Source: Gottfriedia acidiceleris (GTDB lineage Bacteria; Bacillota; Bacilli; Bacillales; Bacillaceae_G). From it: DNA of 64,000 nt. Made by a program: the position numbers and the translations under genes. How positions within the stretch are numbered: the first letter of the stretch is position 1; each line of letters starts with the position of its first letter. A model generated the notes under the pieces. The model was not told the origin of the DNA. It did no database searches and worked only from the letters and a program-made list of their open reading frames with translations. The stretch is from the NCBI RefSeq assembly GCF_002128425.1, contig NZ_NESS01000002.1, forward strand, positions 1-64,000, read 5' to 3'. This document shows positions 1 through 64,000 of the stretch, in pieces.

Positions 1-107
1 AGAAAAGAATAAATTGGAGTAGTTGGAACGCCGTATGCGGTGAAAGTCGCACGTGCGGTGTGAACAGGGGGAAAAGGGAGCGATAACTTCAAACCCTTAC
101 CTATCTG
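1..107 (+). mobile_element. 3' end of a group II intron (domains V and VI)
   Basis: Positions 28-63 fold into the conserved domain V hairpin of bacterial group II introns: CCGTATGCGG, a GAAA-type loop, then CGCACGTGCGG. A domain VI-like stem (GGGGAAAAGGG, loop, CCCTTACC) follows and the intron ends near 105-107 in a CTATC/CTAT context. The rest of the intron lies left of the window. The 3' exon begins about where the first small ORF starts. The class match is from memory of the domain V consensus; the exact boundary is uncertain by a few bases. Confidence 0.8.
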
Positions 108-108
108 T

Positions 109-381
109 ATGAATAAGGATAAAGGTAAATTTAAAAAATCTCGAAGTATATATGATAAAATACAGATAGGATTTCGGAAGGACGGATACTATACAATGGG
201 AGTCTTTAAGGGGAAAATGAGTATTTCTCAAATTGCATTTATGGGGGCATTTTATGCAATTGTAGATACAATATTAAGTAATTATATTCATTGGGATAAT
301 CGTTATATTCATGGTATTTTTGGTGGATTAATTATACTTATCGGAGGAATATTAGCTGGATTTATAATTAAAAAGGGCTAA
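109..381 (+). CDS. Small hypothetical membrane protein at intron exit point
   Basis: This 90-residue ORF has a basic N-terminus and two hydrophobic segments, about residues 38-56 (SISQIAFMGAFYAIVDTIL) and 68-87, ending in a Lys-rich tail. I do not recognise the family. The first ATG lies only a few bases after the intron 3' end and has no ribosome binding site. An internal ATG at 196, preceded by GGAAGG at 176, would give a 61-residue protein that keeps both membrane segments. The N-terminal part may therefore be exon sequence of a disrupted gene rather than true protein. It stands alone. Confidence 0.45.
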   Translation: MNKDKGKFKKSRSIYDKIQIGFRKDGYYTMGVFKGKMSISQIAFMGAFYAIVDTILSNYIHWDNRYIHGIFGGLIILIGGILAGFIIKKG

Positions 382-401
382 ATCTTATATAACTAACGCA
401 T

Positions 402-428
402 GCTTTTGTTGAACAAGAACAACAAAAG
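402..428 (+). repeat. Dispersed GTTGAACAA element, copy 1 (hairpin)
   Basis: The core GCTTTTGTTGAACAA (402-416) overlaps a perfect 9-bp hairpin (403-411 with 420-428). Near-identical cores occur at 1175-1189 and 42393-42407. The role is unknown. There is no U-tract, so it is not an ordinary terminator. Confidence 0.45.
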
Positions 429-667
429 ACACTTTGTTGTGTTTATAAATTCTGCACAAAATTAAATTGAGTGTTTACTTTAATGAGAAGCTGAAAATTC
501 GACTTATATATAGTAACCTTGCAAACAAATTCAAAAAATGCTATTCTAAAGGTGAATTATTTTTGTTCGGTGTAAAGGATAATATTAGTAAAACTTTCGT
601 CTTGATGATCACTGAGAGCAAGGATAGTAATACATTGTGTGTACTAACACACTAGGAGGCAACAAAC

Positions 668-868
668 ATGGAAAAAGGTAAAGTAAAATGGTTTAATGGC
701 GAAAAAGGCTTCGGTTTCATCGAACGTGAAGGTGGAGAAGACGTATTCGTTCATTTCTCAGCTATCCAAGGCGAAGGGTTCAAAACATTAGATGAAGGTC
801 AAGAAGTGACTTTTGATCTTGAGCAAGGTCAACGTGGAGCACAAGCAGCTAACGTTCGCAAGGCTTAA
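668..868 (+). CDS. csp: Cold shock protein, CspA family
   Basis: This 66-residue single cold-shock domain binds single-stranded RNA/DNA and acts as an RNA chaperone. Both RNA-binding motifs are present: RNP1 as KGFGFIE (about residues 13-19) and RNP2 as VFVHF (26-30). The length is normal for Bacillus CspB/CspC/CspD, and which paralogue it is cannot be told. AGGAGG at 654-659 precedes the ATG. The 280-bp AT-rich stretch upstream is probably a long cold-shock leader. A small GTGTG/CACAC hairpin (637-652) sits directly before the Shine-Dalgarno and could modulate translation. A terminator follows at once, so it is monocistronic. Confidence 0.95.
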
Positions 869-884
869 TTATAATAACAAACAT

Positions 885-920
885 GGACAGGCTCTTAATT
901 TGAGTCTGTTTTTTATTTTT
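885..920 (+). terminator. Terminator of the csp gene
   Basis: GGACAGGCTC (885-894) pairs with GAGTCTGTT (902-910), followed by a T-rich run to 920. Confidence 0.85.
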
Positions 921-921
921 C

Positions 922-957
922 TAAAAAAACAAAAACCCCACTCACTAATGAGTAGGG
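922..957 (-). terminator. Orphan minus-strand terminator
   Basis: Read on the minus strand, CCCTACTCA pairs with TGAGTGGGG and is followed by TTTTTGTTTTTTT. No intact minus-strand gene lies upstream of it (957-1200), so the gene it served was probably lost, or it acts as the back side of the csp terminator. Confidence 0.5.
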
Positions 958-1174
958 AACAGGAAACAGAAAACAGTAAATCAAATGGAAAACAAAGTGT
1001 AACACATAATTTGTAGGATTCCTAATTTCAATCAACCTACCATGTAAGAACGTAATTTTCTTACATTGCCTGTGGTGAAGCTCTGTTTTTTGGTTGGTTA
1101 ACGTGTGCGCTTCTTTAGGAAGAAACAATCTTTTTAATACTAATTTAACTAGAAATGATCTTCAGTAAACGGGC

Positions 1175-1189
1175 GCTTTAGTTGAACAA
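1175..1189 (+). repeat. Dispersed GTTGAACAA element, copy 2
   Basis: GCTTTAGTTGAACAA, directly left of the probable 5' end of the intron fragment. It differs from the copies at 402 and 42393 at only one or two positions of 15. Confidence 0.4.
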
Positions 1190-1196
1190 CGATAGG

Positions 1197-2074
1197 GTTC
1201 GCTTGTTATTCGGGATCCTTGTCCCAACCAGCCCAAAGCGTGAAAATCCATCCTCGAGGAGACTGACCTAGCTCGAGAAGTCTAATCTAGGGCATTATCG
1301 TGAGGTATTGTCTGAAGGAGATGCGGTAAATCGAGAGACCTGTAGACGAAAAGATAGACCCTAATGCAAGAAGTGTGAAGCACAGCGGCGGAGTAAGTTG
1401 GCGAATTTTCGAAGAGTGAGGAAGCCCACTAAAATGGCACTTTCTTTAGAAGTCAGAACGAGGAAATGTGGCTTATAACGTGATGGTGCAGGGTATGTCT
1501 TGAAGGAAAATGCGATGACCCCGTGAGGTCTCTACCTTACCGAACAGGCAGGATTCTAATCATTAAGGGAAATCCGAAGTGATGATGAACTGGTAGAGAA
1601 GTTAGACGTTCTTAGTACGGAAGTAGTTTGATGACCATAACATCGAATGAACGGAAGGGGAACGACCTATGGCTCCAAGTCATGGACAAGATGGAATGTT
1701 AACAATCAAGTTACCGAGGTAAAACCGTTTGGATGAACATCAAGGAAAGGCGCATGGAATACGTAATGAATCAAGAGTGGAAATTTAAATTACACAGTGT
1801 TTATGGTCAATTATTATTCGACCGCAAATTAACTCAAAGATTTGAACAAGTTAAGGCGAATAAAGGAACAGGTGGTATTGATGGTGAATCAATAGAAAGC
1901 TATGAATCAAACCTGCATGAAAATATCATGTCTTTACTTGAAAAGTTGAAAGCAAAGACTTACCAAGCACAACCGAGTATACATACCAAAGAAGAATGGA
2001 AAGAAACGTCCTTTGGGAATCCTGACAATATTACTGTAGAATCTATGAAAATACAAAATACAAATCTAAAATAA
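1197..2074 (+). mobile_element. 5' part of a broken group II intron
   Basis: About 550 bp of structured, non-coding sequence (for example CCTTGTCCCAACCAGCCC near 1220 and ACCCCGTGAGGTC near 1518) leads into an LtrA-type maturase start, as in bacterial ORF-containing group II introns. The 5' end may be GTTCG at 1197, a variant of GTGYG. An alternative GTGCG lies at 1105. I prefer 1197 because the dispersed repeat just before it also occurs elsewhere without an intron. Domains V and VI and most of the maturase are missing, so it cannot splice or move on its own. Confidence 0.7.
1733..2074 (+). pseudogene. ltrA: Group II intron reverse transcriptase/maturase, truncated and frameshifted
   Basis: The reading frame starts like LtrA-type maturases, with VKANKGTGGIDGESIESY at about residues 41-58 (the RT0 region). 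It then loses frame near 1970: after YQAQP the family continues RVYIPKKNGKKRPLGI, which is encoded here in another frame at about 1977-2024. That second frame ends in a stop within about ten codons. The catalytic YADD box, X domain and endonuclease domain are absent. Only about 100 of the usual 420-600 residues remain, so it is non-functional. Confidence 0.85.
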
Positions 2075-2473
2075 TATATAAACAGCCATCCAAGATTTGT
2101 TTTAATCTAATTAATTGGGCAAAATAACGTTGGTAAGTAAGCTTATTGGTAAAGAATAATGGGGAAGTATATGTTTTGGGAATAGCAATAATTAATATTT
2201 AACAAGTTTAAACAATTGTAGCACGACAGATTTTTCAATTTTTGCTACTACTGTTTAAAATTGTGATAATAGACAAGTTTGTCATATCTCCTAAATTTTC
2301 ACTTATAATTGGATTGGCTAACGATACTTGATTTTAATTTGTGAGCATTAATTAAGCTTTAAAAAAAGTAGATTATATAATACAATTTTTTTTAGCACAT
2401 ACGTTTGTTCTGTATTTACTAATGGTAGGTTAAATGCTTGTGAGAAAAAATTCAACTAATGGGAGTGAAGGAA
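2075..2473. other. Intergenic, AT-rich
   Basis: No gene is visible. An imperfect inverted repeat (about 2208-2256, TTTAAACA...TGTTTAAA) and a short palindrome GACAAGTTTGTC (2273-2284) precede the repressor gene. They may be parts of its promoter region. Confidence 0.4.
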
Positions 2474-3466
2474 ATGACAATTTCTGATATTGCCAAACTA
2501 GCTGGGGTTGCTAAGAGCACTGTATCACGTTATCTTAACGGAGGATCAGTTAGTGAAGGAACAAAAAGAAAGATTGAAAATGTTATTATAAACACTGGGT
2601 ATATTCCAAATACTTTCGCACAAAGTCTCAAAGCAAAGAGAACAAATATTATAGGCACAGTTATTCCTCGTCTAGATTCATATGCGGCTGCTAAAACATT
2701 AATTGGAATTGATGAGGAATTAAGGGCTTTAAATTGTCAAATGCTTATATCAAATACTAGTCAGGATTTAGACCGAGAGCTTGAAAGCATTTATGGCTTT
2801 GCAAGACAAAAAGTAGCTGGAATAATCTTGATGGCTACACAGATAACAGATGCGCATTTAGAGGCGTTTAAAAAAATACAAATACCTGTCATCTTAGTTG
2901 GTCAACTCCATCACGAAATATATAGTTTAATTCATCAAGATTACGAATCTGGTTACGAGATGGGTAAATATGTTTTGTCAAAGGGACATCGTAACATTGC
3001 ATTCCTAGGTGTTACAGAAAAAGATATTGCTGTAGGTGTTAGACGTAAAGAAGGATTTAAAAAAGCTTTAGAGGAGGTAGTAGATTGCAATGTAAGATTC
3101 CATGAAACAAGTTTTAGCATGATGGAAGCTTTAAAACAGGCCACATTGATAATTGAAAAATATAAACCTTCAATTATAGTGTGCGCAACAGATAATATAG
3201 CGCTTGGAGTTTTAAAAGCTGCATCTTTAAAAGGGTTAAGGATTCCCGAAGACTTATCAATTACAGGATTTGGTGGATACGATGTTACAGAGGTGATTCA
3301 TCCAGGATTAACCACTATTAAGTATTTTTATAAAGATGCAGGTCAAGTGGCCGCTAGGAATATAGTTAAATTAGTTAATGGGGAAGATGTCAATAAAGTT
3401 ACACATTCGAAATTTAAATTAATCGAAAGAGAAAGCGTTGACAATCGAATTGTTAATATTTTATAA
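2474..3466 (+). CDS. scrR: LacI-family sucrose operon repressor
   Basis: This 330-residue LacI/GalR repressor has an N-terminal helix-turn-helix and hinge (TISDIAKLAGVAKSTVSRYL) and a periplasmic-binding-protein-like sugar domain (about residues 60-325). ATG 2474 is preferred over 2459 because GGGAGTGAAGG sits just before it. It lies directly upstream of the PTS-hydrolase-kinase genes. Three AACCGGTT-centred palindromes in the gap are its likely operators. The end of the gene contains the operon promoter, so the stop codon TAA lies inside the -10 box. The effector is inferred, by analogy to ScrR, to be a product of sucrose phosphorylation. Confidence 0.88.
   Translation: MTISDIAKLAGVAKSTVSRYLNGGSVSEGTKRKIENVIINTGYIPNTFAQSLKAKRTNIIGTVIPRLDSYAAAKTLIGIDEELRALNCQMLISNTSQDLDRELESIYGFARQKVAGIILMATQITDAHLEAFKKIQIPVILVGQLHHEIYSLIHQDYESGYEMGKYVLSKGHRNIAFLGVTEKDIAVGVRRKEGFKKALEEVVDCNVRFHETSFSMMEALKQATLIIEKYKPSIIVCATDNIALGVLKAASLKGLRIPEDLSITGFGGYDVTEVIHPGLTTIKYFYKDAGQVAARNIVKLVNGEDVNKVTHSKFKLIERESVDNRIVNIL
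3430..3443 (+). promoter_or_regulatory. Candidate cre site (CcpA) overlapping the -35 box
   Basis: AGAAAGCGTTGACA matches the core (AAGCGTT...CA) of the catabolite-responsive element consensus, with deviations at the outer T and one inner position. It overlaps the -35 box of the sucrose promoter, a placement expected for catabolite repression. Not tested. Confidence 0.45.
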
Positions 3467-3467
3467 T
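3438..3467 (+). promoter_or_regulatory. Sigma-A promoter of the sucrose operon
   Basis: A perfect TTGACA (3438-3443) and perfect TATAAT (3462-3467) are separated by 18 bp. Transcription would start near 3474-3476, inside the first operator. The promoter lies within the last codons of scrR. Confidence 0.75.
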
Positions 3468-3471
3468 CAAG

Positions 3472-3487
3472 TTGAAACCGGTTCCAA
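3472..3487 (+). promoter_or_regulatory. Repressor operator O1
   Basis: TTGAAACCGGTTCCAA is a LacI-family-type palindrome around CCGG, positioned at the expected transcription start. Confidence 0.75.
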
Positions 3488-3501
3488 AAAATATGATTTA
3501 T

Positions 3502-3517
3502 TTGAAACCGGTTCCTT
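3502..3517 (+). promoter_or_regulatory. Repressor operator O2
   Basis: TTGAAACCGGTTCCTT lies 30 bp after O1, about three helical turns. Confidence 0.7.
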
Positions 3518-3556
3518 TTGAGTATCAAACCAGGGTTTTGTTTTTTTTAATGCATT

Positions 3557-3572
3557 TCGGAACCGGTTCCAA
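3557..3572 (+). promoter_or_regulatory. Repressor operator O3
   Basis: TCGGAACCGGTTCCAA contains the perfect 12-bp palindrome GGAACCGGTTCC. It lies 55 bp after O2 and just before the Shine-Dalgarno of the PTS gene. Confidence 0.7.
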
Positions 3573-3593
3573 TAAAAAAAGGAGGTATTTATT

Positions 3594-5051
3594 ATGGATT
3601 TTAAAAAGATTGCAGAAGAGACATTCGAAGCAATAGGTGGAAAAGAGAACATAACTGCCGCGGCTCATTGTTCAACACGACTAAGACTAGTATTAAAAGA
3701 TGAAGAAATTATTGATCAAAAAAAATTAGATGAACTAGAAGAGGTGAAAGGGACATTTTCTACTGGTGGACAGTATCAAATAATATTTGGTGCAGGTATT
3801 GTAAATGAAGTTTATAAAGAGCTTGCAAAATTAGCTGGTATTTCAGAAATGTCAACTAAAGATGTAAAAGATGCTGGTACAAAGAAATTGAATGTACTTC
3901 AACGTTTTGTGAAAATGCTTTCAGATATTTTTGTTCCTATTATCCCAGCTATTGTCGCTGGCGGCTTACTAATGGGGATTAACAATGTGTTGACCGCACA
4001 GAATTTATTTATTGAGGGTAAATCATTGGTGGAAGCAAATCCTGCACTCGCAGATTTAGCTTCACTTATTAACACGTTCGCGAATGCTGCATTCGTCTTC
4101 CTTCCAATATTAATTGGTTTTTCAGCAACTCAACGTTTTGGAGGAAATCCCTATCTAGGTGCGGTACTTGGGATGTTAATGGTTCATCCGGACTTATTAA
4201 ATGGATACGGTTATGGTGAGGCATTAATAAAAAATGATATTCCGGTATGGAAGATTTTTGGTTTCGAGATTGAAAAGGTAGGGTATCAAGGTAGTGTATT
4301 ACCAGTTCTCGTTTCATCTTTTATTCTAGCTAAAACAGAAATATACCTACGAAGAGTAATTCCATCAGCATTAGACAATCTATTAACTCCTTTATTAACT
4401 ATTTTTATTACAGGTATATTAACTTTCACTGTAGTTGGACCGTTTACTCGTACAGCAGGTAACTTTTTAACGGATGGTTTGATATGGTTATATGATACAA
4501 CTGGATTTATTGGTGGAGCAATTTTTGGTCTTCTCTATGCACCGATCGTTATAACTGGTATGCATCATAGTTTTATTGCAGTAGAAACACAGTTATTAGC
4601 TGACATGGGTAAAACAGGAGGATCATTTATTTTTCCAATTGCAACTATGTCTAACATAGCACAGGGGGCAGCAACAATTGCCATTTTTCTTATCACAAAA
4701 GATAAAAAAGTTAAAAGTACTGCCTCGGCTAGTGGTATCTCAGCACTTTTAGGAATTACTGAGCCTGCAATGTTTGGAATTAATTTAAAATTAAGGTATC
4801 CATTTATAGGTGCAATAATTGGATCGTCTGCTGGTTCTTTATTTGTAACGTTATATAAAGTAAAAGCAGTTGCGCTCGGAGCAGCTGGTATCCCTGGTAT
4901 TATTTCGATAAAACCTATAAGCATTATTCCGTATATTGTTGGAATGGTGATATCTTTTTCGATAGCATTTATTGTAACACTGGTACTAGCAAAAAGAGAT
5001 GAAAGAATAACTGCTACTAAAATGTCATCCGAAAAAGCAATTTATTCGTAA
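3594..5051 (+). CDS. scrA: PTS sucrose-specific EIIBC component
   Basis: This membrane permease takes up sucrose and phosphorylates it at the glucose C6, using phosphate passed from a separate EIIA. An N-terminal EIIB domain (about residues 1-90) carries the phosphocysteine in AAHCSTRLRLVL (Cys26). The EIIC membrane domain (about 110-470) has the conserved GITEPAMFG loop. There is no C-terminal EIIA, so another EIIA (for example the glucose type) must supply phosphate. At 485 residues it is normal for Bacillus SacP/ScrA. GGAGG at 3581 precedes the ATG. Neighbouring hydrolase and fructokinase genes support sucrose as substrate; trehalose-type EIIBC is the main alternative. Confidence 0.9.
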   Translation: MDFKKIAEETFEAIGGKENITAAAHCSTRLRLVLKDEEIIDQKKLDELEEVKGTFSTGGQYQIIFGAGIVNEVYKELAKLAGISEMSTKDVKDAGTKKLNVLQRFVKMLSDIFVPIIPAIVAGGLLMGINNVLTAQNLFIEGKSLVEANPALADLASLINTFANAAFVFLPILIGFSATQRFGGNPYLGAVLGMLMVHPDLLNGYGYGEALIKNDIPVWKIFGFEIEKVGYQGSVLPVLVSSFILAKTEIYLRRVIPSALDNLLTPLLTIFITGILTFTVVGPFTRTAGNFLTDGLIWLYDTTGFIGGAIFGLLYAPIVITGMHHSFIAVETQLLADMGKTGGSFIFPIATMSNIAQGAATIAIFLITKDKKVKSTASASGISALLGITEPAMFGINLKLRYPFIGAIIGSSAGSLFVTLYKVKAVALGAAGIPGIISIKPISIIPYIVGMVISFSIAFIVTLVLAKRDERITATKMSSEKAIYS

Positions 5052-5064
5052 GTGCTTCGAAAGA

Positions 5065-5098
5065 AGAGGGGGAATTTAAATTTTCCCCTCTATTATTT
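5065..5098 (+). terminator. Inter-cistronic hairpin between scrA and scrB
   Basis: AGAGGGGGAATTT pairs imperfectly with AAATTTTCCCCTCT (to 5091), with a weak T-rich tail before the scrB Shine-Dalgarno. It could be a partial terminator or an mRNA end-stabilising stem that uncouples permease from hydrolase levels. Confidence 0.45.
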
Positions 5099-5114
5099 TA
5101 AAGGAGTGAAAAAA

Positions 5115-6590
5115 ATGGAGTGGACAAAAGAACTACTTTACCGCCAGTTAGAAGAAGTTAGTAATGAAGAAGTGGCTGAACTAAAAACTAAAGTAGATAA
5201 CTGTCCATGGAGACAAACTTTCCATATTCAACCAAATACAGGTCTTTTGAATGATCCGAATGGATTCTCGTATTTTAATGAGGAATACCATTTGTTTTAT
5301 CAGTGGTTTCCACTTGGTGCTGTGCATGGATTGAAATATTGGTATCATGTTAAATCAAAGGACCTTGTACATTGGGAAAACGTTGGAATTGGAGTAAAGC
5401 CGAATAACTACTACGATAGTCATGGAGCATACTCAGGGTCTGCAATAGAACATAAGAATAATTTGTATTTATTATATACAGGAAATACACGTGATGAAAA
5501 TTGGGTAAGACATCCTTATCAATGCATTGCTATAATGGGTAAAAGGGGGGGGATTACAAAACTAGATACCCCTGTAATCTCTGACGTACCACATGGATAC
5601 ACAGATCATTTTCGTGATCCAAAAGTATGGAAGGTAGGAGAATTGTTTTATGCAATAATTGGAGCACAAAGAAGCAATAAAACTGGCTGTGTAGTTTTAT
5701 ATAGTTCACCAGATTTGTTTAAATGGACATTTGAAGGGGAAATTAGGACAAAAATGGATTCATTTGGATACATGTGGGAGTGCCCTGATTACTTCGAATT
5801 ACAAAATCAAGGAGTACTCATTTTTTCACCTCAAGGTATAGAACCAGAAGGTGACAAATATCAGAATATTTATCAGTCTGGATACGTGTTAGGTGAAAAA
5901 TTAGATCTTCATCAAAAAGTTTTGGAGCATGGAGAGTTTACTGAGCTTGATCGAGGCTTTGATTTTTATGCACCTCAAACTACAATTGATTCATCTGGAC
6001 GTCGTATTTTAGTAGGTTGGATGGGTTTACCTGAAATTGTGTATCCTACAGATCAAAATGGATGGGCGCATTGTTTAACAATTCCACGAGAATTGTCAAT
6101 TCAAAACGGGAAGTTAATTCAACGGCCAGTGAGAGAGCTTGAATCACTTCGTAAACAGGAAGCTAAAACAGTAAACATTATTAATAGCGAATCAAAGACG
6201 TTTAACAGCTTCGATGGAACATCATATGAGATGATTTGTGAATTTAAAAATATAGATGCATCTGAATTTGGGATTGAATTTAGGACAAGTAAAAAAGAAA
6301 AAACAATTTTGACCTATGATGTTATAGAGAAAAAGGTTATACTTGATCGTACTTTTTCTGGACAAACAATTAATTCTCCTTTTGGAACGATTAGGAAATG
6401 TAGTCAGGAATTAAAACAAGATAAAATTAAGATTCATATGTTTGTCGATGTTTCTTCAGTTGAGATTTTCATAAATGATGGTGAAGAAGTAATCACGAGC
6501 AGGATTTTCCCAAAAGAAGAAAGCACTGGAATTCGTTTCTTTGCATCACGTGGAAGTGTTAAACTTCAAGCAGTGAAATGGGATTATTAA
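5115..6590 (+). CDS. scrB: Sucrose-6-phosphate hydrolase (GH32)
   Basis: This cytosolic enzyme cleaves sucrose-6-phosphate to glucose-6-phosphate and fructose. The five-blade propeller signatures of GH32 are visible: LLNDPNGF with the nucleophile Asp47, FRDPKVW (Asp168, transition-state stabiliser) and WECPDYF (Glu222, acid/base), then a C-terminal beta-sandwich (about residues 350-490). ATG 5115 is chosen because AAGGAGTG (5101-5108) precedes it. An upstream in-frame GTG would start inside the hairpin. The resulting 491 residues match the family. It is the second gene of the sucrose operon, 63 nt after scrA. Confidence 0.93.
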   Translation: MEWTKELLYRQLEEVSNEEVAELKTKVDNCPWRQTFHIQPNTGLLNDPNGFSYFNEEYHLFYQWFPLGAVHGLKYWYHVKSKDLVHWENVGIGVKPNNYYDSHGAYSGSAIEHKNNLYLLYTGNTRDENWVRHPYQCIAIMGKRGGITKLDTPVISDVPHGYTDHFRDPKVWKVGELFYAIIGAQRSNKTGCVVLYSSPDLFKWTFEGEIRTKMDSFGYMWECPDYFELQNQGVLIFSPQGIEPEGDKYQNIYQSGYVLGEKLDLHQKVLEHGEFTELDRGFDFYAPQTTIDSSGRRILVGWMGLPEIVYPTDQNGWAHCLTIPRELSIQNGKLIQRPVRELESLRKQEAKTVNIINSESKTFNSFDGTSYEMICEFKNIDASEFGIEFRTSKKEKTILTYDVIEKKVILDRTFSGQTINSPFGTIRKCSQELKQDKIKIHMFVDVSSVEIFINDGEEVITSRIFPKEESTGIRFFASRGSVKLQAVKWDY

Positions 6591-6660
6591 CTTTTTAAAA
6601 TTTTAACATGTTAAATTTGATGCTGATAAAGTAGAGACTTTAAAATTATGAGGTGGAAAA

Positions 6661-7629
6661 GTGGGACAATTATATTCAATCGGTGAAGTATTAATTGATT
6701 TTATTCCTTTACAAAAAGGTAGACCTTTAAAGGATGTTACTTCTTTTGAGCGTGCACCTGGTGGCGCACCTGCAAATGTCGCTGCAACAGTAGCTAAGTA
6801 CGGTGGCAACGCGTCCATGATTACAAAAATAGGAGAAGATGCTTTTGGTGACTTTATATGTGATCAATTATCAGCCGTTGGCGTCAAGACAGATAAAGTT
6901 TTAAGAACTACTGATGCTAATACTGGCTTAGCTTTTGTTTCCCTTCGGGAAAACGGTGATCGTGACTTTTCATTTTACAGAAATCCATCTGCCGATCTAT
7001 TACTAACTGAGGAAGAAGTTAAAGATGAATGGTTTACAAAAAACGATATTCTTCATTTCTGTTCCGTTGATTTAGTTGAAAGTCCGATGAAGCGAGCTCA
7101 TATAAAAGCAATAAAATCAATTATTACAAAAGGTGGAATTGTTAGCTTCGATCCAAATGTACGTCTTCCTCTTTGGAAAAACCCCGAGGCATGTAAAAAT
7201 ACTATTTTAGATTTTATTCCTCTGAGTCATATTGTAAAGATTTCTGATGAAGAACTCGAATTCATAACTGATATTACAGATGTAGAAGAAGCAATTTCTA
7301 CTTTATTTAGGGGTGAGGTAAAGGCTATTATTTATACAAAAGGTTCAAAGGGTGCGGAGCTTTACTTAAATGATAAAAACTTTGAATCAAAAGGATTCAA
7401 AGTTGAAGTACAAGATACAACTGGTGCAGGTGATGCTTTTATTGGGGGGATTTTATTCAAATTGCTTGAGAAGAAAGCAACTCAGGTTAATTTAGTGGAA
7501 TTATTTGAGAAAAACTATCAAGAATTCCTTGCATTTGCAAATGCCAGTGGAGCCCTTACAACAACAAGTAAAGGTGCAATTTCTTCCCTTCCAGATCGTG
7601 AAACAATTATTCAGTTAATAAATGGATAA
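6661..7629 (+). CDS. scrK: Fructokinase, PfkB family
   Basis: This enzyme phosphorylates the fructose released by ScrB to fructose-6-phosphate for glycolysis. The 322-residue ribokinase/PfkB fold shows the N-terminal sugar-site motif GGAPANVAATVAKYGG (about residues 36-51) and the C-terminal anion-hole signature DTTGAGDAFIGG with catalytic Asp258. The start is GTG 6661 after GAGGTGG. It is the last gene of the sucrose operon, followed by a strong terminator at 7765. 2-keto-3-deoxygluconate kinase has a similar fold, but the context favours fructose. Confidence 0.9.
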   Translation: MGQLYSIGEVLIDFIPLQKGRPLKDVTSFERAPGGAPANVAATVAKYGGNASMITKIGEDAFGDFICDQLSAVGVKTDKVLRTTDANTGLAFVSLRENGDRDFSFYRNPSADLLLTEEEVKDEWFTKNDILHFCSVDLVESPMKRAHIKAIKSIITKGGIVSFDPNVRLPLWKNPEACKNTILDFIPLSHIVKISDEELEFITDITDVEEAISTLFRGEVKAIIYTKGSKGAELYLNDKNFESKGFKVEVQDTTGAGDAFIGGILFKLLEKKATQVNLVELFEKNYQEFLAFANASGALTTTSKGAISSLPDRETIIQLING

Positions 7630-7764
7630 AAAATTGTTTAATTAATGCAATTGCTTGTCTATTATTATGCTTATTAACTTTAATATTCACGGAATAATTT
7701 AGTTGTATATATGAAATTATTTTCTTCTAATATTATAATTGTAATGTTTCAAATCAAATAAATT

Positions 7765-7807
7765 AAAAAGTCGATTTTCAAATTTATGAAAATCGACTTT
7801 TATTTTC
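7765..7807 (+). terminator. Terminator of the sucrose operon
   Basis: AAAAAGTCGATTTTCA (7765-7780) pairs with TGAAAATCGACTTTT (7787-7801). It belongs to the AAGTCGA-type terminators, also seen at 40971-41006. Its right arm contains the ATG of the SpoVR-tail ORF. Confidence 0.85.
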
Positions 7808-8115
7808 CTATAGTTACGGATAAGGCATGGGAAAATGTAAGAGATCAACTTGTTGTTAGTAGGGTTAATAGCGGATTCCCATACATCGTTGTTCAAGAAG
7901 GTGATTATTTAAAAAATGGGGAGCTTTATTTGAAGCATTCCTATGAAAATATGGAATTAGATGTTGAGAAGGTAATGCTGTATATTCATCAGTTGTGGGG
8001 TAGAGGGGTACATTTGGAGAAGAACATTGAGAATAAGTCTGTGTTGTTTAGTTATGATGGGAAGAATATTCATCGGAAGTATATTCGATATATAATGAAA
8101 AGGTTAAATATTTAG
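7786..8115 (+). pseudogene. spoVR: SpoVR C-terminal remnant
   Basis: About 109 codons match, from memory, the C-terminal end of SpoVR, a spore-cortex-related protein of roughly 470 residues: RVNSGFPYIVV, GELYLKHSYENMELDVEKV, IHQLWGRGVHLE and LFSYDG. The first 360 or so residues are missing. The apparent ATG and the first codons lie in the right arm of the sucrose terminator, so the fragment was joined to unrelated sequence by a deletion or recombination. No ribosome binding site is present and the ORF sits behind a terminator, so it is probably not translated. A short downstream terminator (8157-8195) survives. Confidence 0.75.
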
Positions 8116-8156
8116 TTAGTACTGTGCATGGGAAATCAGTAAATAAAATCTTAAAA

Positions 8157-8195
8157 CAAAAAAGATTGCTTTTATTTATAAAGGCGATCTTTTTT
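8157..8195 (+). terminator. Terminator after the SpoVR remnant
   Basis: AAAAAAGATTGCTTT pairs with AAAGGCGATCTTTTTT, with a T-rich tail. Confidence 0.8.
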
Positions 8196-8272
8196 GTTTT
8201 ATAAAGTAAAAAAGTTTTCCAATATGTCATTTCAAAGTCAGCATATTAACTAATCTCTACTAATTCTAATTT

Positions 8273-8344
8273 TCGACATGATTAAAAAATTAAATGTCGA
8301 TGAAACTTAGTTGTTCATGCCTATTATAAAATGTTAATATTAAC
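8273..8344 (+). promoter_or_regulatory. Two palindromes upstream of the split phosphotransferase
   Basis: TCGACAT...ATGTCGA (8273-8300, loop 14) and a perfect 12-bp GTTAATATTAAC (8333-8344) lie in the 200-bp AT-rich leader of the three-gene unit. They are candidate operators of an unknown regulator. No promoter boxes are clear. Confidence 0.35.
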
Positions 8345-8411
8345 GTTAGCATTATAAAATTTACATAATATTTACAATAATTTAAATTTTTTTACAAAAA
8401 TGGGAGGAAAT

Positions 8412-9317
8412 TTGAAGTTGTCAATCATAACTTTGTGTAATGGCGTAAATTATGAACTATCGTTAATAGGCTCAAAAGCTATGAATCTTTCAAAAATGGC
8501 AAAATTGTTTGATCATATTCCTGACGGGTTTATACTGACAGGAGAAGCTTTTGAGGCATTTTTATCGATTAATAACATTGAGACCACAAATAATGAAAGG
8601 GTTCAATTAGAAATTTTACAAGGTGAATTTCCTGATCAAATGAAAAGAACTATTCTTATGCAATTTGAGAGGCTAAAAAGTAATACATATGCAGTCGCCG
8701 TCCGTTCCTCATCAGCATTAGAAGACCTACGAGGAGCCTCTTTTGCAGGTCAATATGAAACTATTTTAAATGTTAGAAGTGAGGAAGAGTTATTAAATAG
8801 TATCAAGCGTTGCTGGGCATCGTATTTTTCTAGTTATGTACATGACTATGCGAAGAAAAATCAGATTTCTTTATCAGAGATCAAGATGGGTGTATTAGTA
8901 CAGGGAATGGTTGATGCAGATGTGGCTGGTGTAATTTTCAGTATGAATCCTGTGACATTTAATAAGCAAGAAATTATTATTAACGCAAGCTATGGCTTAG
9001 GGGAATCTGTAGTTGATGGATTGGTTACTCCAGATCTGTTTGTTCTTAATAAAGAATCCAAATTAATTATAAAAGAGCTTGGTCATAAAGAGATACAAGT
9101 TAGACCTATGGAAACCGGAATGGAAAAGACTGAAGTTCCTCCTTCATTGCAGGAAGTATTTTGTTTAGAGGATGAAAAAATCATGGACTTAATGGACATC
9201 ACAAAAAAAATAGAAAACTACTATCAACATCCAGTAGATATTGAGTTTGCTATAAAAAATAATCAATTATATATATTGCAAGTTAGACCGATTACTACTT
9301 TGAAGGGGGAAAAATAA
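8412..9317 (+). CDS. PEP synthase-like ATP-grasp subunit
   Basis: This 301-residue protein corresponds to the N-terminal pyruvate-phosphate-dikinase/PEP-synthase nucleotide-binding domain only. It shows the early lysine (SLIGSKAMNLSKM), AVRSSSALEDLRGASFAGQY, GVLVQGMV, GVIFSMNP and a closing ILQVRPITT. In PEP synthase and rifampicin phosphotransferase this domain uses ATP to phosphorylate a histidine on a mobile domain. Here that histidine domain is on the next gene, 2 nt away, so the two proteins should act as one enzyme. TTG 8412 is preferred over ATG 8400, because GGGAGG (8402-8407) lies between them. Confidence 0.8.
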   Translation: MKLSIITLCNGVNYELSLIGSKAMNLSKMAKLFDHIPDGFILTGEAFEAFLSINNIETTNNERVQLEILQGEFPDQMKRTILMQFERLKSNTYAVAVRSSSALEDLRGASFAGQYETILNVRSEEELLNSIKRCWASYFSSYVHDYAKKNQISLSEIKMGVLVQGMVDADVAGVIFSMNPVTFNKQEIIINASYGLGESVVDGLVTPDLFVLNKESKLIIKELGHKEIQVRPMETGMEKTEVPPSLQEVFCLEDEKIMDLMDITKKIENYYQHPVDIEFAIKNNQLYILQVRPITTLKGEK

Positions 9318-9319
9318 GA

Positions 9320-10966
9320 ATGGGTAAAGAGACGAATGTTTACGAATTAACGGATTTTAAAAAAAATTTATTTTTATCAGAGGAAGAAAAAACAGGATTC
9401 TGGGAACTAGACGGAGCTCACTTTCAAAAACCGTTATCTCCGTTATTTTCTTCCTTCATGATACCTGCGTTAACAGCTGGTACTTTGGAGGCTTTTGAAA
9501 AACTAAAGTTGCCGATGAAACAGTTTCATGCTAAATCATCAAATGGGTATTTTTACCAAACCGTCTTAACACATGAAGATCCAGAAACGCGCCTTAAGGA
9601 ACATCAAGCGTTAATGCAGTCTGTTTTCCCAAGAGCTGTCGAAATTTTTAATAATTATGTTAATGATACGCTATTACCTTTTTATAACCGTTTAGATGAG
9701 TATAAAAATAAAAGTCTAACACTTGTGGAAGCGGAAGAAAAAATATTTGAACTATATGAAATGTATGAAAAGATTTGGTCTATTCATTTTGAAGTGGTTA
9801 TGCCGAGAATATCTATAGGGGCTGCACTGCAAGAAATTTATGGCTCTTTATTAAATACGACAAATACAGCTGTTATCTATGATTTATTATTAGGAACGAT
9901 GAATAAGTCGCTTGAAACAGATCGAGAGCTATGGAAGCTTTCTATGCAAGTAAAAGAGTCCGGCTTATTATCAAAAATCTTTAGTGACACTGCTGCAAAC
10001 GAGCTTCTAGATTCATTACAGGATGTAGCGGTGGGACGACAGTTTATGGTTTCGGTTCAATCCTTCCTTGAAGAATACGGATATCGAACAGCAAATAGTC
10101 ATGAATTTGCCGATGAAACATGGGTAGAAAATCCTTATTATGTTTTAAAAATCATTAAAAATTATCTTGAGAAGGATTACGACTTTGAAGCTGAAATTGA
10201 GGAAGTAATTTCAAATACAGAACATAAAGTAAAAGAAGCTTTATCCAAAATGCCAGAGGGGGAATTAAAAGAAACGTTTAAAGTTCTTCATTATATGGCA
10301 TTAAATATGTGGGGATTGGATGAAGATCATCACTTCTATATTGATGCTATGCTGCCTGCAAAAGCACGTCCATTTTTATTAAATGTCGGTCAAACATTGG
10401 TAAAACATTCTGTCATTGAAAGGAAAGAGGATATTGTATTCCTTTATTTAGATGATTTAATTGAATTACTTAGAGAGCCAAAGAATTCATATGATTTAAT
10501 AAAGAATAGAAAAGAAGAGCATTTACGTAATCAAGCGCATACTCCTCAACCGTTCTTTGGTCAACCGCCAGCTGGTCCTATAGATCCAGTTTATGAGCTT
10601 GTATTTGGTGCAAAAATGCCTGATTTGAATCAAGTGACGAAAACATTTACCGGTTATTCTGGAGTGCAAGGATTATACAAAGGAACGGTAAGAGTGGTTC
10701 GTGATCAAAGTGAATTTGGTAAAGTCAAAAAAGGTGATATTCTTGTTTGTAAAACAACGACGCCTCCATGGACAGTCTTATTTACTTTAGTAGGTGGGAT
10801 TGTAACGGATGTTGGTGGTATTTTATCTCATGCAGCCACGGTAGCCAGAGAATACGGAGTACCTTGTGTAATTGGTACAAAAATTGCCACTTCAATGTTA
10901 AAAGATGGCGATATCATTACAGTGGATGGGACAAAAGGAGAAGTCATCATCCATGAGCAGAACTAA
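9320..10966 (+). CDS. Substrate-binding and phosphohistidine subunit of a PEP synthase-like enzyme
   Basis: The 548 residues split into a long helical region (about 1-450) without the PEP-synthase TIM barrel, and a C-terminal swivelling domain with GGILSHAATVAREYGVPCV (phospho-histidine His504). This resembles rifampicin phosphotransferase residues after its ATP domain, that is antibiotic-binding domain plus His domain, but split from the ATP-grasp part. Phenylphosphate synthase is also a split enzyme of this superfamily. I infer a phosphotransferase acting on an antibiotic, phenol or similar small molecule; the substrate cannot be told. A GGGGGA box precedes the ATG. The gene overlaps the following transporter gene by 14 nt. 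Confidence 0.75.
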   Translation: MGKETNVYELTDFKKNLFLSEEEKTGFWELDGAHFQKPLSPLFSSFMIPALTAGTLEAFEKLKLPMKQFHAKSSNGYFYQTVLTHEDPETRLKEHQALMQSVFPRAVEIFNNYVNDTLLPFYNRLDEYKNKSLTLVEAEEKIFELYEMYEKIWSIHFEVVMPRISIGAALQEIYGSLLNTTNTAVIYDLLLGTMNKSLETDRELWKLSMQVKESGLLSKIFSDTAANELLDSLQDVAVGRQFMVSVQSFLEEYGYRTANSHEFADETWVENPYYVLKIIKNYLEKDYDFEAEIEEVISNTEHKVKEALSKMPEGELKETFKVLHYMALNMWGLDEDHHFYIDAMLPAKARPFLLNVGQTLVKHSVIERKEDIVFLYLDDLIELLREPKNSYDLIKNRKEEHLRNQAHTPQPFFGQPPAGPIDPVYELVFGAKMPDLNQVTKTFTGYSGVQGLYKGTVRVVRDQSEFGKVKKGDILVCKTTTPPWTVLFTLVGGIVTDVGGILSHAATVAREYGVPCVIGTKIATSMLKDGDIITVDGTKGEVIIHEQN

Positions 10967-12281
10967 AGAGATTCTAATTTTACTAGCTATATTAACAGGG
11001 ACTATTTTGGTCCCTGTTAATTCAACGATGATTGCCGTAGGGTTACCGACGATTGCTTCAGAATTATCTGTTTCTATACCCGATATTACTTGGGTTGTAA
11101 CCATTTATTTAATCGTTATGGCTGTAGCTCAGCCAATTGCTGGGAAGTTAGGTGACATTTACGGAAATAAAAAGGTGTTACTAATTGGATTTTCACTACT
11201 GATCATATTTTCAGTAGCATGTGCTTTTTCATTTAATTTGGTTTCATTAATTATTTTCCGTTCTTTACAAGCACTTGGAGGAGCACTCGTTACCCCGAAT
11301 GCAACTGCAATCATTCGGTTCATCATCCCTAAAGAAAAACTAAGTAATGTCTTTGGTCTTTTCGGTATGTCAATGGGGTTGGGTGCATCAGTTGGACCAC
11401 TTCTTGGATCTGGACTCATTAGTCTATTCAACTGGGAAGCTATTTTCTGGGTGAATATTCCTTTTTTAATTATAGCCATTTTTTTATCTTGGTTTATGAT
11501 ACCAAATCAGAGTAAAACGAAAACAAATTCCTTAGATTTATTTGGTTCTATTTATCTTGGTATTGTATTAACGTTCATCACCTTGCTATTCACACATAAT
11601 GAGTACTTAAATGTATGGACCATTCTTACATTACTACTTTTCGTTGGACTATTTATTTATCAAGAACGAACTGCGAAAACGCCACTCATCGAGTTTTCCA
11701 TGTTTAAAAATAAAGCATTTTCTAGTTCGAATCTATCAATCTTAATTAATAATTTTGTCATGTACAGTACCATATTATTTATTCCAATTTTATTAAAATC
11801 TTATCATTTTACGATTAATAAGATTGGTAGTTTGTTATTTTACTTTTCTCTTGCTATGTCTATATCCGCTTTGGTTGGTGGGAAGTTAGCAAATAAATTC
11901 GGAAAAGAAAAAGTTATTATCTTATCTTTTCTATTATCTAGTTTTACCGTTTTATTTTATTTTGGATTTACTCCGAAAGTAACCTATCTTTATTTAATGA
12001 GTACTCTCTTATTAGGAGGTTTTTCTGCTGGTATTGGTGCAGCAGCCATGCAATCGACAAACCTAGAATCTGTATCAAAGGAAAAATCAGGTGTTGCTGC
12101 AGGGATCTATTCAACCTTTAGATATATAGGGGGGATGATGGCTTCTGCGGCGGTTAGTATTTTTGTAGGAAAGGTATTTTTATACGTCCTTTTATTAATT
12201 TTTTCCATAATAGGTCTTATCCTTTCAATTGTATTAACACTTGGTCAGGCTAAGTCGGTGAAAAAGTATTTAGTGGGATAG
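10953..12281 (+). CDS. MFS efflux transporter (DHA2-like)
   Basis: This 442-residue drug:H+ antiporter-type protein has 12-14 predicted membrane segments. Family motifs visible are GKLGDIYGNKKVLLIG (motif A loop after TM2), FRSLQALGGALVTPN and the antiporter motif C in LGASVGPLLGSGL. ATG 10953 overlaps the preceding gene by 14 nt, giving translational coupling. An upstream in-frame ATG at 10905 would lie deep in the previous gene. Coupling to a phosphotransferase suggests export of the same toxic compound that the enzyme modifies, or of its product. A terminator follows. Confidence 0.85.
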   Translation: MSRTKEILILLAILTGTILVPVNSTMIAVGLPTIASELSVSIPDITWVVTIYLIVMAVAQPIAGKLGDIYGNKKVLLIGFSLLIIFSVACAFSFNLVSLIIFRSLQALGGALVTPNATAIIRFIIPKEKLSNVFGLFGMSMGLGASVGPLLGSGLISLFNWEAIFWVNIPFLIIAIFLSWFMIPNQSKTKTNSLDLFGSIYLGIVLTFITLLFTHNEYLNVWTILTLLLFVGLFIYQERTAKTPLIEFSMFKNKAFSSSNLSILINNFVMYSTILFIPILLKSYHFTINKIGSLLFYFSLAMSISALVGGKLANKFGKEKVIILSFLLSSFTVLFYFGFTPKVTYLYLMSTLLLGGFSAGIGAAAMQSTNLESVSKEKSGVAAGIYSTFRYIGGMMASAAVSIFVGKVFLYVLLLIFSIIGLILSIVLTLGQAKSVKKYLVG

Positions 12282-12306
12282 TCATATTTTTAAGAGAAGT
12301 TTATGA

Positions 12307-12340
12307 AGGGATTGATTGCATTTTATCAATCCCTATTTTT
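12307..12340 (+). terminator. Terminator of the phosphotransferase-exporter unit
   Basis: AGGGATTGA (12307-12315) pairs with TCAATCCCT (12326-12334), then ATTTTT. Confidence 0.85.
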
Positions 12341-12608
12341 GGTGGTATATATGTTCAAAATCATGTGTTAGGTAGTCCACGCATCCTTTCGATAAACTGG
12401 TTTTCTTACGTGGAAATAGAATAGCCTCGATATAAGAAAGGTAGCTAACCGTTTCTACCCGAAAACAACAAATTAATGAAATATATTATATTTCGTTCCA
12501 GTAGATTTGTTACTTAGTAGGATAAAAGCATGGGGAAATAAAAGAAAACAAATTAAAGAAAATTACCTGTTCCCCATACTTTATAATGCTCAAGGATAGT
12601 TTGGATCT
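12341..12608. other. Intergenic between convergent genes
   Basis: No gene. An inverted repeat ATGGGGAA...TTCCCCAT (about 12532-12578, loop of about 35) may end transcription of the minus-strand kinase gene, but it has no clear U-tract. Confidence 0.35.
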
Positions 12609-13382
12609 TTATTTAAAATATTTTTTTACAAAAGTATACACTGAATCCGCAAGTGTTTTTTTCCGTTCTATAAGATACCTATAAAGTGCTTCTTTGTCTT
12701 CAAGTGAAACATCCCAGTCCACAGGAATATCCCGAATCACTTCTTCGATTGACACTTCTGGCAATGACAAGATTTGTTCAATATAAGATGAAATGATTTT
12801 TAAGTCTTCTAGCATGCCAGCTGTCCAAATATGAACGACTGAATCCTTTTTAAACTTTTTGGGCTTTTGAAGAGTTTCTGCATTCCATTTGTATCCTCCT
12901 GGAAAACATTTTCCATGATCAATCATATGAATGTCATATTGTCCACCCGGAAGTCGTTCTAAAAGAATATTGCTTTTAGTGCGGTCAGCACCAAACACCC
13001 AATGATCGAATACGAGTATTCCGGCCAAATCATGGGGATTTTTCACTTCCTTTATAGCTGGATGAGGAGGTTTTTTCGCAAGGCCAGTACAATTATCTAT
13101 ATAAAGACTAGCAAACTGGTTGCCTGGTTTGTAATGAGAAGAAAATTTTTTTGGTATAAGCTGAATTTGCTCCTCGGACATATATACAATTTCAAATGGC
13201 ACTACAGGTAAAGACAGCAGTTGTCCTAGTCTAGCAACTACGAATTCGTTTACGAGCTCCCTTGTTCCGTGGAAATTATTTTTACATTTAACTGCATAAC
13301 GATTACCATCACTAAACGAAAATAAATGAGCAGCTTTTCCAGATAGCGTCTCCAAATATTTTTCCGGTACTATCGATGTCAT
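12609..13382 (-). CDS. HipA-like kinase family protein
   Basis: This 257-residue protein has a kinase-like fold related to HipA/PI3-4 kinases. Visible are a nucleotide-binding region with YAVKCKNN (Lys33 and neighbours), a catalytic loop FGADRTKSNILLE (Asp and Asn in the DRxxxN pattern) and a metal-binding HMIDHGKCFPGG. It lacks the HipA N-terminal domain and no HipB-type antitoxin is adjacent, so a classic toxin-antitoxin role is unlikely. It follows a small membrane-protein gene by 3 nt in the same operon. The substrate is unknown. Confidence 0.75.
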   Translation of the reverse strand: MTSIVPEKYLETLSGKAAHLFSFSDGNRYAVKCKNNFHGTRELVNEFVVARLGQLLSLPVVPFEIVYMSEEQIQLIPKKFSSHYKPGNQFASLYIDNCTGLAKKPPHPAIKEVKNPHDLAGILVFDHWVFGADRTKSNILLERLPGGQYDIHMIDHGKCFPGGYKWNAETLQKPKKFKKDSVVHIWTAGMLEDLKIISSYIEQILSLPEVSIEEVIRDIPVDWDVSLEDKEALYRYLIERKKTLADSVYTFVKKYFK

Positions 13383-13385
13383 AAT

Positions 13386-13607
13386 TCAGCCTCCATTTAA
13401 AGTAATACATAATACGATATTCAATAGAAGTAGTAGAGTGCCGGAAAAAAGAATAAATGATAGAAATTTGATTTCGTGAATTGTAATTTTACGTAAATCT
13501 TTTGCTACTTGTTCAAGAAATGAGCTACTTCTAATTTCATTGTATGTTTTACCGTATGCATCTCTTGTATAAGCACTTGTGGTGTAAAAGGTAGACATCT
13601 TTTTCAT
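13386..13607 (-). CDS. Small membrane protein upstream of the HipA-like kinase
   Basis: This 73-residue protein has a polar, Tyr/Ser/Thr-rich N-terminal half (TTSAYTRDAYGKTYNEIRSS) and one C-terminal membrane segment (about residues 47-69). I do not recognise the family. It is the first gene of a two-gene operon with the HipA-like kinase (gap 3 nt). The cytosolic Ser/Thr/Tyr-rich tail could be a substrate or anchor of the kinase; this is inference only. Confidence 0.6.
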   Translation of the reverse strand: MKKMSTFYTTSAYTRDAYGKTYNEIRSSSFLEQVAKDLRKITIHEIKFLSFILFSGTLLLLLNIVLCITLNGG

Positions 13608-13839
13608 GAAGAATCAGAAGAATACTATCTAATTAGCTACGATGAACTCTTATCTATCACAAATATTAAATCCTTATGTAACTAAAACATGTGATAGTTG
13701 AAGATCGAGTCAAAAAATGGGCTATTTTTTTATTGAACAAACTAGTAGTATAGTTCAATAAGTAAACAGGAAAATGGAAATATATGTTAAAATATAGTGG
13801 CATACCTAAAAATTAATTATTATAAAAAGAGGTGAAACT

Positions 13840-14115
13840 ATGAAAAATTTCAGTGCAATTTCGATAATATTATTAATTATAGGATTGGTTTTGTTTGGAA
13901 TAATTTATGTAATTCCAGGCTTCAACGAACTTATGGCTTTAATTGGTTTTTTATCTATATTATTTGCGGCGATATGTAGCTTTATAGCAATTTCAAAAAA
14001 AGAAAGAGGGAACACTAAGTTTTTTGCAGTATCTTCGTTTTTTTTTATATTTTTATTGATTACTTGTTTTGAACCCTTTCTTATTTTACGTATGCTAACT
14101 TGGATTAAAAATTAA
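13840..14115 (+). CDS. Small hypothetical membrane protein
   Basis: This 91-residue, very hydrophobic protein has three predicted membrane segments (about residues 6-26, 31-50 and 58-80) separated by a KKERGNTK loop. AGAGGTG precedes the ATG. No family is recognised. It stands alone on the plus strand, with no clear terminator. Confidence 0.6.
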   Translation: MKNFSAISIILLIIGLVLFGIIYVIPGFNELMALIGFLSILFAAICSFIAISKKERGNTKFFAVSSFFFIFLLITCFEPFLILRMLTWIKN

Positions 14116-14224
14116 TATATATATATCCGTGAAATATTTAATTCTCAAAATTAAGTAAGTAATTGTTATTGATTTCCAAATTATAATTTATATGCATTCA
14201 TACAAAGGAAGAAGGTCATTATTG

Positions 14225-15151
14225 TTGAAATACATAAAAGTATTATTCAGTATGCTTACCGTTGTTTATCTAGCAGGGTGTAATATCACAAGCCAAAAAA
14301 CAGAAACGAAACAAGCAAATAATTTAATTTCCTATTATGAATCGCTTAAACTACAAAGTGCCATTGAATCTTCTTTCAACAAAAAAGTGTTACAGAAAAA
14401 AGGCTATCCAGATGGTTATGATTTAACTCTTTCTCGTAAAAAGAAAGAAGTCGTTCTCGTAATTAGACCATATTCAAAGAAAAATTTTAATTATTTAAAA
14501 GGTGACCTTCAACGTAATATTGAAGATGTGTTAAAAACGAAAAATTATAGCGATTATAACGTGAAAGTCAAAGCTCTGTGGAACAAAACTAATGTGTCAG
14601 AAAGGCAAAAGCAAGAAGAAAAGATTCTTAAAGAAGTAGCAGAGGAGTTTAAGAAACGCCATAATCAAAAGCTAGAGGTTGGACCTGGGGCTATGTTTTC
14701 AGCTACTGATGGCCGAGTAATAAGTATTACCTTATCCTATACTCAAAATGATAATGGTAACATTACTGAAATTACGAATCCATCTGAAATTAACAACTAT
14801 AATAAAGAGTTTTTCAATCTCGTTCAAGAAAAAGGATTTAATATTAAACAGATACCAGTGAACTTTACTTTTAATAAAACAGGAAAATGGATAAAAAAAA
14901 TTGCTCCTTCTATAGACATAGGATTAAAGGAAATGACAGAACTGAAAGTTACGTATACAACGATAATAGATGAGAAACATCCAATTATCATTAATACATC
15001 ACTAAACAGTTCAGATCCAAATGCGAAGGAACTCGGAGAAAAGATAGAGAAATTAGTTAATGAGTTTTTACAATATGATGAAATAAACAAATCTTATCCT
15101 GGTCCTTATGGAATTAATGTTCTAAGCGAAGATAATAAAAAAATTAATTAA
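14225..15151 (+). CDS. Lipoprotein, possibly DUF4030 family
   Basis: This lipoprotein of about 308 residues has a short signal peptide and lipobox (YLAGCNI, Cys about residue 18). The mature part is rich in Lys, Asn and Thr with two repeated alpha/beta-like halves. Its sequence style (YDLTLSRKKKEVVLVIRPYS) resembles Bacillus DUF4030 proteins as I remember them; this is not certain. TTG 14225 is chosen because AGGAAGAAGG (14206-14215) precedes it and the signal peptide then starts MKYIKVLF. It would be anchored outside the membrane. The function is unknown. A strong terminator follows. Confidence 0.65.
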   Translation: MKYIKVLFSMLTVVYLAGCNITSQKTETKQANNLISYYESLKLQSAIESSFNKKVLQKKGYPDGYDLTLSRKKKEVVLVIRPYSKKNFNYLKGDLQRNIEDVLKTKNYSDYNVKVKALWNKTNVSERQKQEEKILKEVAEEFKKRHNQKLEVGPGAMFSATDGRVISITLSYTQNDNGNITEITNPSEINNYNKEFFNLVQEKGFNIKQIPVNFTFNKTGKWIKKIAPSIDIGLKEMTELKVTYTTIIDEKHPIIINTSLNSSDPNAKELGEKIEKLVNEFLQYDEINKSYPGPYGINVLSEDNKKIN

Positions 15152-15170
15152 GGTACTATAGAGTGTAAGG

Positions 15171-15220
15171 AAAGCTCATTTTCTCATTATTAATTGAGAA
15201 AATTGAGCTTTTTTATTTTT
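15171..15220 (+). terminator. Terminator of the lipoprotein gene
   Basis: AAAGCTCATTTTCTCA pairs with TTGAGAAAATTGAGCTTT, followed by a T-rich run. Confidence 0.9.
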
Positions 15221-15404
15221 CTTTGAAAAAAGTAATTTACTCAAGCTATGCAACTACGAATTGATTTAGTTCGAAAAAGAATATTATTTAGATTTACTAC
15301 TAAAACGAGAAATCCAGCATTCTTCAATATACAATTCATCAGCTAAACCATCTTAAGAAACTATTTTAATTGAGAGATAATATTTATTTATTCCAAAGGA
15401 AAGA

Positions 15405-15445
15405 AGTATTAGATAATAATATAAGCGATATTATTATCTAATACT
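15405..15445. repeat. Perfect 18-bp inverted repeat
   Basis: AGTATTAGATAATAATAT (15405-15422), a 5-base loop AAGCG, then the exact reverse complement to 15445. It is flanked by AAAGGA on the left and TCCTTTT on the right. It lies between two terminator-bounded genes. It could be a terminator stem read from the left, a cruciform or a protein site. Confidence 0.7.
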
Positions 15446-15578
15446 CCTTTTAAACAGTTTATTTGAAATTTTATTGATTATTTTCAGAATTTTCCCTCCA
15501 TATAAAAATATAAATTAAAAGTATCTTAAATTCGTCTCAAGATTAATAAGGTATCTAATTAAAAAAGGAGGAATAGTT

Positions 15579-16517
15579 ATGTTTTGTAAAATATGTGGCA
15601 ATTCATTAGTAGAAAATGACCGTTTTTGTGGGAATTGTGGAACAAAAGTTATTACTTTGAAAAATGAAGAGGTAATTTCAACAATTCATGATCAGATTAA
15701 TGAGGATCTTTTCTCAGGTGAATCGGTTTCAAAAGTAGTTACATCTAGAACTGAACTATCGAAACTTGAATCTGCCAGAAACGTACATAATGGGCTCTTA
15801 TCACAAACAGAAACTGAACCAGGCGCAAATAGCCAAGCAATAAATCATATTAATTCAGAGCAATTTAATCAATTTAAATCATCAATGTTAGACTTTTGGA
15901 GTTTCTTTAAATTAGCTTGTAAAAAGCCATATGGTGTTGCACAAGCAGTTAATGAAAAACATTTTTTAAAAGGAATTATTATTTTAATTTTATATTCGCT
16001 ATTAATTCCAGCAACTTTATATAATGTATTAAAAATTGGTATTAAATCAACAGAGAGTGTTCTAGGAGGTTATACAAACTTCAGTAGCCAATTAAATTTT
16101 AGTGCCTTGGTTATTAGCCCATTTGTTATGATTTTAATTGTTCATTTGGTAACTGTCATTACATCTTACATTTTTTTAAAAGGTAAAAAAACAAATCTTC
16201 AATTAAAAGAAGTTATTGCGAGATTAGGTACTTTATATTCTGTTAGTTTAGCTTTAATTTTCTTTGCATTTATTTTAAGTTATGTCTCTATAACACTTTG
16301 TTTAATATTTGTCTTAATATCGATATTTATAAGTATTAGTGTTGTACCATTATTAATAAGTTCGTTCCAAAATACTAATTCAAAAGGAATCGATAGTTTA
16401 TATATCATTTCAATAGTTTTCATTGTAATGTCAATTACACAAATAATTTTATTACGATCCGTGATAATAAATACTATTGATAGAATGAGTGACTTACTGT
16501 TAGGGAAGCTATTTTAA
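15579..16517 (+). CDS. Zinc-ribbon membrane protein
   Basis: This 312-residue protein begins with a rubredoxin-like zinc ribbon (CKICGNSL...CGNCGTKV, four cysteines), then a polar linker (about 30-110) and five hydrophobic segments (about residues 130-300) of the Yip1/DUF type. Zinc-ribbon membrane proteins of this build are common in Bacillus and mostly unstudied. GGAGG precedes the ATG. A second zinc-ribbon gene on the opposite strand lies 1.3 kb away, beyond an amidase. The function is not known. Confidence 0.7.
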   Translation: MFCKICGNSLVENDRFCGNCGTKVITLKNEEVISTIHDQINEDLFSGESVSKVVTSRTELSKLESARNVHNGLLSQTETEPGANSQAINHINSEQFNQFKSSMLDFWSFFKLACKKPYGVAQAVNEKHFLKGIIILILYSLLIPATLYNVLKIGIKSTESVLGGYTNFSSQLNFSALVISPFVMILIVHLVTVITSYIFLKGKKTNLQLKEVIARLGTLYSVSLALIFFAFILSYVSITLCLIFVLISIFISISVVPLLISSFQNTNSKGIDSLYIISIVFIVMSITQIILLRSVIINTIDRMSDLLLGKLF

Positions 16518-16869
16518 TTAATAAATATCGAATAAAGTTTAATTAAATCTGCAAGTTATTATTAGCCAAAACTCGATAGTTAGATAGATAGAACAAAAAC
16601 TATACCTAAGATCTATAATATTATCTCATTTAAGTAGAAAGTGAAAAAACAACACATTCAATTTGTGGATGGTACTATTTTACTTGGATGGGACCTTTTT
16701 CTGAATAAAAATGGACAAGCATTCCATTCTGTGTTCAGAGCGGAATATTAATAAAAGACAATTTGTGCTTTTAATAATGGAGTGCGAATTTTTAACAAGC
16801 TTTCTATAGATTATGAATTCATTTATAAATCTATAAAAATCTAACTATATAAATACCAGAAATGGACCT
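16518..16869. other. Intergenic, possibly decayed sequence
   Basis: No ORF. The stretch 16700-16795 holds loosely paired arms (ATTAATAAAAG...CTTTTAATAAT) and looks like old degraded sequence. I cannot assign it. Confidence 0.3.
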
Positions 16870-16915
16870 ATAAAAAAAGAAACGTGTAAGGCATCCAAGG
16901 ATACCCAAACACGTT
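16870..16915 (-). terminator. Terminator of the amidase operon
   Basis: On the minus strand AACGTGT pairs with ACACGTT, with an inner GGTATCC/GGATGCC stem, followed by TCTTTTTTTAT. Confidence 0.85.
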
Positions 16916-16964
16916 CTAAAATACAACAAAAAAAGAGAAGTTCGGGTAAATAGAATTTGATATG

Positions 16965-17816
16965 TTATTTACCTACAATCACATTAGATTTGTCAGTACT
17001 ATATCGATCTATTCCATCAGCTATCTTCATCAACAAATTTGTTAAGTATTGTTGATTTGATAGTTTTCGATCTTCTACGGGATTTGTCATAAATCCCAGC
17101 TCAAGTAAAGTAACGGGTACCTTTGACCAATTAAATCCAGAGAGATCATCACGATAAGAAATCCCATTTACTTTTGTAGATTGCTCTTTTTTTACTTCCT
17201 CAACAATATTCTGTGAAATTAGTAAACTATCCTTATAAAGTGAAGGAATATAGGGATTATTTATAGACGGAGTTAATACAGAAAATCCTTTATTTGAATG
17301 ATCATTCGACCCGTCAGCATGTATTCTTATAAATAAATCAGCATTGTTATTATTCGCTATTTCTGCTCTTTCTATATTGCTTATATTTACATTATTTGTT
17401 GTACGAGTGAAGATGACATTGTAACCCCTCTTTTTAAGGATTTCACCTAACTTAAGTGAGGCTTCTAAATTCAAAATATACTCGGGCTTCTTTGTCACTA
17501 CTCCAGTTGTACCACCAGCCACCTTAATCTTCATTACACTAGAACCCGGTCCTAATGGTTCAAGCGCTGTATTTGCTTTACTTTGATGACCTGGATCAAT
17601 ACATATCACAAGTGGTTTTTTTGAATTCTTCTTTTCGTTTGTTTGAATGGTTTTATTAGAATTATCTTTAACATTTTCTATATTAGGCTTCGGAGTTAGT
17701 GATGTTTTGTTCGGTTTAATATCAGAAGTATCTTTTGGATAAAATAAAAAACTTAAAGCACAGATTGTAAAGACAATAAAAAAAATAAGACTCTTTTTAT
17801 TAACTACCAACTTCAA
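16965..17816 (-). CDS. N-acetylmuramoyl-L-alanine amidase (Amidase_3)
   Basis: This secreted or membrane-anchored peptidoglycan hydrolase cuts the bond between muramic acid and L-alanine. An N-terminal membrane anchor (about residues 9-26) is followed by a Lys/Asn-rich linker, then Amidase_3 (about 68-275) with zinc ligands in IDPGHQS, LNLEAS and IRIHADGS and the catalytic Glu in LLELGFMTNP. The start is TTG 17816, overlapping the previous gene's stop by 4 nt (TTGA), so it is translated together with the zinc-ribbon/YARHG protein. There are no SH3 or SPOR wall-binding repeats. Confidence 0.9.
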   Translation of the reverse strand: MKLVVNKKSLIFFIVFTICALSFLFYPKDTSDIKPNKTSLTPKPNIENVKDNSNKTIQTNEKKNSKKPLVICIDPGHQSKANTALEPLGPGSSVMKIKVAGGTTGVVTKKPEYILNLEASLKLGEILKKRGYNVIFTRTTNNVNISNIERAEIANNNNADLFIRIHADGSNDHSNKGFSVLTPSINNPYIPSLYKDSLLISQNIVEEVKKEQSTKVNGISYRDDLSGFNWSKVPVTLLELGFMTNPVEDRKLSNQQYLTNLLMKIADGIDRYSTDKSNVIVGK

Positions 17817-18838
17817 TTAATGGACTCCTCCCTAACTTTGATCAGGTTTACATTAAAAGTTTCAATTTCACTTAAAGAACCATCATATGTCAAATCTGGA
17901 CTATACCATGATTTAGTTAAAAAATATTTGCGAAGATCAACCGACTTAAAAATGTATCCATGACGTGCATAGATTTCGTTCCTAGCATAGCGCAACTCTT
18001 CTTTCGTCAAATAATCTATTTCAGCTTGAGTTAGTTTTCTTATATTACTTGTTGGCAATATATACTCATTTGTAGTTGACACCTCACCATATACCATTGT
18101 ATGAATCACAATAGCTAAATCATCTTTCGAATTTCCTTCCAATACAGGTACTGAAATACCGCAAGAGCCTGAATAATACATTAAATCTTCTTTTGATAAC
18201 GTATGCGGATATTGTGCAACACACTGATTACCAACAAGAATATACCAAGATGTATTTTTAGACATTGCTACCTCATCTGCAATATTTGCTACCTTAATAG
18301 CCCAGTCCCTAATTGGCGAAATATTTCCACTGTCATATAAATTAAATATTAGTTGGAGATTTTGTGAAGAAATATTATTAGCAGTTAAATTAATTGCACC
18401 ATCACTTTGTGTTATGTTCCAACTACCAACAGAAAGACTTCTATTCCCATCATTAATTTTTAATTGTTCTAATCGATTTATATAAGAAGGAATCGTTTGA
18501 GTATTAGTTGGTTTTTTTTCAGAAACTTTTGCTTCCTCTTTCGTTCTATCTTTATTTGATAGCGCATTCGATACATGTTGTGAGTGTTGATTTTTATTTG
18601 TTATTTTTGGATAAATTAAATAAATAGCTACAGCCAATATGATTAATACGGCAATTGAAATAATTATACCTTTCATTCTATTATACTTACTTTTGTAATT
18701 ACTTTCCTGCAAATTTCTATTTTCCGAACGTGTTTCGACAGGATTAGTCACTTCCGGAATACTAGCTCTTTCTCCGCAATTTGTACAAAATATTGCTCCT
18801 TGCTCTAAGCTACCACCACATTTAGTACAGTAAGCCAA
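17813..18838 (-). CDS. Zinc-ribbon protein with YARHG domain
   Basis: This 341-residue protein has an N-terminal zinc ribbon (CTKCGGSL...CTNCGERA), one membrane segment (about residues 57-76), a polar region, an extracytoplasmic domain (about 120-270) and a C-terminal YARHG domain (about 280-335, ARNEIYARHGYIF). YARHG domains are extracellular and thought to bind wall components. It is the first gene of a two-gene operon with the amidase, overlapping by 4 nt, so a role in wall turnover is a fair inference. GGGAG precedes the ATG. Confidence 0.8.
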   Translation of the reverse strand: MAYCTKCGGSLEQGAIFCTNCGERASIPEVTNPVETRSENRNLQESNYKSKYNRMKGIIISIAVLIILAVAIYLIYPKITNKNQHSQHVSNALSNKDRTKEEAKVSEKKPTNTQTIPSYINRLEQLKINDGNRSLSVGSWNITQSDGAINLTANNISSQNLQLIFNLYDSGNISPIRDWAIKVANIADEVAMSKNTSWYILVGNQCVAQYPHTLSKEDLMYYSGSCGISVPVLEGNSKDDLAIVIHTMVYGEVSTTNEYILPTSNIRKLTQAEIDYLTKEELRYARNEIYARHGYIFKSVDLRKYFLTKSWYSPDLTYDGSLSEIETFNVNLIKVREESIN

Positions 18839-19374
18839 ATCATCTCACTCCCTTTTTAATATTTAAAAATATTCTAATGTTGACTTTAAGAAAAAATGCT
18901 TTTTATTTTTATGTATGAAAGTATGGGATAAGGTGTCTAAGTTACCAATGTAGGAATGTCTGTTGGACAGAAATGACATGTAGAAATGAGTAAATTGAAT
19001 TGGATGCCTAAAGTTACTATTAAAAGGACTTTTTCTTTAGTCGTTTTGTAATTTCTGAAAGCTTTTATTTTATATACAATGTTTCGTTTGAATATAAGTT
19101 TTGTGATAATAAAAGGATGTACACATTTATAAATATTCGATAACTATCTAATTTAAAGCAAAAATTTGAACTACTTCCTATAATTCATAAAAAAACACAC
19201 TATAAAGTGCTGAATTCCCCCAATTATAAAAAACAACTTATAAATAATAATGATTTAAGTGATATTTCTATCTATATAAATAAAGGGGTAGGGTGTTTTT
19301 GAATAGATAAATAAAGGTAAATGGAATTAAGATGACGAAATATTTTTAAACAACACTTGAAAGGCTGGTCTAAA
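18839..19374. other. Long AT-rich intergenic region
   Basis: No convincing gene. It contains the promoter area of the minus-strand zinc-ribbon operon and a CTGTTGGACAG palindrome near 18959. Nothing else stands out. Confidence 0.4.
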
Positions 19375-19470
19375 ATGCTTAATTTCGTTTTTCCTAGTTT
19401 AGTCTTAATTATTTTAATTGCAGTTTTTGCACTATTTAATAAAATCATTAAGAAATCTAAAAGATCATAG
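19375..19470 (+). CDS. 31-residue hydrophobic small protein
   Basis: ATG 19375 to TAG 19470 encodes one membrane segment (VFPSLVLIILIAVFALFN) followed by a basic tail KKSKRS. It follows a GAAAGG-like box and is directly followed by its own intrinsic terminator, which supports a real gene. The function is unknown. Confidence 0.5.
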   Translation: MLNFVFPSLVLIILIAVFALFNKIIKKSKRS

Positions 19471-19481
19471 TTTGATAGAGA

Positions 19482-19511
19482 AAAGAATCTACAATTTGAT
19501 TCTTTTTTTAT
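19482..19511 (+). terminator. Terminator of the small membrane ORF
   Basis: AAAGAATC (19482-19489) pairs with GATTCTTT (19498-19505), followed by a T-run. Confidence 0.75.
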
Positions 19512-19568
19512 TTGGCTCTGATTAATATAGATTAAATATAAAACAGGACGACATTTAAAAGAGCCACT

Positions 19569-19652
19569 TTAACAAAGATTACAAATTATTCATACAAATT
19601 TATACCTTATTTACAGTATATATACAGTTCCTAAATACTCTTCCTTTATATT
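19569..19652 (+). promoter_or_regulatory. Candidate Pho box and promoter of phoA
   Basis: TTNACA-like direct repeats (TTAACA 19569, ATTACA 19578, CATACA 19591, TTTACA 19610, TATACA 19621) are spaced about 9-19 bp apart. The last two lie exactly 11 bp apart, as in PhoP-P binding sites. A -10-like TATATT (19647-19652) follows and no good -35 is present, as in activator-dependent Bacillus Pho promoters. Inference from pattern and gene context. Confidence 0.5.
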
Positions 19653-19687
19653 GAAAGTAAGAAATATTTCATTAGGGAGTGTTATTT

Positions 19688-20944
19688 ATGGGGAAAAAGA
19701 AAACAATCATCAGTGCTGCTTTATCAATTGTAACCGCAACTACATTCGGAGTTAATCATTTTGTAGATGCAAAAGAATCGGATAATAGTCACGCGCATGG
19801 AAAGGCAAAAAATGTGATAGTTTTTGTTGGAGACGGAATGGGGGCCGCACACCGTGAAGCGATCAGACTGGCTACAGTTGGACAAACTGGTAAACTAGCA
19901 ATGGATGATATGCCTTACGCGGGATTAGTACATACTAGCTCAACTAATACTATAACAGATTCAGCAGCAGCGGCTACTGCTATGGCATCAGGGGTAAAAA
20001 CATATAACGGGGCAATTGGTGTTGATGCAAACAAAAAGTCAGTAAAAACAGTCATGGAAATGGCGAAAGAGGCCGGGAAATCAACTGGTTTAGTAACAAC
20101 TAGCCAGATTACGGATGCAACACCAGCAGCATTTGGTGCTCATGTGACAGATCGTTCTAAACAAAGTGACATTGCAAAGCAGTATCTTGAAAACAGCAAA
20201 GTCGATGTACTATTAGGTGGTGGAGAAGATTTCTGGTATTCTGCAGGAAATGCTGGAAGCTTCGAAGATCACCCAGCAAAGGATCCTTCTGAACAAAGTA
20301 AAGGAACACAAGGAAATCTTGTTGATGAAGCGAAAAAGCTTGGCTACAATTACGTGACGAACGCAAAAGATCTTCAAAAAGCGAAAAACGGTAAGTTGTT
20401 AGGTCTTTTTGCAAACGAAGAAATGTTCGAACAAAGAGAAGAAGGAAAAGGTGATCTTTATGATCCAGTAGTATCTCTACCTGACATGACAAAAAAAGCA
20501 ATCGATACTCTATCGGATAATAAAAAAGGTTTCTTCTTAATGGTTGAAGAAGAAGGAACAGACGAAATGTCTCATGAGAACAATGCTGAAAAAATGATCA
20601 AAGCAGGTCAAGAACTAGATAAATCAGTATCTGTAGCAAAGGAGTACGCGAAGAAACACCCTGATACTCTTGTTCTAGTTGTAGCAGACCATGAATGTGG
20701 CGGTTTATCGATTGAAGATGTGGACACAAAAGATGAGTCTGGCGATGGAATTTCTAAAGAGGATGGTCCATTTAACGTAGCAAACAGTAGCAATCAATTC
20801 ATGATTGACTGGACAACAAGTGGGCATGGAGGTGTATCTGTTCCTTTAACAGCAATTGGTGCAGGAGCAGAACGATTTTCAGGAACATATGAAAATACAT
20901 TTATCTATGAGGCTATTAAACAAGCAATGGGTTTGAAAAAATAA
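19688..20944 (+). CDS. phoA: Secreted alkaline phosphatase
   Basis: This exported phosphomonoesterase releases phosphate from organic esters under phosphate starvation. The 418-residue protein has a signal peptide (residues 1-27, ending VDA), a metal-binding VFVGDGMG, the nucleophile in TDSAAAATAMASG (Ser92), EEEGTDEMSHENN, VADHECGG and a TSGHGG histidine. Length and motifs match Bacillus PhoA/PhoB. ATG 19688 is used because AGGGAG lies 8 nt before it; the GTG at 19679 would overlap that box. It is monocistronic, with a strong terminator. Confidence 0.93.
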   Translation: MGKKKTIISAALSIVTATTFGVNHFVDAKESDNSHAHGKAKNVIVFVGDGMGAAHREAIRLATVGQTGKLAMDDMPYAGLVHTSSTNTITDSAAAATAMASGVKTYNGAIGVDANKKSVKTVMEMAKEAGKSTGLVTTSQITDATPAAFGAHVTDRSKQSDIAKQYLENSKVDVLLGGGEDFWYSAGNAGSFEDHPAKDPSEQSKGTQGNLVDEAKKLGYNYVTNAKDLQKAKNGKLLGLFANEEMFEQREEGKGDLYDPVVSLPDMTKKAIDTLSDNKKGFFLMVEEEGTDEMSHENNAEKMIKAGQELDKSVSVAKEYAKKHPDTLVLVVADHECGGLSIEDVDTKDESGDGISKEDGPFNVANSSNQFMIDWTTSGHGGVSVPLTAIGAGAERFSGTYENTFIYEAIKQAMGLKK

Positions 20945-20957
20945 ACTAGATTTTAAG

Positions 20958-20993
20958 AAACATTCCATTTTTACTGATGGAATGTTTTTTTTG
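20958..20993 (+). terminator. Terminator of phoA
   Basis: AAACATTCCA pairs with TGGAATGTTT, followed by TTTTTT. Confidence 0.9.
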
Positions 20994-21105
20994 TACTAGA
21001 AATTGAGTGGATAAATACAATGTAAAAATATTGACATAATCTTTAAAAAGGTATTTGTAGAATAATGTAGAATTTTATATTCATAATCAGAAAGGAGGCG
21101 TTTTT

Positions 21106-21783
21106 ATGTACCTAGAAGAAATACGCTCAAAAGCAAGGGTTACATTGAGTGGGAATTGGAAAAAATTTGTTGGATATACCATCATCGTGCTGGTATTAAC
21201 TACATTCGTTGAAAATCGACTTTCTACATATTTCCCGAATCCCATTGAAAATGAATTGACGAAATACATATCCTATATAATTAATTGGGATGACTACCTA
21301 ACGTTTATTTATAGTTTATTTATTACGGCTATTATTACCCTTGGGAGTACACGGCTATTTACATTTGTGACAAAGGAAGATGAGCAACCGTATTCTTTAA
21401 AAACAATTTTTTATTATTTTACGAACTTGAACTTATATTTAAATGCATTTTTACTAAATTTCTTAACTTATTTATATACTACGCTTTGGACATTGCTTTT
21501 CATTGTTCCTGGCATTATAAAATCATATTCATATAGAATGGCGCCATACATATTAATTGAAGAACCTCATTTGACTCCGAATGATGCCATTACAAAGAGT
21601 AGAAGAATGATGGATGGATATAAATGGAAATTGTTTTGTTTAGACCTTTCTTTTATTGGTTGGTTTATTTTATGTATATTCACACTTGGGATTGGGTTAT
21701 TATGGTTGATTCCTTATATGAATGCAAGTGAGGCACATTTTTATCATGAATTAAAAAAAAATGAACTTGACTCTAATATTTGA
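21106..21783 (+). CDS. DUF975 family membrane protein
   Basis: This 225-residue integral membrane protein begins YLEEIRSKARVTLSGNWKKFVGY, the typical DUF975 start, and has about five to six hydrophobic segments. It also carries the family pattern PNDAITKSRRMMDGYKWKLF (about residues 162-182). GGAGG precedes the ATG. It is monocistronic, with terminators on both sides. No biochemical function is established for the family. Confidence 0.8.
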   Translation: MYLEEIRSKARVTLSGNWKKFVGYTIIVLVLTTFVENRLSTYFPNPIENELTKYISYIINWDDYLTFIYSLFITAIITLGSTRLFTFVTKEDEQPYSLKTIFYYFTNLNLYLNAFLLNFLTYLYTTLWTLLFIVPGIIKSYSYRMAPYILIEEPHLTPNDAITKSRRMMDGYKWKLFCLDLSFIGWFILCIFTLGIGLLWLIPYMNASEAHFYHELKKNELDSNI

Positions 21784-21807
21784 GTATCAGGTTAATGGTT
21801 TTAAAAT

Positions 21808-21856
21808 AAAAAACGGCTGTCCTATTTAAAACAATAAAGATCAGCCGTTTTTTTTT
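21808..21856 (+). terminator. Terminator of the DUF975 gene
   Basis: AAAACGGCTG pairs with CAGCCGTTTT, followed by a run of T. Confidence 0.88.
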
Positions 21857-21913
21857 ACTTAACAATCTGATTTGAAGTATACCTGGTTACTATTTACTTA
21901 TAGGAGGAGAAGC

Positions 21914-22372
21914 ATGTATCAATATTTCAATGGATTAGTGATTAGGGAAGGTACTGAGGGAATACAAATCGATGATATTGAGGCCCTTTTTAATGATGCT
22001 GGTTGGGTTAGAAATACACCGACTTGGCAGAAGGAAAAATTTTCCTTAATTTTTAAAAATTCTACTTGGGCATATACCGTTTGGGATAATAACAAAATAA
22101 TTGCTATGGTTAGAGTTATTTCAGATAAAATTATGTATGCTAATATATTAGATTTGATCGTTCTATCAGAATATCATGGTAAAGGAATCGGAAAAAAACT
22201 AGTTGAATTATGTGTTCAAAAACTCCCACACGGCGATTGGTTTGCACATACATCTTCTAATAACTTCGATTTCTACAGAAAAAGTGGCTTTGAAGTCAAA
22301 GACTCATCCACAAATGGTACATGTGTGTTTAATGGTTATATTCGGGCACGAATAGATGGACATCGGAATTAA
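21914..22372 (+). CDS. GNAT family N-acetyltransferase
   Basis: This 152-residue acetyl-CoA-dependent acetyltransferase has the acetyl-CoA binding motif A in LSEYHGKGIGKKLVELC (about residues 93-109) and a C-terminal NFDFYRKSGFEVK. ATG 21914 is chosen because TAGGAGGAG (21901-21909) precedes it; the earlier ATG has no such box. The substrate is unknown. The closest general type is the YjdJ/aminoalkyl-type cytosolic acetyltransferase. It stands alone. Confidence 0.82.
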   Translation: MYQYFNGLVIREGTEGIQIDDIEALFNDAGWVRNTPTWQKEKFSLIFKNSTWAYTVWDNNKIIAMVRVISDKIMYANILDLIVLSEYHGKGIGKKLVELCVQKLPHGDWFAHTSSNNFDFYRKSGFEVKDSSTNGTCVFNGYIRARIDGHRN

Positions 22373-22451
22373 TTTTTGTTCTTTATAGAAGTATTCAGAG
22401 AGAGTCGATCTTTTTTTGTAAGAAGTAACTGTTTTGAATGTGAAAATAAGA

Positions 22452-22486
22452 CAAGGAGCTAAAAAATGTCTCCTTTTTTCTTTTTA
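22452..22486 (+). terminator. Terminator downstream of the acetyltransferase
   Basis: AAGGAG (22453-22458) pairs with CTCCTT (22470-22475), followed by TTTTTCTTTTT. Confidence 0.65.
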
Positions 22487-22654
22487 GTAAAATAATAAGG
22501 AAGGATTACTATTCTTTTAAATTGAATAGTTTAATGGTTACCAAATATAAGAATTTCCCATTAACAATTTCAAAAAATGTTTGCTTGTTTATAAGGCATA
22601 GTTAGATCGGGCTTTAAAGTAAAATGCAAATGTTAGAGAACAGGAGGAAGCAGC

Positions 22655-23374
22655 ATGACAAAAATAGCAATTATTTCAGATATCCACGGAAATAAAACTG
22701 CATTAGAAGCAGTTTTAAAAGACATTCACTCTAGACAAATTGAGAGGATTTTTTGCTTAGGTGATCTAATTGGTAAGGGTCCTCAAGGCTCAGAGTGTAT
22801 TGAGCTCGTTCAAAAAAATTGCGAAAAAGTAGTTCGTGGCAATTGGGATGTATTTATTCAGTCACCTGCAGAAAATGATTTTATTCAATGGTTTAGAGAC
22901 CGATTAACAGAAAAAGACTATGATTTTCTATCTACATTACCATTTCATATTGACCTTGAATTAAATGGACAATTAATCAGGTTTTTTCACGCTTCACCAA
23001 GGAGTGAATTTGAACGGATTTTACCTTTTCATTCAATTGAAAAGAGGCTAAGTATGTTTGAAAATAGTAAAATAACAAATTCAAACGAGAACGATAAAAC
23101 TCCTGATATCGTCTTTTATGGTGATATACATACTACGTTTTTACAAACTTTTAAAAATGGTATTCTATGTAATGTAGGAAGTGTCGGAAATTCACTTGAT
23201 TTAACTTCAGCGTCATATGCGATCCTTGATGGTTCATACTCTACAAATTCAATCAACTTTGTTAGGGTAGATTATGATAAGGAAGCTGAACTAATGATTG
23301 CTGAAGAATTAAAATTGCCTCATCTTGATAAATATCATGATGAAATAATGTTTGCTAAGTACAGAAATTCATAA
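22655..23374 (+). CDS. Metallophosphoesterase family protein
   Basis: This 239-residue calcineurin-like phosphoesterase has the full metal-site set: SDIHGN (residues 8-13), GDLIGKGP, RGNWD, HASPR and YGDIHTTF. It belongs to the MJ0936/YfcE-like soluble phosphodiesterases. The substrate cannot be told. GGAGG precedes the ATG. It is monocistronic, with a terminator at 23387. Confidence 0.87.
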   Translation: MTKIAIISDIHGNKTALEAVLKDIHSRQIERIFCLGDLIGKGPQGSECIELVQKNCEKVVRGNWDVFIQSPAENDFIQWFRDRLTEKDYDFLSTLPFHIDLELNGQLIRFFHASPRSEFERILPFHSIEKRLSMFENSKITNSNENDKTPDIVFYGDIHTTFLQTFKNGILCNVGSVGNSLDLTSASYAILDGSYSTNSINFVRVDYDKEAELMIAEELKLPHLDKYHDEIMFAKYRNS

Positions 23375-23386
23375 TCAAAATACATA

Positions 23387-23425
23387 ACAGTGGGAAATCG
23401 AATCCTCCCCACTGTTTCTTTTATT
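23387..23425 (+). terminator. Terminator of the phosphoesterase gene
   Basis: AACAGTGGG pairs with CCCACTGTT, followed by a T-rich tail. Confidence 0.85.
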
Positions 23426-23563
23426 ATTTAGCTGTTTCTTTATGGATTTGACAATCTCAATGAAGGATTTTTATTTATGTAGAGCCTACTCTATTTCTAA
23501 CAGCATATTATTAAAATTATAATTAAACTAGTTTAATGAATACATAAAGATTGGAGATTTAAT

Positions 23564-24091
23564 ATGGAAAAACAACGTAAAGTTATATTATACATTGGTA
23601 CTTCAATTGATGACTATATAGCAATTAATGATGGCACGTTAGAATGGCTGGAAACAACAGAAGTATAGGGAGATTCTGGCTATAATTCACTTTTAGAAAG
23701 AATTGACACTGTTGTAATGAGAAAAGGAACATATGATGTCGTTCGCGGATTTGATATAGAGTATCCTTATAGTACATACAAAAACTATGTGTTTTCAAAA
23801 TCTGCAAAAGGTTCAGATGAATATGCTACCTTTATAGATGAAGATATGAAAGCTTTCATACAAAATTTAAAACAACAGCCTGGAAAAGATATATGGTTCA
23901 TTGGTGGAGGGAATTTAGCTCGAGAATTTTTTAAAGAAAATTTAATTGATGAATTTCAACTTGCTATTGCTCCAATTGTTTTAGGGAAAGGAATCTCCCT
24001 TTACACTGGGGATGATATTACCCAAAGATACATTTTAACGAAAGTAGAAAAATTAGGTCAACTTGCTATGCTTCATTATGTTAAGAAATAA
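23564..24091 (+). pseudogene. Dihydrofolate reductase-like (RibD C-terminal domain) protein with one internal stop
   Basis: ATG 23564 after TTGGAG begins a RibD_C/DHFR-family protein (KVILYIGTSIDDYIA...). It is cut by TAG at codon 35 (23666-23668) and then continues in the same frame to the normal end (GKDIWFIGGGNLAREF, IAPIVLGKGISLY). Without the stop it would be 175 residues, a normal length for the family. No other lesion is seen, so it is a recent nonsense mutation or a sequence error. Restart at an internal ATG would give 124 residues lacking the NADPH/substrate N-terminal strand. Confidence 0.85.
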
Positions 24092-24270
24092 TTATATGAA
24101 TATTCATATTTAGTAGAGGAGATTGTTATCTAAATGGGAAGATAATAAAACTGCTTTATGGGAATTGAATCAGAGACATTTAAAAACGATTAACAATCAA
24201 AAAAATCTACAAGCTTAAATAGAATTATATTTATTGTGAAAATGTCTTTTGATTAAAAAAGAAAATTTCA

Positions 24271-24957
24271 ATGGAAGAAACAGTAAACTGGAAAAATAAT
24301 GCGTTTGGTCATAAATTTATAACTTCTTTTAGTGGAGGGAAAGATAGTGTACTAGCTTTGTATAAAGCGATGAAAGTAGGAGAAGCGATTGGATTAATCG
24401 TTATGCTGGAGGAAGAAGGGAAACGTTCTAGATCTCATGGAATGCCTCCTGAATTAATACAAGCTCAAGCTAAATCGATAGGACTTCCTATATATACAGG
24501 GGTAGCAAGCTGGGAGGAGTATGAAAAAGTATTTATACAGCTATTAGCAAATGCAAAAAAACAAGGAGCAGATGTATTAGTTACCGGAGACTTAGATATG
24601 CCTGTGAAAGATTGTTGGCATGATAAGATTACTAAAAACGTTGGATTAAAGCTTAGTATGCCATTATGGGCAATGAATCACCGTGAAGCTGTCGATGAGT
24701 TTATAAATAGAGGTTTTAAAACAATTGTTGTAACTGTCAACTTATCGTTAGGAATGCGAGAAGAAGATTTAGGCCGAATGTTAACTCATGACTATGTGAA
24801 GGAACTTGAATCTCGAGGAATTGATCCATGCGGAGAAAGTGGTGAGTTCCATACTACGGTAATAGATGGGCCGATTTTTAATTATCCGATAAAAGTTAAA
24901 AAGTGTGAGATTATTAAGGACGGAGAATATGCTTATTTGCCTTTAGAACTTGCTTAA
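24271..24957 (+). CDS. Diphthine-ammonia ligase family ATP pyrophosphatase
   Basis: This 228-residue adenine-nucleotide alpha-hydrolase (MJ0570/Dph6-like) has the PP-loop SFSGGKDSVLALYKA (about residues 18-32) and the family pattern DPCGESGEFHTTVIDGPIF (about 188-206). Bacteria have no diphthamide, so the true substrate is unknown; some bacterial homologues are linked to B12 uptake. No strong Shine-Dalgarno precedes ATG 24271. A 31-codon ORF with SKWEDNKTALWELNQRH (24123-24218) just upstream may be a leftover gene fragment. Confidence 0.8.
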   Translation: MEETVNWKNNAFGHKFITSFSGGKDSVLALYKAMKVGEAIGLIVMLEEEGKRSRSHGMPPELIQAQAKSIGLPIYTGVASWEEYEKVFIQLLANAKKQGADVLVTGDLDMPVKDCWHDKITKNVGLKLSMPLWAMNHREAVDEFINRGFKTIVVTVNLSLGMREEDLGRMLTHDYVKELESRGIDPCGESGEFHTTVIDGPIFNYPIKVKKCEIIKDGEYAYLPLELA

Positions 24958-25080
24958 GAAATGAGAATGGGGAATTAAGAATGTTTATAAAATCCATTTT
25001 AATTATGATAAAATTCAGATATAAACAAACTTCCATGGAGAATTTCCTATGCATTCTTTTTTTAGAAAGTAAAACAATAT

Positions 25081-25458
25081 ATGAAAATTAGATTTAAACC
25101 TACTGTTATTAATGCAATAATTTTTGCCATTTTAATTGTAAGTGGATTTGATATGAATTTTAAAGACGTATTGATTTATTTGGTACTTTATCACATCGGT
25201 AAGAGCATTATATATTACTTTGAATCTAAAAAAATAAATTGGATGGAAAGTATTAAAGGAATTATTATTTGTCTATTATTTGTAAGTGTATATCACATTC
25301 TATATCAATTCTTGTACTCAGTTGGTTTTAAGTCAATAAAATCTTTTAAAGTTGTAATCGGTTTACTAGTTGCTATTGTGGGAATTTTATCATTTTTGGA
25401 TATAACACTTTTAATTCCTTTTAAAATTCTTAAGCAGAAGAGAATTAGTAGAAAATAG
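25081..25458 (+). CDS. Hypothetical four-segment membrane protein
   Basis: The 125 residues have about four hydrophobic segments (roughly 9-25, 27-45, 56-78 and 90-112) and basic ends (FKILKQKRISRK). The family is not recognised. No good ribosome binding site precedes ATG 25081. It lies 70 nt before a DUF5412-type gene in the same direction. Confidence 0.5.
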   Translation: MKIRFKPTVINAIIFAILIVSGFDMNFKDVLIYLVLYHIGKSIIYYFESKKINWMESIKGIIICLLFVSVYHILYQFLYSVGFKSIKSFKVVIGLLVAIVGILSFLDITLLIPFKILKQKRISRK

Positions 25459-25527
25459 TAGGTATTTAAGTTTTAATGAATTAAATTAAAGAAATTATTT
25501 CAGTGGGTTCAAAAAGGAGTAAGTTAT

Positions 25528-25929
25528 TTGACAAAAATACTAGAAAGTAAGAAAAATTGGCAGAAAAGAAGACGACAAACATTTATTATAATAATTTCTG
25601 TAAGCGTATTATTAGTGGGTATTTTCGGGTATGGGATATACTGGGCATTTTTTGATATGAATAGATTGCCAAAAGGAGATTTTCTTACAGAAGAAAAATC
25701 TCCAAACGGAAAATACACTTTAAAAGCATATGTTACAAATGGAGGAGCAACAACTGACTATGCTGTAAGAGGAGAATTAGTATTTAACAAGGAAAAGAAG
25801 AGTAAAAATATATACTGGAATTATAGCGAGAGCGCAGCCGATATTGACTGGATTGATAATGATAAAGTTGTTATTAACGGTCATACTTTGAATGTCCCTC
25901 AAGATAAATTTGATTTTAGAAATAATTAA
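25528..25929 (+). CDS. DUF5412-like membrane-anchored protein
   Basis: This 133-residue protein has an N-terminal anchor (about residues 18-40) and an extracytoplasmic beta-rich domain with LPKGDFLTEEKSPNGKYTLK and DIDWIDNDKVVINGHTLNV. This is the pattern of the DUF5412 family common in Bacillus. The start is TTG 25528 after AAAGGAG. The function is unknown. Confidence 0.7.
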   Translation: MTKILESKKNWQKRRRQTFIIIISVSVLLVGIFGYGIYWAFFDMNRLPKGDFLTEEKSPNGKYTLKAYVTNGGATTDYAVRGELVFNKEKKSKNIYWNYSESAADIDWIDNDKVVINGHTLNVPQDKFDFRNN

Positions 25930-25949
25930 AATAGCATAATTAAAAATAG

Positions 25950-26135
25950 TTTTATGAGGGAAATTTTCATAGATTTATAGGTTTCGGAATTTTAGCTGGC
26001 ACTTTGTTTAGAGGATTATATCTTTTAAACGATTTAAGTAAAAGACTTTCAAAGATAGCTCCAAATCTCCCGAAATTTGATAAAGTAAAAGATGCTTATG
26101 AAAATTATTTGAGAGAAAAAGAAATAAACAATTAA
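25950..26135 (+). pseudogene. Start-less ORF fragment
   Basis: An open frame of 61 codons (FIGFGILAGTLFRGLYLLND, then KRLSKIAPNLPKFDKVKDAY) runs from a stop at 25947 to TAA 26133-26135 without any start codon near its beginning. It has a membrane segment followed by a charged tail and reads like real protein. It is probably the tail of a decayed gene. Confidence 0.35.
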
Positions 26136-26356
26136 GGATGGAAATTTTGGTTTTACGTACCCTTCATATAAATAGAAAAATAGTTATCTAATTTTCAAGA
26201 ATACACGATTGTCAAAGACAAGTATTAATTGAATTTAAAACCTTGCATTGATAAAAATTTTAATATGGAAAAAGACAAAATTCCCCCAAATTACAAACAT
26301 AAGTTGTTAGTGTACTATAAGAATAAAAGTAAAATTACAACATGGGGGGAATTGCA

Positions 26357-26632
26357 TTGGGAACAACAAATAGTAAATCTATTTCTTCATTAACTTTAGG
26401 TGTATTATCCATCATTATTCCTTATATTGGTTTCATTCTTGGTATAATTGGTCTATTTATTTCTAGAAAGAGTATTGCCGAAATAAATCACTCGAATGAA
26501 AAGGGGAAAGGTCTAGCAATTTCTGGAAGGGTTTGCAGTATTGTTGGAATCTGCATACAGATAATTTTGATTATCATTTTAGTTTTAGGAATTATGACTT
26601 TTTTTTCAACGAGTAACAAAATGACTTTTTAA
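26357..26632 (+). CDS. DUF4190 domain membrane protein
   Basis: This protein of about 91 residues has two hydrophobic segments with the DUF4190 pattern: SSLTLGVLSIIIPYIGFILG, then GKGLAISGRVCSIVGI. TTG 26357 is preferred because GGGGGGAA lies just before it; the ATG at 26342 overlaps that box. The function is unknown. Such proteins are frequent in Bacillus, often near wall or stress genes. Confidence 0.75.
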   Translation: MGTTNSKSISSLTLGVLSIIIPYIGFILGIIGLFISRKSIAEINHSNEKGKGLAISGRVCSIVGICIQIILIIILVLGIMTFFSTSNKMTF

Positions 26633-26740
26633 AGCAATTTGACTATTAAATGTATATAAGTTTAAATTAAAGTCATAAAGCCTGCCATTTATGAAAAACA
26701 TCATTTTACTACATAATTTTTTACTTGAGGAGGAACTGAT

Positions 26741-27112
26741 ATGGAAGTTTTTGCAGAATATTTAGCAGGTATAGATCATCCAGACCATCGTGAGCGAACT
26801 GCTGAAATTTTGGATTGGGTTTCAACTACATTTCCTAACTTAGAGCAGCAAATTAAGTGGAATACGCCTATGTTTTCAAATCATGGCACATTCATCATTG
26901 GTTTTTCGACTGCGAAGCAACATATGAGCGTATCTCCCGAAGAAGTGGGTATTGTACATTTCGCTGATGAAATTGCAAAGGCTGGCTATAGTGCTACAAA
27001 AGGTTTATTTCGCATTCCATGGAAAGAACCGGTCAATTACGAATTGCTTGAGAAAATGATTGAGTTCAATATTCAAGATAAAGCAGAAAATACGACCTTT
27101 TGGCGTAAATAA
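26741..27112 (+). CDS. ydhG: DUF1801 iron chaperone, YdhG/Fra-like
   Basis: This 123-residue DUF1801 protein resembles B. subtilis YdhG (Fra), a frataxin-like iron chaperone that delivers iron to Fe-S cluster assembly. It has [18 protein letters not shown] (about residues 38-55) and a C-terminal [25 protein letters not shown] precedes the ATG. It stands alone. The assignment rests on fold and length similarity remembered from YdhG. Confidence 0.78.
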
Positions 27113-27251
27113 AATTACTTATCTCATAGGAATTGACTTGATCAGCTCCTATTTTTATTTATTATGTATTATTTTTAAATCTGAAAAAGGTCATTTTAAG
27201 TACTAAATCGAATAATATAGAATCAATGTTTTTGGATAAGTGGTGATTTAA

Positions 27252-27764
27252 TTGAAGAAACCAAAGAAAATACATATCATTGGTTCAGTCGGAAGTGGTA
27301 AGACGACTTTAGCAAGGAAAATGTCCACAAAGCTAAATATACCTTATTACGAGTTAGATAATGTTGTATGGAAAAGGCAAAAGGGTCATAAAGATATCAG
27401 GCGTTCCGAACAAGAAAGAATCTCCTATTTAGATACACTCATTCGTTCGGATACATGGATTATTGAAGGTGTTCATAATGAAGAATGGGTAGCTAATAGT
27501 TTTCAAAATGCAGAGTTGATTATTTTTTTAGATACTAGCTATTCTGTTCGTACCTACCGAATCATTAAAAGGTATTTATTGCAAAAACTTAGATTAGAGA
27601 AGTCGAATTATAAACCGACGCTTAAAATATTTTTCAAAATGTTTAAATGGAATAAGTATTTTGAAGAAGTTGGGAAACCAAAATTCTTTAAAAAATTTCA
27701 ACATTATAATAATAAAATATTGGTCGTAAATAGTAATAATGAAGTTGAAAATTACTTTAACTAA
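27252..27764 (+). CDS. P-loop kinase-like protein (FlaR/topology-modulation type)
   Basis: This 170-residue adenylate-kinase-like ATPase has a Walker A motif IGSVGSGKTTLARKM (about residues 10-24), YELDNVVWKR and WIIEGVH, as in proteins annotated as DNA topology modulation protein FlaR. The start is TTG 27252. The true substrate is unknown and the old FlaR name is not well founded. A strong terminator follows. Confidence 0.75.
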   Translation: MKKPKKIHIIGSVGSGKTTLARKMSTKLNIPYYELDNVVWKRQKGHKDIRRSEQERISYLDTLIRSDTWIIEGVHNEEWVANSFQNAELIIFLDTSYSVRTYRIIKRYLLQKLRLEKSNYKPTLKIFFKMFKWNKYFEEVGKPKFFKKFQHYNNKILVVNSNNEVENYFN

Positions 27765-27779
27765 CACATAACAAAAATA

Positions 27780-27812
27780 TAGGAATCGCAATTCGCGGTT
27801 CCTAATTTTTTG
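27780..27812 (+). terminator. Terminator between convergent genes
   Basis: TAGGAATCGC pairs with GCGGTTCCTA, followed by ATTTTTTG. On the minus strand its tail is also T-rich (ATATTTTTG). Confidence 0.85.
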
Positions 27813-27830
27813 TCTATAGACCTTTTTTTC

Positions 27831-28598
27831 TTAATGTAATGGGATTGGCAGATTTTCTACTAATTCTGATAAGAATACAAAGTTTGCTTCTTCTTTAATT
27901 TTAGGTATGTATTCCTTTATTACATTTGAAGTAATTTCACCTGGTTCCCCAACATGTCCAATCGCAATCATAGTTGGTTCTACTCTTACTTTTTCTAATA
28001 GTAATCGAGTTTGCTTTTCTATATGCTTATAGGTATATAGATCATCGAAAAATAACTTGTTTTCAATGACCGGCACTCCAATCTCATCTGCAATTTTAGA
28101 AACTATACTCCTATAATTCGTTTTACTATCGAAAAAAAATAATCCTCTTTCTTTACAAGCAGTTAAGACTATGCGCATAACTCTCTCATCGGAAGTTGCT
28201 TTTGAACCCATATGATTATTAATACCAATTGCGTATGGGACGTCATCAATAGCCGCTTATACTCTTCTTCGAATTTCTTCATTACTTAAGTTGGTTGTAA
28301 TTGCATTAGGTCCTAACCAACTTGCTTTCCCCTTCCTTGGTTCCATTGGCAAATGAACAATTACTTCATATCCTTTAGAATGAGCAACAGTTGCATCTTT
28401 TTTAGTTGAAGGTAAAAAAGGCATTACGGCAACTGTTAATGGGATCGGTAGTGAAAGCATTTGGTCCGTTCCTTTCATGTTATTACCAAAATCATCAATC
28501 ACTATAGCAAGCTTATGATTAGGCTCAGCAAATACACAAGAGCAGGTAGTAAGTAGAGCTACAAATATAGAGAAAATCGAAGTAATCCAAAGCTTCAT
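27831..28598 (-). pseudogene. Divergent polysaccharide deacetylase (YibQ type) with one internal stop
   Basis: This is a secreted divergent-polysaccharide-deacetylase family protein: signal peptide (about residues 1-24), KLAIVIDDFGNN, VAVMPFLPSTK and VIVHLPMEPR. It then meets TAA (plus-strand 28257-28259) after RRRV and continues in frame with AAIDDVPYAIGINNHMGSKA to a normal end near IGHVGEPGEIT. Total length without the stop is about 255 residues, as in the family. AAAGGAGA precedes the ATG. Only one lesion is seen; a GAA-to-TAA change would explain it. Confidence 0.87.
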
Positions 28599-28883
28599 CG
28601 GTAAATCTCCTTTTCCATTAATTACTATGCACTACTATTTTCTGTGATTATGAAGAAATTAACCGTAAAATATTGAAAAGAAACTTATCTGTTTAAATAA
28701 ATAAACAAGTAAATGTGATTTTGTGCTCAATTAAATAAATAAAAATTCAATTAAAATTAGTGGTAAAAAGTAGTATGAGTAGCCCGTTGCTGCTCACTTT
28801 TTTATTTTTTATTGTAAAAGGAATTTTGATTTTGTTGGTGAAGGTAATGAAGTTAAAGTTTTGTTTTCATCTTAGGAGGTTAT

Positions 28884-29075
28884 ATGAAAGATTTCCATTG
28901 CTGTGCAACATGTCAGCATTTTAAAGCAGAGAAACAAGGAAAAGGTATGAAATATTATTGTAACAGGTTGGGCTTTGAAACAAAGACAAACTATAAATTT
29001 AATTGCTGGAGTCCAAATGAGAATGTGGTGAAGTTATTAAATAAGATGAACCAGAACGAGGAGACTCAAAAGTAA
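28884..29075 (+). CDS. Small cysteine-rich protein
   Basis: This 63-residue soluble protein has five cysteines in HCCATCQHF, YCNRLG and FNCWSP, a likely zinc or iron-binding arrangement. AGGAGG precedes the ATG. The family is known to me only as hypothetical in Bacillus. The spacing CxxC...C...C suggests a metal site. A terminator follows. Confidence 0.65.
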   Translation: MKDFHCCATCQHFKAEKQGKGMKYYCNRLGFETKTNYKFNCWSPNENVVKLLNKMNQNEETQK

Positions 29076-29117
29076 ATAAAAATCGTATTTCAAACAAATA
29101 AAAAATGAACAAAAACT

Positions 29118-29150
29118 AAAATGACCTTATCAAAGGTCATTTTTAATTTT
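29118..29150. terminator. Bidirectional terminator
   Basis: AAAATGACCTT pairs with AAGGTCATTTT, with T-runs on both strands. It serves the Cys-rich gene and the minus-strand recombinase homologue. Confidence 0.85.
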
Positions 29151-29685
29151 CTAAATAACGATACAATGTAGACTTGCTGATTCCAGTCTCCCGTTTAATA
29201 TCTTCAAGAGTATATTTTTTACTTTCATACATAACGATCGCTCGTTTTACATTTTCATCAGGTTTTTTAGGTCGTCCAGAAGTTATACCTTTTTGTTTGG
29301 CTTCATATATTCCCTTTTTAGTATTTTCACTTATTACATTGCTTTGAAAAGTAAGTAGTTGCTTTACAATATCGATGAAATAATATTTAGATTGGGTACA
29401 TGTATTAATATTTTCCTCCAATGATTGTAAAAAAGCACCTTTTGAATCTAAAATTTCTAAAATTTCCATAAGGTGACGGGTAGAATCAGCTAAAGTAAAT
29501 AGTTTTGGGACCGCAATTGTATCACCCTGATTAAGTTTAGTTAATATTGTTTCAAGTTGATTTCTATTTTTAGCAGATGAATGATCCTCTGATATAATCT
29601 CATCACAACCTAGTTGTTTTAATTGTGGTAGCTGTTCTTCACACTTTGGGTCATCTTGATTCGGGCGCATATATCCGATTAACAT
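29143..29685 (-). CDS. Serine-recombinase-like protein lacking the catalytic serine
   Basis: This 180-residue protein has a resolvase-type N-terminal domain, a long helix (about residues 100-125), a GRPKKP hinge and a C-terminal helix-turn-helix (YTLEDIKRETGISKSTLYRYL). In active serine recombinases the start reads YxRVS; here it is GYMRPNQDD, so the nucleophile serine is replaced by Asn. It may therefore be a DNA-binding regulator or a decaying resolvase. No inverted repeats or transposase lie beside it. Confidence 0.8.
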   Translation of the reverse strand: MLIGYMRPNQDDPKCEEQLPQLKQLGCDEIISEDHSSAKNRNQLETILTKLNQGDTIAVPKLFTLADSTRHLMEILEILDSKGAFLQSLEENINTCTQSKYYFIDIVKQLLTFQSNVISENTKKGIYEAKQKGITSGRPKKPDENVKRAIVMYESKKYTLEDIKRETGISKSTLYRYLEN

Positions 29686-29846
29686 ATATAATCTCCTAAC
29701 TGTTAAGGGGTTTACATTATCATATCATATAACATTCCCAAAAAAGGTTCCTTTTTGGGAAAAATGGTGATAGACTAATTTTTAGTGATTAATCGTAAAT
29801 TTTATGTGATTTAAAAGTCAAAGAATAGATATGAGGTGGAAGTTAC

Positions 29847-31316
29847 TTGATAGAAAAAATAAAAAATGAATGGTTTTCTAATATTAGAGCAGATGTATTG
29901 GCGGGGATTGTAGTTGCTTTAGCGCTAATTCCTGAAGCAATTGGATTTTCGATTATTGCAGGTGTCGATCCAATGATTGGATTATATGCATCTTTTTGTA
30001 TCGCTGTTGTGATCTCGTTTGTTGGAGGTCGTCCAGCAATGATTTCAGCTGCAACTGGTGCAATGGCACTTGTGTTAGCTGGTCTAGTAAAAAAACATGG
30101 AATTGAGTATATGCTTGCTGCAACTATTTTAACAGGGATTATCCAAGTAATACTAGGATTTTTAGGAATTGGTAAATTAGTCAAGTTTATACCAAAATCT
30201 GTTATGACGGGTTTTGTTAATTCTTTAGCAATCTTAATTTTTATGGCACAATTACCTTATTTTGTTGGTCAAACATGGCATATGTACGCTATGGTTGCAG
30301 GGGGATTAGTCATCATTTATTTGTTTCCTAGAATGACAAAAATCATCCCATCACCATTAGTTGCAATCATTGTTATTAGTATGATTGCAATATTTTCTGG
30401 TAGCGATGTTAATAAAGTAGGGGATATGGGGAATATTTCTGGATCTCTTCCAAGTTTCATTTTACCAAATGTATCATTTAGTTTTGAAACACTTATGGTT
30501 ATATTTCCATATGCTGTTTCTTTAGCACTAGTTGGCTTAATTGAATCGTTATTAACTGCACAAATAGTTGATGATCTGACAGATACTTCAAGTAATAAAA
30601 ACACTGAATCCAAAGGACAAGGAATTGCCAATATCATCAATGGATTTTTTGGAGGTATGGCTGGATGTGCAATGATTGGACAGTCTGTTATCAATGTTAA
30701 ATCAGGTGGTCGAACTAGATTATCTACATTTGTTGCTGGTTCATTTTTAATGTTTTTAATTCTTGTTTTAAATAAATTAGTCGTTCAAATTCCATTAGCT
30801 GCATTAGTTTCTGTTATGATCATGGTTTCAATTGGTACATTTGATTGGTCATCACTTAAAACATTACACAAATTACCTAAAACTGATGCTGCAGTTATGG
30901 TTATAACTGTTGGAGCGGTTGTATCGACACATAATTTAGCCATAGGTGTTATTATTGGAATTTTGTTAAGTGCTGTTTTCTTTGCATCGAAAATCTCGAA
31001 AGTAAAAGTGACTTCTCAACTTGAAGTAAATAAGCGAGTTTATAAAGTAGAAGGTCAACTGTTCTTTGCTTCGGTCACAGATTTTGTTGAAGCCTTTAAT
31101 TTTAAAGACGAAGTGAAAAAAATCGAGGTTGATTTATCAAATGCTCATATATGGGATGAATCTGGTGTATCAGCAATTGATAAAATTGTGATGAAATTTC
31201 ACGAAAATGATATTAAAACAAGCATAATTGGTTTAAATACAGCAAGTAAATCAATTGTTGATTCAATAGCTGTATTTAATAAATCAAATGGTATAAACCA
31301 AAATATTGGACATTAA
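29847..31316 (+). CDS. SulP family anion transporter with STAS domain
   Basis: This 489-residue inner-membrane transporter of the SLC26/SulP family (sulfate, bicarbonate or other anions) has about 10-12 membrane segments starting [20 protein letters not shown]. It also carries [13 protein letters not shown] and a cytosolic STAS domain (about residues 390-485, [19 protein letters not shown]). The start is TTG 29847 after GAGGTGG. A bicarbonate transporter is as likely as a sulfate one. It stands alone, with a strong terminator. Confidence 0.88.
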
Positions 31317-31317
31317 G

Positions 31318-31351
31318 AAAGGGCTTCTTCATATTGAAGAAGCCTTTTTAG
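31318..31351 (+). terminator. Terminator of the SulP gene
   Basis: AAAGGGCTTCTTCA pairs with TGAAGAAGCCTTTT. Confidence 0.9.
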
Positions 31352-31443
31352 ATTAGGAATTTATTTACAAACTTAAGTTGTAGAAGGTGTCAATACCTTA
31401 GATGTAGAAACAAATAAATATATGTAAAAAGGATGTGGGGAAA

Positions 31444-31962
31444 TTGGACAATATCAATTCAGTAGAGAAACAGTTAAAGATCCTCAGTGAAATAAATACA
31501 ATCTGTTTAAATCTAAAATTTCATCTTTGGCTACGAGGAGGGTGGGCGATTGATTTCCTGCTCGGTAAAGTGACTCGCGCACACTCGGATATTGATTTAG
31601 TCACTTTCATTCAATATCGGGAAGATATAGAGCAAGCCATGATCAATGCTGGATTTAAGAAAATACCGGTTAGTTTGCTTCAAACAGATTTCATTAAAGA
31701 TGATATTGATGTGAGTATTGTATTTGTTATAATTTCAGACGAAGGTAAAATCATTGCGAATGGTTTTCCAGACTGGGAATGGAGGAACGATGCGTTGCCA
31801 ATGCAAAAATATCTTTTAAATGGTATATCAATTAATGTCCTAAGCCCATACCAGTTACTTGAAGAAAAAAAGGTTTATGAAAAAGGAACTGGACACAAGC
31901 TTCGACCAAAGGACATTGAGAGTATGAAAGTAATAAAAGGAATTATTGATTCAATAAGTTAA
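31444..31962 (+). CDS. Nucleotidyltransferase, aminoglycoside/lincosamide type
   Basis: This protein of about 172 residues has a pol-beta-type nucleotidyltransferase fold: LWLRGGWAIDFLLGK, then RAHSDIDLVTF with the catalytic aspartates. This is the pattern of ANT(2'')/LinB-type enzymes that adenylylate antibiotics. Many chromosomal Bacillus members are uncharacterised, so a resistance role is only possible. TTG 31444 is chosen because AAAGGA lies about 9 nt before it; GTG 31435 is too close to that box. Confidence 0.7.
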   Translation: MDNINSVEKQLKILSEINTICLNLKFHLWLRGGWAIDFLLGKVTRAHSDIDLVTFIQYREDIEQAMINAGFKKIPVSLLQTDFIKDDIDVSIVFVIISDEGKIIANGFPDWEWRNDALPMQKYLLNGISINVLSPYQLLEEKKVYEKGTGHKLRPKDIESMKVIKGIIDSIS

Positions 31963-31997
31963 ATGAACTTGTTTAATAAGAAAAGGAGATCTAAGAA

Positions 31998-32381
31998 ATA
32001 AGCACTTCGAAAATTTCTATGAAAAGTCCAACACCGATTCTACGCATGTTTGTTGAAGTTAAGGCAAAAGAATTTTACATAACTTTTTTAGAATTTGAGA
32101 TTGATTGGGAGCATCGATTTGAAGATGATTTTCCTTTATATATGTAAAAATCTTATAACAATTGTTTAATTCATCTGTCTCAAGCACCATGGAGATTGTA
32201 GTCCAGGAGCCGCTATTCGAATTGAGGTAGAAAATTTAGAATTACTTATTCAAATCTACTGGCAAAGAAATACAAATATGCTCGCCCTGGCATCGAAGAA
32301 ACTCCTTGGAAGACACGAGAGGTTCGTATTTGCGATCCATTTGGTAATAGAATTGTGTTTTATGAAAACATGAAAGACTAA
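31998..32381 (+). pseudogene. Glyoxalase/bleomycin-resistance-like protein, decayed
   Basis: Fragments of a VOC-superfamily protein lie in several frames: SPTPILRMFVEVKAKEFYI and EIDWEHRFEDDFPLYM, a stop near 32144, then frameshifts. The end KYARPGIEETPW plus ICDPFGNRIVFYEN is intact. The original start is probably ATA at 31998, 9 nt after AAAAGGAG, a mutated ATG. At least one stop and one or two frameshifts make it non-functional. Confidence 0.8.
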
Positions 32382-32462
32382 AGTTCTATTGTATAGTAAA
32401 GAACAACCTTAAATTAATCCCCTTAAATATTGAATAAATCCACAATCATATTATTATTTGTA

Positions 32463-32954
32463 CTATTGCAATTCTTTTTTTCTTGATTGTATTGAAGACC
32501 AAACGAACTGTATTAAACCAGCAGTTAAGACACCTACAAGCGTATCCCTCATTCGATCCATCGCATAATCCTTTGATTGATGTTCAAATGCAAAGACAAA
32601 TAAAATTGTGAGAGCGACCTGGTGAAGTACTTTTTTGTCTAATTTTAAACATTTAGCAATATATGTACCAATTAGAATTAAAAGTCCTAAGTTCCATCCA
32701 GTCACTTTTAGATAACTCGCAATTATTACTGTTATTCCAATTCCGATCATTGTTCCGATTACTCGCTTGATCGATAAACTAATTGTTTTGTCCATTGTCG
32801 ATTGAATTGTAAGGATAAGTGAAACTGGACCTAAGTAGGGATGTGAGGAACCAAAAAATTTTGAGATTTCCCATGCTAATGCAGAACCAATTGATAATTT
32901 CCAAATAAGACTAGTTATATTTTCAGATGAGTTCAGTGATTTTGTTTCTTCCAT
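32463..32954 (-). CDS. FUSC/aromatic acid exporter family membrane protein
   Basis: This protein of about 163 residues has four to five hydrophobic segments and the ArAE/FUSC N-terminal pattern HPYLGPVSLILTIQSTMDKT plus RVIGTMIGIGITV. It contains only the membrane domain; longer relatives carry a cytosolic C-terminal part. ATG 32954 is preferred because AGAGGTG lies just before it. The transport substrate is unknown. Confidence 0.75.
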   Translation of the reverse strand: MEETKSLNSSENITSLIWKLSIGSALAWEISKFFGSSHPYLGPVSLILTIQSTMDKTISLSIKRVIGTMIGIGITVIIASYLKVTGWNLGLLILIGTYIAKCLKLDKKVLHQVALTILFVFAFEHQSKDYAMDRMRDTLVGVLTAGLIQFVWSSIQSRKKELQ

Positions 32955-33105
32955 AAGCACCTCTTATAGAAATTTCTATTTTTTTATATTATCCTCTCAA
33001 ATTAAATCCATTATGTATGAATGCTTGATAAGTATGAATAAGAAAATGAATACTAATAATAGTGATTAGCTAATAGACAACTAATAATAGAAATGGGTTG
33101 AAACA

Positions 33106-33498
33106 ATGATAACCGTCTTATTTGAATATAAGTTTGAAAAGAAGTATTTAGACGATTTTAAGTCAAAATTAAAAAAGTCAGCACATTCAAAATTTCATTC
33201 AGAACCCTCAAATATTGGAATGAATTTAATGCAAAGAGAAGATGAGAACTATCATTACATCAATTTATTTATTAAATATAGAAGTATAGAAGAATATGAA
33301 GAACGAACGAGGTTGAGAGAAGCCAGGCAGAATGGAATGAATCTTGGTTTAGTGAAAACATTACTCATGAACTTTTATCAGTATCAATCTGGAAGGATTT
33401 TAATCCAATGTCTTAACTCTTTCATCGCGAACGTAATTTGTACACGAGAAGACCACTTTGAGAACTTGGTTGAAAAAGTTACAAACTTTGCTTATTGA
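33106..33498 (+). CDS. Hypothetical protein, possible dimeric alpha/beta barrel
   Basis: The 130 residues begin MITVLFEYKFEKKYLDDFK and include MNLMQREDENYHYINLFIKY, which resembles an antibiotic-biosynthesis-monooxygenase-like (ABM) fold. The second half (SGRILIQCLNSFIANVICT) does not fit that family well. It may be a composite or diverged ORF. It is closed by a strong bidirectional terminator. Confidence 0.5.
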   Translation: MITVLFEYKFEKKYLDDFKSKLKKSAHSKFHSEPSNIGMNLMQREDENYHYINLFIKYRSIEEYEERTRLREARQNGMNLGLVKTLLMNFYQYQSGRILIQCLNSFIANVICTREDHFENLVEKVTNFAY

Positions 33499-33503
33499 AT
33501 GAT

Positions 33504-33541
33504 AAAACCCGCAAGGAATTCATATTTCCTTGCGGGTTTTA
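33504..33541. terminator. Bidirectional terminator
   Basis: AAAACCCGCAAGGAA pairs perfectly with TTCCTTGCGGGTTTT between convergent genes. Confidence 0.92.
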
Positions 33542-34411
33542 TCATTTATTCGTTAAAGTAAAAACTGAAATTTCTGGAACACTAAAAAGTCGAAATGGAA
33601 GCCTTGTTGTTCCAATGCCCCGATTTACGTATAAGTTCAAAGGTTTTATGCGATGATTTATTTTATATAACCCTTCAGTATAAATAGTTGCTAGAGGTGG
33701 GGTATAAATTGCTTCGTGAAATGGAAGTTTTATTTGTCCACCATGACTATGGCCAGAAAGCTGTAAGTCAATCGGATACTCTTTAAGGCGTGCTGCGACA
33801 TCGGGTTCATGGACTAGTAAGAGATTAAAGGCATTTTTTTGTATTTTTTTAAATGCTTCAACTGGATTTGGTCTTCCTAAAAGATAATCATCCAATCCAA
33901 TAATATTTAGTTTACTCTGATCATTTAAGTCGATTTCTTTGTTTTCATTTTCTAAAATTGTAAAACCAGATTTTATGAATACAGATGATGAGATTTTCTT
34001 CCCTGCTCCACCAACGTCATGATTACCGTATATAGCATATTTACCATATTTTGCTTTTAATTGTTGAAGTACTGCAGGGATTTGATCTATTTTATTGTAT
34101 AGAGCGCTATTATCAATTAAATCACCAGTAAACACAACTAAATCCGGATTTTGTTTATTAATTTGATCTACAACATCCTTTAATTGCTTTAATGTATAAT
34201 GAGCACCTAGATGGCTATCACTAAATTGAACAATTTTCATACCTTCCATCTGCTTTGAAACAGATTTTGATGCAATTGATACTTGATTTACATCCAACAT
34301 TTTTGGTTCAATACTTTTTGAATAACTGTATAACAAAATAGGAAAAATAAATAATATAATCGTAAAAACTATTAAACTTCTAACTATCTTTCGAAATATG
34401 GTATATTTCAT
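33542..34411 (-). CDS. Membrane-anchored metallophosphoesterase (YkuE/YaeI type)
   Basis: This 289-residue protein has an N-terminal membrane anchor (about residues 10-30) and an extracytoplasmic metallophosphoesterase domain: VQFSDSHLG, VFTGDLIDN, YGNHDVGG, LLVHEPD and SGHSHGGQIKLP. Relatives act on lipid or nucleotide phosphates at the membrane (UDP-2,3-diacylglucosamine in some Gram-negatives), but Gram-positive substrates are not settled. AAAGGTAGG precedes the ATG. A 24-residue membrane ORF lies directly upstream. Confidence 0.85.
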   Translation of the reverse strand: MKYTIFRKIVRSLIVFTIILFIFPILLYSYSKSIEPKMLDVNQVSIASKSVSKQMEGMKIVQFSDSHLGAHYTLKQLKDVVDQINKQNPDLVVFTGDLIDNSALYNKIDQIPAVLQQLKAKYGKYAIYGNHDVGGAGKKISSSVFIKSGFTILENENKEIDLNDQSKLNIIGLDDYLLGRPNPVEAFKKIQKNAFNLLLVHEPDVAARLKEYPIDLQLSGHSHGGQIKLPFHEAIYTPPLATIYTEGLYKINHRIKPLNLYVNRGIGTTRLPFRLFSVPEISVFTLTNK

Positions 34412-34427
34412 ATCTATAACCTACCTT

Positions 34428-34502
34428 TTATGAATGAATTGATACAATTAAGATTGCAAATAAAATAAATAAAGCACTAATTAAAATTTCAATTATTCTC
34501 AT
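34428..34502 (-). CDS. 24-residue hydrophobic small protein
   Basis: On the minus strand GAGGAGTGGAAAC precedes ATG (34500-34502), followed by MRIIEILISALFILFAIL and a short end, with TAA at 34428-34430. It has a single membrane span and a strong ribosome binding site. It ends 16 nt before the phosphoesterase start, so they likely form one operon. Confidence 0.5.
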   Translation of the reverse strand: MRIIEILISALFILFAILIVSIHS

Positions 34503-34535
34503 GTTTCCACTCCTCGAAAGCAGTTTAAGCTCCTT

Positions 34536-34555
34536 TTGTTACATGAACGTGACAA
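34536..34555. promoter_or_regulatory. 20-bp palindrome shared with 36644, upstream of the response regulator
   Basis: TTGTTACATGAACGTGACAA has the form TTGTnAC-N6-GTnACAA. The same form precedes the glycosidase-like lipoprotein gene at 36644-36663. It is a likely binding site for the response regulator encoded next, suggesting autoregulation; this is inference. Confidence 0.55.
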
Positions 34556-34565
34556 AATAACATAA

Positions 34566-35228
34566 TTGAATGGAGGAATTAAAATCAATATTCTAATCGC
34601 TGATGATGAAAAAGATATGTTAAAGATTTTACATGCATATTTCAAGAAGGAGGGTTATACTGTTTTTTTAGCGGAAGACGGAGAAAAAGCCATCGAAATC
34701 TTTTATAGAGAAAAAATCGATTTAGCTATTTTAGATTGGATGATGCCTTATAATAGTGGGATCAATGTATGTAAAGAAATAAAGAAAAATGGTGAAACAA
34801 AAGTTTTAATGCTTACAGCTAAAAGTGAAGATGAGGACGAATTACAAGCTTTAAAACTAGGGGCTGACGATTATGTAAGAAAGCCATTCCATCCAGGGGT
34901 GTTGGTTACTAGAGCTAAAAAATTACTAAAAGAAGAGCATGTGATTTTAATTGGTAATATTAAAGTAGATTTTAAAGGTAAATTAGCATTTAGAAACGAG
35001 GAAAATATAAATCTAACTAAAAAAGAAATTGATTTATTAAGCTGTCTAGTTCGTAATCGTGGTAACATCTTGTCACGTGAGGATTTATTAGTAAATGTAT
35101 GGGGTATAGATTATGATGGCGATGATCGAACGGTGGATACCCATATAAGAAGATTAAGAGAAAAAATTGGAGAAGATCTTATTCAAACACATCGAGGTTT
35201 AGGATACAGTCTTATAAAAGAAAAATGA
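34566..35228 (+). CDS. OmpR-family response regulator
   Basis: This 220-residue regulator has a receiver domain (about residues 8-118; acidic pair in ADDEKD, phospho-acceptor Asp57 in LAILDWMMP, LTAKSEDEDE, ADDYVRKPF) and a winged-helix domain (about 125-215, VNVWGIDYDGDDRTVDTHIR). The start is unclear. TTG 34566 has no Shine-Dalgarno. GGAGG at 34572-34576 points instead to ATC 34584 or ATT 34590 as a rare non-AUG start. The histidine kinase gene overlaps its end by 4 nt (ATGA). Confidence 0.88.
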   Translation: MNGGIKINILIADDEKDMLKILHAYFKKEGYTVFLAEDGEKAIEIFYREKIDLAILDWMMPYNSGINVCKEIKKNGETKVLMLTAKSEDEDELQALKLGADDYVRKPFHPGVLVTRAKKLLKEEHVILIGNIKVDFKGKLAFRNEENINLTKKEIDLLSCLVRNRGNILSREDLLVNVWGIDYDGDDRTVDTHIRRLREKIGEDLIQTHRGLGYSLIKEK

Positions 35229-36616
35229 ATCGATTAGGAAGAAAAATATCGATAACAATTACAGCATGTATTCTTTTTGTTTTTATTTTCTATCTAATAA
35301 TCAATTCGTATTTATTACCAAAATATTACTTATACCAGATGAAAAATAGAGTACATGAATTATCAAATACAATAAACAAGATGCCAATGGCAGAGTTTAA
35401 ACAATCAATTGATCATTTGGAGCAAAAATATAATGTAACAATCGCTTATGAACCAATTCATACTAATTTAGACGAGTTTAATGGATCATTAAGAGACAAT
35501 TTATATCAAAAAAGAGTAACCTTAAATAAATTTTGGGTTACAGAACAAACATTAAAACAAGTAAAGAGTGGTAAAAGAATTAGTAAAATCTACGATCAAG
35601 GTAAGTTGAAGTCTAGTTTTTTAGTCGATTTTATTCAAAAGGATAATCTATTTATTGTAGTCGGTGTGTCTATTGTTTATTTAAGTGATGCTGTTCAAAT
35701 CGTCAATAAGTTTACCATTTATATTATGATTTTCTTGATTCTAATGTTGATTTTAATGGTTTGGATTTGGTCAAAAAAAATAACGAATCCATTAAAAGAG
35801 TTAAAAGATATTTCTAAAGAAATCGCCCAATTAGAATTTAAAAAGGCAAAAATTTCAACAAATGATGAAATCGAAGAACTTGCAATGAGTATTAACGAAA
35901 TGAGTGACAAACTGAGGATTGCTCACGATGATTTAAATCAACGGAATGCCAACTTAAAAACATTTATATCAGATATTTCTCATGAACTAAAAACACCATT
36001 GGCTTTAATCAAAGCTTATTCTGCAGGCATTTATGACGGAATAGATGATGGAACTTATGTAGATACAATTATTAAACAAACAGATCAAATAAACCGGTTA
36101 ATTGATAAATTATTAGAGTTATCTAGAATTGAACGTGAAATATTAAAGCTAGAACGAATTGATTTGATTCAGCTTTTTCATCAATGTTTGGATAATTTTG
36201 AAATAGAAATGAGTCAAAATAGCATAGTTGTAAAAAAAGATAGTAATGGCATTCATCAATTTTATATTGAAGCAGATCGAGACCAAATGGAGAAAGTATT
36301 TAATAATTTAATTAGTAATTCTATTAAATATGCAAAAAATCCTGAAATAACCATCAAGTTTTACGAGGTTAAAGAGGAATTTGTATTCATCATTGAAAAT
36401 GAAACAAATCTTAAAGACTCTGCTCAAATTAAGAACATCTGGGAGCCATTTTATGTTATGGAGACTTCTCGAAATAAACACTTAACCGGTACAGGCTTAG
36501 GCTTAGCGATTGTAAGATCCATTTTAAACCGTCATCAATTAAAACATGAAGTAAAATTAATAGATGGAAGCATTCAATTTTCTATTCATTTTCCAAAATA
36601 CAAACCCTTACAGTAG
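35225..36616 (+). CDS. Two-component sensor histidine kinase
   Basis: This 463-residue membrane kinase has TM1 (about residues 8-30), an extracytoplasmic sensor of about 120 residues and TM2 (about 155-178). Then follow a HAMP-like linker, HisKA with SDISHELKTPLALIKAY (phospho-His) and HATPase with NLISNSIKYA and TGTGLGLAIV. ATG overlaps the response regulator stop (ATGA). The pair is of the OmpR/EnvZ class. The signal is unknown; the palindrome-linked lipoprotein gene downstream is a likely target. Confidence 0.9.
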   Translation: MNRLGRKISITITACILFVFIFYLIINSYLLPKYYLYQMKNRVHELSNTINKMPMAEFKQSIDHLEQKYNVTIAYEPIHTNLDEFNGSLRDNLYQKRVTLNKFWVTEQTLKQVKSGKRISKIYDQGKLKSSFLVDFIQKDNLFIVVGVSIVYLSDAVQIVNKFTIYIMIFLILMLILMVWIWSKKITNPLKELKDISKEIAQLEFKKAKISTNDEIEELAMSINEMSDKLRIAHDDLNQRNANLKTFISDISHELKTPLALIKAYSAGIYDGIDDGTYVDTIIKQTDQINRLIDKLLELSRIEREILKLERIDLIQLFHQCLDNFEIEMSQNSIVVKKDSNGIHQFYIEADRDQMEKVFNNLISNSIKYAKNPEITIKFYEVKEEFVFIIENETNLKDSAQIKNIWEPFYVMETSRNKHLTGTGLGLAIVRSILNRHQLKHEVKLIDGSIQFSIHFPKYKPLQ

Positions 36617-36633
36617 AGTAAGGGTTTTTAATA
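36602..36633 (+). terminator. Terminator of the two-component operon
   Basis: AAACCCTTAC pairs with GTAAGGGTTT, followed by a T-rich tail. It overlaps the last codons of the kinase gene. Confidence 0.8.
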
Positions 36634-36643
36634 TTCTTCTTCG

Positions 36644-36663
36644 TTGTAACATTCATGTCACAA
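36644..36663. promoter_or_regulatory. 20-bp palindrome shared with 34536, upstream of the lipoprotein gene
   Basis: TTGTAACATTCATGTCACAA has the same TTGTnAC-N6-GTnACAA form as the site before the response regulator. A possible -10 TATGCT lies at 36672-36677 with no good -35, as for an activated promoter. Confidence 0.55.
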
Positions 36664-36698
36664 AGCAGCGTTATGCTTTCAACTAAGGAGGAATGTAA

Positions 36699-38987
36699 AT
36701 GAATAAAATAATTAGTTTAATCTGTACAAGTATTTTATTAATTACCACTTTATCTAGTTGCCAGCAAGTAAACAAAAAATCTTCTACGGGTTTAACTTTT
36801 ATACCAAGTGATTTTACTTTTGATGTTAAGCCCGAAACTTTTGAACTTTTTGTTGAGAAGGATGGAGTCAAGGAAAGTGCGTCACTTCCAATGGAAAAGG
36901 AGAGGGTTACAAATCTAGTAAAAACAAGACAGTCTGTTTCGTGGAGCTATCCTGATGAGAAAATGGATATAAATATTCAAAAGAAAAAAAATTACTTAGA
37001 CGTTACACTTAAGTCATCTGGTTCAAAGAAATTTGTATGGCCAAAAGTAAGCTCATCGAGTTATATCTTACCTTTTGGAGAAGGAAAAATGATTCCTAGT
37101 AACGATGAAAATTGGAAGAAGTTTTTATCAAATGATGAACTTTCATTTGCTGAAAGCTTTTCAATGAGATTTTTCACATTAAATAAAAGTAAGTACTCGA
37201 TTACTTACATAGCTAAAAATATGTTCAATAATACAGTAAAATTTAATTCGAATTCATCAATTAACTTTGCATTTGAACATGAATTTCCAACTATTAATCC
37301 AGATAAAACATATGGTTTCCGAATTTATGTAACAGATCACGACATTGTTCATATTGCGAAAATCTACAAAGACTTTGTAGTTGAAAAAGGTGAATTTAAA
37401 ACATTAGCAGATAAAAGTAAAGAGAACCACAATATAGAAAAATTATATGGTGCCCCGCATATTTATTTATGGAATAATGAAGCGATTTCAAGTGAAAACA
37501 TAAAATGGAATTTATTTCAAAAGAAATTAAATAGTGAATTCTTCCAATGGACTGTGAAGCTAATGAAAGAGCATTATCCAGAAGAAGCTGATGAGTATAG
37601 GAATGTACTAAATAATGCAAAAGAACAAACCTATCTTGATAATTACCAAAAAAACAATCTAATTAGAGCCTTAAATAGTGTTGTTAAATTAAATCAGTTT
37701 TATAATAAATCAATTTTTCATGATTTAGATGATGAATCAAATAAATTAATTAAAAAAGGTGTCAGTAAATTAAGTGAGCAAGAATTATATACATTAAATA
37801 AGCATCTTTTAAAAGTTGCGTTAAGTGATTCAATAGACCCAATAAATAAGTGGGCAAACTATGATTCTATTGATTTAGTAAATGATTTAAATAAGTCTGG
37901 TATAAGAAAGGCTTGGATTGGTCTTCCTAACTGGGCAAATGGATTAATTAATCCAGAAATGGTAAAACAAGCAAACAAACTAGGCTATTTAATCGGACCT
38001 TATGATTCATACCATTCAATCCAAAAGGATGCATCAATTGATTGGAATACAGCGTCATTTGAAGACAAAGGACTTTATGATAATGCAACAATTACAAATA
38101 AAAACGGTGAAAAGATTAAGGGATTTTTAGGTAGAGGGAGAAAACTTAATCCAACCTTATCTTTACCGAGTGTTAAACAACGGGTAGGTGCTGTATTACA
38201 AGGTGGAATTGATTTTAATACATGGTTTATCGATTGTGATGCAACAGGAGAAATTTATGATGACTATACAAAAGCTCACCCAACTACACAGAAACAAGAT
38301 TTAGCAGCTCGATTAAATCGAATGAATTATATTGCAACGAAGAAAAACATGGTAGTTGGTTCTGAAGGTGGTAATGACTTTGCAAGTAAAACGATTGCTT
38401 TTGCTCATGGAATTGAAACACCTGTCATCCAATGGAGTGATTCAGATATGAGAACAAATAAAAATAGCCAGTACTATGTGGGTGGATATTGGTCTTCTAC
38501 GAAAGATATTCCCGAACGATATAGTAAGCAAGTACCGATTAAAGAGCTTTATAAAGAAGTATACTTAAATCCAGCGTATACAATACCAATGTACAAATTA
38601 GTTTATAATAATTCAGTAATAACTACTCATCATTGGGAATTTGGAAGCTTAAAAATAAAAGATGAAATAAAAAACCGCATGCTCTATGAATTACTATATA
38701 ATGTTCCTCCCCTGTATCACCTTGATTCAAAAGAATGGGAGAATAATAAAAAGATGATAACGTCATACTTAAAAATATGGTCATCATTTCATGAGAAAGC
38801 AGTGCAAATGGAAATGACAAATTATAAAATCCTTAAAAAAGATCGGACTGTTCAATCAACTGAATTCGGTAAAAATCTCAAGGTAATTGTTAACTTTTCG
38901 AATAGTAATTTCAAGTACAAGAATGAGACGATTCCATCAAAAACAGCCGTTATTTACGAGGGAAATAAAAAGATTGTATTTAATTAA
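36699..38987 (+). CDS. Glycosidase-like TIM-barrel lipoprotein
   Basis: This 762-residue lipoprotein has a signal peptide with lipobox LSSC (Cys21), a beta-sandwich N-terminal part (about 25-230), a helical region (about 240-370), then a TIM-barrel-like domain with carboxylates in WFIDCDATGE (Asp512/Asp514) and VVGSEGGNDF (Glu556). This layout recalls GH101/GH129-type glycosidases (alpha-GalNAc-acting), but I cannot confirm the family. GGAGG precedes the ATG. It has its own promoter region bearing the palindrome shared with the upstream two-component system. It would act at the cell surface. Confidence 0.65.
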   Translation: MNKIISLICTSILLITTLSSCQQVNKKSSTGLTFIPSDFTFDVKPETFELFVEKDGVKESASLPMEKERVTNLVKTRQSVSWSYPDEKMDINIQKKKNYLDVTLKSSGSKKFVWPKVSSSSYILPFGEGKMIPSNDENWKKFLSNDELSFAESFSMRFFTLNKSKYSITYIAKNMFNNTVKFNSNSSINFAFEHEFPTINPDKTYGFRIYVTDHDIVHIAKIYKDFVVEKGEFKTLADKSKENHNIEKLYGAPHIYLWNNEAISSENIKWNLFQKKLNSEFFQWTVKLMKEHYPEEADEYRNVLNNAKEQTYLDNYQKNNLIRALNSVVKLNQFYNKSIFHDLDDESNKLIKKGVSKLSEQELYTLNKHLLKVALSDSIDPINKWANYDSIDLVNDLNKSGIRKAWIGLPNWANGLINPEMVKQANKLGYLIGPYDSYHSIQKDASIDWNTASFEDKGLYDNATITNKNGEKIKGFLGRGRKLNPTLSLPSVKQRVGAVLQGGIDFNTWFIDCDATGEIYDDYTKAHPTTQKQDLAARLNRMNYIATKKNMVVGSEGGNDFASKTIAFAHGIETPVIQWSDSDMRTNKNSQYYVGGYWSSTKDIPERYSKQVPIKELYKEVYLNPAYTIPMYKLVYNNSVITTHHWEFGSLKIKDEIKNRMLYELLYNVPPLYHLDSKEWENNKKMITSYLKIWSSFHEKAVQMEMTNYKILKKDRTVQSTEFGKNLKVIVNFSNSNFKYKNETIPSKTAVIYEGNKKIVFN

Positions 38988-39042
38988 AAATAAGGCAGTT
39001 TCTCAGAATGCAGGCTTCATAAAACAATCTATTAAACAGCTA

Positions 39043-39080
39043 AAACCCACAAGGTAATAAACTCTTGTGGGATTTTTTTT
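39043..39080 (+). terminator. Terminator of the glycosidase-like gene
   Basis: AACCCACAAG pairs with CTTGTGGGA, followed by TTTTTTTT. Confidence 0.85.
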
Positions 39081-39111
39081 CAACAAGAATGACCAAATAT
39101 CATTAGTTTAT

Positions 39112-39447
39112 TTATTGATGAATTACGACTCCTGTACCAATTGTAACCTTTGAAGACAATTCAAGAACATCCTGATTGTACATTCGTATACAGCCATGTG
39201 AAACATAGTGACCAATTGTTGCTGGGTTATCAGTTCCATGAATTCCATAATGTGGAGCTGATAGTCCCATCCAGAGTACGCCAAATGGTCCACCAGGATT
39301 TGGATCTTTATTAATAATTGTATATGTGCCCGTAGGAGTAGGAGTCAGCATTTTTCCTACTCCAATTGGGTAAGTTTTAATCAGTGTGTTACCGTCGAAA
39401 AGTTTTAGTTGGCGGTGAGATGTAGAAATGTAAATCCAATTAGTCAT
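39112..39447 (-). CDS. L,D-transpeptidase (YkuD domain)
   Basis: This 111-residue YkuD-domain protein makes 3-3 cross-links or attaches proteins to peptidoglycan. It has PYGIHG-like [14 protein letters not shown] and the catalytic [12 protein letters not shown] (Cys in HGCIR). It is short: no signal peptide and no LysM, compared with 164 residues in B. subtilis YkuD. Forespore or mother-cell use, or non-classical export, is possible. GGGAGCTG lies upstream of the ATG. Confidence 0.85.
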
Positions 39448-39663
39448 TTTTTTCAGCTCCCGTTTTTAACCATAGTATGAAGAAAGTTAAATAGTTGTTA
39501 AATAGAGGGTTCATAGAATAAAAGTATGATTAAATAGTATGCTCTGTAAAAGAATTATTTTAATTTTCTTGTTCACCTGTTCGGCTGACAGTTTAGTTGT
39601 ACAAGGAAATTAATAATACGTATCGAATAATTTTGTTAAAACAATTTTTTAAGGAGTATGACA

Positions 39664-39795
39664 ATGGATAATTTTAGCTTAATCATAGTTTTATCAGTTA
39701 TCATAATTGTTGTTTTAGCGTATCTGCCTATATTTTATAAAATCAATCAACGCCTTATACTTAGAAATGAGATAAAAAAATTAAATGGAGAATAA
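39664..39795 (+). CDS. 43-residue membrane small protein
   Basis: AAGGAGTATGACA precedes ATG 39664. The product has one membrane segment (SLIIVLSVIIIVVLAYLPIF) and a basic amphipathic tail (NQRLILRNEIKKLNGE). A weak terminator-like stem follows near 39805-39835. The function is unknown. The strong ribosome binding site argues for a real gene. Confidence 0.6.
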   Translation: MDNFSLIIVLSVIIIVVLAYLPIFYKINQRLILRNEIKKLNGE

Positions 39796-40118
39796 CCTTG
39801 TACAATAAGATCGTCTGTGAAAGTCGATTTTTTTATTGCGCTATAGATTTTAAAAATGTTGTTGTAGTAAATAAAGTCATTTGTGCAAATATTGCTACTA
39901 CTTTTCTAATCTTCTTTTTTTGTATTATAAAGTTTTTAATTGTTATTCTTCTTATTATATTTATCAGCAAGTAATCGTTTGACTTGATTATATGTTCACC
40001 CTGAGTTTTTATCTTTCACGAAGCTCAACCCAAACATTAGTTTATTCAGTTTACTATGTAGTATAGTTTACCGAATTATTATGATACTAAAGTTGATTAA
40101 TATATCGGGGGTAGTAAA
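39796..40118. other. Intergenic
   Basis: It holds the weak stem after the 43-residue ORF, a loose inverted repeat (GTAGTAAATA...TATTGCTACTAC, about 39865-39903) and TTTACTATGTAGTATAG (about 40048-40064), which may be an operator of the next gene. No gene. Confidence 0.35.
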
Positions 40119-40823
40119 TTGTCTTTTTTATTTAGAGATCATTCTTTAACTTTTTTTGATTGGTTGTTGAGAGCAACAGTTGGATTTATTTTTATGTTAA
40201 TTAGTGTGAAAATATTAGGTCAAAGAACAATTTCGCAAATGAGATTACTGGATTTTGTTATCGTTCTCATCGTAGGAAATATTATCGCCCATCCATTATC
40301 TGATAAAGAATTATCGTTAACGGATTCTTTTCTTTCTATCGGTGTTTTAGTTCTCTTATATTTATTTTGTAACTATTTAACTTTTAGATCAAATAAATTC
40401 AAACATTATGTGAATCCTCATCCATTGCATCTTATTTCTAATGGAAACATACAATATAAAAATTTAAAAAAAGCCCGAATTACCATTGATGAATTACTTT
40501 CAGAGCTCAGAAAAGAAAAAATTGATGATCCGAAAAAGGTTGCGTTAGCTTGCTGGGAAGCTGGTGGTTTTATATCTACGTTTTTATATCCGAAATACGA
40601 GCAACCAACAAGAGAAGAACTTCAAATAAAAGATAAACCATTTCATTTTAACCAACCAATTATTAAAGATGGGGCAGTTGAACAAGAAGTTCTTACTAAA
40701 ATCAACAAAGATTTAAATTGGCTTATAGCAGAATTAAAAAATAAATATAATGTTTCAATCAATGAAATATTACTAGCAACTCTAAATGAAAATGATAAGA
40801 TTGATATATATTTATATAAATAA
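40119..40823 (+). CDS. DUF421 (YetF/YdfR-type) membrane protein
   Basis: This 234-residue protein has three N-terminal membrane segments and a cytosolic DUF421 region. Family marks are VKILGQRTISQMRLLDFVI and NPHPLHLISNGNIQYKNLKKA. The start is TTG 40119 with a GGGGG box 8-12 nt upstream. Members are abundant in spore-formers; some are required for proper spore or germination functions, but their biochemistry is unclear. It stands alone. Confidence 0.82.
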   Translation: MSFLFRDHSLTFFDWLLRATVGFIFMLISVKILGQRTISQMRLLDFVIVLIVGNIIAHPLSDKELSLTDSFLSIGVLVLLYLFCNYLTFRSNKFKHYVNPHPLHLISNGNIQYKNLKKARITIDELLSELRKEKIDDPKKVALACWEAGGFISTFLYPKYEQPTREELQIKDKPFHFNQPIIKDGAVEQEVLTKINKDLNWLIAELKNKYNVSINEILLATLNENDKIDIYLYK

Positions 40824-40855
40824 AATGAGGTTATTTACATGTTTGTAGTGTTATT

Positions 40856-41006
40856 AAGGGGTTATTTAATTCTTTAGGATATGTAGAAAAGTTAGAATCT
40901 AAATAACCCCCTTTACAACTACTATGGGAATTAAAATCGTACTCCCATAGTAGTTAAATAACAGCATATTAAAAGTCGATTTCCGAATGCGGAAGTCGAC
41001 TTTTTT
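40856..41006 (+). terminator. Three consecutive stem-loops
   Basis: Stem 1: AAGGGGTTATTT (40856) with AAATAACCCCCTT (to 40913). Stem 2: perfect 13-bp AACTACTATGGGA (40917-40929) with TCCCATAGTAGTT (40943-40955). Stem 3: AAAAGTCGATTTCC (40971-40984) with GGAAGTCGACTTTT (40991-41004), followed by T's. Only stem 3 is a classic terminator. Confidence 0.75.
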
Positions 41007-41150
41007 GATCCTTATAACGTTAGTATTGAACACAGCATTATTGAATTAACAAGTAGGAATACTATTACTGTATATCAAAGCAAAAAGGTATAATCTGTAT
41101 TCTGAGGAATATATAAAGGTAAACCTAGAAAAGGAGGGATTTTTATTTCG

Positions 41151-41591
41151 TTGAAGGTAGCAATCCAATATTTCTTATATTCAGTTGGTTTCTTTATTAC
41201 TATTTTCATTGTGTTACATGTCCAACGATTATTGAAAAAACATACAGCTGAAACTTATAATTTCATCCCATATATAATATATGCTCCTTTGTTATACATC
41301 ATCATTGGAATACTCCTCGGATTACCAACTTTACTTAAAGAAAAAAGTAAAAGTGGTAGATGGACTTTCAAATTAGAAAAATTGGTTTTTGTGGGTGTAC
41401 CATCACTATATATTGCATTATATCCATTGATTTATGCCAAAGCTCGTATTCTAATGTTATCAAACTATATGAGCACTATGCTTTTGTCTAGTGAAATATA
41501 TCTCATAGCTGCCCTAATTTTTGGATACATACTTGTAACTGCTCTAGAAAAGAAATATAAAGATCAGCCAGATGTTCAAATGAACGTGTAA
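41151..41591 (+). CDS. Hypothetical four-segment membrane protein
   Basis: The 146 residues have about four membrane segments (roughly 7-25, 41-60, 78-98 and 108-128) and basic loops. The start is TTG 41151 after AAAGGAGGG. The family is not recognised. A terminator at 41631 closes a single-gene unit. Confidence 0.6.
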   Translation: MKVAIQYFLYSVGFFITIFIVLHVQRLLKKHTAETYNFIPYIIYAPLLYIIIGILLGLPTLLKEKSKSGRWTFKLEKLVFVGVPSLYIALYPLIYAKARILMLSNYMSTMLLSSEIYLIAALIFGYILVTALEKKYKDQPDVQMNV

Positions 41592-41630
41592 GAAAGCTTA
41601 AAGAAATAACGGATGCGGTTGTTAAACAAA

Positions 41631-41660
41631 GATAGGCTACTATGGTAGTCTATTTTTTTA
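41631..41660 (+). terminator. Terminator of the membrane protein gene
   Basis: GATAGGCTAC pairs with GTAGTCTATT, followed by TTTTT. Confidence 0.8.
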
Positions 41661-41739
41661 TTGCACAAACTTGATATTAAATTAATCATTATTAAAGAAC
41701 AGTCTCGAGAAGGAAAGTCTATTATTTGGAGTTGATTAT

Positions 41740-42264
41740 TTGAAAAAATTGATCGTTTTATTAATTCTATTTTTATTGACTAGCTCTTAAATATTGATGC
41801 TAAAACCTCGAGTAACTTTTGCTTGTTCATGCGTAAAAGAACAACCTGTACAAAACGAATTCTCTCAATCGAAGGCTGTATTCAGCGGTACAGTAATTGA
41901 TACTAAAACGACTAAATTTTTAAATCCTAACTATAAAAAAGTTCTTTTTGAGGTTTCCAAAACGTGGAAAGGCATTAATAATTCTCAAGTAATTATTAAA
42001 ACAGGAAAAGGTGACGGTGATTGTGGAATTAGCTTCATCAATGGGCAAAACTATCTTGTTTATGCCAGAGCTTCTAAAATGTATGGAGAAAACTCTCAAT
42101 CGCTAACAACTACCATATGTGATTCTACAAAAGAGTTTAGCTTATCACAAAAAGACCTATCTATTCTAGGTGTTGATACTTTATTTAATTTTATTTTAAT
42201 TGGATGTATTTGTATGCTTATTTTAGTAATCATTTTTAAAATACGAAAGAAAAAAGGAGCATAG
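41740..42264 (+). pseudogene. TIMP/NTR-like membrane protein with a stop in the signal peptide
   Basis: TTG 41740 after TTGGAG starts a signal peptide (KKLIVLLILFLLTSS) that hits TAA at codon 17 (41788-41790). The same frame then continues with ILMLKPRVTFACSCV, a tissue-inhibitor-like CSC start, an NTR-like domain (AVFSGTVIDTK, VSKTWKGI, GDCGISFINGQNYLVYA) and a C-terminal membrane anchor. Without the stop it would be a normal exported 174-residue protein. Restart at 41794 would lose most of the signal peptide. Confidence 0.8.
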
Positions 42265-42364
42265 TATATCTAACAATCTTACTTTGCTAGAATAGTTCGT
42301 TTTCGTAGACTTCAGATATTATCTTTCCTATATTCAAGAAAATAGTCCAGTTTATGAGGTGTAG

Positions 42365-42420
42365 TAACTCAATTATTGTTCAACTATTACGTGCATTAGT
42401 TGAACAACATAATTGAGTTA
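42365..42420. repeat. Long imperfect inverted repeat with the GTTGAACAA core (copy 3)
   Basis: TAACTCAATTATTGTTCAAC (42365) pairs with GTTGAACAACATAATTGAG plus TTA (to 42420), with a 2-base bulge and a loop of about 10. The right arm contains GCATTAGTTGAACAA, the dispersed core also found at 402 and 1175. Confidence 0.6.
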
Positions 42421-42548
42421 TTGTCGATCTTTTAGATGAAATCTAACGTGCACTTCCTCGTCTTCAGAAATTATAAATAAGATATTAAATAGTGAAAATT
42501 GGATATAGTAAAAAATAGAAAATAGAAGTCAAATAAGAAGGAAATAAA

Positions 42549-43652
42549 ATGAACCGTAAATTAAAAGTAAGTGGTTATCAATTCTTTAGCATGATTTTTA
42601 TGTTTATACTTGGTTCTTCACCACCAATTGAAATATATGGTATAGCTAAGCAAGATTCTTGGATGAGTTTATTAATAGGACTTGCTTTAAGCTGTCTACT
42701 ATTTTATGTGTATATTAAGTTATATTCAATTTTTCCTGATAAACCATTTACAAATTATATTCAAAATATTTTAGGTAAGTATATGGGAAAATTAATAGCA
42801 CTAATTTATATCCTATATTTTATTTATATTGGTGCGAGAGTTTTACGTAATTTTGAAGATTTGATGACAATCACGCTATATAATGCTTCATCGAAAATTT
42901 CAATTGGAATACTAATGATGATCTTAATTATGTATGCAGCTTATAAAGGACTTGAAACATTTGCACGTGCAAATGAAGTTATTTTTCTATTTATTATGTT
43001 CCTTACTTTTCTATTTATTGGATTTGAAATCATTTCTAACTTAATTATCATCAATAATCTAAAACCCGTATTAGAAAATGGTTGGAAACCTGTTTTCAAA
43101 GCGGTTCCAATATTAGTTACAAATCCTTTTGGTGAGATTCTTACATTTACTATGATCTTGCCATATTTAAATAATCAGAAGAAAGCAACAAAGATAGGAA
43201 TAACATCATTACTAATTTCAGGACTTGTTATGACTATATTTTCAATATTAAACACTGCAATATTGGGAGTTTCTGAAATAGAAAGAACTATATTTCCACT
43301 CTTAACAGCTGTTGGTTATATTAATATTGCTAATTTTGTTCAAAGGCTGGATACTTTTATTGTGGTGATTATGGTATGCAATTACTTCGTGAAAATTACG
43401 ATCTATTTCTATTGTGCGGTATCTGGTGCAGCAGATTTATTTCATGTAAAAAAAAGCGAACAATTAGTCTATCCTATTGCAGTTATCATGTTAGTTTGTT
43501 CATTATGGTTAGCATCAAGTTATTTTGAACAACATAATGAGTTTATTGAAAAAGTTCCTTATCTATTACACATTCCTCTTCAAATAATTATTCCGGTTTA
43601 TTTATTACTAATCATGCTAATAAAAAGAAAACTAAAAAAACCAGCTATATAA
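42549..43652 (+). CDS. gerAB-like: GerAB/ArcD/ProY family spore germination permease
   Basis: This 367-residue APC-superfamily transporter of the GerAB type has ten membrane segments. Family marks include SGYQFFSMIFMFILGSSP, GKYMGKLIALIYILYFIYIGARVLRNF and VLENGWKPVFKAVPI. GerAB proteins sit in spore germinant receptors and sense or bind the germinant. Normally gerAA and gerAC lie beside it; here neither is present, so it is an orphan B subunit or acts with receptors encoded elsewhere. GAAGGA precedes the ATG. Confidence 0.85.
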   Translation: MNRKLKVSGYQFFSMIFMFILGSSPPIEIYGIAKQDSWMSLLIGLALSCLLFYVYIKLYSIFPDKPFTNYIQNILGKYMGKLIALIYILYFIYIGARVLRNFEDLMTITLYNASSKISIGILMMILIMYAAYKGLETFARANEVIFLFIMFLTFLFIGFEIISNLIIINNLKPVLENGWKPVFKAVPILVTNPFGEILTFTMILPYLNNQKKATKIGITSLLISGLVMTIFSILNTAILGVSEIERTIFPLLTAVGYINIANFVQRLDTFIVVIMVCNYFVKITIYFYCAVSGAADLFHVKKSEQLVYPIAVIMLVCSLWLASSYFEQHNEFIEKVPYLLHIPLQIIIPVYLLLIMLIKRKLKKPAI

Positions 43653-43694
43653 GAAAATTCCTGGATCATTTATTAGGTACAGGGATTTTCTTTA
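43653..43694 (+). terminator. Terminator of the GerAB-like gene
   Basis: GAAAATTCCTG pairs with CAGGGATTTTC, followed by TTTATC. Confidence 0.75.
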
Positions 43695-43926
43695 TCAAAC
43701 TAGTTCTGGATCAGTTTTAATTGCTGATTTAACTATAAAAGTTGAGATAGACTAACCCTTAAAAAATCAGTAGGAGGTTTTGTACAATAATAAACAATTT
43801 ACTTTAATAGAGAATTTTAGTAAAAAATAGAAATTTCCATTACTTTTCTACTATTTCCTTAGTACCAAGATTGGAGCATATGAATACTCTATAGGACAAG
43901 CTTTTTAAGGAGAGGATTAGTCTATA

Positions 43927-44568
43927 GTGTCTAATACAATTAAATATTTTCAATATGCCCAAGATGTTTCAAAAAAAATAGGCTGGTTAACTGAGGTAAT
44001 TTATACTCAATGGCAAGTTGAAACAGCACATTTTACGTCTAAAAATTTTAAGAAAAATAACAATATAGCAGGTCAAACTTGGTATCCAGGTTTACCTTTT
44101 AGTAGTAGAGGAACAGCTAGACCTAAAAGTGAAGGTGGATATTATATTAAATATGATGATCCAGTTCAAGGTTATGTTGATTTTATATTGAATAATTCAC
44201 GGTACAATAAAGTCAAAACTTACAAAACTGCTAATGAGCAATTTAAAGCGATTGCAGCAGCAGGATGGGCAGTAGCTCCTAATTATGCAGATGTGCTTAT
44301 CTCGGTAAATAATGCAAATATTAAAAATGGATTATATAAAAAAATTATTGAAATTGAATTACATCCTTATAAGGGAGTCTTAAAAAAAGGATCCAGGGGG
44401 ATACAAGTAAAGAAAATTCAAGAAAAAATAGGCGTTAAAGTGGATGGTATATTCGGGATCCTAACCGAAAAAGCAGTTAAAGAATTTCAAAGAAAAAATG
44501 ATTTAGTAGTTGATGGAATTGTTGGGCAAAAAACATGGGGTAAACTTTTCAATCCATCCAATCTATAA
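43927..44568 (+). CDS. Glucosaminidase with peptidoglycan-binding domain
   Basis: This 213-residue protein has an N-terminal glucosaminidase/lysozyme-like domain (about residues 5-140; catalytic Glu in WQVETAHF; GGYYIKYDDPVQGYVDFI) and a C-terminal PG_binding_1 domain (about 150-210; GSRGIQVKKIQEKIG, DGIFGILTEKAVKEFQ). There is no signal peptide, as in phage endolysins or mother-cell autolysins. GTG 43927 lies 14 nt after AAGGAG, a long spacing. No other phage genes are near. Confidence 0.83.
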   Translation: MSNTIKYFQYAQDVSKKIGWLTEVIYTQWQVETAHFTSKNFKKNNNIAGQTWYPGLPFSSRGTARPKSEGGYYIKYDDPVQGYVDFILNNSRYNKVKTYKTANEQFKAIAAAGWAVAPNYADVLISVNNANIKNGLYKKIIEIELHPYKGVLKKGSRGIQVKKIQEKIGVKVDGIFGILTEKAVKEFQRKNDLVVDGIVGQKTWGKLFNPSNL

Positions 44569-44591
44569 ATCACTTAATCGTTAATTTTGTG

Positions 44592-44625
44592 AACCTGTAT
44601 GATTTTAAATACAGGTTTTTTAATA
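44592..44625 (+). terminator. Terminator of the glucosaminidase gene
   Basis: AACCTGTAT pairs with ATACAGGTT, followed by TTTT. Confidence 0.85.
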
Positions 44626-44704
44626 TTAACCTTAATACATTAAAGGGATTGAAAGTATTTTATAGAAAAGGTAACTATAGCAATTTTAGATAAGGAGTAA
44701 GAAC

Positions 44705-45121
44705 GTGAAAATTAGAAGTGCGGATATGAATGATTGTGAATCGATTGTATACCTGGATTCACAAATAATTGGTAGTCGAAATAGAATAAATCAAATTAAA
44801 AGATCAATTAAAGAAAATCGATGCATTGTTTGTGAAATGAATAAAAGTATAGTAGGTTTTATGATTTTTCATAAATTTTTCTTTGGCCATCTATTTATTG
44901 ATTTAATCATTGTTTCACCAAATATGAGGAGGCGTGGTATAGCAAAAAAACTCATGAAATATGTTGAAATTCTTCCAGAAAAGAAAATATTTTCATCAAC
45001 AAACAAATCAAATATCCCAATGCAAAAAGTATTTCAATCTTTAGGATATATTGAGAGTGGATTTATCGATCATTTGGATGAAGGAGATCCTGAAATTATT
45101 TTTGTTAAATTAATAGAGTAA
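44705..45121 (+). CDS. GNAT family N-acetyltransferase
   Basis: This 138-residue acetyltransferase has the acetyl-CoA motif VSPNMRRRGIAKKLMKYVE (about residues 76-94) and a C-terminal MQKVFQSLGYIESG. It resembles ribosomal-protein or small-molecule GNATs. The start is GTG 44705 after AAGGAGTAAG. It stands alone. The substrate is unknown. Confidence 0.8.
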   Translation: MKIRSADMNDCESIVYLDSQIIGSRNRINQIKRSIKENRCIVCEMNKSIVGFMIFHKFFFGHLFIDLIIVSPNMRRRGIAKKLMKYVEILPEKKIFSSTNKSNIPMQKVFQSLGYIESGFIDHLDEGDPEIIFVKLIE

Positions 45122-45480
45122 ACGATATTTTCAGTATGAATAATTTTTTAAAGAAAAAAGTTTATTATTTCCTCAAATTTCATTAGCCGCTTCCAATTAC
45201 TCATCTTCAAAATCATATAAAGTTAATCTCATCGGTTTCTCAACTTCGTTCAAAATAATCCAAGGTTTTAATAATAGGAAAAATAGTAAAATTTTTTATA
45301 TGTTAATTGATTTCGAAGTAGTGGGTAAAAAGACCTTAATGAATGATTCGTTTGTTACTTTAGGCTAATCTGTATAAAAAAATTTTAAATACATTCTTCC
45401 TGTTATTCTATTTTTCAATGCATGATGAATAGTAATAATATATAAAATGCTCCAATTATATCATTACAAGGAGTGGAAAT
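45122..45480. other. Intergenic with possible gene debris
   Basis: On the minus strand, about 45200-45275 encodes KPWIILNEVEKPMRLTLYDF before a stop, which reads like a protein tail without any upstream frame. It is probably debris. Nothing else is visible. Confidence 0.3.
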
Positions 45481-45921
45481 ATGGATTTTAAAAGGGAATT
45501 CATCTTAAAAACAAAAGCAATATATAAAGAAACAGTTACAGAAAATATGGCATACAGTAAGATGTGTGAAAAGTTCGAATCATATTTTGTTGATTTAAAG
45601 GATTCTTTAAAAAAGGAAATCGAAGTTTCGAATGGTGAATTTGATATTATGATTGATAAGGATAATGTTATTGAGGTCTTATTAAATCAAAGAGAGTTAT
45701 TAATTACAATTGATGACTCTGGCGTAGAAGTAAGTATTAAATATTTTGATGAAGTACAAAATGAACAGGTTGAAAATAAGATTGATATAATTGAATATGA
45801 TGGTGGGGCATATAAGAGTCAAGTATTTCAATCACCTATTACTAGAAATATAATCGATAATTATTTAGCAATTGCGTTTAGAGATGATTTAGAAAAGAAC
45901 TTTGAAAGTTATAGTGAATGA
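45481..45921 (+). CDS. Hypothetical soluble protein, DUF3942-like
   Basis: This 146-residue acidic soluble protein has a helical N-terminus (MDFKREFILKTKAIYKE) and a beta-rich middle (EVLLNQRELLITIDDSGVEVSI). It resembles small Bacillus cereus-group DUF3942 proteins as I remember them; this is not secure. AAGGAG precedes the ATG. A strong terminator follows. The function is unknown. Confidence 0.55.
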   Translation: MDFKREFILKTKAIYKETVTENMAYSKMCEKFESYFVDLKDSLKKEIEVSNGEFDIMIDKDNVIEVLLNQRELLITIDDSGVEVSIKYFDEVQNEQVENKIDIIEYDGGAYKSQVFQSPITRNIIDNYLAIAFRDDLEKNFESYSE

Positions 45922-45943
45922 TAAAGTGATCAATATTATGTCT

Positions 45944-45976
45944 AGAGCTTGGACTTCCAAGCTCTTTTATTTTTTG
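45944..45976 (+). terminator. Terminator between convergent genes
   Basis: AGAGCTTGGA pairs with TCCAAGCTCT, followed by TTTATTTTTT. Confidence 0.88.
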
Positions 45977-45977
45977 T

Positions 45978-46604
45978 CTAAAGATCCTCGACTTGATACC
46001 TTAAAACAGTTTTCAATTTATCAGGTTGAGTTTTTCTTGCATCAGAAATATAGATTTCTTTATGTGTTTTTTGTACTCTTTGTAGATTATTCTCCGTGCA
46101 GAACTCTTCCATTAATTTAAAATTTCGTGGTTCGTCATCATAGCTTCCAATATGCATGGTTTGAACACATAATCCTTCAGTAATCGATTCGAATTTTACT
46201 TTTGCTAATAGTGGATTTTTCTTTTTTTGTTTAAGTTAATCTAAAATGTTGTACATTAAATCTTCTGTAACAAAGTCAGGCTGTCTAATCATTAATTTAT
46301 ATAGAAGATGTTCTTTGTTTAAATAGTCAAGTTTTCGACCTTCTTCATCTAAATCCCAGACTCCTTCAAGAGGGAAGACTGTGTAGTCAAAGTATCCTTC
46401 TGGAACAATGCCTTTTTTGGGCAACATTTTAATTGCATATGCTAAAGAATAAAGTGCTTCTACATTTTTTTTTAATAATTCATTATTTGGATTGCCATTG
46501 CCTTCAATCGTTATATATTTAAATGTTGGTATTTTAATTTTACTTGGCTTACTTTTTGGTAAATAAATTTCTTTTAAACTTTTTCTCCACTCGAGTTTAC
46601 TCAC
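45978..46604 (-). pseudogene. GyrI-like small-molecule-binding protein with one internal stop
   Basis: GTG 46604 after AGGGAG starts SKLEWRKSLKEIYLPK and a GyrI-like domain (YITIEGNGNP, YFDYTVFPLEGVWDL). After YNILD it meets TAA (plus 46236-46238). The same frame then continues KNPLLAKVKFESITEGL, CVQTMHIGSYDDEPRNF and KTHKEIYISDARKT to a stop at 45978. The full frame is 209 codons, the normal length of this family. A single nonsense change is the only lesion. Confidence 0.87.
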
Positions 46605-46659
46605 TAAAAAAACTCCCTTAATTATAAGTCAGGTGGTTTATTTTGTTAGGACTATGTTT

Positions 46660-46697
46660 GTAAAAATAAAAAGCAATCACATAAAAATGTCATTGCT
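46660..46697 (-). terminator. Terminator of lexA
   Basis: On the minus strand AGCAATGAC pairs with GTGATTGCT, followed by TTTTTATTTTT. Confidence 0.8.
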
Positions 46698-46707
46698 CTT
46701 AAAAGGT

Positions 46708-47355
46708 TTAATGATATGTACGATAAACTCCAATTACTTTCCCTAAAATTGATACTTGTTTTAATAAAATTGGAAACAGGGCATCATTTTCAGGTTGAAG
46801 TCTAAAATGGTCGCTTTCTTTATAAAAGCGCTTTACTGTAGCTTCACTATCTTCGGTCATTGCAACAACAATTTCTCCATTTTCAGCAGTAAATTGTTTT
46901 TTAACGATTACAAGATCGCCATTCAAAATACCGGCATTAATCATACTATCTCCTTCTACTCGTAACATAAAAACTTGCTCGTTAGATGGAGCGACAGATG
47001 TCGGTAAAGGGAAATATTCTTCTACGTTTTCAACTGCAGTAATTGGAATCCCCGCAGTTACTTTACCGATTACAGGAATGTTAATAATATCGTTATAGAT
47101 TTCACTGTATGATGCTTGTGCTTCATTCACAACCGTAGTTGTATCGCCAAGAATCTCGATTGCTCGCGGTTTTGTAGGGTCTCTTCGAATATAGCCTTTT
47201 TGTTCTAGTCTCTCTAAATGACCATGTACTGTAGAGCTTGAAGCTAATCCAACAGCCTCAGCAATCTCTCGAACTGAAGGTGGATAACCTTTAATTTTTA
47301 CTTCATCTTTAATATAAGCTAAAATTTCAGCTTGCCTTTTCGATAGTTTGTTCAT
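46708..47355 (-). CDS. lexA: LexA repressor
   Basis: This 215-residue SOS repressor has a winged-helix DNA-binding domain (residues 1-65; [20 protein letters not shown]). The self-cleavage site is Ala101-Gly102 in KVTAGIPI, and the catalytic dyad is Ser137 ([10 protein letters not shown]) and Lys175 (ATVKRFY). RecA-stimulated cleavage removes repression after DNA damage. A promoter with a LexA box overlapping its -35 lies upstream, so autoregulation is visible. A recombinase gene is divergent, as in B. subtilis lexA-yneA-yneB, but no yneA is seen. Confidence 0.96.
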
Positions 47356-47409
47356 CCTAATTTCCCCCTTGCCTATAAATTAGATAATACGTTCCTCTTT
47401 ATTTTTTTC

Positions 47410-47438
47410 ATTATATCATGATAGGATATAATATACAA
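47410..47438 (-). promoter_or_regulatory. lexA promoter
   Basis: On the minus strand TTGTAT (plus 47433-47438) and a perfect TATAAT (plus 47410-47415) are separated by 17 bp. Confidence 0.7.
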
Positions 47439-47449
47439 ACGTTAGTTCT
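47436..47449. promoter_or_regulatory. LexA box
   Basis: CAAACGTTAGTTCT matches the Bacillus SOS consensus CGAAC-N4-GTTCG at 8 of 10 fixed positions. It overlaps the -35 box of lexA and lies between the divergent genes. Confidence 0.6.
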
Positions 47450-47495
47450 ATTTTTTATTAAAGTAGTTTTCATGTTCGTATGGGGAGAACGGTTA

Positions 47496-47671
<176 letters not shown>

Positions 47672-47754
47672 AATGTTAATACAAGCCTTATTTTTTTTGT
47701 AAACCTAAAGAATTTATAAATTACTATTACAAATTGATTAAGTCAGATTCGTAG

Positions 47755-48432
<678 letters not shown>

Positions 48433-49542
48433 AGAAAATTTAGACATTTAATAGTATATCAGTTAGCTTTTTCTAATAATCAAAAAGAAATACATCATAT
48501 ATTTAAATAGATTTTTTCCTAAAGATTAAAGGATTTAGAATATCTTAACATAATATTAATGTAATGCCTGAAATGTTTATAAGTACTGACATCAAGTTTT
48601 GTTACGGACATGATGAGCCTTCTTTTGCATTTCTTTTTTTGTGCTTGATCGTATAAGTATACATAAACCATACAATAACAAGCGAGAACATGAACGCTCC
48701 AAAATAAACGTCATTCCTACCACACATCCGTCTCTGACAACCGATTTACTAATATGGGGGGATGAGCAAATTAAACTTTATCACTTGAGTAAAGATAAGT
48801 AAAAAAATCAAAACGATAAAATTTTTTTATGGTTACCATAATGACTTTTGATTTTACATTAAAGTTGCAAGAACCTAAAGTTTTAAAATAAGATACTGTA
48901 ATTACTCTATTGATTCTAGATTTTTTGTCTTAACGATATAAATTCGAATAATCCTGAAGTTATCTCTTATCAGGATATTTAATTATCGGGTTGACCCATC
49001 AACCCATTCTATTTTATAATTAAATTGTAAGAAAATTCCATCTATTGATGTTGTAAGAGAGGATTGGATGGATCTTATATTAGAAATAAAACAGAAATGC
49101 ATCTCAGTAGGCAACAAGAGCATATCAAATAAAAAAATACAACGAAGAGCTAAATTGAACACAGCACATCCATCTAACATTCATCGACATATATCTATCA
49201 ATCTTTAATTCCCCTTATCAATCTAGATTTTACATAGTCTTTTATTATATCAAATTCATTTCTCATTATACGAAAACCACAAATTAATGCTCTTTTTAGG
49301 ACTTACTTAATTACGCTTATATATTTAGTTATAAAAATATATAAAAAAATATAGATGGGTGGTGAAGATAAAAAAAGTTATCCGTTAATAGGTCCAATTG
49401 CAAGATTTTTGAGTTTTATGGAGCCGTCTTTCTATTCTTCCAATTGGATCTACTAGGAATTGTATAAGCCAATGATCCATCAGAAGAATTAAAGACAATC
49501 GGTATTTCATTTTCAGAAGACCACTAAAATCGGAGGTAGAAT
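48433..49542. other. 1.1-kb intergenic region with debris
   Basis: No full gene. A plus-strand stretch (about 49030-49135) encodes VREDWMDLILEIKQK, reminiscent of a SinI-type anti-repressor helix, but has no start and shifts frame. An inverted repeat TAGGTCCAATTG...CAATTGGATCTA (about 49389-49453) lies 90 bp before the GH31 gene. A possible small minus-strand ORF is listed separately. Confidence 0.4.
48602..48727 (-). CDS. Possible 41-residue membrane small protein
   Basis: ATG (plus 48725-48727) starts MCGRNDVYFGAF, followed by one membrane segment (MFSLVIVWFMYTYTI) and a basic tail KHKKRNAKEGSSCP. There is no good ribosome binding site. It could be a small membrane subunit or a remnant. 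Confidence 0.3.
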   Translation of the reverse strand: MCGRNDVYFGAFMFSLVIVWFMYTYTIKHKKRNAKEGSSCP

Positions 49543-52500
49543 ATGCTAAGACGTCAAGCTAGGTTGAAAAATCTGGTAAGCTTGTGTTTATCAGTGGGTA
49601 TGTTTCTTTCTATGCTTCCAACGGCATCTGCTGTTGGAACTGAAAAGGAGAACAAAATTAATAATGTTTCTAACAATCAAACCTATAAGACTATTGGAAA
49701 AGTAACAAAGATTACGAAAGAAAGAAATAATGTGTATTTGGATTTAGAAACCGGAGAAAAAATAAGAATTAACTTCCTAAAAAATAATGTTTTTCGACTG
49801 CATTTGGACCCAAAGGGCATTTTTGAAGAATATCCAACTCCTAATGAGCCTGAGCATGTGACAAAAATTATTGACAAAAATGTTAGCGATTACAATAAAC
49901 AATATGGTGAGATTGACATTAAGGTTGATGATCGTGATAACAATGTCTATAAAATATCCACTGATGCTTTAGAGTTAAGAGTAGATAAAACGACGTCAAA
50001 GATGAGCCTGTACGATAAAAAAAGATCAAAGATTCTTTGGAGTGAAAGTGAACCGCTAAAACATTCTAACGGAAGTACAGTTCAAACCCTTGATACAAAA
50101 GAAAACGAATATTTTTATGGCGGAGGTCAACAGAATGGATTTTATGCCCATAAGAATAATTCCATAAACATTGCAATCGGGGGAGGTTGGGATGCAGGAG
50201 CTGCATCAAGCCCAGTCCCTTTCTATATAAGCACTGAAGGCTACGGAGTCATGCGAAATACTTTTAAGCCAGGCGTTTATGATTTTACAAAAACTACTAC
50301 TTTGACTCACAGTGAAGACAGATTTGACGCTTATTATTTTGTAGATGATTCCATTCCAAAAATCGTTAATGATTATACCGAACTAACTGGGAAACCAGCA
50401 CTTATGCCAAAATACGGTTTTTATTTAGGGCATGCTGATTGTTTTAATGGAACTCATAATGGTCATAAGGACCAACGAACACTCTTGACTAATGGATTAA
50501 ATACAATAGATCAATATGCAGATCACGATATGCCGTTAGGTTGGTTTTTACCAAATGATGGCTATGGATGCGGGTATGGCGGACTTGGTAATTTGAAGCA
50601 GTTCGTTGATAAAACAAATAATCAAAAAGTAGAAGTGGGCTTATGGACACAAAGCAATCTCTACCCAGATCCAAATCTACCTGTTGATAGTCCTTTACGA
50701 AGAGACCTTGACGGAGAAGTTAAAGCAGGTGTAAGAGCAATAAAGACGGATGTTGCATGGGTTGGACAAGGATATTCCATGGCCTTAAATGCCACACGCC
50801 AAGCAGCGGAAGGAATTCAAAAAGTAGATAATTCAGGTGGTGCACGTCCATTTGTTATTTCGCTAGATGGGTGGGCTGGTACTCAACGTTATGCTGGATT
50901 ATGGTCAGGCGACCAATATGGCGGTAATTGGGAATACATAAGAATGCATATCCCTACTTACATTGGCGCAGGCTTATCAGGAAATCCAAACGTCGGCTCA
51001 GATATGGATGGTATATTTGGTGGAGATGCAAAAGTACAGACTCGTGATTTCCAATGGAAAGCATTCACTCCTATCCAAATCGACATGGATGGCTGGGCAT
51101 CCGGAGGCAATGATTACAGTAAATCTAAAAATCCATGGAATTATGGTGAACCATATGCGTCGATTAATCGGATGTATTTAAATCTAAAATCACAAATGCT
51201 GCCTTACATCTACACGATTGCCGAGGAAGCTACATCAAAATCCATGCCAATGATTAGAGGAATGATGTTAGAATATCCAAATGATCCTTACACGTACGGT
51301 ACGCAAACACAATATCAATATATGTGGGGGCCGAATCTATTAGTGGCACCAATATATGATGGAAACTCTAATGCAGCTGAAGTAAGGAACGATATTTATC
51401 TTCCAGATAAAAATCAAATTTGGATCGATTATTTTACAGGTGAACAATACCAGGGAGGTTCGGTTCTTCATAACTTTAGCGCTCCATTGTGGAAGACCCC
51501 TGTATTTGTTAAAGCTGGGGCAATTATTCCAATGGCGCCAGAAAATAATTCTATTAATGAATTAAATGGTTCTGAAAATAGAATATTTGATGTATATCCA
51601 TCGGGAAAATCAGAGTTTACTCTATACGAAGACGATGGGAAAACTGTTGAGTATAAGGAAAAGAAAAATACAAGAACGAAGGTCACTTCAAAGGTAATTA
51701 AGGAAAGAGCTGTTATAACCGTTGATACCGCAAAAGGTAAGGGCTATAAAGGGATGGTTACAAACAGGGGCACAGAAATGATTGTCAACACGCGTGTAAA
51801 CCCGAAAGATATAACGGTTAAGGTTGGAAATAAAGATATTACATTAAGGAAAGTTACGAATGAAGAGGAATATAAAAACTCAGAAAACGTGTACTTCTAT
51901 AATGAACAGCCAAACTTGAATAAATATTCTACAAAAGGCTCACCATTTGAAAAAACTGATATTATTACATCACCAAAGCTTTATATTAAGGTAGGGAAAA
52001 CAGATATCACGAAAAATAAAATAACTTTTACAGTAGATGGCTTCAATAATACTCAAAAAAAGGTTGTAATAGATAAAGAAGTACCAACGATTCCATCTGG
52101 GCTTCATGCTGATGATGCCAACCTTACAGATCGTGAAATTAAATTAAATTGGGATAAGGTTAATGGTTCGAATACAACTTATGATTTAATGATCGATGGA
52201 ATTATTCATACAAATGTGTTTAAGTCAAGTGATAGTCAGCAAATCCCATTCTATCTCCATACAGGTTTAACATCTGATTCAGAATATTCTTATCGAATAA
52301 GAGCAACGAATACAAAAGGCTCATCTGGCTGGAGTGATGAAATCAAAATAAGAACGAAACTTGACCGATACAGAAATGTCCCTAAGAATATGACGGCAAA
52401 AGCAGATAGTGAACAGCCGGGACAAGAAGCATCTTTAGCAGTCGATGGCAAGGATGATTCATTGTGGCATACTCAATGGGGAGATGCTGGGAATAAACTG

Positions 52501-53976
52501 CCACATACCTTTGAGATTGATATGAAGCTAGCGTATGAACTAGATAAGCTCGAGTATGTTCCAAGACCTGATGCAGGGAATGGGACAATATTAAAATACA
52601 ATTTAGACGTAAGTTTAGATGGCAAAACTTATAAAAATATCATCACCGATGGAACATTTGAGAGGAATAATGAAACCAAAGTCATAGATTTTAAGGGGAA
52701 TATTACTGCAAGGTATATTAAGTTAACCATTACAAACTCTGTAGGCGGCTTTGGAAGTGCACAGGAATTCAGGCCATACAAAAAAGATAAAACAGGAGGA
52801 ACCGTTGTAGGTGAGAATATACCGAACGGAGTCATTGATGAAGATGACCTACTCTTCTTTGCAAGTTATATGGGTGTTAATCAAACGGATACAGCTTGGG
52901 GACAGGTATCAAGGGTTGATCTTAATTTTAATGGTGTAATTGATGCCTACGATTTAATGTATGTAGCATCTAAATTAGGTGAAATACCTCTTCAAGCAAC
53001 AGGAAGGCCTGTTGCCGGACTATTGGACATTAGACCAAGTAAGCAGCAGTTAAAAGCAGGAGAGGAATTTTCAGTAGAAATAATAGGAGCAGGATTAAAG
53101 GATATCAATGCGTTTAACCTAGAACTTGGGCTGGATCCGAACAAATATGAATTAGTCAAAGAGTGTAAACCCGACGGGACTTGTGGTCAAAATATTGTTA
53201 CGCCTTCCAATGAAATAGCCAATATGTTAAATTACTCCGCTCTTGCGGGTATTGGAAATTCGGAACAACGAATTATGGCTGCGTTTTCTAACAAGGGAAC
53301 ACAAAATACATTAGATGGTACGAAGACATTGGCCACGCTTAAGTTAAAGGCTAAGAAAGATCTCCCATTCGATATCTCAATCACCAGATCCTTACTGATT
53401 AATACAGCCTTTGACACTATTGATAAAATAGGAGAGGTTTTAACTCCAGGCCAGGAACCGGGAGGGGTTGAACAACCACAAGAGCCTAAGGAACTGCAAT
53501 TATCTGATAAAGATATGACAGTTACTGGTGATGGGGAAAAGATGCAGGACGGTGCAGCAGCTTTTGCCAATCTGATTGACGGTGAGATAAGTGAAAATTC
53601 ATTGGCGGAATTGAAATGGAGTCTCACTGGGAATGAAGGAATTTCACTACCGTTACCCGTTGATTTTAATTTTACTAAACCACAAGAGTTGACTAAATTT
53701 ATTGTTTACAATCGCCCGCAATATACGAATGGCAAAATTAAAACACTAACTGCTAAAATATATTCTGATTCTGGAAAAGAGTATGATTTAGGTGCAAAAA
53801 GTGTTCAATTTGACGACAAATCAGTAACTTTCGATTTAGCAGAGGCTGATATACCGATTGGAACCAAATTTACCAAGTTATCGATTATCTTTAAGGAATC
53901 GCATAGTGGGCCACTCATGTTATCTGTTGCAGAGGTAAATGTTTTTGCAAAGAACCCTGCTTATGTAGACGAATAA
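49543..53976 (+). CDS. Secreted multi-domain GH31 glycosidase with cohesin-like and dockerin-like modules
   Basis: This 1477-residue exported enzyme has a signal peptide (1-30, ending ASA) and a GH31 catalytic domain (about 50-720) with nucleophile Asp403 in AIKTDVAWVG and acid/base Asp457 in WSGDQYGGNW. Then follow a linker, fibronectin III (about 846-938), F5/8-type C carbohydrate-binding module (about 946-1076) and a dockerin-like pair of calcium loops (about 1092-1146; NGVIDEDDL, DLNFNGVIDAYDL). A cohesin-like domain (about 1160-1300) and a C-terminal beta-sandwich (about 1316-1473) complete it. The PKYGFYLGHADCFNG region recalls GH31 enzymes acting on alpha-linked GalNAc or glucose; the substrate is not certain. 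GGAGG precedes the ATG. It is monocistronic. Confidence 0.85.
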   Translation: MLRRQARLKNLVSLCLSVGMFLSMLPTASAVGTEKENKINNVSNNQTYKTIGKVTKITKERNNVYLDLETGEKIRINFLKNNVFRLHLDPKGIFEEYPTPNEPEHVTKIIDKNVSDYNKQYGEIDIKVDDRDNNVYKISTDALELRVDKTTSKMSLYDKKRSKILWSESEPLKHSNGSTVQTLDTKENEYFYGGGQQNGFYAHKNNSINIAIGGGWDAGAASSPVPFYISTEGYGVMRNTFKPGVYDFTKTTTLTHSEDRFDAYYFVDDSIPKIVNDYTELTGKPALMPKYGFYLGHADCFNGTHNGHKDQRTLLTNGLNTIDQYADHDMPLGWFLPNDGYGCGYGGLGNLKQFVDKTNNQKVEVGLWTQSNLYPDPNLPVDSPLRRDLDGEVKAGVRAIKTDVAWVGQGYSMALNATRQAAEGIQKVDNSGGARPFVISLDGWAGTQRYAGLWSGDQYGGNWEYIRMHIPTYIGAGLSGNPNVGSDMDGIFGGDAKVQTRDFQWKAFTPIQIDMDGWASGGNDYSKSKNPWNYGEPYASINRMYLNLKSQMLPYIYTIAEEATSKSMPMIRGMMLEYPNDPYTYGTQTQYQYMWGPNLLVAPIYDGNSNAAEVRNDIYLPDKNQIWIDYFTGEQYQGGSVLHNFSAPLWKTPVFVKAGAIIPMAPENNSINELNGSENRIFDVYPSGKSEFTLYEDDGKTVEYKEKKNTRTKVTSKVIKERAVITVDTAKGKGYKGMVTNRGTEMIVNTRVNPKDITVKVGNKDITLRKVTNEEEYKNSENVYFYNEQPNLNKYSTKGSPFEKTDIITSPKLYIKVGKTDITKNKITFTVDGFNNTQKKVVIDKEVPTIPSGLHADDANLTDREIKLNWDKVNGSNTTYDLMIDGIIHTNVFKSSDSQQIPFYLHTGLTSDSEYSYRIRATNTKGSSGWSDEIKIRTKLDRYRNVPKNMTAKADSEQPGQEASLAVDGKDDSLWHTQWGDAGNKLPHTFEIDMKLAYELDKLEYVPRPDAGNGTILKYNLDVSLDGKTYKNIITDGTFERNNETKVIDFKGNITARYIKLTITNSVGGFGSAQEFRPYKKDKTGGTVVGENIPNGVIDEDDLLFFASYMGVNQTDTAWGQVSRVDLNFNGVIDAYDLMYVASKLGEIPLQATGRPVAGLLDIRPSKQQLKAGEEFSVEIIGAGLKDINAFNLELGLDPNKYELVKECKPDGTCGQNIVTPSNEIANMLNYSALAGIGNSEQRIMAAFSNKGTQNTLDGTKTLATLKLKAKKDLPFDISITRSLLINTAFDTIDKIGEVLTPGQEPGGVEQPQEPKELQLSDKDMTVTGDGEKMQDGAAAFANLIDGEISENSLAELKWSLTGNEGISLPLPVDFNFTKPQELTKFIVYNRPQYTNGKIKTLTAKIYSDSGKEYDLGAKSVQFDDKSVTFDLAEADIPIGTKFTKLSIIFKESHSGPLMLSVAEVNVFAKNPAYVDE

Positions 53977-54382
53977 TAGTATAAATTTAGATATCTAATT
54001 GGAAATGCAGCAGGACAACATTGCCAGCTATATATGTGTCATTGAGGTTGATGGGGAAATCAATTATGATTTGATTATATTTAGTTCGGCAAGGAGGCTT
54101 AATCTGTACCTTTTGCTTATTTGGCCTTACCCATTGTCATGGTTGGCCCGATGTTTACATTACAGGTTTAATAAAAATCTCGGGGGAAGAAAGATAAGGA
54201 AGTGTAGAGAAGAATCTCGAGCTTCCTTATTTTTTGATTTATTTTAAAAGTCGTTTAGATAAAACATCATTTTAATAGTTTGGAAGAAACTATTCCGTTA
54301 TGAACCTGGTTGTCAGGTTGACTCTACAAGTGTCGGTGATATAATTTATGATATTAATAGAATCTAAGTAGGGTTTGGAGGC
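53977..54382. other. Intergenic between GH31 and GntR genes
   Basis: An 82-codon open frame here (53999-54247) is not convincing. About 54104-54172 encodes PFAYLALPIVMVGPMFTLQV in another frame, a membrane-protein-like scrap ending in a stop. It is possibly the tail of a lost transporter. Confidence 0.3.
54194..54236 (+). terminator. Terminator upstream of the GntR gene
   Basis: ATAAGGAAG (54194-54202) pairs with CTTCCTTAT (54222-54230), followed by TTTTTG. Confidence 0.75.
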
Positions 54383-55126
54383 ATGTTTAGTAAAATGAAA
54401 CCATTGCAGCATGAAAGTTTAATCCCTCTTTATCACCAATTGATGGAAAGGCTAAAGGATTCGATTGAAAATGGAAATTGGACCCCTGGTGATAAAATTC
54501 CATCGGAAAATCAATTGATGGTTCAATTCAGTGTGAGCCGTAACACCGCTAAAAAGGCCATTGAGGAGCTAGTTCAAGAAGGAATTCTTTACCGAATTCA
54601 AGGTAAAGGTACATATGTGGCAAAACCAAAATTACAGCAGTCATTGATGGGGTTCTATAGCTTTAGCAAAGTATTGAAAGAAAAGGGACTGAATCCAAAG
54701 GATATTATTCTAAAAATAGAAGAAGTCAAACCGACTGTCAAAATCAAAGAAGCGCTGCAGTTGAGTGAAAATATGAATGTCATTGAAATGAAACGCCTTC
54801 GCTGTGCTGAAGATGAGCCGTTTATTTTGGAATCATCTTTTATTCCAAAACATGTTGTTACAGATATAGAGCAGTTAAAAAAGGTAGGCGAAATTTCTTT
54901 ATATGATTTATTTTCACAACAGTTCAATACTATTGTAACAAGAGCAAAAGAGGCTTTTGAACCAGTTCTCATCCGTGCCGACGAAAGTGAATATTTGCAA
55001 TCGGAAGAAGGTCGTCCCGCACTTCTGCTTGAACGAACGGCCTACAATGCCAATGGTGAGCCAGTTGAATTTTGTATCTCCATTGTACGTGGCGATCGCT
55101 GCCGCTTTTACACAGAACTACGCTAA
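54383..55126 (+). CDS. GntR-family regulator (HutC/UTRA type)
   Basis: This regulator of about 247 residues has an N-terminal winged helix (LIPLYHQLMERLKDSIENG, FSVSRNTAKKAIEELVQEG) and a C-terminal UTRA effector domain (about 95-240, ILESSFIPKHV, LLLERTAYNANGEPVEF). UTRA regulators usually sense sugar phosphates or amino-sugar derivatives. GGAGG touches ATG 54383 (spacing of one base), so ATG 54395 (spacing 13) or 54383 may be used. It follows the GH31 gene, which it might control. The only repeated motif nearby is CCAACAA downstream. Confidence 0.85.
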   Translation: MFSKMKPLQHESLIPLYHQLMERLKDSIENGNWTPGDKIPSENQLMVQFSVSRNTAKKAIEELVQEGILYRIQGKGTYVAKPKLQQSLMGFYSFSKVLKEKGLNPKDIILKIEEVKPTVKIKEALQLSENMNVIEMKRLRCAEDEPFILESSFIPKHVVTDIEQLKKVGEISLYDLFSQQFNTIVTRAKEAFEPVLIRADESEYLQSEEGRPALLLERTAYNANGEPVEFCISIVRGDRCRFYTELR

Positions 55127-55172
55127 TCATAACTCATAGCATTTTGTCTATGAGTTTTATATATCGTTGACC

Positions 55173-55225
55173 TATACCAACAACCTCCCAACAACCTAAT
55201 AAATTTAAATCTTGTACCAACAATC
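55173..55225. repeat. Clustered CCAACAA repeats
   Basis: Three CCAACAA units (two as TACCAACAA) occur in about 50 bp after the GntR gene: TATACCAACAACC, CCCAACAACC and TGTACCAACAATCC. This may be an operator cluster; no gene starts within 700 bp. Confidence 0.35.
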
Positions 55226-55403
55226 CGTTGGAATTCACAAAAACAACGTTAAATGGCTGTTTCTTGGGTTGATCCCGTTTCTATGCTTAAATTGTGGAAA
55301 TATAGGTTTAATAGATTATGGTGAGATTAAGAGTTAAACAGGCTTTTAAAACGATATAGTTCTTTTAATAATTAATAATTGTTGACGATAACTTAATAGA
55401 ATC

Positions 55404-55438
55404 GACCCTATATTTTATAAGTTTGGGGTCAGTTTTTT
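55404..55438 (+). terminator. Intergenic terminator
   Basis: GACCC (55404-55408) pairs with GGGTC (55426-55430), followed by AGTTTTTTT. It may serve a small RNA or the GntR transcript. Confidence 0.55.
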
Positions 55439-55651
55439 TATTTTTTGATTATTGTAAATTTATTGCAATGGGATGATCACATGTCATTCATATTACCTTT
55501 CTAAAATTCATTTGTAGAAGAATTGAAGAGATAGTTTATAGTATTAATTGGAAAAAAAATATTATTTTAAGAATGTTATTTTATTTTTTTATACATACCA
55601 ATACAATTATTGCAGTATTTATTAAATTGATAATCTGGACATCACACAAAA

Positions 55652-55665
55652 GTGATCTTGATCAA
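55652..55665. promoter_or_regulatory. FNR-like site
   Basis: GTGATCTTGATCAA matches TTGAT-N4-ATCAA at 9 of 10 fixed positions. It lies 260 bp upstream of the first riboswitch. Weak evidence. Confidence 0.25.
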
Positions 55666-55815
55666 TTTGAGACAAAGGGTAGCACGTTTAGTAAATGCAA
55701 TATGTTATTAAGGAAGCGTAACAATTTGTAGTTGCCATGACCACCCTAAAAAGAAATGTCATATTTAATTTCTGCCATTTCTATATTACATACAATGACT
55801 TACGAAGTTATTGTA

Positions 55816-55829
55816 GGGAAGCGTTTTCT
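55816..55829. promoter_or_regulatory. cre-like site upstream of the cobalamin promoter
   Basis: GGGAAGCGTTTTCT fits the cre core (AANCGNTWWC) except at its outer bases. It lies 22 bp before the -35 box. Confidence 0.3.
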
Positions 55830-55850
55830 TATAAGTAGTTTAATAAACTC

Positions 55851-55879
55851 TTGAAATATTAAATCTGATAGACTAGTAT
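55851..55879 (+). promoter_or_regulatory. Probable promoter of the riboswitch-controlled transcript
   Basis: TTGAAA (55851-55856), 17-bp spacer, TAGTAT (55874-55879). It lies about 35 bp before the first cobalamin riboswitch. Confidence 0.5.
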
Positions 55880-55914
55880 ATTAATAACTAATAAATTAAA
55901 TAATAATTTGTTAA

Positions 55915-56085
55915 CAATTAGTTAAGATGCCTTAGGGCTTAATAGGGAATCTGGAGCAATACCAGAACTGTCCCCGCAACTGTAAGTGTGGACGAAATAG
56001 ACAAACCACTGAAACGTTTATATGAACGTTACGGGAAGGGTCTAAAGTAGGAAGATACACAAGTCAGGAGACCTGTCTTAGCTTT
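55915..56085 (+). ncRNA. Cobalamin riboswitch 1
   Basis: This adenosylcobalamin-type aptamer has GCTTAATAGGGAAT (about 55937), CCCCGCAACTGTAA (about 55972, the B12-box region), CCACTG...CGGGAAGG, and AAGTCAGGAGACCTGTCT (56060-56077). Terminator 56172-56203 is its likely expression platform. A 24-codon ORF lies between aptamer and terminator. Confidence 0.93.
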
Positions 56086-56116
56086 TAAAGTTTCGATTTC
56101 TTCGGGGGTTGAGAAG

Positions 56117-56191
56117 ATGAAACGTTTGGACAAAAAGGATTATTTATTAACTTTCTTTGTGCTGACGTTTTATCCGTTCAACTTATGTTGA
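56117..56191 (+). CDS. 24-residue ORF between riboswitch 1 and its terminator
   Basis: GGGGG lies 8 nt before ATG 56117. The product MKRLDKKDYLLTFFVLTFYP plus FNLC ends with TGA inside the terminator loop. It is hydrophobic. It may be a leader peptide, a decayed first gene of the operon, or chance. I do not recognise it. Confidence 0.3.
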   Translation: MKRLDKKDYLLTFFVLTFYPFNLC

Positions 56192-56203
56192 ACGGATTTT
56201 TTC
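56172..56203 (+). terminator. Terminator of riboswitch 1
   Basis: ATCCGTTCAAC (56172-56182) pairs with GTTGAACGGAT (56187-56197), followed by TTTTTT. Confidence 0.92.
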
Positions 56204-56267
56204 GTTTAAATCATTTTTAATCTTATAGTATGCCTCTAGAAGAAACAAGTCTTATTAAAAATTGAAT

Positions 56268-56432
56268 AGATTAGGATTGGTGCACTTTGTAAATTAGTGC
56301 TTAATAGGGAAGTACGGTTTAAATCCGTCACGGTACCCGCCACTGTAAGGGGAGTTCTTTGCAGATGTCACTGAAGTAATTCGGGAAGACGCAATAGAAT
56401 GATGAACCTAAGTCAGGAGACCTGCCTATACC
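56268..56432 (+). ncRNA. Cobalamin riboswitch 2
   Basis: This is a second complete cobalamin aptamer: GTGCTTAATAGGGAA (about 56297), CCCGCCACTGTAAGG (about 56336), TCACTG...CGGGAAGAC, and AAGTCAGGAGACCTGCCTA (56410-56428). A terminator at 56513 follows, then cbiW. With riboswitch 1 it forms a serial arrangement. Confidence 0.95.
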
Positions 56433-56512
56433 TAATAGCTTTAATCAACCTACGGGAACATAGGTAGAAGTGCTGAACTTACATTGCTATTTTTTTGTGT
56501 GTATTTTATTCT

Positions 56513-56545
56513 GCGCCCCTATGTCCATAGGGGTGCTTTTTTTTG
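56513..56545 (+). terminator. Terminator of riboswitch 2
   Basis: GCGCCCCTATG (56513-56523) pairs with CATAGGGGTGC (about 56526-56537), followed by TTTTTTT. It is expected to form when B12 is bound. Confidence 0.9.
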
Positions 56546-56570
56546 AAAAAAACTAAAAGGAGTGTGTGAC

Positions 56571-56954
56571 ATGACTACTTGGAATTTACAAGGGACGAAA
56601 CACCATGTTTTGATTTGTAACGGCAGTAGCTGTATGAGAAAGGGTGGGGAGGAAGCGACACAAGCGATCCGAAATGAAATCACCAATTTAAGCTTAGATT
56701 CAATCATACATACAACAAGAACGAGATGTAATGGGAGATGTAAGGATGCTCCCGTTGCCATCGTTTATCCGTCAGGGACTTGGTATAAAAATGTAACCCC
56801 AGAAGTGGGAACTACGATTGTTAAGCGTCATCTGGCGGAAGGTCAGTGTCTAAAGGAGTATTCAATCTATCAATATTCCGAAGCTGGATTCATACATCCA
56901 GAAGGGTCAGAATGCATCGAAGGAGTACAAAAAGTGGTTAAAGAGAAGATTTAA
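56571..56954 (+). CDS. cbiW: CbiW, thioredoxin-like [2Fe-2S] ferredoxin
   Basis: This 127-residue ferredoxin-like protein has the cluster ligands CNGSSCMRKG and RCNGRCKDAPVAIVYPSGTWY, as in thioredoxin-fold [2Fe-2S] ferredoxins. In B. megaterium CbiW is the first gene of the cobI operon; it probably supplies electrons or supports the Fe-S enzymes CbiH60 and CbiX. ATG 56571 is chosen because AAAAGGAG lies 8 nt before it; the GTG at 56562 overlaps that box. Confidence 0.88.
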   Translation: MTTWNLQGTKHHVLICNGSSCMRKGGEEATQAIRNEITNLSLDSIIHTTRTRCNGRCKDAPVAIVYPSGTWYKNVTPEVGTTIVKRHLAEGQCLKEYSIYQYSEAGFIHPEGSECIEGVQKVVKEKI

Positions 56955-57007
56955 CAGCGGATAGTAACTGGATTCTAGTTTGAAATTGTGGAAGGTGGCG
57001 TAATAGT

Positions 57008-58633
57008 GTGAAAGGTAAATTATTGGTTATTGGTTTTGGCCCTGGTGATGAAAAACATATTACCGGACGGGCAAAGGAAGCCATCCAAGAAAGTGATATC
57101 ATCATCGGCTACAAAACCTACGTTGATTTAATCAAGGGATTAATAGGTGGAAAGCAAATTATCAGCACAGGAATGACAGAAGAAGTGGGCCGTGCCCAGG
57201 AGGCGGTGAAACAAGCTGAGCTCGGTTACACAGTAGCTGTCATTTCGAGCGGTGATGCCGGTGTATATGGAATGGCAGGACTTGTTTACGAAGTACTAAT
57301 TGAAAAAGGCTGGAAAAAAGACTCAGGGGTAAAAGTGGAGGTGGTCCCTGGCATTTCTGCCATCAACTCCTGTGCTGCTTTATTAGGCGCGCCAGTCATG
57401 CATGATGCCTGTACGATTAGTTTAAGTGACCATTTAACACCTTGGAACTTGATCGAGAAACGAATCGAAGCTGCCGCTCAAGCTGATTTTGTGATTGCTC
57501 TATACAATCCAAAAAGCGGGAGAAGAACACGGCAAATCGTGGAAGCACAAAAAATTCTATTGAAATATCGCTCGCCAGACACCCCTGTAGGATTGGTAAA
57601 GAGTGCATACCGTGATAGTCAAAAGATCGTTTTAACCAATTTACAAGAAATGTTAGAACATGAAATTGGCATGTTAACCACCGTTTTAATTGGGAACTCT
57701 TCAACATTTTTCTACGATGGATTGATAATCACTCCGCGCGGTTATCAGCGGAAGTATACATTAAATCAGGCAATTCAGCCGTTGAAACCGCATCAGCGTC
57801 TGCAAAAGGAAGCCGAACCATGGGCACTTGAGCAAACGGAAGATGTAACGTCGGTAAACAAAAAACAAGTCACCCTAACCACAGTGAAAGAGTCGCCAAG
57901 AGAGTTGGCTGAGGAAGCCTTGCAAATGATCCTTGGTGAGACCTATAGACAAACCCAAGATTTAATTGTGAAGCAAGACTTTCAATCTATTTTTGAGGTA
58001 GCGGTCAGCCCTGGTGTCGCCAATAAAAAATTTACCGTGCATCAGATGGTCCTTCTTTCCGAAATTGTTGGAGAAGAAGGAGTCATGGAATACACACAAG
58101 ACCATTTTATGAAGCTGCAAATTTTAACCTCTAAGCCTGATGAGATTATTGAAAAACTAATGGCAGCCAACTTTTTGATTGCACCTGTTGGCGACGTATT
58201 AACTGTAAAAGCTTGTGATTTTTGTGACGGAGAAAAAAAGGATTCCATCCCTTATGCCGATGAGCTTCAAGAAAGGCTTGGAGGCATGGAACTCCCAAAA
58301 GAATTGAAACTTGGTGTGAATGGCTGCGGAATGGCCTGTTATGGAGCCGTAAAAGAAGATATTGGCATTGTCTATCGTAAAGGAGCGTTTGATTTATTTT
58401 TAGGAGCCAAGACAGCTGGAAGAACCGCTCATCCTGGCCAAATCGTAGCCGAAGGAATCGCACCGGACAAAATTGTCGGGGTCATAGAGGGGATTGTTCA
58501 AGAGTACAAACAAAAGGCTTATCCAAATGAACGTTTCTATAAATTTTTTAAACGGGTTAAAGAGGTTCAAGGTTTTGTGTACCAGGATATCACACCAAAC
58601 CTTAAAATCGAAGCGGCTGTTTGCGGGGAGTAG
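57008..58633 (+). CDS. cbiH60: CbiH60, cobalt-factor III methyltransferase (C17, ring contraction)
   Basis: This enzyme methylates C17 and contracts the ring of cobalt-factor III in the anaerobic B12 pathway. The N-terminal SAM-dependent CbiH domain (about residues 1-245) has VIGFGPGDEKHITGRA, SSGDAGVYGMAGL and the ALYNPKSGRRTRQI loop. A linker (245-300) leads to a nitrite/sulfite-reductase ferredoxin-like domain (300-541) with cysteines ACDFCDG and VNGCGMACYGAV for a [4Fe-4S] cluster. This fused 60-kDa form is known from B. megaterium. The start is GTG 57008. Confidence 0.93.
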   Translation: MKGKLLVIGFGPGDEKHITGRAKEAIQESDIIIGYKTYVDLIKGLIGGKQIISTGMTEEVGRAQEAVKQAELGYTVAVISSGDAGVYGMAGLVYEVLIEKGWKKDSGVKVEVVPGISAINSCAALLGAPVMHDACTISLSDHLTPWNLIEKRIEAAAQADFVIALYNPKSGRRTRQIVEAQKILLKYRSPDTPVGLVKSAYRDSQKIVLTNLQEMLEHEIGMLTTVLIGNSSTFFYDGLIITPRGYQRKYTLNQAIQPLKPHQRLQKEAEPWALEQTEDVTSVNKKQVTLTTVKESPRELAEEALQMILGETYRQTQDLIVKQDFQSIFEVAVSPGVANKKFTVHQMVLLSEIVGEEGVMEYTQDHFMKLQILTSKPDEIIEKLMAANFLIAPVGDVLTVKACDFCDGEKKDSIPYADELQERLGGMELPKELKLGVNGCGMACYGAVKEDIGIVYRKGAFDLFLGAKTAGRTAHPGQIVAEGIAPDKIVGVIEGIVQEYKQKAYPNERFYKFFKRVKEVQGFVYQDITPNLKIEAAVCGE

Positions 58634-58685
58634 TCTAGCGGTAATTGGAAGGTAAGGTATTTACAAACAAAGGGGAGGAAATATT

Positions 58686-59633
58686 TTGAAAGCAATTTTA
58701 TTTGTGGGGCATGGAAGTAAAGATCAAGAGGGAAATCAGCAGGTTCGTGAGTTCATCCGTGAGATGAGAAAGACTTGGGAAGGTTCTTTTCTGGTCGAGA
58801 CGTGTTTTTTAGAATTTGAACGACCAACAGTAAATCAAGGCATCGATCTATGTGTGGAGAAAGGGGCCGACCATATTGTCGTAATTCCGATCATGCTCTT
58901 ACAGGCAGGGCACTCCAAAATTCATATTCCAGCAGCTATTGATGAGGCAAAGAATAAATATCCGCTTGTTCAATTTACTTATGGCCGCCCAATTGGTGTT
59001 CATGAGGAAACATTTGAAATTCTAAAAACTAGATTAATGGAAATTGGCGAGAATGTAGAATCCATCGAAGACGATACGGCTATCCTTTTGTTAGGACGGG
59101 GCGGAAGCGATCCCGATGCGAATAGTGATTTATATAAAATTGCTAGATTACTATGGGAAAAAACAAACTATAAAATCGTCGAACCTGCTTTTATGGGAGT
59201 GACCAATCCTTTAGTGAACGAAGGGATTGAGCGTTGCATTAAGCTTGGAGCAAAAAAAGTAGTAATCCTGCCTTACTTTTTATTCACCGGCATCCTGATT
59301 AAACGCTTAGAAGATATGATGGTTCCTATTCAAAATCAATATTCCGCGGTTGAAATTCAGTTGGCTGACTATTTTGGTTATCATCCAAAATTACAGACGA
59401 TTTTAATCGATCGGGTGGAAGAAGCACTACGTGATGAGGTGAAGATGAACTGCGATACTTGCCAATACCGTCTTAATGTGATGGAACATATCGATCATCA
59501 CCACCACCATGATCATGACCATGATCATCATCACGGCCATGACCATGACCATGACCATGACCATGACCATGACCATCATGACCATCACCATGATCACGAA
59601 CATGCGGTGCAAAAGGCTGGAGATAAAGGATGA
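58686..59633 (+). CDS. cbiX: CbiX, sirohydrochlorin cobaltochelatase
   Basis: This enzyme inserts cobalt into sirohydrochlorin. The 315 residues hold two chelatase halves with catalytic histidines in FVGHGSKDQ (His9) and LLQAGHSKIHI (His76). An MNCDTC motif (Cys256, Cys259) matches the Fe-S site of B. megaterium CbiX. A very His/Asp-rich tail (about residues 268-306), a cobalt-binding tract, follows, encoded partly by a CATGAC hexamer repeat. The start is TTG 58686 after GGGGAGG. Its stop overlaps the cbiJ ATG by 4 nt. Confidence 0.95.
   Translation: MKAILFVGHGSKDQEGNQQVREFIREMRKTWEGSFLVETCFLEFERPTVNQGIDLCVEKGADHIVVIPIMLLQAGHSKIHIPAAIDEAKNKYPLVQFTYGRPIGVHEETFEILKTRLMEIGENVESIEDDTAILLLGRGGSDPDANSDLYKIARLLWEKTNYKIVEPAFMGVTNPLVNEGIERCIKLGAKKVVILPYFLFTGILIKRLEDMMVPIQNQYSAVEIQLADYFGYHPKLQTILIDRVEEALRDEVKMNCDTCQYRLNVMEHIDHHHHHDHDHDHHHGHDHDHDHDHDHDHHDHHHDHEHAVQKAGDKG
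59538..59576 (+). repeat. In-frame CATGAC hexamer repeat in cbiX
   Basis: Six near-perfect tandem CATGAC units encode alternating His-Asp. Gain or loss of a unit would keep the frame and change only the length of the metal-binding tail. Confidence 0.85.
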
Positions 59634-60427
59634 TCTTCGTGTTAGCCGGAACAAGTGATGCAAGAGCCCTTGCTTTAGAAATAAAAAAGGAGGGGTTCGA
59701 TCTCCTGGCCTCAGTTGTCACAGAAAATGCAGCAGTTGAATTAAGGGAGTCAGGGATACGTGTCCAAGTAGGAAGATTAACGGATGCAGACATGGTGGAG
59801 TTGATTGACACAAAAGGGATTCTAGCGGTTGTCGATGCCAGTCATCCTTTTGCTGAAGAAGCTTCCAAAAACGCTATCAAGGCGGCCGAAACGGCGGGAA
59901 TCCCCTATGTTCGGTATGAACGAGAGTCACAAAACTTCCAATATGAAAAAATGAAAGTCGTCGAAAGCTACGAGGAAGCTGCGGAGCTTGCATTGATTAA
60001 TAAAGGCGTGGTGATGCTGACGACAGGCAGCAAGACGCTTCAAATTTTCACAGAAAAACTATTAGGTAATCCGGACATTCGCTTGATCGCCAGGATGCTG
60101 CCTCGTGTGGATAATATGGAAAAATGTGAGCAGCTAGGGCTGCCACAGAAAAATATTATTGCGATCCAGGGCCCATTTTCAAAAGACTTTGATAAAGCCC
60201 TATATAAGCAATATGGCGTTTCCTTAATGGTGACTAAAGAGAGCGGGAAAGTCGGATCTGTCGATGAAAAGGTGGAAGCCGCCAAGGAACTGGGGATTGA
60301 TGTTATTCTTATTGGCCGCCCGAAACTGAATTATGGCACCGTCTATGCTAATTTTACCGATGTCATTGAAGAATTACATAAAAAGATTGGTTCCACACCA
60401 ATCGTCACAACAGAACAATCATTTTAA
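59630..60427 (+). CDS. cbiJ: CbiJ, cobalt-precorrin-6A reductase
   Basis: This enzyme reduces the macrocycle of cobalt-precorrin-6A with a nicotinamide cofactor. The 265-residue protein has FVLAGTSDARALALEI at the N-terminus, AVVDASHPFAEEASKNAI, MLTTGSKTLQ, IAIQGPFSKDFDKAL and VTKESGKVGSVDEKVEAA, all typical of CbiJ/CobK. ATG overlaps the cbiX stop (ATGA). Confidence 0.93.
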   Translation: MIFVLAGTSDARALALEIKKEGFDLLASVVTENAAVELRESGIRVQVGRLTDADMVELIDTKGILAVVDASHPFAEEASKNAIKAAETAGIPYVRYERESQNFQYEKMKVVESYEEAAELALINKGVVMLTTGSKTLQIFTEKLLGNPDIRLIARMLPRVDNMEKCEQLGLPQKNIIAIQGPFSKDFDKALYKQYGVSLMVTKESGKVGSVDEKVEAAKELGIDVILIGRPKLNYGTVYANFTDVIEELHKKIGSTPIVTTEQSF

Positions 60428-60443
60428 TACAGGAGTGATAGAA

Positions 60444-61091
60444 ATGGATTTTCGTACCGAATTTAAACCGTTAACCGTCCAACCAGAACAGATTGAAGGT
60501 AAAAGTTTTGAAATGATTAATGAAGAAATTGGGGACCACCCTTTTACTGAGGAGCAGTATCCAGTTGTCCAGCGTATCATCCATGCATCCGCTGATTTTG
60601 AACTTGGGCAAAGCGTCCTCTTCCATCCTGACGCTATTCAGTCCGGTATTCAGGCGATTCGGAACGGGAAAATGGTAGTTGCAGATGTTCAAATGATTCA
60701 AAGTGGGGCAAATAAAGCACGAATTCAAAAATTCGGAGGAGAAATTAAAGTCTATATTTCCGACCCGGATGTCATCCAGGAAGCCAAACGGCTGAATACA
60801 ACAAGGGCGATTATTTCGATGCGGAAGGCAATCAAAGAAGCAGATGGCGGTATTTTTGCCATTGGGAATGCCCCAACCGCCTTACTTGAACTTATCCGCC
60901 TGATTAAAGAAGGTGAAGCAAAACCTGGTCTTGTCATTGGGTTACCTGTTGGATTTGTTTCTGCTGCAGAGTCAAAAGAAGAACTAGCTAAGCTCGATAT
61001 CCCATTCATCACCAATATTGGCAGAAAAGGTGGCAGTACCGTGACCGTTGCTGCATTAAATGCCATTTCCATTATGGCTGAACGGGGATAA
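60444..61091 (+). CDS. cbiC: CbiC, cobalt-precorrin-8 methylmutase
   Basis: This enzyme moves the C11 methyl to C12, giving cobyrinic acid. The 215 residues carry the catalytic His47 (RIIHASAD), VADVQMIQSG, AIGNAPTAL and GLPVGFVSAAESKEEL. ATG 60444 after AGGAGTGAT is used; an earlier in-frame start at 60333 would lie inside cbiJ. The gap to cbiJ is 16 nt and to cbiD 3 nt. Confidence 0.95.
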   Translation: MDFRTEFKPLTVQPEQIEGKSFEMINEEIGDHPFTEEQYPVVQRIIHASADFELGQSVLFHPDAIQSGIQAIRNGKMVVADVQMIQSGANKARIQKFGGEIKVYISDPDVIQEAKRLNTTRAIISMRKAIKEADGGIFAIGNAPTALLELIRLIKEGEAKPGLVIGLPVGFVSAAESKEELAKLDIPFITNIGRKGGSTVTVAALNAISIMAERG

Positions 61092-61094
61092 CCC

Positions 61095-62198
61095 ATGCAG
61101 GAAGTACCAAAAGGAAAGCTGCGGGAAGGATATACGACTGGGGCATGCGCAACAGCAACCACCAAAGCAGCGCTGACGGCATTAATTACGAGTGAACCGC
61201 AAACAGAATCAACGATTTACTTGCCCGTCAAGCGGTTTGCAACCTTCCAGATAGAAAGCTGTGATGTAAAGGACCAATCGGCTACAGCTAGTACGATTAA
61301 AGACGCGGGGGATGACCCAGATGCCACCCACGGGGCCTTGATTGTTTCCACTGTGTCATGGCTCGATGAACCAGGCATCGTGCTTGATGGGGGAATTGGA
61401 GTTGGCCGCGTCACAAAGGACGGCTTGCCCGTTCCTGTCGGAGAGGCCGCGATTAACCCTGTTCCCCGCAGGATGATTCGTGAGACGGCCGAAGGGGTAT
61501 TAAAAGAATTCGGGATTACAAAAGGCATTAAAATCGTCATTTCCGTACCAGCCGGTGAAGAAATCGCCAAAAAAACACTCAATGGACGATTAGGAATCAT
61601 TGGCGGGATCTCTATTCTCGGTACCCGCGGGATTGTCGTTCCTTTTTCCACAGCCGCTTATAAGGCCAGTATCATCCAGGCTATTAGTGTTGCCCGGGCC
61701 AGTGGCTGCGAGCACGTTGTGATTACAACAGGCGGGCGGAGCGAGAAAAATGCCATGAAGCAATTCCCCGAGCTGTCTGAGGAAGCTTTTATTGAAATGG
61801 GTGACTTTGTCGGGTTTACCCTTAAACAATGCAAGAAGCAAGGGGTAAAGAGAGTTTCGATGGTCGGCATGATGGGAAAATTCTCAAAAGTGGCAATGGG
61901 GATCATGATGGTCCACTCGAAAAGTGCCCCGATAGATTTTGATTTTTTAGCTGAGGCGGCAAGCCGTACCGGTGCTGATGCTACTCTGGTCGAGGAAATT
62001 CGAACTGCCAATACTGCATCACAGGTTGGTGATTTGATGACAGCACAAGGCCATCTATCCTTTTTCGAAATGCTTAGCGACCTTTGCTGCCTCGCTGCGT
62101 TAAAGGAAGTCGATGGCGGGATCGACATAGATACGACCCTATATACCATGAAGGGGCAATTGTTAGGAAAGGCGGTGCGAAAGAGTGACATCAATTAA
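61095..62198 (+). CDS. cbiD: CbiD, cobalt-precorrin-5B C1-methyltransferase
   Basis: This enzyme methylates C1 using SAM. The 367-residue protein has the family start [53 protein letters not shown]-like [14 protein letters not shown] and [14 protein letters not shown]. It overlaps cbiET by 14 nt. GC is notably high: 36 of 60 bases in 61441-61500 are G or C. Confidence 0.95.
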
Positions 62199-63390
62199 AA
62201 TGATCGGCATTGGGGACGAAGGGAAAGTCAGCCTACTCCCGATGTACGAAAAGTGGATTAATGAAAGTGAACTATTAATAGGAGGAAAGAGACAGCTTTC
62301 TTTTTTTCCTGAATTCGCCGGCGAAAAAATGGCGATTGAAGGCGGGCTTAATTCCCTAGTGGAACACTTGCAATCGGAGACGAGAAACGTAGTCATTCTA
62401 GCTTCCGGAGACCCGTTGTTTTATGGAATTGGAAGCTATTTATCTTCTAAAATCGATTTGGATATTTATCCATATATAAGCTCAATCCAGCTTGCTTTTG
62501 CCAGAATGAAAGAAAGATGGCAGGATGCTTATTTTACTAGTGTTCATGGCAGGAGTATAAAAGGGCTGGCACAACGAGTCGATGGAAAAAAAATAGTCGC
62601 AATCTTAACCGATACAGAAAATTCCCCAAATAAAATCGCTCAGTATTTGCTTTCCTTTGGCATGACTGAATATGAGGCGTTTGTGGGCGAGAACCTTGGC
62701 AGTGACAAGGAACGATGCCGCTGGTTTACCCTTGCTGAAATGAAGGATGAAGAGTTTTCACCGCTCAATGTAGTAATTCTTAAGAAAAAGGGTGAAAGTC
62801 CGCATTGGTCGATTGGCATTGACGATTCGGAATTTTTTCAACGTAAACCAGATAAGGGCTTAATTACAAAAAAGGAAATACGTACACTAAGCGTTAGTGC
62901 CCTAAGGTTAAAAGAAAATAGCACAGTTTGGGATATTGGGACATGCACAGGTTCTGTTGCGATTGAGGCAGCGAAAATCGCCAGGGAAGGACAAGTGTTT
63001 GCTATCGAAAAGAACGAGGGCGACCTTGAAAACTGTAAGCAAAATTTAGCAAAGTTCCGTGTGGATGCAACACTCGTCCATGGAAAAGCACCAGAGGGCT
63101 TAGAAACCTTCCCGGATCCGGATGCGGTTTTTATTGGCGGAACGGCAGGCGGGATGAAAGACATTTTGGATATTTGCTGTAGCCGCTTGAAAGCGTGCGG
63201 GCGCATTGTCTTAAATGCTGTCACGATTGAAAATCTTTCAGAAGCGATGCTTTTGTTTAAAGAGCTGGGATTTGAGACGAACATTACTCTTGCTCAAATA
63301 TCCAGAAGTAAGCCCATTTTGAATCTGACAAGATTTGATGCATTAAATCCGATTTACATAATAGAAGCATGGCGCAAGGAAGGGGAGTAA
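62185..63390 (+). CDS. cbiET: CbiET, cobalt-precorrin-6B methyltransferase/decarboxylase fusion
   Basis: The N-terminal CbiE half (about residues 1-205; [29 protein letters not shown]) methylates C5. The C-terminal CbiT half (about 215-400; [19 protein letters not shown] as SAM site, [11 protein letters not shown]) methylates C15 and removes the C12 acetate carboxyl. The 401-residue fusion corresponds to CobL and to B. megaterium CbiET. GTG 62185 lies inside cbiD (14-nt overlap), giving translational coupling. Confidence 0.93.
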
Positions 63391-63392
63391 AC

Positions 63393-64000
63393 ATGTTAGG
63401 TACATTATACGGCCTTGGGGTTGGCCCAGGGGATCCAGAGCTCATTACCGTTAAGGCGTTTCGGAAATTAAAGGAATCACCAGTGATTGCCTATCCGAAA
63501 AAACAAAAGGGCAGCAAAAGTTATGCCCATCGAATCATTGATGTCTATTTTCAGCCAAACGAAAAAGAAATGCTAGGCCTTGTCTTTCCGATGACAAAGG
63601 ATCCAGCCACATTGGAAAGAAAGTGGACGGAAACCGTGGAAAATGTTTGGGCGAAGCTGCAGGAGGGAAAAGATGTCGCTTTTGTAACTGAAGGGGACCC
63701 TCTTTTATACAGTACGTTTATTCATATGATGCGTTTGATGCAGGAGAAGTATCCGCAAGTCCCGATTGAAGTTGTTCCGGGGATTTCGTCCATCAATGGG
63801 GCGGCTTCTAGGCTTGGGATTCCATTGGCAGATGGGGATGAGCATGTAGCAATTGTTCCAGCACGGGATGACTACGAAACGATGAAAAAAGTCATTCAAG
63901 AAAATGATTGTGTCATTTTTATAAAAGTGGCAAAAGTGATTGATTTAATGCTAGAAGTATTACGTGATTTAGATTTGCTTGACAAAGCTTCAGTCGTCAC
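63393..64000 (+). CDS. cbiL: CbiL, cobalt-factor II C20-methyltransferase (partial)
   Basis: ATG 63393, 2 nt after cbiET and after GGGGAG, begins LGTLYGLGVGPGDPELITVK, the SAM-methyltransferase start. It continues with FVTEGDPLLYST and VEVVPGIS-like IEVVPGISSINGAAS. It methylates C20 of cobalt-factor II. About 202 of the usual 230-240 codons are present before the window ends. In B. megaterium cbiF, cbiG and cbiA would follow. Confidence 0.92.
   Translation, partial: MLGTLYGLGVGPGDPELITVKAFRKLKESPVIAYPKKQKGSKSYAHRIIDVYFQPNEKEMLGLVFPMTKDPATLERKWTETVENVWAKLQEGKDVAFVTEGDPLLYSTFIHMMRLMQEKYPQVPIEVVPGISSINGAASRLGIPLADGDEHVAIVPARDDYETMKKVIQENDCVIFIKVAKVIDLMLEVLRDLDLLDKASVV

Follow-up and report, generated by a model that had tools for sequence, protein, structure and literature searches.

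A probable split phosphohistidine dikinase with a dedicated MFS gene in Gottfriedia acidiceleris: a candidate conjugate-and-export cassette for phenolic xenobiotics

Layout of the locus

The stretch of Gottfriedia acidiceleris DNA analysed here (the window; 64,000 nt, positions 1 to 64,000 of the forward strand of contig NZ_NESS01000002.1) contains three adjacent genes, which apparently form one operon. They encode an ATP-grasp protein, a protein with a swivelling phosphohistidine domain and a putative exporter of the major facilitator superfamily (MFS). The features of the locus are as follows.

8152..8201, + strand: inverted repeat of 24 nt that separates the operon from the SpoVR_C-like ORF preceding it; its arms, with a 2-nt spacer, show 92% complementarity
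8412..9317, + strand: ATP-grasp gene (small subunit); stand-alone PPDK_N domain, 301 aa
9320..10966, + strand: swivel gene (large subunit); helical substrate domain resembling that of rifampin phosphotransferase (RPH) and C-terminal swivel phosphohistidine domain, 548 aa
10322..10333, + strand: codons E335-D336-H337-H338 of the large subunit; equivalent of ZPH1101 Asp627...His630 (PMC11768653)
10829..10831, + strand: codon for the phosphocarrier His504, which corresponds in position to ZPH1101 His795
10953..12281, + strand: DHA2-type MFS exporter gene, 442 aa; first 14 nt overlap the kinase gene
12307..12334, + strand: terminator-like hairpin 3' of the MFS gene; 2 such sites found against 2.1 expected by chance

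The three ORFs, the 2-nt gap between the ATP-grasp and swivel genes, the 14-nt overlap and His504 are all as the initial annotation described them (ORF coordinates; Pfam). The ATP-grasp gene starts with TTG at 8412, with a GGGAGG ribosome site ahead; an in-frame ATG at 8400 overlaps this site. The inverted repeat is probably the terminator of the SpoVR_C-like gene, and Rfam at gathering thresholds revealed no known RNA leader ahead of the operon. An anti-phage system was considered and rejected, as PADLOC returned no match.

Domain make-up and catalytic signature

The small subunit matches PPDK_N with 271 bits (Pfam). In the large subunit the Pfam match to PEP-utilizers is restricted to residues 470-540, where His504 sits within TDVGGILSHA, and neither Pfam nor profile comparison with solved PEP synthases and PPDKs detected a PEP-synthase barrel. 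The matches of these solved enzymes are limited to about positions 423-547 of the large-subunit profile; RPH instead matches positions 201-545 and aligns with the large subunit across 383 columns (99.9%). Both the long non-TIM-barrel region and the RPH-like domain order proposed in the initial annotation are thus borne out. Split relatives outside Bacilli align across 523 columns (100%), and in the comparison with two-component phenolic dikinases the nearest NCBIfam model is PRK08296.1-5 (183 bits against a cut-off of 578).

Automatic annotation labels related proteins as phosphoenolpyruvate synthase. On this view the pair would be a conventional PEP synthase cut into two pieces. The sequence refutes this, and it can practically be dismissed: the barrel domain is absent, solved PEP synthases align with the swivel domain only, and TIGR01418 scores 232 and 90 bits against a cut-off of 740.

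A structure model of the large subunit, built from 6 sequences, was poor (mean pLDDT 57, pTM 0.36). Its six best PDB matches were all RPH (E 2.6e-12 to 4.5e-10), followed by the next match at E 7.6e-3. Since TM-scores of this poor model against RPH structures were only 0.21-0.26, the fold relation to RPH rests on sequence profiles.

The region aligned with the catalytic block of RPH reads L-D-E-D-H-H-F-Y in the large subunit. Here E-D-H-H takes the place of the Arg-Glu...Lys block named for RPH (PMC4844700), and the window kinase is therefore not an RPH. Rifampicin had been suggested as a substrate, and a two-subunit rifamycin phosphotransferase coupled to a pump would fit the shared domain order and RPH being the nearest solved structure. 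However, this explanation is highly improbable: besides the missing catalytic block, NCBIfam RIF_Ptrans_rph, with a cut-off of 999, scores 203 and 146 bits, and a distinct RPH elsewhere in the same genome (at C12) reaches 1453 bits. In addition, RPH is a single chain, its 30% identity to the large subunit is confined to the last part, and RPH-like loci carry no kinase-linked MFS (0/20).

E335, H338 and H504 correspond to the acid and the two histidines essential in ZPH1101, a fused Bacillus zearalenone phosphotransferase that is inactivated by D627A, H630A or H795A (PMC11768653). Their spacing is 3 and 169 residues in the window protein and 3 and 168 in all 12 fused proteins of groups f43 and f29. 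All of the 49 unique Bacilli loci except L029, which is broken, have the E/D-x-x-H signature (48/49), as against 0/20 RPH-like control loci; in split proteins its acid is mostly Glu, in fused ones Asp. This ZPH1101-type signature, together with the homologues YvkC and ZPH, supports a phenol, another of the substrates first suggested, as a plausible one.

Kinase and exporter genes across Bacilli

The 49 unique Bacilli loci, counted with L121 left out as a duplicate of L029, comprise 26 split and 23 fused forms. In other genera the two genes overlap by 4 nt at one extreme (L024) and are 45 nt apart at the other (L027). The recurrence of this two-gene arrangement in many genera shows that the split is genuine and rules out a single ORF interrupted by a sequencing error, which the initial annotation had raised. 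In the large-subunit tree 47 rows from Bacilli group together, separated from RPH and the other split relatives (100/100), and fused genes of the yvkC locus fall within the same clade as the window protein. The split or fused state switched at least twice within this clade in the careful tree; the quick tree roots the fused rows differently, and the branching order inside the group is unsettled. L029 and L121 were excluded from both trees, and L124 and L117, with long branches, from the careful one. Among plasmid relatives nothing was close (best full-length match 28%), and a plasmid search with the fused gene L099 gave no near match.

The third gene product matches MFS_1 with 202 bits (Pfam). 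The DHA2 class of MFS exporters is defined by the MFS fold and antiporter motif C, and this motif is present in 47 of 48 kinase-linked MFS proteins. A crude hydropathy count gave 15 peaks, against the fourteen transmembrane helices of the class. The nearest solved structures are EmrB, QacA-type and EfpA (profile matches of 125-136 bits), with which the window protein shares motif C; it nevertheless belongs to a subfamily of its own, linked to the kinase, and the NCBIfam EmrB model scores 200 bits against a cut-off of 230. For this subfamily the window gene scores 752 bits and the next-best gene in the genome 199.

An MFS gene of this subfamily lies next to and downstream of the kinase in 48 of the 49 Bacilli loci and in none of the 20 RPH-like controls, which upholds the dedicated MFS neighbour of the initial annotation. 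Across 397 genomes of the order the subfamily is present in 23, all kinase-positive and with the gene beside the kinase each time, and is missing from all 373 that lack the kinase. The linkage exceeds chance. Over 46 loci (L029, L121, L094 and L117 omitted) kinase and MFS correlate with a Pearson value of 0.87, which relatedness alone can raise. Besides the MFS gene, only TetR genes (17 loci) and SDR genes (7 loci) recur widely as neighbours in the loci examined.

DHA2 pumps frequently act as multidrug exporters, and the nearest structures are EmrB and QacA-type; kinase and pump might accordingly be independent defences against the same compounds, with the pump exporting the unmodified compound and not the phosphate. 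This is quite improbable, since the absence of the MFS subfamily from every kinase-negative genome among the 397 suggests that it acts on the kinase product.

L117 bears on another explanation, in which the kinase tailors, or protects against, a self-made metabolite and the MFS is its exporter. After the kinase of this most divergent member come NRPS-like ORFs (judged by eye) in place of the MFS gene. A variant is a PigC-like condensing role, as the models for PigC and RedH rank alongside those for RPH. We regard both as unlikely, because no biosynthetic gene set recurs in loci other than L117, and NCBIfam PigC, with a cut-off of 1300, scores only 236 and 159 bits.

Two-component phenolic dikinases are known from aromatic catabolism: HpeHI, CreHI and PpsAB start catabolic pathways, and HpeH, CreH and PpsA share about 45% pairwise identity (PMC12167813). 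Like the window pair, they carry ATP-grasp and substrate-plus-swivel parts on separate subunits, and the phosphohistidine relay is probably the same. The Bacilli kinase could thus catalyse the first step of aromatic catabolism, trapping a phenol as its phosphate, with the MFS as uptake or overflow carrier. The split relatives L149-L151 and L122, which share x-D/N-H-H-F, are surrounded by oxidoreductase-like genes; L122, of the same general type as HpeHI, CreHI and PpsAB, is 29% identical to the window large subunit. On the other hand, no catabolic gene set recurs next to the Bacilli kinase loci examined, and the linked MFS proteins bear the exporter motif. A catabolic role is therefore unlikely. 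HpeHI, CreHI and PpsAB, as described, also differ from the window pair in their catabolic role, in MFS linkage and in clade.

A possible route of conjugation and export

The closest counterparts are the fused Bacillus enzymes. YvkC of B. subtilis is reported as a flavonoid phosphate synthetase (FPS) that phosphorylates flavonoids, and yvkC deletion is said to leave surfactin unaffected. YvkC and ZPH/ZPH1101 share with the window genes the acid...His...His signature, with spacing within one residue, and the same MFS subfamily nearby; ZPH is placed in the Bacilli clade by residue spacing and YvkC by its locus. The fused f43 genes map to yvkC, with the upstream primer site present in 10/10. Another two yvkC primers, which fall in the less conserved gene or close to it, matched 1/18 and 0/18 loci. 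In contrast to the single chain of YvkC and ZPH, the window kinase is encoded by two ORFs; it is not separated from the MFS by a TetR gene and has Glu instead of Asp as the signature acid. Large-subunit identity to the fused f43 proteins is about 34-36%, so substrates may differ.

By analogy with these homologues, the two-piece enzyme probably tags phenolic compounds with phosphate. We favour, at a probability of roughly 0.55, the reading that the three genes are a conjugate-and-export cassette for phenolic xenobiotics; as parts of it, the window pair would be the split counterpart of the fused YvkC/ZPH enzymes, and the MFS, judging from its linkage and exporter motifs, would export the phosphorylated product. 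The small subunit would bind ATP, and His504 on the swivel domain would receive a phosphoryl group from it (ATP to AMP and Pi). The phosphorylated domain would then move to the helical substrate domain and hand the group to the hydroxyl of a phenol close to E335/H338. The resulting aryl phosphate, being charged, could not diffuse out, and we propose that the linked MFS antiporter carries it out of the cell.

Observations on the fused systems point both ways. Deletion of zph1101 lowers zearalenone removal from 99% to 80% only (PMC11768653), which, like the lack of an effect of yvkC on surfactin, speaks against the cassette; in its favour, ZPH is described as intracellular (PMC12259703), while isoflavone phosphates were collected from culture supernatant (PMC12822132). 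The literature search found no published assay of any split Bacilli member.

The initial annotation regarded the split form with its pump as unusual enough to be a new resistance or detoxification module. This is overstated, for the enzyme type is itself known: the split occurs in HpeHI, CreHI and PpsAB (PMC12167813), and for fused relatives activity is reported on flavonoids (YvkC) and on zearalenone (ZPH), so the cassette is of a familiar kind. The fixed enzyme-pump pairing, which we did not find in the openly readable literature searched, seems undescribed so far. There is about an even chance that Bacilli possess a self-sufficient detoxification cassette resembling phase II/III drug metabolism, in which a dikinase of the FPS/ZPH type, whether in one chain or two, phosphorylates phenolic xenobiotics and the aryl phosphates are exported by an obligately paired MFS subfamily, one that did not turn up elsewhere in the genomes searched.

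Hsu reportedly described isoflavone and flavonoid phosphorylation in 2018 and 2023. Bacillus cultures release isoflavone phosphates, for which the literature searched names no exporter, and the fixed kinase-MFS pairing offers a candidate; in B. subtilis this would presumably be YvkA. Furthermore, E/D-x-H-H versus R-E...K, together with the neighbour gene, can tell rifamycin-type from phenol-type enzymes among proteins wrongly annotated as PEP synthase, which may be useful for mycotoxin removal and soluble flavonoid production.

Gene layout of the window

The three open reading frames (ORFs) of the initial annotation were confirmed in the window, and two further elements flank them.

8152-8201, + strand: 24-nt inverted repeat, preceding the operon
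8412-9317, + strand: first ORF, lone ATP-grasp domain PPDK_N (Pfam)
9320-10966, + strand: second ORF, Pfam match solely to the PEP-utiliser mobile domain, close to the C-terminal end
10953-12281, + strand: third ORF, MFS protein
12307-12334, + strand: terminator-like hairpin after the MFS gene; shuffled sequence has such sites at least as often

Plausible ribosome sites (GGGAGG, AAGGGGG and AAAGGAG) precede the three ORFs. Because of the hairpin behind and the inverted repeat ahead, the kinase subunits and the MFS gene look like one isolated operon. Directly upstream, a 109-aa ORF (7786-8115) matches the C-terminal domain of SpoVR only (39 bits), and just downstream a HipA-like kinase (HipA_2, 70 bits) lies on the opposite strand at 12609-13382. 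The window also contains two group II intron matches near the contig start (26-110 and 1294-1514) and two tandem cobalamin riboswitches on the + strand at 55908-56443 (109 and 111 bits).

Split and fused kinases and their identity

The division of the kinase into two ORFs, as initially annotated, is genuine: among 49 loci compared after removal of duplicates, 26 are split and 23 are fused into one chain. Two genomes, G252 (loci L083 and L089) and G351 (L084 and L088), each encode one split and one fused kinase. A careful tree built from 56 large-subunit rows places the window among 22 split rows that form one clade (support 100/99), and this clade shares a Bacilli group (100/100) with all 23 fused rows. 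Two split rows, L085 and L111, are placed among the fused rows (99/92), and the tree needs three changes between the split and fused states, two of them forced by well-supported branches. The rifampin phosphotransferase (RPH)-like gene of a genus mate (L125:5363-7971) is also in two ORFs, with a 4-nt overlap, which is either a natural split or a frameshift.

In profile comparison, 24 split large subunits matched 17 RPH-like proteins at 99.9% across residues 146-547 (383 columns), and four split relatives outside Bacilli at 100% over 523 columns. The nearest fold of a low-confidence structure model agrees, but we give it little weight. The ATP-grasp domain of RPH can be aligned end to end with the window's ATP-grasp subunit. 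The RPH block with catalytic Arg-Glu and Lys, as named in PMC4844700, is aligned with the residues L-D-E-D-H-H-F-Y. The zearalenone phosphotransferase ZPH1101 of B. subtilis requires Asp627, His630 and His795 (PMC11768653). Its spacing of 3 and 168 recurs in 12/12 fused proteins from groups f43 and f29; in the window the spacing is 3 and 169. The E/D-x-x-H signature (E335-D336-H337-H338 in the window) occurs in 48/49 loci, and the swivel motif around the phosphocarrier His504 was matched in 46/49, the exceptions being L029, which is broken, and L108 and L120, which lie outside the pattern used.

Fused f43 genes adjoin genes of 661 aa and about 78-81 aa, presumably uvrB and csbA. The published upstream primer site of yvkC, reported as the flavonoid phosphate synthetase gene of B. 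subtilis, was found at all 10 f43 loci (exact in 2, with 1-3 mismatches in 8) and at 0/8 others; two further yvkC primers matched at 1/18 and 0/18 loci. We take the f43 genes to sit at the yvkC locus, and the putative tie between the window family and YvkC/ZPH rests on gene position and residue spacing. Two papers state that YvkC phosphorylates flavonoids, and one of them gives AMP and orthophosphate as products. The window's genome also carries a separate full-length RPH-like gene on contig C12 (L128:4908-7514), which scores 1453 bits where the cut-off is 999.

Distribution and linkage to one exporter subfamily

When named genomes were scanned once with the large subunit, eight loci came up. 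Neobacillus sp. Marseille-Q6967, two strains of Halobacillus litoralis and two species of Paenibacillus have the full triplet, Brevibacillus massiliensis has a broken copy, and the two remaining loci matched in the swivel domain alone. The five intact copies share 47-73% identity with the window across the three proteins. Large-subunit profile searches were positive in 24/397 genomes of the order and 26/398 of the class (both at E 1e-90; 6 genomes common to both sets), and in 6/398 of the phylum (E 1e-70), 3 of them already known; the 3 newly found had no MFS subfamily match at comparable score. Within the window's own family the split kinase occurs in 1/19 genomes, and 18/19 have some match at E 1e-20, mostly RPH-like by length and score. 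Given these counts, the module is patchy and centred on Bacilli.

In 48/49 loci (25/26 split, 23/23 fused) the kinase is followed on its own strand, at most 1.5 kb downstream, by an MFS gene that belongs to the same subfamily as the window's. In 14/23 fused loci 619-693 nt separate kinase and MFS gene, and the intervening gene is TetR-type in both loci tested (L086 and L090). As a control, 20 loci with RPH-like kinases from the same family were searched over stretches of 11.6-15 kb, and none had a match to this MFS profile at E 1e-8. One of these loci (L144) has no typical swivel motif, so its kinase may not be RPH, and another (L125) is in two ORFs. Across the same 397 genomes of the order, the MFS profile (E 1e-90) matched 25 places in 23 genomes, all kinase-positive, and a kinase match lay no more than 737 bp from each place; the sole kinase-positive genome without a match, G369, has its MFS gene in two ORFs (L094). 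Fisher's test for this co-occurrence gave 2e-36, but the genomes are related; by genus, both genes occur in 8/135. In G252 and G351 each pump is nearest to pumps that accompany the same form of kinase, split or fused. In neighbour clustering no other family was as recurrent as kinase and MFS; SDR proteins (7 loci) and TetR proteins (17 loci) ranked next.

Proposed mechanism and export

By homology with the two-component phenolic dikinase HpeHI (PMC12167813) and ZPH, the ATP-grasp subunit would present ATP, His504 would then be phosphorylated, and the swivel domain would shift to the helical domain, where a phenolic hydroxyl would receive the phosphate. Exporter motif C is present in 47/48 linked MFS proteins, and the DHA2 relatives of the MFS protein include EmrB, QacA-type pumps and EfpA. 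Isoflavone phosphates are harvested from supernatant (PMC12822132), even though PMC12259703 describes ZPH as an intracellular enzyme. From these points and the fixed pairing, we infer that the linked MFS protein exports the phosphorylated product.

Kinase and pump could instead be parallel defences. A further point against the proposal is that deletion of zph1101 cut zearalenone removal only from 99% to 80% (PMC11768653). The substrate could also be a different phenol, or a product that the cell makes itself; the NRPS-like genes behind the kinase at L117 are a warning of the latter and hint that this member serves a biosynthetic cluster. By eye, L117 and L148 (G590, contig C45) carry the most divergent split kinase, followed by very long NRPS/acyl-ligase-like ORFs instead of the MFS gene. 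Distant split kinases of other Bacillota (L149, L150 and L151) lie, also by eye, amid oxidoreductase- and ferredoxin-like genes, a context that looks catabolic.

The enzyme type is already known, as is the two-component build. We found no description of the kinase-exporter pairing in the searchable literature, and this near-obligate pairing with one exporter subfamily, in split and fused forms alike, is the finding worth keeping.
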